From NCBI GenBank assembly GCA_001802375.1, contig MGXK01000084.1:1-33287 (forward strand): a stretch of DNA of 33,287 nt. Direction: 5' to 3'. This DNA comes from Gammaproteobacteria bacterium RBG_16_51_14 (GTDB taxonomy: Bacteria; Pseudomonadota; Gammaproteobacteria; Eutrophobiales; Eutrophobiaceae). Of this stretch, positions 1 to 33,287 are shown one piece after another. The notes below the pieces were generated by a model that ran no database searches, was not told where the DNA came from, and was given only the letters and a program-made list of their open reading frames with translations. Positions within the stretch are counted from its first letter, which is position 1, and each line of letters opens with the position of its first letter. Both the position numbers and the translations under genes were made by a program.

Positions 1-444
1 AACCGGATTAGTCCCAACGACTGCCACAGGTGCCCTATTACAACGGCCAACACAGGGGACAGCCTGTATCCGCACGCCGGCACTCTTGCTGGAAAGCAGC
101 TCGTCAAGGAGTTGTCTGGCACCGAACATTTCACATGTGATTGAGTCACAAACTCTTATTGTCAGAGGAGGAGGTGGTATTTCGGTTTCCTGAATAACAT
201 CAAAATGGTGATAGAAGGTTGCCGTTTCATAAACTTCCGCCCTGGGTAAATTCATTTCCATGGCCAGGGCGAGAATATGACGATTGGAGATATGGTGAAA
301 ATGATCCTGGATTTTATGCAGATGTTCGATCAACATATCTCGAGTGCGTGGTTCATCGCCAAGCAGGGCCTGCACCTCGGCAAGGACCTCTTGATCTACT
401 GTGGACCCAAAAATACGTCCCTTTTTACCGTGTGTACGTTTCAT
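1..444 (-). CDS. fdsG: NAD-dependent formate dehydrogenase gamma subunit, FdsG-like (partial, runs off left edge)
   Basis: Seen by reading the minus strand: an ATG at 444 opens a frame of 148 codons that is still open at base 1. The product begins MKRTHGKKGR and has the NuoE/FdsG thioredoxin-like [2Fe-2S] signature, with a Cys-x4-Cys (VCDSITCEMFGA) and later a Cys-x3-Cys (PCVGRCNRAPV). In the family this subunit passes electrons from the Mo/W formate dehydrogenase catalytic chain towards FMN and NAD+ in soluble FdsABG-type enzymes. The CDSxxCE form and the C1 context favour FdsG over respiratory NuoE. It starts 28 bases after fhcC of the first formyl-transferase/hydrolase set on the same strand and is probably cotranscribed, so formate released by that complex would be oxidised directly. 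The C-terminus and partner subunits lie outside the window. Confidence 0.85.
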   Translation of the reverse strand, partial: MKRTHGKKGRIFGSTVDQEVLAEVQALLGDEPRTRDMLIEHLHKIQDHFHHISNRHILALAMEMNLPRAEVYETATFYHHFDVIQETEIPPPPLTIRVCDSITCEMFGARQLLDELLSSKSAGVRIQAVPCVGRCNRAPVAVVGTNPV

Positions 445-472
445 AGCATTAGTCTTTTGCCTGGCTCATTAT

Positions 473-1285
473 TCATAAAATCAGTATCTCACCCTTTCCA
501 TTGCGTGAATGATCACCGGAATAACGATGTGCCTCCGGTCTGAATTTCCCGAAAATGGAAAATTCCTTTCCCATTGCCGACAGCTGGGTGAATAACAGGC
601 GCAGAAACTCCATTTCCTGGATACCGCAACTTTCGAATGTTGCATAGATATGGGCTGGTTTTTTTGCAAGAATGATGGTTCCCCGCTTCATTGCGACACC
701 GGCATATTTACCGGTTTTATCAAGCACAATAATCGTGCCGGCATACATACGGCTGCCACAATAATTCCCTGCCTTACCACCAATAATAATAATGCCTCGT
801 CGCATACGGTCACCGACACGGTCACCGGCATTGCCGGATATGTAAATCATACCTTTAGACATACCATGTGCATCGCCAGGAATACCAGCGCCGGCATGAT
901 CTCCGGTATCACCGGCAATATCAATTCTACCTCCGGTCATGCTGCATCCTGCCCAGGCACGCGCATTACCATGGACCTTGATATATCCACCTTGCATTTC
1001 CTGGCCCAGAAAATCGCCAACATCACCTTTAACTTCAATCGTCCCAAAACTCATTTTCTGTCCAACGTTATACAGTTTACCGTTATTGCTATGAATGCAG
1101 ATATTTTTATGGTCATTGCCGGTGATTGTGAATAATTCTGCTGCCGGAATTTTTTCTTTATTATGTGTGATAGGTATTGATTTAATTTGTATTTTAGACT
1201 GTGTAGATAACAGATCTGGTATCAATGGCGATATATCCAGCGGAAAACCAGGGTTAATCTTTAATTCAAAGGTGAGGGGAGTCAT
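473..1285 (-). CDS. fhcC: Formyltransferase/hydrolase complex subunit C (copy 1)
   Basis: A 270-residue protein of the FwdC/FhcC family, related to the C-terminal beta-helix domain of glutamate synthase. The middle of the protein shows repeated glycine-rich turns (GGRIDIAGDTGD, GMIYISGNAGD, GIIIIGGKAGN, GTIIVLDKTGK), one per rung of the helix. In the complex this subunit scaffolds the FhcA hydrolase and FhcD transferase. It overlaps the upstream fhcD by 4 bases (1282-1285), typical of translational coupling. It is the last fhc gene of the minus-strand order B-A-D-C and is followed by the formate dehydrogenase gene. A paralogue lies at 6036-6845. Confidence 0.93.
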   Translation of the reverse strand: MTPLTFELKINPGFPLDISPLIPDLLSTQSKIQIKSIPITHNKEKIPAAELFTITGNDHKNICIHSNNGKLYNVGQKMSFGTIEVKGDVGDFLGQEMQGGYIKVHGNARAWAGCSMTGGRIDIAGDTGDHAGAGIPGDAHGMSKGMIYISGNAGDRVGDRMRRGIIIIGGKAGNYCGSRMYAGTIIVLDKTGKYAGVAMKRGTIILAKKPAHIYATFESCGIQEMEFLRLLFTQLSAMGKEFSIFGKFRPEAHRYSGDHSRNGKGEILIL

Positions 1286-2178
1286 GCCAATATTGTCCGC
1301 AAATGAAAATGGTAGGCGCCAAGACTACCCCCGTAATTTCCTGCACTGATCCGGTAAATCCCATTTTGTGAACCAAATGAACATACGGCTTCGATGCCGA
1401 CACGCATTGCCTTATTTATGGCTTCTTCATCTAATCCGTCAATCACGATCTCAAGAACTGACCCAATATCACTGGTGAGTTTGCTGTCAACCTGTCCTTT
1501 CAGGGTTGGGCAATAAGCTTCATTGGTTGATGCGGTCAAAAAATCATATTTTGATCCAACCTTGGAACCGGAGCCTACTACACCACCTGGAAATGCAGTG
1601 ATTACACCAGGAACTTTATGTATTTCTTCTATCGCTTTTTCACAGGCAATCAGGGCATGCTGGGCGGTCTTGCTTAGTACCAGGAAATTGCCGCCGCCGA
1701 TTGCTGATGTTACCCCCGTCGTTTCCTCGCAAATAAATTCACCATGTAAAACCGGTATACGCCAGTATCTGCGGTTGTTGATAACCTTGGAAATTTGATA
1801 ACCGTCACCGAAGAAACGCAGGTTCTTCCCCAATGATATCTTTTCATCACTGTCTATGCCTGCAAAGCAGGCTGCCGTGGCAGTGGTCATGACGGTTTGC
1901 CCCACGCGTGTCGGCACCTGTTTTTCAAGTTCTTTAGTAGACATTGCGAATATCATCACTGATATCCCGGGCCGCCCGTCCGGTGTTTCTGATGGACTGA
2001 GTTCACGTTCTATATCAGCCTCTATGCCGCAGGCGATTACGGATGAGGCAAAACCACGTATTGAATTCGCAGCACGGTTGGCCCATTTCAAATCAATGGC
2101 CGTGATGATAATCCGTGTTGCCTTCATAGGGAAAGCCTCTGCGAAAGTATCATCAATAATTACGCCATTAATTATCAT
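1282..2178 (-). CDS. fhcD: Formylmethanofuran:H4MPT formyltransferase (copy 1)
   Basis: A 298-residue protein of the Ftr/FhcD family, close to the usual archaeal Ftr length of about 297. It begins MIINGVIIDDTFAEAF and carries family blocks such as FGDGYQISKV, VGGGNFLVL-like glycine motifs, a GSKVGSKYDFLTASTNE stretch and a C-terminal SAGNYGGSLGAYHFHL. The enzyme transfers the formyl group between H4MPT and (poly-glutamyl) methanofuran in the cytoplasm. It starts 9 bases after the fhcA stop. Its partner set (fhcA, fhcB, fhcC) surrounds it, making a complete bacterial Fhc unit. The paralogue is at 6851-7744. Confidence 0.95.
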   Translation of the reverse strand: MIINGVIIDDTFAEAFPMKATRIIITAIDLKWANRAANSIRGFASSVIACGIEADIERELSPSETPDGRPGISVMIFAMSTKELEKQVPTRVGQTVMTTATAACFAGIDSDEKISLGKNLRFFGDGYQISKVINNRRYWRIPVLHGEFICEETTGVTSAIGGGNFLVLSKTAQHALIACEKAIEEIHKVPGVITAFPGGVVGSGSKVGSKYDFLTASTNEAYCPTLKGQVDSKLTSDIGSVLEIVIDGLDEEAINKAMRVGIEAVCSFGSQNGIYRISAGNYGGSLGAYHFHLRTILA

Positions 2179-2187
2179 GGTTTAATC

Positions 2188-3843
2188 TCACATGCAGGAT
2201 TGAACAATAATATTGCCATTCCCGTGTGCAACAATTTCATCATCGTTTATCTTGAAATGATCGAGTTTCATCGTATGGTATTTATCAAAATAGTTTTTCA
2301 GTGTTTTCTCTATGCCTTTATCATATTCAGGTTTTAGTATATGTGTGCTGCCATTGATGACCTTGATGATCTTTCCGTTTCTGGCGACAAGTTCTCCGTC
2401 CTTGAATACATAAACTGGTTTTGCAAACATCGCTTCCCTGTTTTTCAGATTTTTATATACAGTAATATCTGCTGCCGCACCGGCACCCAAATGGCCGCGG
2501 TTCTGTAACCCAAGGCTCCTGGCAGGTGCAGCCCGCGTCATTATCGCAATTTCATAGAGAGAATATTCACGATCAAGACTGCCGAGTATGCTGACAGCAG
2601 CTGCCTGTTTGTGGATCGTGGATAGCATGTCATTGCGAAAACTGCGATCCATCAGCAGCCGAATCAGATGGGGATAACTTGTAAATGGCGCACCGTTGGG
2701 ATGGTCTGTTGTGAGGAAAATGCGCCAGGGATCGTTGACCAGCAAAAATAGTTCCAGACCAATCGTCCATTGCAGTGCATTTACAAAACTCTTGTCCCGG
2801 TATTTAAACGGAACAACACCGCAACCGGCATCGCATTCAATATCCATGATAACCCATTTATTTGGATGGGCATGTCGGTGGCCGGCATACTGCAACATGG
2901 TGTCTCCGGATGCCGTGACGGTTTGACCAAACAGGATCTGACCTACATCAATGGAAATATTCGAGTTAGCATTGACCGCTTCGGCGATATGGGCGGAACC
3001 AGATGAGAATTTACGATCCCCCTCCGTTCCATAGCTATGAAACTGGATATGGGCAAGGTGCATGGGCAATCCTTCAGCCGCCCTGATTGTATCCAGGGTT
3101 GTTAGCAGGTTGCCTGGGACCCCAAGATTACAGCCGTGTACGTGCAAGGGATGAGGAATACCCAATTCCCGTACTGCGCGTGCCAGTGTTATTAATATCT
3201 GACGTGGTGTTACCCCATAATGGGAATTGGTTTCATCCAGATCAAGTTTACGTTGATTGAATTTAAAGGCGCTGATGCCCCCCGGGTTGACGACCTTGAT
3301 GCCAATGGCCTTGGTTGCATTGATGATCCAGCTTACATAATCACAGATAAGGGATCGATCCTTGCCGCTCGCAAGCATACGCAGAAAAAAATCATCGTTG
3401 CCAAGGAGGGCATACGCCCCCTTGTCAATTATGGGTATATCGGCCATTTCCATATGAGCATGCCTGGCATTGGCAGGAAGCATTGCAGGTTCAATACAGG
3501 TGGTATAGCCCATTTCTGCATAGCGATAGCCTGTTGCAAATGTGGAGGGCGCTGTATAACCACTACCTGAGCGGGTAATTGCTGTCCTGGCAACAGGATC
3601 TCCACGGTGATCTTCAGGTAACATCATGCGGGCTATATTTACTTTTCCACCACCAATATGAGTGTGTATATCTATGGCACCAGCCATGATGATCATGTCA
3701 TTCAGATCATAGTTTCTGTCGATCCTGACGGATGTAGCAGGTTTGGTTGTTATAAAACCGTCGCGTATATAAATATTTCGCTGTTCCCCGTTAATGCCAT
3801 GAATGGGGTCATACATTTTTCCTCCTGACAATTTAATCATCAT
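2188..3843 (-). CDS. fhcA: Formyltransferase/hydrolase complex subunit A, metal-dependent formylmethanofuran hydrolase (copy 1)
   Basis: A 551-residue amidohydrolase-family protein (FwdA/FhcA). The expected binuclear metal site is intact: HTH at residues 60-62, the carboxylated-lysine candidate K183 in KVVNPGG, H234/H236 in HVHGCN, H262/H265 in HLAHIQF, and D380 in TTDHPNG. It hydrolyses N-formyl-methanofuran to formate and methanofuran. The start is ambiguous. An AGGAGG at about 3818-3823 is well placed for an ATG nine codons in (MYDPIHG), but the family N-terminus (IKLSGGKMYDP, like TRIVNGKVYDP of the paralogue) supports the longer form. It lies between fhcB (12-base gap) and fhcD. The paralogue at 7753-9390 has the same catalytic residues. 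Confidence 0.95.
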   Translation of the reverse strand: MMIKLSGGKMYDPIHGINGEQRNIYIRDGFITTKPATSVRIDRNYDLNDMIIMAGAIDIHTHIGGGKVNIARMMLPEDHRGDPVARTAITRSGSGYTAPSTFATGYRYAEMGYTTCIEPAMLPANARHAHMEMADIPIIDKGAYALLGNDDFFLRMLASGKDRSLICDYVSWIINATKAIGIKVVNPGGISAFKFNQRKLDLDETNSHYGVTPRQILITLARAVRELGIPHPLHVHGCNLGVPGNLLTTLDTIRAAEGLPMHLAHIQFHSYGTEGDRKFSSGSAHIAEAVNANSNISIDVGQILFGQTVTASGDTMLQYAGHRHAHPNKWVIMDIECDAGCGVVPFKYRDKSFVNALQWTIGLELFLLVNDPWRIFLTTDHPNGAPFTSYPHLIRLLMDRSFRNDMLSTIHKQAAAVSILGSLDREYSLYEIAIMTRAAPARSLGLQNRGHLGAGAAADITVYKNLKNREAMFAKPVYVFKDGELVARNGKIIKVINGSTHILKPEYDKGIEKTLKNYFDKYHTMKLDHFKINDDEIVAHGNGNIIVQSCM

Positions 3844-3855
3844 GATTTTTATTGC

Positions 3856-5172
3856 TCAAATTAACCCGCTTACACAATCAAGTATGTGTTTTACACTTGG
3901 ATATCCGGATACGCGTACTTGTTTGAGTGGAAGTGATACAACACTGTCAGTGCGAAAAAGGTATCCTGCGTGGTCAACACCTGGCGTACAAACAGGTATG
4001 AACACATCAGGTGTGAAATCCGGTTCTGTTGCGGGTGTAGCAAGCAAAATCACCGGAATATCTGCTTTGGGTGGTCTGGTATTTGTGTCGAAACTCGATA
4101 TCCATACCAGGGCATCGGCTTCATTGTTTTTCAGCACGTTGTCAGTTGAAAATCTGGATGGATCATATTCCGGATAGCCATTATTGAAGTTAACACGTAG
4201 CGGATATCCACTTTGCCAGGTACTTACATTAACGGCACTCACACCACCGTCATTACCACCAAGTGACAGGCACCCGAAACGGGTTGACCTGTTTATGAAT
4301 TTGACCATTTCACAAAGGGCCTGGATAGTTAATTCAGCATGGGGGAAATCCATTTCTCCAGGTGCCCACACTAGGACACCGTATCTGGCATTTGTCAGAT
4401 GATATGCCAGTAACTTCAGCTCTTTCAGGCGTTTACCGGAAAGGTTTTCCAGATTGACTTTATCGCCAGCTAATGTGGCATGTAATATCGCAATGAATTC
4501 GCCGATGTCCTCGTGTTTGCATTGCACAGTAACCGGCTGTTGCCCATCAGGGCTTATCCCTGGTCTGGTATCAAGGTTCTCCCCGATATAAAAAACTTTT
4601 CTACCTCCGGTATTTTTGTTAAACAGTGCATTTTTATTCCAGATGAAACGTTCAAAAAAACGTGGATATCCGGAAACAGCATCCGTACCTGCAAAGACAA
4701 TCAGATCGGCATGATTTTTTATCTCAGTCAGAGTTGTCATCATCCAGCCAAGATCCTGCAGAACAAGCATATTGCGAGTCAGACCTGTGCTGTGCATGTG
4801 ATCAACAATTGCCCCGGTTTTATCGGCCAGTTGTAAAGTAGAACGCAAGCCACCGACATCTGTGCCCAATCCTGAAAACAGGGGATGTTGGGATGATTTC
4901 AGGATATTGCTTATGTGCAAAATGGCATCCTTCAGAGTTACCACTTTGCCCTTGATGGTTGGTTGTATTTCAGGTTGTACTTGTTCGTAATGCGCGATGG
5001 CCCTGGAGCAGCCATTTTCCCTGACCTTCAGGATTCCAGCTCGATTTTGAATTACGAGATCATCACAGAGGAGACAGCAAAACGGACACGGTACTTCTTT
5101 ATGAATCTTGTCTGGATGTTTTGCTGAATTCATTATTGATGCGTTGACCTCTCTATAATGCGGCGAAACCAC
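3856..5172 (-). CDS. fhcB: Formyltransferase/hydrolase complex subunit B, FwdB-like but without the metal-ligand cysteine (copy 1)
   Basis: A 438-residue homologue of FwdB, the molybdopterin subunit of formylmethanofuran dehydrogenase. It retains an N-terminal [4Fe-4S]-type cysteine set (C29, C32, C36, C55). Where the second copy has the Mo/W-ligand motif SVCHGP, this protein aligns as STGLTR, so the metal-ligand cysteine is glycine. The nucleotide-binding stretch VLVDPRKT of the other copy is likewise replaced by FYIGENLDT. No fwdD accompanies this operon. In known bacterial Fhc complexes FhcB is a non-catalytic structural subunit, and that role is inferred here. The GTG start at 5172 has no clear ribosome-binding site. 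The ATG at 5133 has a GAGAGG 14 bases upstream and is an alternative. Confidence 0.9.
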   Translation of the reverse strand: MVSPHYREVNASIMNSAKHPDKIHKEVPCPFCCLLCDDLVIQNRAGILKVRENGCSRAIAHYEQVQPEIQPTIKGKVVTLKDAILHISNILKSSQHPLFSGLGTDVGGLRSTLQLADKTGAIVDHMHSTGLTRNMLVLQDLGWMMTTLTEIKNHADLIVFAGTDAVSGYPRFFERFIWNKNALFNKNTGGRKVFYIGENLDTRPGISPDGQQPVTVQCKHEDIGEFIAILHATLAGDKVNLENLSGKRLKELKLLAYHLTNARYGVLVWAPGEMDFPHAELTIQALCEMVKFINRSTRFGCLSLGGNDGGVSAVNVSTWQSGYPLRVNFNNGYPEYDPSRFSTDNVLKNNEADALVWISSFDTNTRPPKADIPVILLATPATEPDFTPDVFIPVCTPGVDHAGYLFRTDSVVSLPLKQVRVSGYPSVKHILDCVSGLI

Positions 5173-5224
5173 GTGATATATGCGTTGCTTGTAAAATGGA
5201 TGATTTTCTGAAAGATCTGATTAT

Positions 5225-5264
5225 TTGTGCATTGCACAATATTTAGCATTCATGCCTGTGTCAA
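5225..5264 (-). promoter_or_regulatory. Candidate sigma70 promoter with overlapping palindromic operator upstream of fhcB
   Basis: Read on the minus strand, a perfect TTGACA (5264-5259) is followed after 17 bases by TATTGT (5241-5236). A 15-base perfect palindrome, TTGTGCATTGCACAA on the plus strand (5225-5239), covers the -10 element and the predicted start point. This places a leader of about 57 bases before the GTG at 5172. The arrangement suggests repressor control of the fhcBADC-formate dehydrogenase operon; the factor is unknown. Confidence 0.5.
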
Positions 5265-5564
5265 ATAGATTATTCGTGTTCTGATTGTCTTCGGTAAACT
5301 TGTTTTATCGTAATAATATACATGGGCAACCGGGATATACAAGTGTCTGATATTTCAGAATACATGGGATTGAATGTCTTGTCTCATCACGATTTATGTT
5401 TAGCCGCGGGCGGTTGCAGTCAATCAATCGCGTCAGATACAAGGATAGAAGATTGGCAATCCTTTCTGATCGCAATCTACCGATAACAAGAATAAAAGCC
5501 GGTATCAGTTATTGTAACTGTCCGGTTCCTTATAATAGAAGGTCATGAACGGCGTTGCAGGTTG
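5265..5564. other. Non-coding interval between the two formyl-methanofuran operons
   Basis: About 300 bases without a convincing gene on either strand. It includes an AT-rich part (5280-5400) and a short inverted repeat AGATTG/CAATCT near 5450-5475. Short open frames here lack ribosome-binding sites and recognisable motifs. It most likely forms the distal upstream region of the fhcB promoter and the trailing region after the ferredoxin terminator. Confidence 0.5.
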
Positions 5565-5570
5565 GCTGCA

Positions 5571-5621
5571 TAAAAGACTGGGAGCTTTAATTAACCCGGG
5601 ATCGGGTTGTTATTGCTCCCA
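5571..5621 (-). terminator. Candidate intrinsic terminator after the ferredoxin gene
   Basis: A two-tier hairpin: outer arms TGGGAGC (5579-5585) and GCTCCCA (5615-5621), inner arms AACCCG (5593-5598) and CGGGTT (5603-5608) with a GGAT loop. On the minus strand the hairpin is followed by GTCTTTTA. It lies 36 bases beyond the ferredoxin stop codon, so it would end the fwd-ferredoxin operon and insulate it from fhcB. Confidence 0.5.
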
Positions 5622-5656
5622 ACAGGGATCTTCACTTTATTATTTGTGTTCTGTTT

Positions 5657-5959
5657 CTAGAGACCCAGTCGTTCCTTTTTCTCCAATGCCCCAGGTAAAG
5701 GATCCCACTGATCATTACATACTGGCAAAGTTGGGGCGCGTTCAGCGTTGATGGCAATCCATTTCTCGTGCTCTTCCGGGATTGGGTCCTCGAATATAGC
5801 CTCAACCGGGCATTCCGGAATACATGCGCTGCAGTCGATGCAGACATCCGGATCGATATACAGCATATCGTCATCATAATGAAAGCAATCCACTGGACAC
5901 GGCACGACACAGTCGGTGAAACGGCATCCAAAACAATTTTCAGTCACAACAGTTGTCAT
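5657..5959 (-). CDS. fdxA: 7Fe ferredoxin, [3Fe-4S][4Fe-4S], FdxA type
   Basis: A 100-residue ferredoxin whose cysteine spacing (C9, C12, C17, C21, C25 then C40, C43, C46, C50) matches the Azotobacter FdI/FdxA family, with the CIDCSACIPECP block and the typical acidic C-terminal tail ending in DPLPGALE. Family members carry one [3Fe-4S] and one [4Fe-4S] cluster and move single electrons in the cytoplasm. A very strong ribosome-binding site (GGAGGAG) precedes the ATG at 5959. It is the last gene of the fwdDBA-ftr-fwdC operon. I infer that it is the electron carrier between the dehydrogenase and the Rnf or Nfn-like enzymes, replacing the FwdF/FwdG polyferredoxins of methanogens. Confidence 0.92.
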   Translation of the reverse strand: MTTVVTENCFGCRFTDCVVPCPVDCFHYDDDMLYIDPDVCIDCSACIPECPVEAIFEDPIPEEHEKWIAINAERAPTLPVCNDQWDPLPGALEKKERLGL

Positions 5960-6035
5960 AATCTCCTCCTTCCATAAAAGTGTGGCTAGGCAAACTAAGA
6001 TTGTTCAAAGATTGTTATATATTTGCGTCTGTGGG

Positions 6036-6845
6036 TCAATTTCTATATAGAAGAATTTCTCCCCGATTGAGTTCGATGGAATCTCCGGCCCAGCGTTCGT
6101 AATTACCGGATAACTTTGCATCATCAATCTGGAAGCCGAGTTTTTTGATATAGGTGAGATACAAACGTAAATATGTCGGGTGATAGGTACATGCATAGGT
6201 AAAAGTGGAAAGCAAGTCTGCATCATGCATGGAAAGGATCGTACCGCGTTTCATGCCAGCCCCTGTGCGTATTCCCATTTTCCCCAGGACAATAATCGTT
6301 CCGGAAAGCATGTTGACACCAGTCAGGTCTTCACTGTTACCACCGATGACAATTAATCCGTTACGCATTGCTTGCCCGGCTTCGTTACGGGCATTGCCGT
6401 GAACAATAATCTCGCCGCCCGTGATGCCGGTGGCGCTGCCTCTGATGGAACTACCCAGCATGTGTCCGGCATTGCCCTTGATGATGATTCTGCCACCCGT
6501 CATTTCCGAGGCTGCCCAGTCGGCGACATTTCCATCAACAATGATTTTACCACCTTGCATGCCGGCTCCAAGATGGGCGCCTACATCGCCATTGACAATC
6601 AGCCGGCCGGATGTCATTCCGGCACCAATGTGTTTGACCTTTGACAGGTCGCCTTCGACCCTTATTTCTCCATTGTATTGTCCCTGCACCTTGAAAAAAT
6701 CACCGATCTTGGCCTGTACGTTACCATGGAAAACAGGCAGTGCGGACAGTGCTGATTCGTTCAGGTTATTCAACCTGTCAGGGGATATCACATCAGCTTC
6801 GACAGGTACTTCCGGTGAGGTATGTAATGACAGAGTTAAACTCAT
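6036..6845 (-). CDS. fwdC: Formylmethanofuran dehydrogenase subunit C (copy 2)
   Basis: A 269-residue FwdC/FhcC-family protein with the same beta-helix repeat pattern as its paralogue: GRLIVNGDVGAHLGAGM, GKIIVDGNVADW, GRIIIKGNAGHM, GEIIVHGNARNEAGQ, GLIVIGGNSED and GTIIVLGKMG. In archaeal Fwd this subunit holds FwdA and FwdB together, and in bacterial Fhc it does so for FhcA and FhcD. It starts 5 bases after the ftr stop and is followed by the ferredoxin gene after about 75 bases. I name it fwdC rather than fhcC because its operon carries a metal-competent FwdB and a FwdD. Confidence 0.92.
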   Translation of the reverse strand: MSLTLSLHTSPEVPVEADVISPDRLNNLNESALSALPVFHGNVQAKIGDFFKVQGQYNGEIRVEGDLSKVKHIGAGMTSGRLIVNGDVGAHLGAGMQGGKIIVDGNVADWAASEMTGGRIIIKGNAGHMLGSSIRGSATGITGGEIIVHGNARNEAGQAMRNGLIVIGGNSEDLTGVNMLSGTIIVLGKMGIRTGAGMKRGTILSMHDADLLSTFTYACTYHPTYLRLYLTYIKKLGFQIDDAKLSGNYERWAGDSIELNRGEILLYRN

Positions 6846-6850
6846 AATGC

Positions 6851-7744
6851 TCAGTTACCGTTTATTGTTTTATGTAAGTGGATATGGAACTGACCCAGAT
6901 TACCACCATAATTGCCTGCGGTGATCTGCTTGATCCCCGGTTTTGCGGCTGCATACATACCAACGCGCATGCATTCTTCAACAGCTTTGACATCGAGCCC
7001 GTCGATAACAATTTCCATCACGCAATTGACGGCCAATGGGACCATCGAGTTATTAACAGAACCACGCAGGGTAGGGCAATAGGCATCATTGGTCGATGCA
7101 GGCAGGGACTTGTACTTTGAACCTACCTTACTGCCACTGCGTACTACCCCGTTGGGGAAAGGTAATATTATGCCCGGTACTGCATGCATTGCCTTTGTAG
7201 CGGCACTGGCGGCTCGAAGCGTAGCTTTTTGATCCTTGCCTAATAGCAGAAGATTTCCACCGCCAACAGCCTCCTGTACGCCAAACGATTCTTCTACCAG
7301 GAATTCACCATCCATGACCGGAATGCGCCACATGCGTCGATTATCCAGAACCTTGCTGATCTGATGGCCATCACCGAAATAGCGGAGTTGATCACCGACG
7401 GAAACGGTAGTGCCTGAAACAAGGCCGTTATAACAGGCTGTGGTAGGGCAGGTCATAACGCACTGACCGATTCTCTCTACCAGGCGTTTACCAACCCCCT
7501 CGGCATTCATTGCGAACAGTAATACGCTGACACCATGCCTTTGATCCGGTGTTTCATCAGCAGGCAGTTCACGTTCAATGCCTGCCTCGCATTTACAACC
7601 GATGACCGAGGTAGCAAAGCCTGTCATTGATTGTGCAGCCGCCATTGCCCATTCACGGGTTTCTGCCGTGATGATCACACGGCTGCCACACATCTTGAAG
7701 GCTTCAGCAAATGTATCGACTATCTCTGTAGACTTGATTTTCAT
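6851..7744 (-). CDS. ftr: Formylmethanofuran:H4MPT formyltransferase (copy 2)
   Basis: A 297-residue Ftr/FhcD protein, exactly the archaeal family length. It shares with copy 1 the DTFAEAF start, FGDGHQISKVLDNRRMWRIPV, the VGGGNLLLLG glycine stretch, GSKVGSKYKSLPASTND and a C-terminal TAGNYGGNLGQFHIHL. It exchanges the formyl group between formyl-H4MPT and formyl-methanofuran. It lies between fwdA (8-base gap) and fwdC. Having a dedicated formyltransferase in each operon means each formyl-methanofuran enzyme can be assembled as an independent unit. Both copies look intact. Confidence 0.95.
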   Translation of the reverse strand: MKIKSTEIVDTFAEAFKMCGSRVIITAETREWAMAAAQSMTGFATSVIGCKCEAGIERELPADETPDQRHGVSVLLFAMNAEGVGKRLVERIGQCVMTCPTTACYNGLVSGTTVSVGDQLRYFGDGHQISKVLDNRRMWRIPVMDGEFLVEESFGVQEAVGGGNLLLLGKDQKATLRAASAATKAMHAVPGIILPFPNGVVRSGSKVGSKYKSLPASTNDAYCPTLRGSVNNSMVPLAVNCVMEIVIDGLDVKAVEECMRVGMYAAAKPGIKQITAGNYGGNLGQFHIHLHKTINGN

Positions 7745-7752
7745 AATTATTA

Positions 7753-9390
7753 TTACGTTGAACCTGTTGAAATTACTTCGTTATCGTGCATATATGATTT
7801 ATCAATAGGGTAATTTTCAAATTGAACGGAATAATAACTTTCAAAGAAGGGCTGGATCACCTCTTCGATCTTTTGATCATATTCAGGGGTGATATGTAAC
7901 AGACGTCCTGTATGATCTTCTCTGAATTCGTGATCAGCAATGATGTGAACACCGGATTTCAAAACATAGCGCGGTGCATTGAACATCATCTCCTTGTCTT
8001 CCATCTCGTCATGGATGGTGATATCGGCATCGGCCCCTGGTCCGAGATGTCCCTTGTTTTTCAGACCGAGCGCACGTGCCGGTCCGGCACGGGTGATAAT
8101 GGCGATTTCGTAGAGGCTATATTCGCGATCCAGGTCGCTGATCATCGTCTTTGCAATGGCCTTTTGATTGACCCGGGCTATTTCCTGCCGGCGAAAACCC
8201 CTATCCATCAACAGGCGGATCAGTTTCGGATAATTCATGAATGAGCCGCCGTTCGGATGGTCCGTAGAGAGGATAACCTGCCACGGGTTCTCTGTGAGCA
8301 GGAATAGTTCCAATCCAATCGCCCACTGCAGCGTGTGAGTATAGACGTGTCCCTGATACGTGAAAGGAACGATACCACAACCGCTTTCACACTCCGTATC
8401 GGCATTGACCCACTTGTTCTTGTTTATACCCCGTAGCATATAGGCCAGGGGGGCATCGGCCGTCATACTGAGTGCATTGCCAAACATTACTTGGCCAACA
8501 TCACAGGTAATGTTGGGGTGTTGATTGATATACTCGATGATCTCTGCTGCCTTTGAAGCAGGTTGTTTGCCAACCTCCCCACCATAGCAGTTAAACTGGA
8601 TATGGGCTATGTGGAGGCGTTTGTCTCCAGCCGTGCGCATGGTTTCCAGGGTCGTCCTGTAGTTGCCGCTATGGCCAAGGTTATTGCAGTGAATATGAGC
8701 AGGATGAGGAAGGTTCATTTTATCTGCTGCAATAACAAATGCCTCGATAATCTGGCGCGGCGATATGCCATCCACCTTCTCGTCGATATCATGGACATTG
8801 GTATTGCGTTTCCCCTTCCAGGGTTCATCTCCACCGGGATTGACCAGCTTCGGTGTATAGGCCCTGGTGGCATTCATCCACCAGGCAACCGCCTGCTGGA
8901 ATTCCTCCTGCCTGCCTTCCTTAATCAGGTTCTGCAGAAAAATATTGTTGGCCAACAGGACATAGAAACCCTTGTCGATGACCGGGGTGTCGTGAAGTTC
9001 CTCGAGTGTGTGTCTGGCAGAGAGGGGGGGGACTGCTGCTTCCATCGCAGTCGTGTATCCCATGGTGGCATAGCGGTAGCCGGTGGTGAATGTGGACGGG
9101 ACGATTCCTCCAGAACCCGAACGTGTGACTGCCGTACCGGGGTAAGGGTCCTTTCGGTGATCTTCAGGCATGAGCTTGCGACCGGCATTAACCTTGGGGC
9201 CTGCAATATGACAATGTATATCAACACCGCCCGGCATGATTACCATGCCCTGTGCTTCAATACGGGTAGCACTATCCGGGACAGATTCTACAATACGACC
9301 ATCTTCAATGCAGATATCCCTGATTACACCATCGATGTTATTAATGGGATCGTACACCTTCCCATTGACAATGCGGGTTGCCGACACCAT
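7753..9390 (-). CDS. fwdA: Formylmethanofuran dehydrogenase subunit A, amidohydrolase (copy 2)
   Basis: A FwdA/FhcA amidohydrolase of 545 residues from the chosen start. Metal-site residues are complete: H59 and H61 in IHCHI, K181 in PKLVNPGG, H232/H234 in HIHCNN, H260/H263 in HIAHIQF, and D377 in STDHPNG. In archaeal Fwd this subunit interconverts formate and formyl-methanofuran, with formate tunnelled to or from FwdB. I chose the ATG at 9390 because AGGGAGA lies about 6 bases upstream and the next residues align with copy 1. A longer frame from GTG at 9453 overlaps the fwdB stop by one base but adds 21 residues unlike the family. It sits between fwdB and ftr. Confidence 0.94.
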   Translation of the reverse strand: MVSATRIVNGKVYDPINNIDGVIRDICIEDGRIVESVPDSATRIEAQGMVIMPGGVDIHCHIAGPKVNAGRKLMPEDHRKDPYPGTAVTRSGSGGIVPSTFTTGYRYATMGYTTAMEAAVPPLSARHTLEELHDTPVIDKGFYVLLANNIFLQNLIKEGRQEEFQQAVAWWMNATRAYTPKLVNPGGDEPWKGKRNTNVHDIDEKVDGISPRQIIEAFVIAADKMNLPHPAHIHCNNLGHSGNYRTTLETMRTAGDKRLHIAHIQFNCYGGEVGKQPASKAAEIIEYINQHPNITCDVGQVMFGNALSMTADAPLAYMLRGINKNKWVNADTECESGCGIVPFTYQGHVYTHTLQWAIGLELFLLTENPWQVILSTDHPNGGSFMNYPKLIRLLMDRGFRRQEIARVNQKAIAKTMISDLDREYSLYEIAIITRAGPARALGLKNKGHLGPGADADITIHDEMEDKEMMFNAPRYVLKSGVHIIADHEFREDHTGRLLHITPEYDQKIEEVIQPFFESYYSVQFENYPIDKSYMHDNEVISTGST

Positions 9391-9452
9391 CAAGTTCTCC
9401 CTAAAAGTTGAAATTTCTGATTTTGTTATAGCTTTATTAGGTAACTTTATCA

Positions 9453-10823
9453 CTACATTGATGCATGTAGTGTTGCTTTCCCGATGTCACTTCGGGCTGA
9501 CATACCTATACTTCGTTTATCGATATTGAGTTCAAAAACCCTGTTCTTTATGGCGCTTAATATTACCACGTCAGAGGGGTATGGTGACTCAAAGGCCGGG
9601 CGCAGGGTAATCGGGATATCGTCCATTCTGTAGGCTGTTCCGTGTTCGTTAAGCCCCCATGCCGACGTTGAGAAGACGACATAGGCAAGCTCACTGGTTA
9701 CCGAACGCCTGGTATCCAGTGAGATCACAGGAATCCGTTTCATTTGTTCTACGGCTGCCTTGGGAAAGTTGGAGGCAGGGTCACTGGCAATAAACATGGC
9801 TGCATCCGCCCCGTCCCTGGCGAGGTTGTCAACGGCGGTGAATTCACCCGGATTGAAACGTGGATAGCCGAGATTGAAGTTCACCCCGAACGGGTAACCG
9901 GTCTGCCAGGTAAGTACCTGATCTGCCCCTGTGACGTTGCCATGTCCACGGGCCGGCTTGACCACAAAGTGGGTGTATTCATTTAAATCAGTCACCATGG
10001 AAAACAGTGCCCCGGTATTGAAATACCGGCCCCTGCCCATGGTCAGACCCATGCCGAAGAAGACGACCCCGAAATTGCAGTTCTTCATACGTTCAGCCAA
10101 ATCCTGCAGTGTTTCCAAGGGTACCCCGGTAACCTTTTCAATAGAGGCATTGACCTTCTTGCCTTTAATCAGGGCCCGCAGGGCCCATATCATCTCGAAA
10201 TCAGTAGCTGGTTTGGGCCGAATATGTATGTTTGCTACCGGTGCCGAAGCCGTTTTCCTGGGATCCACCAGGACTACTGTCCTGTCTTTCTTGCCCCTTG
10301 GTATAAACATCCCTTTGGTGGTCACTGCATAGCGTGTAAACAGGCGGGGATGGGCCTCGGCTGGATTACAACCCCAGAAAATAACCAGGTCAGCCCGGTT
10401 CTTGACCTCACCGAGTGTCGTCGTTGATTCGCCGACGCCCTGAAATGCCATACCGGTGGGCCCATGACAGACCGATGAGGTGGAATCTATTGATCCGCGC
10501 ATATAATCAGCGATGGCAACAGCCTCACGTTGTGCTTCCACGGAGGCTTCGCTCAGACCGTAGATAATGGGAAATTTTGCCTTTGTCAGTATCTGTGCAG
10601 ATTCCTCAACCGCCTCTTCAAAACTGACTTCCTTGCCACCGATCGCGGCAATCGGTCGGTCCTCGATAACATGTTCTGAAAACCATGACCTTCCAAGGAT
10701 ACAGGCATTTTTGGCCTTGGTAATGCGATGTTCATCAAGATCGACGGTGAGTTCCATGTCATCGCAGACACAGCCACAAAAAGTACAAACAGCATTCTTT
10801 ATCGTGCGGGTATTTTCACTCAT
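9453..10823 (-). CDS. fwdB: Formylmethanofuran dehydrogenase subunit B, molybdopterin/tungstopterin catalytic subunit (copy 2)
   Basis: A 456-residue FwdB homologue with every visible catalytic feature of the archaeal enzyme. It has a [4Fe-4S] motif C13-x2-C16-x3-C20 plus C41, and the metal-ligand cysteine C119 in the SVCHGP motif. It also has a pterin-nucleotide-binding VVLVDPRKT and a C-terminal half with LTWQTGYPFGVNF. In methanogens the equivalent cysteine binds W or Mo held by two pterins and reduces CO2 to formate. This contrasts with bacterial FhcB, including the copy at 3856-5172, where this cysteine is lost. A FwdD-like gene lies just upstream. The inferred reaction is CO2 and methanofuran to or from formyl-methanofuran with ferredoxin. 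ATG start at 10823; weak ribosome-binding site. Confidence 0.93.
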   Translation of the reverse strand: MSENTRTIKNAVCTFCGCVCDDMELTVDLDEHRITKAKNACILGRSWFSEHVIEDRPIAAIGGKEVSFEEAVEESAQILTKAKFPIIYGLSEASVEAQREAVAIADYMRGSIDSTSSVCHGPTGMAFQGVGESTTTLGEVKNRADLVIFWGCNPAEAHPRLFTRYAVTTKGMFIPRGKKDRTVVLVDPRKTASAPVANIHIRPKPATDFEMIWALRALIKGKKVNASIEKVTGVPLETLQDLAERMKNCNFGVVFFGMGLTMGRGRYFNTGALFSMVTDLNEYTHFVVKPARGHGNVTGADQVLTWQTGYPFGVNFNLGYPRFNPGEFTAVDNLARDGADAAMFIASDPASNFPKAAVEQMKRIPVISLDTRRSVTSELAYVVFSTSAWGLNEHGTAYRMDDIPITLRPAFESPYPSDVVILSAIKNRVFELNIDKRSIGMSARSDIGKATLHASM

Positions 10824-10923
10824 GGGATTTCTCGCTAATCAACGGGTTTCAGGCGGCATACGGATGTTAGCATGCCAATAATTATGTCAGTAATCCGGTG
10901 GATGTGAAGTTTTGTTCTGTAAT

Positions 10924-10939
10924 TGTTAAGAAATGTTAA
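10924..10939. repeat. Short direct repeat TGTTAA between fwdD and fwdB
   Basis: Two TGTTAA copies start 10 bases apart (10924-10929 and 10934-10939), one helical turn, in the 134-base gap between fwdD and fwdB. A comparable pair with 11-base spacing lies at 21117-21133 upstream of rnfC. It could be a protein-binding site or a chance feature of AT-rich DNA. Confidence 0.3.
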
Positions 10940-10957
10940 GATTTTACTTGCGTATAT

Positions 10958-11305
10958 TCACACAATTACTTTTTCTATCACGACTTCCATGTGTTTGGAG
11001 ACCGGCATCCCGGATCCATAAGTTTCGCTGTCCATCAAATGGGTCGTCGGCGGACCATAGGGTATTGCCAACAGTCCTTGTGGCAGATCATCCGGTTTTT
11101 TCCCCCTGCAGGTTACGATGACTTCACCCACTTCATTGCTCAGGCGGACCTTGTCTCCTTCCTGCAGGCCAAGGCGTTCCATGTCGTCCGTGTTGACATC
11201 CACCATGGACGTCTCGAGCATGTATGCTTCTTGTAATTTACCTTTATTAAGAGCCGTTCCCTGCTCGGTCGTACGAACAGGTATCAAAATCATTTTTTCT
11301 GACAT
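10958..11305 (-). CDS. fwdD: Formylmethanofuran dehydrogenase subunit D, molybdopterin dinucleotide-binding
   Basis: A 115-residue protein of the molydopterin dinucleotide-binding fold. Key stretches are MERLGLQEGDKVRLSNEVGE, the barrel signature of the C-terminal domain of Mo/W oxidoreductases, and LLAIPYGPPTTHL followed by GSGMP, as in archaeal FwdD/FmdD. With FwdB it completes the metal-pterin pocket. Bacterial Fhc complexes lack this subunit, and the first fhc operon here has none, so its presence is strong evidence that this operon encodes a real dehydrogenase. Start ATG at 11305 with a GGAGAT ribosome-binding site. It is the first gene of its operon, behind an FNR-type promoter; fwdB follows after 134 bases. 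Confidence 0.88.
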   Translation of the reverse strand: MSEKMILIPVRTTEQGTALNKGKLQEAYMLETSMVDVNTDDMERLGLQEGDKVRLSNEVGEVIVTCRGKKPDDLPQGLLAIPYGPPTTHLMDSETYGSGMPVSKHMEVVIEKVIV

Positions 11306-11349
11306 GATATCTCCATTGAAATGTCTTGTGTGCTTTTGCCCGGGTGGTG

Positions 11350-11396
11350 ATTATATTCTAATTTCAGGATGAATAAATTATTTTGATCAGGATCAC
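11350..11396 (-). promoter_or_regulatory. FNR/Anr-type promoter of the fwd operon
   Basis: On the minus strand GTGATCCTGATCAA (11396-11383) matches the FNR consensus TTGAT-N4-ATCAA with one mismatch. Exactly 22 bases later comes TAGAAT (11360-11355), the spacing of class II FNR promoters in which the box is centred at -41.5. A perfect TATAAT (11355-11350) overlaps. The site lies 78 bases upstream of the fwdD start. It suggests induction under low oxygen. Confidence 0.55.
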
Positions 11397-11416
11397 AATA
11401 AACAGCATTCACAGGG

Positions 11417-11441
11417 AAAAATAAACCCGCAAAACGCGGGG
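11417..11441 (-). terminator. Intrinsic terminator of the rnf/Nfn-like operon
   Basis: Minus-strand hairpin with stem CCCGC (11440-11436) and GCGGG (11430-11426), followed directly by TTTATTTTT (11425-11417). It lies about 30 bases after the stop codon of the 1189-residue flavoprotein gene and just upstream of the fwdD promoter, so the rnf and fwd operons are likely separate transcripts. Confidence 0.75.
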
Positions 11442-11470
11442 CAAGAAAATATGTTTATTCAACAAGAAGA

Positions 11471-14400
11471 TTAAACAAGTTTACAGTCTTGTTGAATATC
11501 TTCCAGGCAATATGCAATCCACTGATGTGTCAGTTTTTCATGCACGGCATTCTGATTCAGGCGCTGGTGCAAGCTGGGGAAAACCACCCGATCCAGGTGC
11601 TGATCCTGATTGAAGCACGAAAAGACCACGGACTCCTCACCACATTCACTGTCGAGGTGAAGTTGCAGACACTGCGCACAGATCTCCTTCATCATGCATT
11701 GCATGGGTGAATTGATACTGCCCAGGGCTACATGGTCGGGTTTAAGATATCCTTTCAGCACTGTATGTCGGGCTTCACGTACCGCGTTCATCATCCTGTC
11801 CGAACCGATGGCGATGATGCGATCGACGGTGTTGAGCGGTGTATTGATTTCTCCCAACTCCCCCCTGGCGTAAGCCGTCATCGCCTGGATGATATTGCCA
11901 ATAAACGACCGATCCTGGGGTCGTCCAGGCTCAAAACCGGGGTTTACATCACAGCACCAGATGACCTCATCAGAAGCTGCTTCAATGTTCTCAATATGGT
12001 AACGGTCGAGTACTGACTTATAAGCGGCGAAATAAAGCACTTTTGAACCGGCCTGACGCGTGGCCTGACCAATGGAAAACAGAACAGCATTACCCAGACC
12101 ACCGCCCAGGAGAAGGACGGTTTCATCGTCCGGTATCTCGGTGGGGCTGCCGGTAGGGCCCATCAGAACCACCTGTTCACCTGGCTTGAGCATGGCGCAC
12201 AGATTAGAGGAACCACCCATTTCCAGCACAATCACGGAAATCAGTCCCTTGTCGTGGTCCACCCAGGCGCCAGTGAGGGCTATGCCCTCCATGGCAAGCA
12301 TGGTCCCGTTTACCTGCATCGCATTGGCCTCATAATTCTGGAAACGGAAAAATTGTCCGGGTTTAAACGCCCTTGCGGGTAACGGTGCATGGATGATGAC
12401 CTCGACAATGTTCGGGGTCAGGCGTTTGATATCATGCACCCTGGGCCTCAGGCCGTCATTGAGATGACTGACGAGATCAGCGGACGCAACCCGGCTAGGC
12501 TTGATCCTGCCCAGCATCCGGTTGAGCACCGGAAAACCCTGCTTGGCACTGGCGATCGCCTTGACCACATTGCCGGCATATGACGGGTGCAGGTCTCCAA
12601 AGAAGCTCATCGCCCGGCCATCATCACGAATGTTCATCACCACGTGAGGGGTTTCTGGTTTGGTCGATAATTCAGGCGTAACCGGATGACCGTCCTCGTC
12701 CCTGGCCTGGAAGTATTTGCCGGCCATTTCTGCAAAGCCGGGATATTCGCGGGCAAGCACTGTGTTGGGTTGAGTCCCTGCGGCGATTAACAGTGCACGT
12801 GCGGGCAGGCTTACGTACTCACCAGCCGGTATCGGCCGACCGTTTTCATCAAGGGTCTGGCGTTCCAGCCGGATTGCCTTGACATGGCCGTATTCATCTA
12901 CATCGACTGCGGTTGGTGCCAGCAATTCTGCGAAACGAATCCCCTGCTCAAAGGACTTTATGATTTCTTCGTGGTTCAGCTGATAACTGGGTGCCCCTGT
13001 CATTCGACGCCTGTAGACGATTGTTGAACCACCCCATTGGTTAAGAAGCCCGGTAAAGCCGGGTTCGCGACCTTCTTTTTCCGCCATTTGCCGCTCGGAA
13101 CGGATTGCCCTGGCGTGACTGATAAATTCATCGGCGATGATTAATTCTTCTTCTGTGTAGGAAGCGCGTACCGCTTCCTTGCCAATTTTTGCAGCCAGGG
13201 TTTCGTAACGGGCCTGAAACTTCTCAACCTGGCGTATGTAGTACGCCAGGATCTCGGTCGCAGTGTCGATAGCAGTCAGACCACCTCCGACAATAACGGC
13301 AGGCAGGCGGATCTGTAAATTTGCAACGGAATCTTTTTTTGCTGCACCGGTAAGCTGCAGCGCCATCAGGAAATCGGATGCCTGGCGCACACCACGGGCC
13401 AGGCCATTGGGGATGGAAAGATAAGTGGGTTTGCCCGCTCCCGCGCATAGTGCGATGTGATCGAATCCCATTGCATAGGCGGAGTCAGCAGTAATTGCGC
13501 TGCCGAAACGGACCCCGCCGAACATAGTGAATGTTTTTCGACGTTCGAGCAGTAGCCTGATTACTGTAAGAAAGTTTTTGTCCCAACGGACCGTAATACC
13601 GTACTCGGCAACACCACCAAAACCTGCCTGTGGGCGTTCATCCAGGGATTCATAGATCGAGGTGATGTCCCTGATCGGCTCGAAAGGAAACCGGTCGCCC
13701 GCAGGAGTCACTCCCGAAATTTGTGGTGCCAGAGGCTCGATCTTCAGTCCGTCCACTGCCACTACCGTGTGCCCTTCATTCAACAGGAAATGGGCCAGTG
13801 AAAATCCTGACGGACCCAGACCAACGATTAAAATCTTGTAACCTGATGCCGATTGAGGCAGGGGTCGTTTGAAATTCAGCGGGTTCCAGCGCGTCAGAAG
13901 GCTGTATATCTCGAAACCCCAGGGTAGTTCAAGGATATCCTTGAGTATCCGTGTCTCTACCTGCGGGATATTGACCGGCTCCTGCTTTTGATAGATGCAA
14001 GACTTCATACAGTCGTTGCAGATACGATGTCCTGTTGCAGCCACGGTAGGATTGTCAACGACGATAATGGCAAGAGCCGCGAGTGAATACCCATCCAGTT
14101 TGGCACGATGCATTTCAGAAATGCGTTCTTCAAGCGGGCAACCGGCGAGGGGGATCTGCAGTGGATTTGTCAAGTATTTACCGGATTTTTTGGCCGGATA
14201 GCCCTTGGAGCAATAATCCGTATCCTGTTCGTGGCAGATCACACAGTAGTTTGCCTGATCCAGGGCGCCTACAAGGTCTGTTCCACGATCCGTCAGTGCG
14301 AAGCCATCCCGATGGCTGGTATCTCCGCTGCCGTTTTCCATCATGGAGATGGAGTGCGCTTCAACAATCGAGGTGGAAACCAACGCCTGAAAATTGATTT

Positions 14401-15040
14401 TGCCGGGACGCCGGAACAGGACATCATCCTTGTGACGTTTGCGACCAGCCTTTGTATACAGTGCCCAGGCGGCATAACGCCTGGCCAGATCGAGGGCTTC
14501 TGTGTTTTTCGCCTCATCTTCCAGCCAGTCCGTCACATGGTTGGCAAATACAACCTGATCAAGGGTGGTGCCGAACAGTTTCTCCAATTTATCGGTAAGT
14601 AACGTACCATCGAAGGTTTCGGCCTCTTCTGGCAGCCAGGCCTTGACTGTCTGACGCTGTACGAATTTGCGCTTGCAGGTATAAAGATTCGCTATGTTAG
14701 CTTGCCGGGTTACCAGGTCAGATACGGCCTCATGTATGCCAAACAGGTTTGCCAGAAATGAATCCAGATGTGGCGCAAGCGCCAGCATCAAATCCGAGGC
14801 GGCTTTTCTGTCCAGGTCATCCGGGATTTGTTGTGCCTCGATCAGCCGTTCATGCAGGTAACCATCTGACAGGAGCAGATGGTCCATGAACAGGGAATCG
14901 ACACGATCCAGGCCTTCTTTGTCATAAAGATCCTCGAAGGACAGGTCGTAGGCAAGATGCAGTTCTGCCATGACTGCTGTGGTATTGTTACTTGTAGGTA
15001 AGCCAGCCCCTACGATATCAATTAAGCCGGTTTCATGCAA
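11471..15040 (-). CDS. Large fused flavoprotein: GltD/NfnB-like oxidoreductase joined to NfnA/PyrK-like FNR domain
   Basis: An 1189-residue protein. Residues 1-260 are mostly helical and unrecognised. Two cysteine groups follow (C266, C269, C277, C301 and C341, C344, C348), resembling the Fe-S domain before GltD/NfnB. An FAD Rossmann motif ILIVGLGPSG is at 403-412 and a second, NAD(P)-type AVIVGGGLTA at 581-590. From about 865 comes a ferredoxin-reductase fold with FAD motif KPGQFFRF (893-900), a GGGLGNA nucleotide loop (979-985) and C-terminal [2Fe-2S] cysteines C1115, C1121, C1124, C1142. The order matches NfnB fused to NfnA, the bifurcating NADH-dependent reduced ferredoxin:NADP+ oxidoreductase. 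That activity is inferred; plain ferredoxin:NAD(P) oxidoreductase is an alternative. It follows rnfB by 56 bases. The TTG start is uncertain; ATG at codon 24 is possible. Confidence 0.75.
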   Translation of the reverse strand: MHETGLIDIVGAGLPTSNNTTAVMAELHLAYDLSFEDLYDKEGLDRVDSLFMDHLLLSDGYLHERLIEAQQIPDDLDRKAASDLMLALAPHLDSFLANLFGIHEAVSDLVTRQANIANLYTCKRKFVQRQTVKAWLPEEAETFDGTLLTDKLEKLFGTTLDQVVFANHVTDWLEDEAKNTEALDLARRYAAWALYTKAGRKRHKDDVLFRRPGKINFQALVSTSIVEAHSISMMENGSGDTSHRDGFALTDRGTDLVGALDQANYCVICHEQDTDYCSKGYPAKKSGKYLTNPLQIPLAGCPLEERISEMHRAKLDGYSLAALAIIVVDNPTVAATGHRICNDCMKSCIYQKQEPVNIPQVETRILKDILELPWGFEIYSLLTRWNPLNFKRPLPQSASGYKILIVGLGPSGFSLAHFLLNEGHTVVAVDGLKIEPLAPQISGVTPAGDRFPFEPIRDITSIYESLDERPQAGFGGVAEYGITVRWDKNFLTVIRLLLERRKTFTMFGGVRFGSAITADSAYAMGFDHIALCAGAGKPTYLSIPNGLARGVRQASDFLMALQLTGAAKKDSVANLQIRLPAVIVGGGLTAIDTATEILAYYIRQVEKFQARYETLAAKIGKEAVRASYTEEELIIADEFISHARAIRSERQMAEKEGREPGFTGLLNQWGGSTIVYRRRMTGAPSYQLNHEEIIKSFEQGIRFAELLAPTAVDVDEYGHVKAIRLERQTLDENGRPIPAGEYVSLPARALLIAAGTQPNTVLAREYPGFAEMAGKYFQARDEDGHPVTPELSTKPETPHVVMNIRDDGRAMSFFGDLHPSYAGNVVKAIASAKQGFPVLNRMLGRIKPSRVASADLVSHLNDGLRPRVHDIKRLTPNIVEVIIHAPLPARAFKPGQFFRFQNYEANAMQVNGTMLAMEGIALTGAWVDHDKGLISVIVLEMGGSSNLCAMLKPGEQVVLMGPTGSPTEIPDDETVLLLGGGLGNAVLFSIGQATRQAGSKVLYFAAYKSVLDRYHIENIEAASDEVIWCCDVNPGFEPGRPQDRSFIGNIIQAMTAYARGELGEINTPLNTVDRIIAIGSDRMMNAVREARHTVLKGYLKPDHVALGSINSPMQCMMKEICAQCLQLHLDSECGEESVVFSCFNQDQHLDRVVFPSLHQRLNQNAVHEKLTHQWIAYCLEDIQQDCKLV

Positions 15041-15096
15041 AAGCCGGTGTCATGGTCTTGTTTATTGAGCGTTTTCCCGTGGGTTACCGGATATGA

Positions 15097-15966
15097 TTAA
15101 ACAGCAATTTTAAACTCAACACGCTTCGTTATATTTTTGTTATATGGATTTACCAGTACGATATCTCGCGGGCAGCATTCGATACAGATTTCGTTGCAAT
15201 CCGGCCCGTACGCAACACATTTTTCATGATCAATCTGCATCAGGTCAGCTTCAATCGTTATGGCACCGGCAGGACACTCCTTGACACATTTTTTACAATA
15301 GGTGCAGCTCATCCCACATACTTTTTTTGATTTGTTGGCAATTTCTTTGGTACTGCACTGGATGAGAACCCGGGCATCAATTGGCGTCAGTTCCATGATG
15401 TTTTTGGGGCAGACTTCGACGCATATGCCGCAGCCAACACATAATTCCGGCGAGATCAGCGGGAAATCGTCCACCATGATGATGGCGTCAAAAGGACAAC
15501 TGGCTTCACAGTCTCCAAGCCCCGTACAACCAAACCGGCATGCCGAGGGCCCACCGAAGGCAAGTTCTGCCGCAAGGCAAGAGGTAAATCCGGTGTAGTT
15601 TGATTTCCTTTTGACGTTACCCCCGATGCAGGAGCATTTCACGTTGGCAACCATACCCTCCTTGAAATCCAGTTCCTTCCCGGTGAGGTCAGCTATGATT
15701 TCCGCCACCTCCTTCTTGCCTGGAAAACAGAGACTGGGCGAAACACTCTGATCCTTTACTACTGCGATAGCATAGCCTTCACAACCCGGGAAACCACAGG
15801 CACCGCATTGTGCCATTGGCAGTGATTCCTTAACCTCTTCGACCTTGTGATCTGTCTCAACTGCAAACTTACGTGCCGCTAACGCAAGTCCAATGCCGAA
15901 GATAAGACCCATACTACCCAGCAGAGCGATACCACCCAGTACTAGTTTGATAAGTTCTGATTCCAT
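15097..15966 (-). CDS. rnfB: Rnf complex subunit B, ferredoxin-accepting polyferredoxin
   Basis: A 289-residue protein with an N-terminal membrane anchor (residues about 5-31). It has the RnfB C54-x2-C57-x4-C62-x17-C80 cluster in QCGACGFPGCEGYA. Several ferredoxin motifs follow: CTGLGDCEASCP, CVGCGICVEVCP, CTYCKKCVKECP and CNEICIECCP. RnfB is the cytoplasmic entry point for electrons from reduced ferredoxin in the Rnf ferredoxin:NAD+ oxidoreductase. The length and cluster number resemble clostridial/archaeal RnfB more than the roughly 190-residue enterobacterial form. It is the last rnf gene of the order C-D-G-E-A-B, 11 bases after rnfA, and precedes the large flavoprotein gene. Confidence 0.95.
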   Translation of the reverse strand: MESELIKLVLGGIALLGSMGLIFGIGLALAARKFAVETDHKVEEVKESLPMAQCGACGFPGCEGYAIAVVKDQSVSPSLCFPGKKEVAEIIADLTGKELDFKEGMVANVKCSCIGGNVKRKSNYTGFTSCLAAELAFGGPSACRFGCTGLGDCEASCPFDAIIMVDDFPLISPELCVGCGICVEVCPKNIMELTPIDARVLIQCSTKEIANKSKKVCGMSCTYCKKCVKECPAGAITIEADLMQIDHEKCVAYGPDCNEICIECCPRDIVLVNPYNKNITKRVEFKIAV

Positions 15967-15977
15967 AGCTGCCTCAA

Positions 15978-16934
15978 TTAACTGATTGTCATACCTGAAA
16001 AACCAAGAAATGCAAGTCCAAATTGACCCGCAACCAAGAATGCAACAGGCAGTCCTTTAAAACTCTCCGGTACCTGGGCCAGATCCAGCCGTTCCCTGAC
16101 GGATGCCATGAGATAGAGTGCGAGTAAAAAGCCTGAACCTGCACCGAGAGCCAGCATCATTGCTTCCCAAAACCCATAACCCTCTTTTGCCAACATCAGC
16201 GGTACTGCAATGACCACACAGTTCGTTGTTATTAATACCAGATAGATTCCGAATGAGGCAAACAGGAACGGGTTTACTTTCCTGAGAACCGTATCCATTG
16301 CCTGCACCGATAGTGATACCAAACCGATAAACACGACTACCTGTAAAAAAGTGAGGTTGTAAGGCACCATAAAATAGGTATAGAAAAGCCATGACATGGC
16401 TGTACTCATCACCATGACTGCTGTGAATACGATCCCCATACCCTTTGCAGTTTCCTTCTTTTTCGATGTGCCCATGAAAACACACAACCCCAGGTATTTG
16501 GTAAACACAAAGTTTTTAATCAGTAGTGCCGTAATCAGAATCGTCAACAGATACCCCAAGTAGGATTTTTTAACCGTAAATGATAAGGGGCTTTCGCCAC
16601 TGGTCATGCCCGCTACCGTGATGATATGGGGCTGGGACTGATTTAAAGGTTCAATAAAGGTGAGCTTGGCTGTGGTTTCATCAGGGCTGACCTTGATATT
16701 GGTTACCTGCAGGCGTATATCCGGATCGGATTCTTCGTAGACCGTATAGCTCCCGGGTTCAAGTAAGTGACCTTCAGCCAGCGGTTGGGCAAAGGTGAGG
16801 ACAATTTCGTTTCCCTCACCGAAAGCGGTATTCGCGATCAGATTTGTGCCAGCAACCGTATTAACTGCCCACAGGGCCGACACTAGGGCTAGCACAACTG
16901 TTACAGGCCGGCATATTACTTTTATGACTTTCAT
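15978..16934 (-). CDS. rnfA: Rnf complex subunit A with extra N-terminal periplasmic-type domain
   Basis: A 318-residue protein in which the usual RnfA membrane core (about 190 residues) occupies residues 124-318. It has the conserved NFVFTKYLGLCVFMG motif with C151 and a second cysteine in ITTNCVVIA, the pair expected at the intramembrane [2Fe-2S] centre shared with RnfE. Residues 1-29 form a signal-like hydrophobic segment. Residues about 30-122 form a soluble domain (FAQPLAEGHLLEPGSYTV, then VSPDETTAKLTFIEPL) that reads like a CopC/SbsA-type Ig-like beta-sandwich. RnfA is reported to have its N-terminus outside, which fits a periplasmic extension. The gene overlaps rnfE by 74 bases. A GAGGA lies about 11 bases before the ATG. 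Confidence 0.92.
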   Translation of the reverse strand: MKVIKVICRPVTVVLALVSALWAVNTVAGTNLIANTAFGEGNEIVLTFAQPLAEGHLLEPGSYTVYEESDPDIRLQVTNIKVSPDETTAKLTFIEPLNQSQPHIITVAGMTSGESPLSFTVKKSYLGYLLTILITALLIKNFVFTKYLGLCVFMGTSKKKETAKGMGIVFTAVMVMSTAMSWLFYTYFMVPYNLTFLQVVVFIGLVSLSVQAMDTVLRKVNPFLFASFGIYLVLITTNCVVIAVPLMLAKEGYGFWEAMMLALGAGSGFLLALYLMASVRERLDLAQVPESFKGLPVAFLVAGQFGLAFLGFSGMTIS

Positions 16935-17556
16935 GAAAAATCGTCCTCAACCTCTTCTGTTTATACACATTTTCAACGTAATTAAAGAACCCCATCATTA
17001 ACCCGACGACAAAGAATCCTGCGACGGGCAGAACAAAGAACAACAGTGGCTGGAAACCCATGATGTCATAACCCAGCAAGGTACCCATGCCCAGCAACTC
17101 GCGAATGGCCCCAATCACGACCATCCCGATCAAAAAACCCATTCCCATGCCGAAACCGTCCCAGAATGAAGTCGTCAATGTGTTCTTGCAGGCAAACATT
17201 TCCAGCCGCATGGTGATAATGGCAAATGCCACGATGAGTTTTACAAAAAGCCCTACCTGGCTATAAGCGACAGGGAAATAGGCGGCCAACACCATATCTA
17301 TCACGGTTACCCATGTACCGATAACCAGGACATAAGTCGGGATCCGTATGCGTGGATGGACAAGACGTTTCCCGATGGCAATGGTGCAACTCGATGCAAC
17401 CTGGACAAAGAAAACGGCTACCCCCAGCAAAATCCCGTTCATGATCGTCGTTGTCATGGCGACTGCAGGACACATCGATAATGCCAGACGAAAGATGGGA
17501 TTTTCATCCAGTATGCCATTAAGAACCAGTTCCAGGTTTGTTTTTTTCGTTGCCAC
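16861..17556 (-). CDS. rnfE: Rnf complex subunit E
   Basis: A 231-residue polytopic membrane protein, the usual proteobacterial RnfE length. It starts NGILDENPIFRLALSMCPAV with the conserved cysteine at the first helix, and has EMFACKNTLTTSFWDG with the second. With RnfA it forms the pseudo-symmetric membrane core and the intramembrane [2Fe-2S] site through which electrons cross. The start is GTG at 17556 with an AGAGG upstream. The 3' end runs 74 bases into rnfA; the overlapped tail (residues about 207-231) is hydrophilic with two cysteines and is unlike the family. It lies 33 bases after rnfG. Confidence 0.93.
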   Translation of the reverse strand: MATKKTNLELVLNGILDENPIFRLALSMCPAVAMTTTIMNGILLGVAVFFVQVASSCTIAIGKRLVHPRIRIPTYVLVIGTWVTVIDMVLAAYFPVAYSQVGLFVKLIVAFAIITMRLEMFACKNTLTTSFWDGFGMGMGFLIGMVVIGAIRELLGMGTLLGYDIMGFQPLLFFVLPVAGFFVVGLMMGFFNYVENVYKQKRLRTIFHESHKSNMPACNSCASPSVGPVGS

Positions 17557-17589
17557 AGTTAAAACCTCTTTCTTGGGCCGATACTCCTG

Positions 17590-18501
17590 TTAAAAGGATA
17601 CAGGGATAGATTGTTCATTAATCACATTTTCCAGTATCTGCAGCCTGTAGACAAACTTTTTCAGCATGTTTTTCAGGCCATTGGTAACTGCATCACTGGA
17701 AATAGTTGCCCCTGTCAAGGCGTGAATATCAGCATCCTTGTACTTCTGCCTTATTGCTTCCTGCTCTGCTTCCAGCATCTTGATATCCTGCTTCTCTTCC
17801 TCAAGATATTTTCGGTATTCATCGGGTAATGGGACTTTGACGACCTTGATCGTTTTCATAGCTTCCACTGTCTTGCCAGCAAACTGATTTTTAAAGTAAT
17901 CCTTTTCGATCTCGGCGCCTAAACCTGGATCCTCCTCGTGCGCAACTACATCAAATCCCAGGACAGACAGTTGAGGATCAAGCGCCAGAAAAACCTTTAT
18001 GAAGGTTTTGAACCCGGGGAACTGGCCAGGTAACAGATAAGCCTGCCGTTTGTCGCCATCATTTACGATAATGGCTTCATCCGCGAAAAAGAAATGCATA
18101 TCACCAGGCAAGGCAGCGATCAGCACCTTGTCTCGTTCACCAGCATCTGAAACCTTTTCCGGTGTGATTGACAGGGCAAATTTTTCTGCAAACTGGCCTT
18201 CCAGATCGATCATAACCAGCTGAAAGCCATTATCGATATCACCTTTTACGGGTAAGATATAGCCAAGAAACTTATTCTCACCCTTGCTTATAATGTAGCG
18301 GTAGATATTGAAAAGTTTCACACTGGCAGGCGCCGGATTATCAAGGCCATAACCCAGTAATCCGAGCATGACATTTTGCTCAGAGATATGTTCATTGTGC
18401 AGTTTTGCCTCATTGGTCAGCATAAAAACACCACCCATAACAGAAGCTGCAAGTACACAGGTGAGTGTCAGCCGTAAGACAATATCCGGTACTTCTTTCA
18501 T
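17590..18501 (-). CDS. rnfG: Rnf complex subunit G, covalent-FMN protein
   Basis: A 303-residue protein with one N-terminal membrane helix (about residues 8-28), an extracytoplasmic FMN-binding domain and the flavinylation motif ALTGATISS, in which T266 should carry covalent FMN. RnfG relays electrons within the Rnf complex. Between the VEAMKTIKV strand and the TGAT motif lies an unusual charged stretch (residues about 224-258, rich in E, K, D, Q) likely to form a long helix. Family members usually have a shorter loop there. The start ATG overlaps the rnfD stop as ATGA. This sequence does not encode the ApbE flavin transferase needed to load FMN. Confidence 0.93.
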   Translation of the reverse strand: MKEVPDIVLRLTLTCVLAASVMGGVFMLTNEAKLHNEHISEQNVMLGLLGYGLDNPAPASVKLFNIYRYIISKGENKFLGYILPVKGDIDNGFQLVMIDLEGQFAEKFALSITPEKVSDAGERDKVLIAALPGDMHFFFADEAIIVNDGDKRQAYLLPGQFPGFKTFIKVFLALDPQLSVLGFDVVAHEEDPGLGAEIEKDYFKNQFAGKTVEAMKTIKVVKVPLPDEYRKYLEEEKQDIKMLEAEQEAIRQKYKDADIHALTGATISSDAVTNGLKNMLKKFVYRLQILENVINEQSIPVSF

Positions 18502-19508
18502 TGGTCACTCCCCAGTGGCGGTGCAAATCGTTGCGGTCTGAACCAGACCTCAAGTGCTGGAGTCATTGGATTCATCAGCAGAATGGCGTAAGCAACACCC
18601 TCTGGATACCCCCCCTTCAGACGAATCAGGACTGTAAGCGCCCCCACACCGAAGCCAAAGACCAGTTTTGCCTTTGCCCCCATCGGCGTAGTGACATAAT
18701 CCGTAGCCATGAAGAACGCCCCTAACATCGCTCCTCCTGCCAGGACAGCGAGAATCGGGTCCCCGGCAAACAGTTTCTCATCACCGCCGAATATCCAGGT
18801 CAGCAGGGCGATAGTGCCCAGCATCGCAACCGGTGTGTGCCAGGTGATGTATTTTTTATACATAAGGAAAAGCCCACCTGCCATAATGAGAAAGGTGGAG
18901 GTTTCGCCGATGCAACCAGGGCGCCATCCCAAAAAGAACCTTCCATAAAATGACGATGGTGAACCAAACTCCTCTATCAGGGCTGCCATACCGCCATGTG
19001 ATAGCAGATAGAGAGGTGTAGCGGCCGATACAGCATCGACGGTCTCGCCGTAAAAAGAAAATATCTCCATGGTACTCAGCGGTGGCATCCAGGCGGCCGT
19101 CATGGCTACGGGAAATGTCGCCATCAGAAAAGCCCTGGCCAGTAAAGCAGGGTTAAAAATATTGTAACCAATGCCGCCAAGCAGGTGTTTCCCGATATAT
19201 ATCCCCATGATGGCACCCAATGGTGGCAGCCATAACGGGGCACTCGGAGGGATAATGTAGGCTATTAACAGCCCGGTAATTACAGCGCTGCCGTCATAGA
19301 TGGTAACCTGTCTCTTCAAACATTTCTGCGTAATCGCTTCAACAACAACACAGCTGATGACACACGCCGCCGTTATTACGAGGGTCTGTATCCCGAAGAT
19401 GAATACGGAAAGAACCAGCGGCGGCATTAAACAGGCCGCCACCGTCCACATTATTTTTTCAACCGATTCACTGCTCTTTATATGTGGTGATATTGAAACC
19501 TCCCACAC
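18498..19508 (-). CDS. rnfD: Rnf complex subunit D, covalent-FMN membrane subunit
   Basis: A 336-residue polytopic membrane protein with the family N-terminus VSISPHI, an YDGSAVITGLLIAYIIPP block, GGIGYNIFNPALLARAF, and DAVSAATPL where T164 is the expected covalent FMN site. It takes part in ion-translocating electron transfer. The GTG start at 19508 fits the family. However, an AGGAG (19565-19561) lies 7 bases before an in-frame ATC at 19553, fifteen codons upstream, with no stop between, so a longer product from a non-standard start is possible. It lies 94 bases after rnfC and overlaps rnfG by 4 bases. Confidence 0.93.
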   Translation of the reverse strand: MWEVSISPHIKSSESVEKIMWTVAACLMPPLVLSVFIFGIQTLVITAACVISCVVVEAITQKCLKRQVTIYDGSAVITGLLIAYIIPPSAPLWLPPLGAIMGIYIGKHLLGGIGYNIFNPALLARAFLMATFPVAMTAAWMPPLSTMEIFSFYGETVDAVSAATPLYLLSHGGMAALIEEFGSPSSFYGRFFLGWRPGCIGETSTFLIMAGGLFLMYKKYITWHTPVAMLGTIALLTWIFGGDEKLFAGDPILAVLAGGAMLGAFFMATDYVTTPMGAKAKLVFGFGVGALTVLIRLKGGYPEGVAYAILLMNPMTPALEVWFRPQRFAPPLGSDQ

Positions 19509-19602
19509 TTCTGCGGCGGTCTCGGCTGATATTTCTGTTGTTTGCTTGATGATGGTATTTCTCCTGCTACTTTTTCTGCAATTTTGTTATGTGATTTGCG
19601 GA

Positions 19603-20964
19603 TTAGACTACAAGCGGCTTTTTGTTTAATTCCATTTTTGCCAAACGGACAAACTGGACGAGTGGACGCTTGGCTGGACAAACATAAGCACAACTTCCGC
19701 ATTCGAAACATTCCAGTGCACCAAATTGCCGGGTGTCCTTCCCCTTGCCAGCTTCCACGTACATCCCGATTTCACATGGTTGCAATCCCATCGGGCAGAC
19801 CTCAACACACCAACCGCACCGAATACAATTTGAGTGTGGTCTAATATCTATCTCATCTTTTGTCAGAAACAATATAGAAGAGGTGGTTTTGAGGATGGGA
19901 ATATCCAGTGTAGAAACGGCAAACCCCATCATTGGGCCACCCAATACAACTTTCTTGAGATCCTCCGTTGTCCCGCCCAGGTAATTAACTATATCGGAAA
20001 CGAGCGTGCCCACTTTCACATTCAGATTGGCTGGCCGTTTGATACCACGGCCTGAGATGGTAACGACCTTTTCGATAAACGGTTTATTCAATACGGCAGC
20101 TTCATAGATTGCCCGGGCAGTCGTTATGTTTTGAACTACCACACCTATTGCCAATGGTAAACCGAACCCCGGAACTTTTCGGCCGGTCAGGCTCTGTATC
20201 AACTGCTTTTCAGAGCCTTGCGGGTATTTGACCTGCAAGGTCTTTACTGCGATTTCGACTTGTTCACCACGATTGGCAGCGTCCCTTGATTGTTTTCGCG
20301 CCGCATCGGTCATTGTTGCTATAGCATCGGGCTTGTTAGCCTCAATGCCGATCAGACAACGCTTTATGCCGAGGATCTTAAGGATAACCTGCGCACCAAT
20401 AATGACCTCTTCCGCATGTTCCACCATGATACGGTGATCCGCAGTGAGGTATGGTTCGCACTCCGCACCGTTTAAAATCAACGTATCAATCCTGGCATCG
20501 GGTGGTGGTGAGAGCTTTACATGAGTAGGAAAGCCGGCACCCCCAGCCCCGATGATCCCGGCTGCACGCACCTTGTCTTTTAGTTCTTCCCGTGAAAATG
20601 CATTCCAGTCGACCGGTGTATAGCAGACTGGTTCTGAATCAGTGGAGCTGCGGATCGTGACAGAAGGAGTGCTCACGCGGAATGGATGATATGAATCACC
20701 TATGTTGGCGACTGTGCCGCTTATGGGGGCATGAATCGGAACACCGAGTCCTCTACTTACCTGACCAATCAGCTCACCTTCCTGTACCTTGCTGTGCTTT
20801 TTTACCAGCGGTTCACATGGGACACCGATATGCTGTCCAAGTATGATCTCAAGATTGGCTGGAACCGGCATTTCCTCAATGGGTATTCCTGAGGTCAACT
20901 CCTTCGATTCGGGAGGGTGCACCCCACCCTTCGGAAAGGTTAATAACGCTGCACTATTCATCAT
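19603..20964 (-). CDS. rnfC: Rnf complex subunit C, NADH-binding Fe-S/flavoprotein
   Basis: RnfC of 453 residues from the chosen start. The N-terminus FPKGGVHPPESKELT is the family signature, followed by an IGAGGAGFPTHVKL nucleotide/FMN-binding stretch related to NuoF. Two [4Fe-4S] motifs sit near the C-terminus: C380, C383, C386, C390 and C419, C422, C425, C429. RnfC exchanges electrons with NAD(H) on the cytoplasmic side. I chose the ATG at 20964, which gives the usual short N-terminus. An in-frame TTG at 21000 would add 12 residues. It is the first gene of the order rnfC-D-G-E-A-B, which is that of clostridia and Methanosarcina rather than the enterobacterial A-B-C-D-G-E. Confidence 0.94.
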   Translation of the reverse strand: MMNSAALLTFPKGGVHPPESKELTSGIPIEEMPVPANLEIILGQHIGVPCEPLVKKHSKVQEGELIGQVSRGLGVPIHAPISGTVANIGDSYHPFRVSTPSVTIRSSTDSEPVCYTPVDWNAFSREELKDKVRAAGIIGAGGAGFPTHVKLSPPPDARIDTLILNGAECEPYLTADHRIMVEHAEEVIIGAQVILKILGIKRCLIGIEANKPDAIATMTDAARKQSRDAANRGEQVEIAVKTLQVKYPQGSEKQLIQSLTGRKVPGFGLPLAIGVVVQNITTARAIYEAAVLNKPFIEKVVTISGRGIKRPANLNVKVGTLVSDIVNYLGGTTEDLKKVVLGGPMMGFAVSTLDIPILKTTSSILFLTKDEIDIRPHSNCIRCGWCVEVCPMGLQPCEIGMYVEAGKGKDTRQFGALECFECGSCAYVCPAKRPLVQFVRLAKMELNKKPLVV

Positions 20965-21000
20965 AGGTTGTTCTATCTTGGAAGGTTGATTTTTTGTCAA

Positions 21001-21609
21001 GGAATGAATCAGGCGTCACTATATGCCTTTGTTTGGAATCATTCTAACATACTACCATATCTTTGTATTTGAACGCTTTATTGTATGTGAATATTTGATC
21101 TCGAATTGTGAAGATTTGTTAAATTTCTGTTAATTCTGAAAGCAGATACATACTCTAGTTAACTTGCAGTATGAATAAGCAAGGCTGTGTAGTCAGTACG
21201 CGCTAAATGCACTTTTTTTTAAATTTAACAGTGCCACCCGTGTCCCTGCCTGCGACTGTGATTTAACTCAACTGTCGGTAAATAATCCGATCCACTGTTC
21301 TTGAATTAACTACATAACATAATTTAAACAGGGTAAAGGTATTCTGCACTAAACGGACTGAATCTGTGATTGATCCAGATCATGTTTCATTCAGACTTTG
21401 TATTTAACTGTCCGCAACCCATAATTTTCAGGCAGAAAATCAACGACAGATCTTTCTGATACGGTAAGATAACAGGCAGGGTCATCAACAACAAATACAC
21501 TACCGGAATGATAAGGAGTATTTCGATCGTTTCATATAAAGTATTATGATCCTGATTTGCCTGGCCTGTCCTTCTGATTTCAGGGTTATATTAATTCAGC
21601 GTAGAGAAG
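21001..21609. promoter_or_regulatory. Divergent intergenic region between rnfC and beta-RFAP synthase, with FNR-like box
   Basis: About 600 AT-rich bases with no convincing gene. TTGATCCAGATCAT at 21370-21383 is one mismatch from the FNR consensus, but no -10 element lies at the standard class II distance on either strand. TGTTAA occurs twice 11 bases apart at 21117-21133. The region must hold promoters for both the rnf operon (left) and the H4MPT operon (right); I could not place them exactly. Confidence 0.45.
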
Positions 21610-22632
21610 ATGAAAGCGCAAAAACAACGGTTTGCAGTCAACGCAACAGTGGAGGTAATCGCTCCTGCCCGCTTGCACCTCGGGTTTATGGATATGCATG
21701 GGGGTATCGGAAGGAATTATGGCAGCCTGGGCCTGTGTCTGTCCGAGATCTGCACTCATCTTTCCGCCAGGACTGCAGACACCCTGAGGGTAGTGGGACC
21801 TTCGAGTGAAAGAGCTCAAAAATATGCAGAACGAACGCTAACCCATTACGATATCAAGTCAGGTATCGATATTACGATTCACGAGGCTATCCCTGAACAC
21901 GCAGGTCTTGGTTCCGGTACCCAACTTTCCCTGGCGGTAGCGACAGCCATTACTAAACTGTATGATCTTGATGCCACAGTAAATGAACTCGCCGGTCTCC
22001 ACCAACGCGGGGCGCGTTCTGGTATTGGCGTTGGTACGTTTTCAATGGGAGGCTTTCTGGTTGACGGGGGACTTGGCATACATACCGATATACCACCGAT
22101 TATCAGCCATAATGACTTCCCACTGGAATGGCGGATTCTGCTGATCTTTGATGAGCAGAGACAGGGTGTAAGTGGTTCACCTGAACGTGCGGCGTTTAAA
22201 CAACTGGCACCGATGGATGAGCGTGTCTCCCAGTCCTTATGCCGACTTGTACTGATGCAGGCCCTGCCGGCCCTGGTAGAACAGGATTGCAAACTGTTTG
22301 GAGAAGCGATCACGGTTATACAGGAGACAGTCGGCGATCACTTTGCTGATGTACAGGGAGGGAGATACAGCAGTCCCCTTGTCAGCATGATATTGCCATG
22401 GCTTAAGGAACAGGGGGCAACCGGTGTCGGACAGAGTTCCTGGGGTCCTACCGGATTTGCACTTTTTGCAAATGAGACTGAAGCATTTCAGGTCATGCGC
22501 AAGGCTCGCGAGTATTGGCGGGACAAATCCGGATTGGGTTTGATGCTATGCAGGGCCAGAAACAGCAAGGCGGATATCTTCATGCCTTCCAGAAATACAA
22601 CGCACAACGAATTAAAAATTAAATCCTGCTAA
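21610..22632 (+). CDS. mptG: Beta-ribofuranosylaminobenzene 5'-phosphate synthase (beta-RFAP synthase)
   Basis: A 340-residue GHMP-kinase-fold protein. It begins with VIAPARLHLGFMDMHGG and has the phosphate loop PEHAGLGSGTQ (GLGSGTQ at 99-105) and the family GARSGIGVGTFSMGGF block. The enzyme joins p-aminobenzoate to phosphoribosyl pyrophosphate with loss of CO2 and pyrophosphate, the first committed step in making the arylamine part of H4MPT. The ATG at 21610 has GAGAAG directly upstream. It is the first gene of the plus-strand C1 cluster, 30 bases before mtdB. pabB at 31105 supplies its p-aminobenzoate substrate. Confidence 0.93.
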   Translation: MKAQKQRFAVNATVEVIAPARLHLGFMDMHGGIGRNYGSLGLCLSEICTHLSARTADTLRVVGPSSERAQKYAERTLTHYDIKSGIDITIHEAIPEHAGLGSGTQLSLAVATAITKLYDLDATVNELAGLHQRGARSGIGVGTFSMGGFLVDGGLGIHTDIPPIISHNDFPLEWRILLIFDEQRQGVSGSPERAAFKQLAPMDERVSQSLCRLVLMQALPALVEQDCKLFGEAITVIQETVGDHFADVQGGRYSSPLVSMILPWLKEQGATGVGQSSWGPTGFALFANETEAFQVMRKAREYWRDKSGLGLMLCRARNSKADIFMPSRNTTHNELKIKSC

Positions 22633-22662
22633 CAAACAAGAAAGGAGCTAAGGAAAAGTATC

Positions 22663-23568
22663 ATGAAAGATCCCTATTTATTGCATATGTTCAACCCGAC
22701 CAAGAATGTAAGTCCGTTTGATGTCAACATGGCTTATGAGGCTGAATTTGACGGAGTCATACCCTATTCGGATGTTACTCTGGATGAAATACATGCGTTG
22801 ACCCAGGATACGATTTTTTCACGTGGTCCGAAAGGCGTGAAACGGACCGGTATTTTTATCGGTGGCCGGGAATTCGGGCTCGCTATCGATATGCTGCATG
22901 CAGCAAAATCTGCCATGGTACCTCCATTTGAAGTATCCGTTTTTGCGGATCCCAGCGGCGCAATAACTACAGCAGCAGCCCTCATGGCCTGTGTTGAGAT
23001 ATGGGTTAAAAAGAAATCCGGGGATTCACTGAAGGGGAAAAACATTCATGTCATGGGTGGCACCGGCCCCGTCGGCCAGTGTGCGCTTATCCTGGCTGCG
23101 AAATGTGGTGCCAATGTCTATATGGTCAGTCGTCGCGGAGTCAAGGTCGCTGAAGAGAGTTCAGCTGAAGTTAATAACAAGTTCGGAGTGAACATACGCG
23201 GTGGTGACAGCAGCAGCGAAGATAAAATCATTGAATTTCTGCAGGAATCTGATGTCGTTATCGGTGCAGCCAAGGCAGGTATGCAGATTTTATCCAAGGA
23301 GCAGATGGCGCAGGCCCCAAGACTGCTAGTTGCCGCCGATACCAATGCCGTTCCCCCTGCGGGACTTGAAGGTGTGGATGTGCATGACATGGGGAAGCAA
23401 CTCGATTTCACACCACGAAAGGCAGTCGGTCTGGGGGCACTGGCCATCGGGAATATCAAATACAAGGTCCATTTCCATATGTTTGAAATGATGAAAAATA
23501 CGGACAAGCCCTTGTATCTGGACCATGAGCAGGCCTTCGAAGTCGCAAGGAAATATGCTGCCGGCTAG
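22663..23568 (+). CDS. mtdB: NAD(P)-dependent methylene-H4MPT dehydrogenase
   Basis: A 301-residue protein of the MtdB family, beginning MKDPYLLHMFNPTKNVSPFDVNMAYEAE-like (substrate-binding N-terminal domain), with a Rossmann glycine motif MGGTGPVGQ (residues 131-139) and a VSRR stretch after the second strand. It oxidises methylene-H4MPT to methenyl-H4MPT with NAD+ or NADP+ in the cytoplasm. MtdB accepts both cofactors and the related MtdC prefers NADP+; the sequence alone does not settle this, but context favours MtdB. The 3' end overlaps the next gene by 14 bases, implying coupled translation. Confidence 0.93.
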   Translation: MKDPYLLHMFNPTKNVSPFDVNMAYEAEFDGVIPYSDVTLDEIHALTQDTIFSRGPKGVKRTGIFIGGREFGLAIDMLHAAKSAMVPPFEVSVFADPSGAITTAAALMACVEIWVKKKSGDSLKGKNIHVMGGTGPVGQCALILAAKCGANVYMVSRRGVKVAEESSAEVNNKFGVNIRGGDSSSEDKIIEFLQESDVVIGAAKAGMQILSKEQMAQAPRLLVAADTNAVPPAGLEGVDVHDMGKQLDFTPRKAVGLGALAIGNIKYKVHFHMFEMMKNTDKPLYLDHEQAFEVARKYAAG

Positions 23569-24685
23569 CTACCTGATTATTGCACAATCCGGCCGCGCTT
23601 TGGCGGCATCGGCAACCAGGGGTAACTACCCGATCCATGTAATGGATTGTTTCGCCGATATGGATACCTGTGCAGAGGCACTGTCAGTCGAACAGGTCCC
23701 GTTTACTGATCACTGTTTTGACAAGGATTTTTTAACAAACGCCATAAAAAAAAGATGCCTGGAGCAACCCGGTATGCAGCTGGTCCCCGGGAGCGGGTTC
23801 GAACGAAAACCTGCATTGCTCCGAACACTTTCAGACCTCGCGCCTTGCATAGGTAACCCTGCTGATGTCGTACATAAAGTAAAGGATCCGGATTGTTTTT
23901 TTGGGTTACTGGATGAACTCGGGATCCCGCATCCACTGACGACCACGCGATACCGGAATACGGGCCATAACTGGTTGTGTAAGATGACTGGTGGGATGGG
24001 GGGTGACCACATTGTTCGCCTGGATAAGAATAAGGCGCTTCCTGGCAGTAGAGTTTATTTCCAGCAGTGCATCGAAGGCGAGTCCTGTTCGGCATTATTC
24101 CTGGCCGATGGCAAACGGGCACAGGTATTGGGTTTTAGTAAACTCTGGCATGCGGATGATTTTATTGAGACACCCTTCAAATACGGCGGTGCCATCAGTT
24201 TGGCCGCACCAGCTGAAGCGTTCAACAAGTGGATGTCGGACGTGATCAACAAGCTGGTGGTTACCACCGGGTTAAAGGGGCTTTGCGGTCTTGATTATGT
24301 CCTTGACCGGCAACAACAGGTTAATGTCATTGAGATCAATCCAAGGCCACCAGCTACTTTTGAATTACATGAGCGGGGCAGGAGCCTGTTCAGTGCCCAC
24401 ATACAGGCATGTCACGGAGAACTCCCTGAACAAAATCCGGCGCATGATGACCATGTTCATGCCTATATCATTCTTTATGCCAGGCAGACTCTGTACATTC
24501 CAGCGCAGATGAAATGGCCTTCCTGGACGTCGGATCGACCACGGCCAGGGCGAAAGATTTCGTTTGCTGAACCGGTCTGTACCATTACGGCCAGTGGTCA
24601 GGAGCAAGCGAAAATCAAAAAGTTATTATATGATCGTCGACTGGTTGTAGAAGCCGAATTACTTCGTTGGCAGGATGCAGCATAA
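23555..24685 (+). CDS. ATP-grasp protein of the H4MPT gene set (ORFY-type)
   Basis: A 376-residue ATP-grasp enzyme. Visible features are a glycine-rich KMTGGMGGDHI loop, GLCGLDYVLDRQQQVNVIEI and NPRPPATFELHE, the metal-binding acidic/asparagine motif at the end of the fold. I chose the ATG at 23555, inside the end of mtdB, because AAGGAAAT precedes it; an upstream in-frame ATG at 23525 would add 10 residues. ATP-grasp genes called orfY and orf17 accompany H4MPT genes in methylotrophs. The product is probably an amide or peptide ligase in cofactor synthesis, but its exact substrate is not known to me. It is followed by a 184-base structured gap before mch. Confidence 0.82.
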   Translation: MLPASYLIIAQSGRALAASATRGNYPIHVMDCFADMDTCAEALSVEQVPFTDHCFDKDFLTNAIKKRCLEQPGMQLVPGSGFERKPALLRTLSDLAPCIGNPADVVHKVKDPDCFFGLLDELGIPHPLTTTRYRNTGHNWLCKMTGGMGGDHIVRLDKNKALPGSRVYFQQCIEGESCSALFLADGKRAQVLGFSKLWHADDFIETPFKYGGAISLAAPAEAFNKWMSDVINKLVVTTGLKGLCGLDYVLDRQQQVNVIEINPRPPATFELHERGRSLFSAHIQACHGELPEQNPAHDDHVHAYIILYARQTLYIPAQMKWPSWTSDRPRPGRKISFAEPVCTITASGQEQAKIKKLLYDRRLVVEAELLRWQDAA

Positions 24686-24691
24686 AATTTA

Positions 24692-24844
24692 AGGAAACCC
24701 TGATGCAATCAGGGTTTCTGCGGTACAGGGAGGTACCGCCAGAATTGACTGCTCAAAGTGGTTGATTTTGTGAGGAAAGTGGAACCCGCGTTTGCACTTT
24801 CCGGTCTCTGGTTAAGCCCGGGATGGACTTGTTCAGGGCTTCCT
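24692..24844 (+). other. Hairpin-rich element upstream of mch: candidate structured leader RNA or MITE-like repeat
   Basis: Successive inverted repeats fill the gap. GAAACCCTGAT/ATCAGGGTTTC (24694-24704/24708-24718) has 11 perfect pairs and a 3-base loop. GCGGTAC/GTACCGC is at 24720-24726/24733-24739, GGAAAGTG/CACTTTCC at 24774-24781/24795-24802, and AAGCCC/GGGCTT at 24814-24819/24836-24841. The two ends can also pair with each other (AGGAAACCCTGA at 24692-24703 with TCAGGGCTTCCT at 24833-24844, one mismatch), which excludes the first and last hairpins. No poly-T follows, and I recognise no known riboswitch. Confidence 0.6.
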
Positions 24845-24869
24845 AAAACAATAAATCCGGAGGGGAAAC

Positions 24870-25856
24870 GTGAATCGTAGTCAAAACATGCCCAGTGTCA
24901 ATACGCATGCAGCGCAATTGGTTGAGGATCTTGCAGTCAATGCAGATGCAATGCGTGTGTGTGTATCTGAACTGGAGAATGGAACGCGCATAATCGATGC
25001 CGGGATCAGTGTGCGTGGTGGCCTTGAGGTTGGCCGCCGGATCGGAGAAATCTGTCTTGGAGGCCTGGGTATAGTTAAATTGCGAGCCTCGACTGAATTT
25101 GAAAACTGGTCATGGTATGTCGATGTGCATACATCACATCCCGTTATTGCATGTCTTGCCAGTCAGTATGCCGGCTGGAGTCTCAGCCATGGGGAGGGAA
25201 AGGAGGCATTCAATGCACTGGGATCAGGACCGGCAAGGGCGATGGGAAGCAAGGAAGAATTATTTAATGAATTAGGTTATCGGGACAAAAGCGACAAGAC
25301 CTGTATCGTTGTTGAAGTTGACAGGATTCCACCGGTTGCGGTTGCCAAAAAAATCGCCGATCAATGCGGGATTGCTGCAAATAACCTGACCATCATACTT
25401 ACACCCACCTCCAGTCTGAGCGGTTGTGTTCAGGTGGTTGCCAGGGTTCTGGAAACTGCGCTGCATAAGACGCATGCCCTGGGTTTCCCACTCGAATATA
25501 TCGTGGATGGTGCCGGGAGTGCGCCGGTATGTCCACCCTCGAAGGATTTCATGACGGCAATGAGCCGTACCAATGATGCCATCCTGTTTGCCGGTCAAAT
25601 CCATCTGTTTGTCGAAGCCACAGACAGCGAGGCGGAAGAACTGGCGAATAAACTTCCCAGTTGCGCTTCGGATGACTATGGACAACCGTTTGGAGATGTA
25701 TTTAAGGCAGCAGGCTATGATTTTTACAAGATTGATCCCATGCTGTTCAGCCCCGCCCGCGTTGCGGTAACCGCCATGAAAAGTGGAAAGACCTATCGTG
25801 CAGGCAGAATTGATAAAGAACTGTTGAATAAATCGTTCAGTAATAAATGTGGTTAA
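24870..25856 (+). CDS. mch: Methenyl-H4MPT cyclohydrolase
   Basis: A 328-residue Mch-family protein with the stretches [71 protein letters not shown] and [15 protein letters not shown]. It interconverts methenyl-H4MPT and formyl-H4MPT, the step just before formyl transfer to methanofuran. The start is GTG at 24870 with a strong GGAGGGG ribosome-binding site. Its upstream gap holds the hairpin element described separately. The 3' end overlaps the next ATP-grasp gene by 8 bases. Confidence 0.95.
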
Positions 25857-26769
25857 GAAAATCAATAAGATAGCGATCATTACGGATGACCCTGGCTGGC
25901 ATGGCAGCGAGTTGTCCCAATCACTCGAGGCCCATGGTCTGGGCAGCCAGTATGTTTCTCTCACGGAATGTCTGATCTGTACAGATCTTGCACAGGATCT
26001 GATGTTACCCGGGTTTGGAGAGAGGTTACCTCTTGGAGTCTTCGTCCGGGGTATCCCGGGCGGAAGTCTGGAACAGGTTATTTTCCGTCTCAATATTCTG
26101 CACGCCCTCAAGGACCTTGATATTTGTGTTTATAATGCACCACGGGCGATTGAACGCACAGTAGACAAAGCATTGACCAGTCTGTTACTCAGCCGGGCCG
26201 GATTGCCCACACCTGCCACCTGGATCTGCGAATCACAAGTGCAAGCCAATGCCATTCTGGAGCGGGAAACCCTGGCGAAAAGGCGCCTGGTACTGAAGCC
26301 ATTATTTGGTTCACAAGGCATCGGTATCCACCTGCTCGAATCAGCAACCGATCTTGTACATGACGAGAAATTTGCTGGTGTGTATTACCTGCAATCCTAT
26401 GTTAACAGGCCAAATGATGCCTGGTTTGATATTCGCGTGTTTGTCATTGATGGCAAGGCATGTTCCGCAATGCTGCGACGGGGAAAAACATGGATCACAA
26501 ATCGGGCGCAGGGTGCAACATGCGAGGTGTTAAAGCTGGATACCAGAACGCGAGAATTATCTGAAGCTGCAGTGCGCGTACTTGACATGGATTATGCAGG
26601 TGTCGATTTGATACCGGATGAAGATGGCAATCTGCACATTATTGAAGTTAACAGTGTACCGGCGTGGTTTGGCCTGCAGAAAGTCACGGATTTCAATATT
26701 GCCTCACGCCTTATTGACTCGTTTATCAGCAAGATTGCAAAAAACGAGGCTCTAACGGTTCTCCCCTGA
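25849..26769 (+). CDS. RimK-like ATP-grasp ligase (ORF17-type)
   Basis: A 306-residue ATP-grasp protein of the RimK/glutathione-synthetase group. It has [18 protein letters not shown] (ATP-binding loop), [37 protein letters not shown] and a terminal [11 protein letters not shown]. RimK relatives add glutamate to proteins or cofactors (for example CofF and MptN). In an H4MPT/methanofuran locus a glutamate-adding role on H4MPT or the poly-glutamyl methanofuran tail is plausible but inferred. The start is GTG at 25849, overlapping the mch stop by 8 bases. The CitG-like gene begins 9 bases after its stop. Confidence 0.82.
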
Positions 26770-26778
26770 TAACCAGAA

Positions 26779-27618
26779 ATGGAAACTACGGCCATAAAAA
26801 AGGCCGTCCTCGCCAGTTTCATCAGCGAGGTCAACGCACTCAAACCTGGCAATGTCAGTCGTTATGCCGACGGTCATGATATGACGGTGGATGATTTTAT
26901 CCACAGTGCAGAACTTACGACACCCCTGTTGTGTAATACACATGCTTCTATCGGGGAACGTATTCTGGAAAGTGTCCGTGTAACCCATGACGTTATCAAT
27001 TGTAATACCAACCTGGGCATGTTGCTGTTATTTGCCCCATTGATTAAAGCGGCAGAACGATGTCAGAACGGAAAATTGCTAAGAGAATGTCTCCAGCTTG
27101 AACTGGAGGAACTTGATAAACAGGATGCGGAACTTGTGTTTGAGGCCATTCGTCTCGCAAACCCGGGGGGACTGGGGCGAACTGATGCCCATGATGTCAT
27201 ATCAGCACCGGATTGCGGGCTTCTGGAAGCGATGAGCTATGTCAGAAAACAAGATCGAATTGCCTGTCAATATGCAAACGGTTTTGAAGATATCTTCACC
27301 ACTGGTCTGGCCTGCATAAAAGATTACATTTTACGATGGAATAGTGTTGAATGGGCGGCCGTTGCCTGCTATCTTACGCTTATGGCAGATTTTCCGGATT
27401 CCCATATCCAACGTAAATTCGGCCCGGGGATTGCAGAAAAAATAAGAATTAGAACAAGTCCAATTACCAGGCAATTTAAAGAGAGTAATTATCCAGAAAA
27501 CAACCTTCAGCAATTACTGGATTTCGACAAGGAACTTAAAGATTCGAATATAAACCCTGGCACCAGTGCAGATTTAACTGCAGCCAGTCTGCTGGTTTAC
27601 AATCTGGTTGGGGATTAA
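26779..27618 (+). CDS. Triphosphoribosyl-dephospho-CoA synthase (CitG/MdcB)-like protein, ORF19-type
   Basis: A 279-residue protein of the CitG family. It shows the SEVNALKPGNVSRYADGHDM, NCNTNLGMLLLFAPL and ANPGGLGRTDAHDV blocks expected of CitG/MdcB enzymes, which make 2'-(5''-triphosphoribosyl)-3'-dephospho-CoA. No citrate lyase or malonate decarboxylase genes are near, so its substrate here is probably different. A CitG-like ORF19 is a recognised but unexplained companion of bacterial H4MPT genes. It is the last gene before a terminator-like hairpin and fae. Confidence 0.82.
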   Translation: METTAIKKAVLASFISEVNALKPGNVSRYADGHDMTVDDFIHSAELTTPLLCNTHASIGERILESVRVTHDVINCNTNLGMLLLFAPLIKAAERCQNGKLLRECLQLELEELDKQDAELVFEAIRLANPGGLGRTDAHDVISAPDCGLLEAMSYVRKQDRIACQYANGFEDIFTTGLACIKDYILRWNSVEWAAVACYLTLMADFPDSHIQRKFGPGIAEKIRIRTSPITRQFKESNYPENNLQQLLDFDKELKDSNINPGTSADLTAASLLVYNLVGD

Positions 27619-27639
27619 GTAATTTTGGTTATGCAGATT

Positions 27640-27688
27640 GGGAGCAATGCTTCCGATCAGCGATAAGGCGAGGGGACCCCTCTTTTTT
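27640..27688 (+). terminator. Terminator or attenuator between the CitG-like gene and fae
   Basis: A hairpin GAGGG (27670-27674), loop GAC, CCCTC (27678-27682) is followed by six T residues (27683-27688), a standard intrinsic terminator. Just upstream is a second hairpin GGGAGC/GCTTCC (27640-27645/27649-27654). Only 81 bases separate the T-run from the fae ATG at 27770, and no promoter is evident after it, so it may work as an attenuator or processing site. Confidence 0.65.
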
Positions 27689-27769
27689 AATAAATAAACA
27701 ACATATAGGAAGGCAGCTATGTCAATTTTCGAAAAACTCTGTAGCTTTCTATGTGGAGGAGACAAGAAA

Positions 27770-28282
27770 ATGGCAGTCATTGATAGAGTACTTATAGGTG
27801 AGGCACTGGTTGGTGATGGTAACGAGGTTGCACATATTGATTTGATGATGGGTCCTCGTGGCAGTGCCGCAGAATCTGCATTCTGCAACGCACTGACTAA
27901 TAACAAGGATGGTTTCAGCACCCTGCTGGCTGTTGTTGCACCAAACCTTTTATGCAAGCCGAATACCATTCTTTTCAACAAGGTCACTATTAAAGGTGCT
28001 ACCCAGGCTGTACAGATGTTTGGCCCGGCCCAGCGCGGGGTTGCCATGGCGGTGATGGATTGCGTAGAAGACGGTACGATACCAGCGGCCGAAGCGGATG
28101 ATGTTTTTATCTCGGTTGGTGTATTCATCCACTGGCTGGCAGAAGACGATGCCAAGATCCAGGACTACAACTATGAAGCGACCAAGCTCTCCATCAAGCG
28201 TGCGGTTGCCCGTGAGCCAAAGGCAACTGAAGTCCTGAGTAAGCGTGGTCAAGCTTCTCATCCATTCGCGGCACACTCATAA
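27770..28282 (+). CDS. fae: Formaldehyde-activating enzyme
   Basis: A 170-residue Fae with highly conserved blocks: [20 protein letters not shown] (the catalytic histidine of AHID is residue 22), [39 protein letters not shown] and [12 protein letters not shown]. It condenses formaldehyde with H4MPT to methylene-H4MPT and is usually very abundant. I chose the ATG at 27770, preceded by GGAGGAG, which gives the normal Fae N-terminus. An in-frame ATG at 27719 with its own AGGAAGG would add the leader [18 protein letters not shown] terminator follows directly. Confidence 0.95.
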
Positions 28283-28335
28283 GCAGTCAATAACAAAAAA
28301 AGATGTCTGGCTGGCTTACCTGGCCAGTAGAATTG

Positions 28336-28363
28336 AATGCCCCGGTCAACGGGGCATTTTTTT
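28336..28363 (+). terminator. Intrinsic terminator of fae, overlapping the 3' end of the convergent gene
   Basis: Stem AATGCCCCG (28336-28344) and CGGGGCATT (28350-28358), loop GTCAA, with seven T residues at 28357-28363. The stop codon of the convergent minus-strand HisA-like gene (28346-28348) lies in the loop, so the terminator doubles as coding sequence for that gene's last residues. Confidence 0.85.
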
Positions 28364-29059
28364 ATAGGCATTGGAAGAAATGATATCATATGTGATGGTC
28401 AGGTCATGCAGGGCGGTGGCTATCAGGATACCAGCGACACCACATTGATTCAGATTTTCAATATCCTGCTCATCTCTGATACCACCCGCCGCAAAGACCT
28501 GTTTTGATGGTGCAAGATCAAGAACTGTTTGAATCTTTTCAAAATCAGGTCCACTTGACGATCCAACGCGATGCATGGTCATGGCGATGATTCGCCTCGG
28601 CCACTGATCAGGATTATGTAACAATCCCTGATCACCGATCAGCCCGTAATCGGAAAAATCCAGGGAAAGGACAGGTTCAGGCTGGCTGGTTAATAGTCTG
28701 GAAGTGTCTTTAAAGCTCAATCTATTTTCGCTGCCAAGGATAGATTGAAATCCCTTGACTCCATGATAAGGGAGGTCATGCTCTGGTGTTGCGCCGGCAT
28801 CAATCCAGAAACAGATACCTGGAAAATGACCCGGTAGTGACTTGATGAGAGATCGGTTTCCGGCATGACCCTGGATTGCATCCAGATCAGCAATATAAAT
28901 AATTTCGAACGGGTACAATGACAGGAAAGCGTTGATGATTTCATGTAGATCCGATCCAGTTGTCAGCCTGGATTGCACAGGCTGATAGTTGTCTCGCATC
29001 CCTTTGTGGGCATGTACAACGTGACCCTGGCTGATATCGAGAACAGGTATAATTAACAT
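28346..29059 (-). CDS. HisA/HisF-like TIM-barrel protein (ORF9-type)
   Basis: A 237-residue protein of the HisA/HisF family. It begins IIPVLDISQGHVVHA with D8 in the position of the HisA catalytic aspartate and D134 in LSLDFSD at the second one. FAAGGIRDEQDI and GVAGILIATAL form the phosphate-binding ends of the barrel. No histidine genes are near. A HisA-like ORF9 is a standard member of bacterial H4MPT clusters, so it is probably a cofactor-biosynthesis enzyme; the reaction is unknown to me. It is convergent with fae and divergent from the mfnD-like gene with only 14 bases between start codons. Confidence 0.85.
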   Translation of the reverse strand: MLIIPVLDISQGHVVHAHKGMRDNYQPVQSRLTTGSDLHEIINAFLSLYPFEIIYIADLDAIQGHAGNRSLIKSLPGHFPGICFWIDAGATPEHDLPYHGVKGFQSILGSENRLSFKDTSRLLTSQPEPVLSLDFSDYGLIGDQGLLHNPDQWPRRIIAMTMHRVGSSSGPDFEKIQTVLDLAPSKQVFAAGGIRDEQDIENLNQCGVAGILIATALHDLTITYDIISSNAYKKMPR

Positions 29060-29073
29060 AATTTAAAAAGCTA

Positions 29074-30057
29074 ATGCGAATGTTCATCTGCGAGTTTATC
29101 ACGGGAGGTGGTTTGCATCAGACATCCTTACCGGCAGACCTGGTCCATGAAGGTGAAATGATGTTGCAGGCCCTGATGCGTGATGTGAATGAGGCAGGGA
29201 TAACGGATATCGTTACGACGCGTGATTATCGTCTCAGGAATGACCCGGAAAAATGCAGGATACTGGATGAACATAGTAACGTATGGGAGATCTGGTGCAG
29301 TATCATGCAAACGGTTGACGCCGTCTGGCCTGTTGCCCCGGAAACAGGAGACGCCTTGCTGAGATTATCTGAACTTGCCCTGGAATGCGGATGTCATCTG
29401 TTCGGATGTATGCCTGAGGGGGTTGCTCTAACCAGCAGCAAACTGAAAACATATCAACATCTGTTGCGTCATCAGATTCCGGTTATCGAAACGTACACAC
29501 TTGATGGAAGTTTTCCGGATTCTGATAATGGCTGGATTCTCAAACCGGATGACGGAGTAGGGGGAAGAGATTGCAGGTATTTTTGTGAACGCAAGTCGCT
29601 TGAAGAAGCAGTATATGCGTTGCAAAAACAGGAAGATTATATTATTCAGCCCTACATCAGGGGGATCCCTGCCAGCTTGTCATTATTGTGTTATCAGCAA
29701 ACAGGGATGTTAATAGCCTGCAATCGACAGCAATTTATATTCCATGAAGCAAGAGGACGCCTGGAAGGTATCGTTGTCAATGGACTGGCAGATCAATGGT
29801 CAGTGCTGGAACCGGCAGCAGTTGCGATTGCAGCGGCGATACCGGGATTAGCAGGCTATGTAGGTGTCGACCTGGTTTTAACCGATAACGGCCCGCTCAT
29901 TGTCGAAATAAATCCGCGGCTGACGACTTCCTATGTTGGATTAAGACAATCAATTGGCATTAATCCTGTTGCCATGATTATCGATTTATTTGAAACTGGA
30001 CAACTACCATCGGTTAAACTGGGGAAAAAAATTCCTGTCACCATCACTTTGCAATAA
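29074..30057 (+). CDS. mfnD: ATP-grasp ligase, MfnD-like (tyramine/tyrosine-glutamate ligase family)
   Basis: A 327-residue ATP-grasp protein beginning MRMFICEFITGGG, the N-terminal signature of the MfnD family. It continues with GWILKPDDGVGGRDCRYF, YIIQPYIRGIPASL, YVGVDLVLTDNGPLIVEINP and RLTTSYVGL. In methanogens MfnD ligates glutamate to tyramine in methanofuran synthesis. Bacterial methanofuran is reported to contain tyrosine and a poly-glutamate tail, so the acceptor here may differ. Alternative start at the third codon (29080). It heads the plus-strand group mfnD-mfnF-pabB-mfnE; the next gene begins 4 bases after its stop. Confidence 0.82.
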   Translation: MRMFICEFITGGGLHQTSLPADLVHEGEMMLQALMRDVNEAGITDIVTTRDYRLRNDPEKCRILDEHSNVWEIWCSIMQTVDAVWPVAPETGDALLRLSELALECGCHLFGCMPEGVALTSSKLKTYQHLLRHQIPVIETYTLDGSFPDSDNGWILKPDDGVGGRDCRYFCERKSLEEAVYALQKQEDYIIQPYIRGIPASLSLLCYQQTGMLIACNRQQFIFHEARGRLEGIVVNGLADQWSVLEPAAVAIAAAIPGLAGYVGVDLVLTDNGPLIVEINPRLTTSYVGLRQSIGINPVAMIIDLFETGQLPSVKLGKKIPVTITLQ

Positions 30058-30061
30058 TGTA

Positions 30062-31108
30062 ATGACAATAGATACATTTATTGGTTGGGATATAGGTGGT
30101 GCACATCTCAAACTGGCTGTGGTAGATAAATCAGGGATGATCAACAAGGCCATGCAGTTTCCATCACCTCTCTGGCTCGGCATGAAATATCTTGAGCAGG
30201 CACTGGACAGCGCCGCACAACACATACCTTCTGAAGGCAAAGTCATACATGTGATAACAATGACCGCTGAACTGGTCGATATCTTTTATGATCGTCGTGC
30301 CGGTGTATTACAACTTGTTTCAAGATTCACACAACGATTCGGTAACCATGTCAAAGTATATGCCGGTCGGTCGGGATTACTGGATCCATCATCTGTTGAA
30401 ACGCATGCTGAAGAGATTTCATCTGCTAACTGGTACGCAACAGCAAATTATGCGGCCAGTCAACTCGCCGATGGAATTCTGCTTGATGTTGGCAGTACGA
30501 CGACAGATATCATTCCATTTAAATCGGGCAGCTGTTGCCAGCGTGGTAGTACTGACCAGGAACGTCTGCAATATAATGAACTGGTCTATACAGGGATCAT
30601 ACGCACACCTGTAATGGCTATCGTGGACCGGGTCCCTTATAAAGGAGAATGGCAATCACTCATGGCAGAGTGTTTTTCCACAATGGCAGATATCTATCGC
30701 CTGACGGGAGAACTGAATGAAAATGATGACATGATGGTGCCACCGGATGGTGCGGCAAAGACACCCGATGCCAGCAGGAAACGACTTGCACGTATGCTCG
30801 GTACTGATGCGGGGGAAGGGGGGAATTTATCAGACTGGCGACAAGTGGCCTTGTTTATCGCCGAAAAACAATTACAGCAGATCACACAGGCGTTGTTTCA
30901 TGTTTTGTCAAATAAAACGATGACTGATCACACTCCTTTAATCGGTGCGGGGTGTGGTCGATTCCTGGTAAAAAAACTGGCACATCGGACTGGCCATCCT
31001 TATAAGGACTTTGCTGAATTACTTGATGTGGGTAATGCTTTTCAGATGGCTGCAGCCAGCTGTGCCCCTGCAGTTTCTATTGCACAAATTGCAAGGAGAG
31101 GTCTTTGA
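30062..31108 (+). CDS. mfnF: H4MPT-linked C1 pathway protein, MfnF-like (methanofuran core synthase family)
   Basis: A 348-residue ASKHA-fold protein beginning FIGWDIGGAHLKLAVVD, with a second phosphate loop ILLDVGSTTTDIIPF and a third, IGAGCGRFLV, near the end. This is the hydantoinase-like family annotated as H4MPT-linked C1 transfer pathway protein; its archaeal member MfnF couples the furan diphosphate to gamma-glutamyl-tyramine. I chose the ATG at 30062; an earlier in-frame ATG at 29990 lies inside mfnD. The 3' end overlaps the TTG start of pabB by 4 bases. Confidence 0.82.
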   Translation: MTIDTFIGWDIGGAHLKLAVVDKSGMINKAMQFPSPLWLGMKYLEQALDSAAQHIPSEGKVIHVITMTAELVDIFYDRRAGVLQLVSRFTQRFGNHVKVYAGRSGLLDPSSVETHAEEISSANWYATANYAASQLADGILLDVGSTTTDIIPFKSGSCCQRGSTDQERLQYNELVYTGIIRTPVMAIVDRVPYKGEWQSLMAECFSTMADIYRLTGELNENDDMMVPPDGAAKTPDASRKRLARMLGTDAGEGGNLSDWRQVALFIAEKQLQQITQALFHVLSNKTMTDHTPLIGAGCGRFLVKKLAHRTGHPYKDFAELLDVGNAFQMAAASCAPAVSIAQIARRGL

Positions 31109-32490
31109 CATCAAAGCTTTCAGAATTGCCATACAGGCGTGATTCGGCCGAGGTCTTTGCAGCCATCGCCGATGAGCCGTGGAGTATTTTTCTCGACAGC
31201 TGTTACCCCTATACAGATGCGGGTCGCTACGACATCCTGGCTGCACGTCCGTATCTCACGCTTGAAACATTTGGAAAGGAAACACAAATAACGAAAAACG
31301 GGGAAACCAGCATAACAACGGACGATCCCTTTGTATTGGTTAAAGCCTGTTTGCAGGAACCCAGGGCGAATCTGACAGGCTTGCCGTTTTGTGGTGGTGC
31401 ACTTGGTTATTTTGCCTATGATCTCGGACGAAGAATAGAAAATCTGCCAGAGCTTGCGGAACACGATATTACCATTCCCGAAATGGCTGTCGGGTTGTTC
31501 GACTGGGCGGTGATTGTCGATCATCACAAGCGTCGTACCTGGTTGACCGGGTTTGGAAAAGATGCATCAACATCAGAAAACTGGTCTCAATTGCAGGATA
31601 TATTTTCAGCCAGTGTGTTGCATCGCTCGCATGGATTTACGGTCAATTCCGAAGTCAAATCAAACATGACCCAGGAAACATATGCCGGTGCATTTGCCAG
31701 GATAAAACAGTATATTCATGAGGGGGATTGCTATCAGGTTAACCTCGCACAACGGTTTTCTGTGAAGGTTTCTGGGGATCCATGGGGTACCTATCTGCAG
31801 TTACGAAAACTCAATCCTGCCCCCTATGCCTGTTTTTTTAATCTTCCGGAGGTAACCATACTGAGTTCATCTCCGGAGCGTTTTCTCAGTGTCACGAACG
31901 GACTGGTTGAAACCAAACCCATCAAGGGAACCCGGCCCAGATCAGTCTTTGCCTATGAAGACAAGGCATTGGCGGCAGCCCTGCTGGAAAGCGAAAAGGA
32001 TCGTGCCGAGAATCTGATGATTGTTGACCTGTTGCGCAATGATATTGGCAAGACCTGTGAACCTGGTTCCGTATCTGTACCCAAACTGTTTGCCCTGGAA
32101 AGTTTTGCCACAGTCCATCATCTGGTAAGTACGGTAACCGGACGTCTGGCCCCGGGTTGTCATGCACTGGATCTCCTCCGTGGTTGTTTCCCGGGGGGCT
32201 CAATTACCGGTGCACCAAAGCTGCGTGCCATGGAAATTATCGAAGAACTGGAGCCGCACCGCCGCAGTGTCTATTGTGGGTCAATCGGCTATATCGGCTT
32301 TGACGGCAATATGGATAGTAACGTCGCCATCCGCACCCTGGTGCATCACCGGGACAGGATTTACTGCTGGGCTGGTGGCGGAATCGTTGCTGATTCACGC
32401 ATGGAGACGGAATACAGGGAGTGTTTCGATAAGGTACGGACCATGCTGAAACTGTTTGAAACCGGGATCGCCTTGAATGTGGGTAGTTAA
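31105..32490 (+). CDS. pabB: Aminodeoxychorismate synthase component I (PabB)
   Basis: A 461-residue chorismate-binding enzyme. PIKGTRPR (residues 272-279) includes K274, the catalytic lysine that marks PabB as distinct from anthranilate synthase. SERFL-type, DLLRNDIGKTCEPGSV and GGSITGAPKLRAMEIIEELE blocks complete the fold. It makes 4-amino-4-deoxychorismate from chorismate with PabA. The p-aminobenzoate formed later is used both for folate and, through beta-RFAP synthase at 21610, for H4MPT, which explains its presence here. The start is TTG at 31105, overlapping the mfnF stop as TTGA, with AGGAGAGG just upstream. Confidence 0.94.
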   Translation: MTSKLSELPYRRDSAEVFAAIADEPWSIFLDSCYPYTDAGRYDILAARPYLTLETFGKETQITKNGETSITTDDPFVLVKACLQEPRANLTGLPFCGGALGYFAYDLGRRIENLPELAEHDITIPEMAVGLFDWAVIVDHHKRRTWLTGFGKDASTSENWSQLQDIFSASVLHRSHGFTVNSEVKSNMTQETYAGAFARIKQYIHEGDCYQVNLAQRFSVKVSGDPWGTYLQLRKLNPAPYACFFNLPEVTILSSSPERFLSVTNGLVETKPIKGTRPRSVFAYEDKALAAALLESEKDRAENLMIVDLLRNDIGKTCEPGSVSVPKLFALESFATVHHLVSTVTGRLAPGCHALDLLRGCFPGGSITGAPKLRAMEIIEELEPHRRSVYCGSIGYIGFDGNMDSNVAIRTLVHHRDRIYCWAGGGIVADSRMETEYRECFDKVRTMLKLFETGIALNVGS

Positions 32491-33106
32491 ACTCGGCGGC
32501 AGCCTTCAGTTTTCTTATCAATTACCGATGTGGCTGTCGGAAATAGCGGAACATGGGGGCGGGAAGGTGGTGATTGTCCCGGGTGGAGGCGTTTTTGCCG
32601 ACCAGGTACGCCGTGCCCAACAGTATTGGAACTTCGATGAACTTGCAGCACATTACATGGCGTTGCTTGCCATGGATCAATACGGGTTGATGCTGCAAGG
32701 CATGGAACGACGTCTCCATGTTGCAAGATCAACTGATGAAATAGCAACCATCCTGAAGGCTGGCAAGGTGGCAGTTTGGTTGCCCTCTCTGCTTATACAG
32801 AACCTGGAAATCACACCGGGTTGGGATATCACGGCAGATAGCCTTGCCGCCTGGCTGGTCAGGACATTGCAGGCACAACACCTTTTTCTGGTCAAATCTG
32901 TTGAACTCGGGGCCGGTTTCCATCCTGTCAGTGATTTAATTCAGCGTGGTCTGTTGGATCGCGCATTCAACCGGATGGCTGACGGTCTGGAATGTGAGAT
33001 TGCCTGGTTATCGCCCGAACAGTATACGGATTTGAAGGCCGTTCTTGACGGGGACAGATCTTTACCGATTCGTCTGGTGGTTGATAACGATCTCGCTACC
33101 GCCTGA
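32477..33106 (+). CDS. mfnE: Amino acid kinase family protein, MfnE-like
   Basis: A 209-residue amino-acid-kinase-fold protein, beginning MWVVKLGGSL with the nucleotide-binding lysine and glycine turn, then VVIVPGGGVFADQVR, WDITADSLAAWL and LFLVKSVE. It matches MfnE, which phosphorylates 5-(aminomethyl)-3-furanmethanol phosphate to the diphosphate used by MfnF, and the ORF7 type of methylotroph clusters. The ATG at 32477 lies 14 bases inside the end of pabB. Its place beside the mfnF- and mfnD-like genes supports methanofuran synthesis. Confidence 0.85.
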   Translation: MWVVKLGGSLQFSYQLPMWLSEIAEHGGGKVVIVPGGGVFADQVRRAQQYWNFDELAAHYMALLAMDQYGLMLQGMERRLHVARSTDEIATILKAGKVAVWLPSLLIQNLEITPGWDITADSLAAWLVRTLQAQHLFLVKSVELGAGFHPVSDLIQRGLLDRAFNRMADGLECEIAWLSPEQYTDLKAVLDGDRSLPIRLVVDNDLATA

Positions 33107-33123
33107 TTGAATTTCTTTCCTTT

Positions 33124-33287
33124 ATGGTATTAATAATTGATCGCCGGCAGGCAATAATCAAACAGGAACGGCAGATTCTGTTGTTACATGGTTTGTATAC
33201 AACACCTGATCAATCAGGTGTAACTGGATTCAGAATAATATTGAGACACCAGGATTTCGAAGGTATGATTCATGGGCATACATGCTG
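33124..33287 (+). CDS. Possible gene start running off the right edge, unrecognised
   Basis: An ATG at 33124 opens a frame of 54 codons, still open at the end of the window, starting MVLIIDRRQAIIKQERQ and continuing with HGLYTTPDQSG. No good ribosome-binding site precedes it and no family is recognised. The inverted repeats at 33193-33221 fall within it. It may be a short gene or a non-coding regulatory stretch. Confidence 0.3.
   Translation, partial: MVLIIDRRQAIIKQERQILLLHGLYTTPDQSGVTGFRIILRHQDFEGMIHGHTC
33193..33221. repeat. Adjacent perfect palindromes near the right edge
   Basis: TTGTATACAA (33193-33202) is a perfect 10-base palindrome and abuts ACACCTGATCAATCAGGTGT (33202-33221), with 9-base arms and a CA centre. 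There is no poly-T after it, so it resembles paired operator sites more than a terminator. Confidence 0.45.

Follow-up and report, generated by a model that had tools for sequence, protein, structure and literature searches.

FNR-activated promoters have a characteristic geometry, with 19 of 23 carrying the FNR box at −41.5 ± 4 (PMC3688515). The narGHJI, nirB, dmsABC and nrfA promoters of E. coli share this position of about −41.5 and lack a good −35 element. The candidate promoter in front of fwdD described here also lacks a good −35, and its box would have the same position if TAGAAT is the −10. It differs from these class II cases in that its box carries one mismatch that creates a CRP half-site, in that its target is a C1 (methanofuran) enzyme, and in being predicted from sequence alone. 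At the cld gene of Ideonella dechloratans, a class II FNR box matching the consensus at 9 of 10 positions is functional (PMC7349173); this box too was first found by sequence and has its centre 41.5 nt from the predicted start, but it has been tested by reporters and fnr complementation, whereas the fwdD promoter is known only as sequence. At ompW, E. coli FNR binds TTGATTTAAATCAC, whose single mismatch is identical to that of the fwdD box, GTGATCCTGATCAA, and the ompW CRP site at −42.5 has, like the fwdD site, only one good half (PMC4886647). The FNR and CRP sites of ompW are separate, whereas at fwdD a single site fits both proteins.

The window, that is the whole 33,287-nt stretch of DNA that was analysed, has a 165-bp intergenic gap ahead of fwdD, with the following features in and around it.

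11471–15040, minus strand: the next gene upstream of the promoter, encoding a 1189-aa flavoprotein that resembles GltD/NfnB-NfnA, with its stop at 11471
11440–11426, minus strand: intrinsic-terminator-like hairpin CCCGCGTTTTGCGGG with a T-rich tail, GC-rich, fold z −2.2, 3′ of the upstream gene
11396–11383, minus strand: candidate Crp/Fnr-type box GTGATCCTGATCAA, one mismatch to TTGATN4ATCAA
11360–11355, minus strand: candidate −10 TAGAAT, exactly 22 nt from the box
11355–11350, minus strand: alternative −10 TATAAT, 27 nt from the box
11311–11314, minus strand: Shine-Dalgarno GGAG, read directly, five nt before the fwdD ATG
10958–11305, minus strand: fwdD, formylmethanofuran dehydrogenase subunit D, ATG at 11305

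The original prediction had placed an FNR-type class II promoter at 11350–11396, and its anatomy was confirmed: the box has the position given to it and agrees with the FNR consensus in 9 of 10 bases, the distance to TAGAAT is 22 bases, and TATAAT overlaps TAGAAT by the last T of the latter. With TAGAAT as the −10, arithmetic gives a predicted start at 11348 and a box centred at −41.5; with TATAAT, the start moves to 11343 and the box to −46.5. TATAAT is the better hexamer, which counts against the FNR reading. Inspection of the 16–18 nt spacings found no good −35 element before either hexamer, TATAAT having only a poor one, TTTATT, at 16 nt. The fwdD leader is ∼43 nt long.

A perfect TATAAT allows the fragment to be read as a weak constitutive sigma70 promoter with the poor −35 TTTATT, the box being a chance match. 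Boxes with one mismatch are indeed common in the window (4 found against 2.5 expected) and are not rare on their own; those with two mismatches show no clear excess. The exact class II geometry is harder to obtain by chance, since a box with at most one mismatch and a TAnnnT at exactly 22 nt has a probability of about 3e-4 in the 165-bp gap and of about 0.8% when both strands of every intergenic region in the window are counted. These figures come from a first-order Markov model based on the intergenic sequence of the window and are post hoc, so the joint figure is moderate rather than decisive. We rejected a genome-wide excess of the 22-nt spacing as unconvincing: at equal stringency, 14 boxes had a TAnnnT at 22 nt and 11 at 30 nt. 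A second FNR-like box with one mismatch is present in the window:

21370–21383, no strand assigned: TTGATCCAGATCAT, in the rnfC/GHMP-kinase intergenic region, with no −10 at 22 nt

The presence of an fnr gene had been put forward as a check on the prediction, and the genome has one. Two Crp-domain proteins were found, one FNR and one CRP. The FNR has CTNCSLTELC and a fourth cysteine, making up all four cluster cysteines, as well as an ETVSR recognition helix, and it exceeds the cut-off of the NCBIfam Fnr model; in its cluster cysteines and ETxSR helix the genome resembles the E. coli class II case. The best solved match of the protein is the FNR of Aliivibrio fischeri. Pattern searches of the genome gave 19 perfect matches to TTGATN4ATCAA; the reversed pattern, a control that is biased by composition, gave none. 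Of the perfect boxes examined, 10/17 are intergenic, and the adjoining genes include hemN, cytochromes c, a multihaem cytochrome and an aldehyde:ferredoxin oxidoreductase (AOR); the hemN in question itself adjoins fnr. A true FNR gene together with perfect boxes beside anaerobic genes makes a working FNR regulon probable, and such a regulon, like the very weak −35, argues against a purely constitutive promoter.

The same box, taken one base wider as TGTGATCCTGATCAAA, matches the CRP consensus TGTGAN6TCACA in 9 of 10 bases, a fit equal to that for FNR. Of its two halves, the left, TGTGA, is perfect for CRP and the right is perfect for FNR. The FNR match claimed in the original prediction stands, but an equally good CRP match, with CRP encoded in the genome, had been overlooked. 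The CRP is a CRP/Vfr orthologue, above the CRP equivalog cut-off and with Vfr as its best solved match, and there are genes of the adenylate cyclase family (class III), assigned at family level only. Because the two fits are equal and both genes are present, the regulator cannot be named from the letters of the site. CRP (Vfr-like) with cAMP might bind TGTGATCCTGATCAAA at the class II position, so that the fwd operon would follow the carbon and energy state, or FNR and CRP might compete for one hybrid site. There are precedents for both arrangements: E. coli CRP acts through TGTGATCTATGTAGGA at −42.5, where only one half is perfect (PMC4886647), and overlapping FNR and CRP sites occur at guaB, ptsH and uxaB (PMC3688515). 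Two observations speak against CRP, namely the perfect FNR half on the right and a perfect FNR box before the fwd-containing operon of the nearest relative (below). The right half deviates from the CRP consensus at a base by which the CRP and FNR specificities differ. We consider control by CRP, alone or in competition, to be unlikely, and FNR is the more likely of the two regulators.

Conservation of the box upstream of fwdD, a further check that had been proposed, was not borne out. No box with at most one mismatch and a spaced −10 precedes fwdD in any of 28 orthologues from relatives, or at any of 75 related loci (genome contigs) that include FNR-bearing relatives; the two sets overlap. In most relatives fwdD is divergent from a GHMP-kinase gene with sigma70-like promoters in between, and in many a sigma70-like TATAAT promoter precedes fwdD. 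In the two nearest relatives (G011 and G024) the Nfn-like gene alone lies between the GHMP kinase and fwdD, and fwdD follows closely after it. G011, the nearest, has FNR. Its Nfn-like gene is preceded by a perfect FNR box, with a TACCAT −10 at 23 nt, and the box hence stands before a longer operon that carries the fwd genes. In G024 (79% complete) there is no box at that place, and no FNR was found.

In a MAFFT alignment, the −10 region of the window lies opposite TATGAT/TATGAC of these two relatives, which are themselves without the box there. TATAAT may therefore be the older −10, and this alignment, with the many TATAAT promoters before fwdD elsewhere, favours the constitutive explanation; the box before the G011 operon, like the exact geometry, tells against it, and overall we think it improbable. 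The arrangement in G011 and G024 also raises the possibility that fwdD has no promoter here and is transcribed by read-through of the rnf-Nfn-like operon. The window has instead a 165-bp gap with a terminator-like hairpin and good −10 hexamers, and read-through seems very improbable. The fwdD promoter seems to be specific to this lineage, in which inserted genes separate fwdD from the neighbour that was ancestrally divergent from it, and the comparison fits an FNR control that would be recent and labile rather than an old, fixed feature.

The relatives also showed several conserved leader elements. An element GGCGCYGGC is found in the fwdD leaders of L038, L040, L041, L055, L057, L064, L066, L067, L069, L070, L075–L077, L079, L084 and L086, and a GGGCTGG variant lies before the Nfn-like gene in L033 (6130–6170) and L145 (1315–1355); the element keeps its leading place in the operon even where a different gene comes first. 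GGCGCYGGC is possibly within a short hairpin. RNAalifold gave no structure on the ungapped alignment of this leader (class A), although a 5-bp stem specified by hand has a higher score than shuffled and slid controls. A different leader, AGAGTTAGYACACA...TCYATTYTCTCTC, lies ∼120–150 nt before fwdD in L059, L061, L062, L065, L072, L074, L081 and L083; its complementary arms suggest a junction and possibly an unrecognised cis-regulatory RNA. Rfam searches gave nothing of note in the window, in part of L059 or in 20 fwdD loci, and no meaningful match for the L059 leader. A short promoter-leader, CCCTAAGGTATAATC...CCACGGCAGGATGCG, is common to L094–L096, L098 and L099 upstream of fwdD. Upstream of fwdD in L037, L043, L045–L048, L050, L071, L089 and L104 there is a shared promoter that combines TACTGTA as its upstream element with a GAYTATAATC-like −10 and has no FNR box. 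In L027 (G007) the aligned protein of the fwdD match contains a TAA in frame, owing either to a nonsense mutation or to an error of assembly.

The operon has the order fwdD-fwdB-fwdA-ftr-fwdC-fdxA and adjoins the fhc operon (5172–473). Its remaining genes and the other neighbours are as follows.

9453–10823, minus strand: fwdB, Mo/W catalytic-type subunit
7753–9453, minus strand: fwdA
6851–7744, minus strand: ftr, formyltransferase
6036–6845, minus strand: fwdC
5657–5959, minus strand: fdxA-type ferredoxin gene, its match below the equivalog cut-off
5264–5236, minus strand: good sigma70 promoter TTGACA-17-TATTGT of the fhc operon, before fhcB
15097–21000, minus strand: rnfCDGEAB

FwdB keeps both the cluster motif CTFCGCVCDD and the CHGP cysteine, whereas FhcB has no cysteine in the stretch matching CHGP. 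Fwd is therefore of the Mo/W catalytic type and Fhc of the scaffold type, in agreement with the Mo/W dehydrogenase that had been claimed. The claim that the fhc promoter lacks an FNR box also held: from fdxA to fhcB there is no box within one mismatch, only sites with two mismatches at 5414 and 5466, and the good sigma70 promoter is found instead. Although fwdD has been stated to be absent from Proteobacteria (PMC5020050), we found its relatives in dozens of gammaproteobacterial MAGs.

At 11471–21000, rnfCDGEAB and the NfnB-NfnA-like fusion gene are inserted between GHMP kinase and fwdD, the usual, ancestrally divergent neighbours. The rnfA frame (15978–16934) encodes 318 aa, with the RnfA domain starting only at residue 130; either the N-terminus carries a long extension or translation starts ∼390 bases further in. 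Together, Rnf, the Nfn-like protein, FdxA and Fwd look like a ferredoxin-centred redox module.

Taken as a whole, 11350–11396 is probably a class II promoter that answers to a Crp/Fnr-family activator, and we give FNR about an even chance of being its regulator. The anatomy, the fnr gene, the probable regulon and the G011 box speak for the FNR-type promoter originally proposed; its conservation before fwdD did not hold up, and the site fits CRP equally well. We infer the binding of FNR, the start site, the response to oxygen and the acting regulator as follows. The terminator would end the rnf-Nfn-like transcript ahead of the fwd promoter, and an activator-dependent class II promoter would drive fwdD-fwdB-fwdA-ftr-fwdC-fdxA separately. 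Without oxygen, a [4Fe-4S] FNR dimer would bind the box centred at −41.5, compensate for the missing −35 and bring sigma70 RNA polymerase to TAGAAT. Low oxygen would then be the main condition under which the cell makes the oxygen-sensitive Mo/W formylmethanofuran dehydrogenase and the accompanying ferredoxin, whereas the operon for the hydrolytic Fhc would use its ordinary sigma70 promoter.

The promoter type is itself ordinary and well known; the interest lies in oxygen sorting Fhc from Fwd within one cell. In the literature searched, FNR control of fwd or fhc, including oxygen control of a bacterial fwd operon, has not been reported. The Fhc complex and the Mo/W formylmethanofuran dehydrogenase occur together in many gammaproteobacterial MAGs. 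We suggest tentatively, at rather less than even likelihood, that oxygen acting through FNR divides H4MPT-linked C1 oxidation between an aerobic, hydrolytic Fhc branch (formate) and an anaerobic, ferredoxin-linked Mo/W Fwd-FdxA branch working with Rnf and the NfnAB-like protein. If oxygen does control Fwd only, a C1 enzyme of an uncultured gammaproteobacterium would be switched on at low oxygen only, and Fhc and Fwd would be alternatives for oxic and anoxic conditions.
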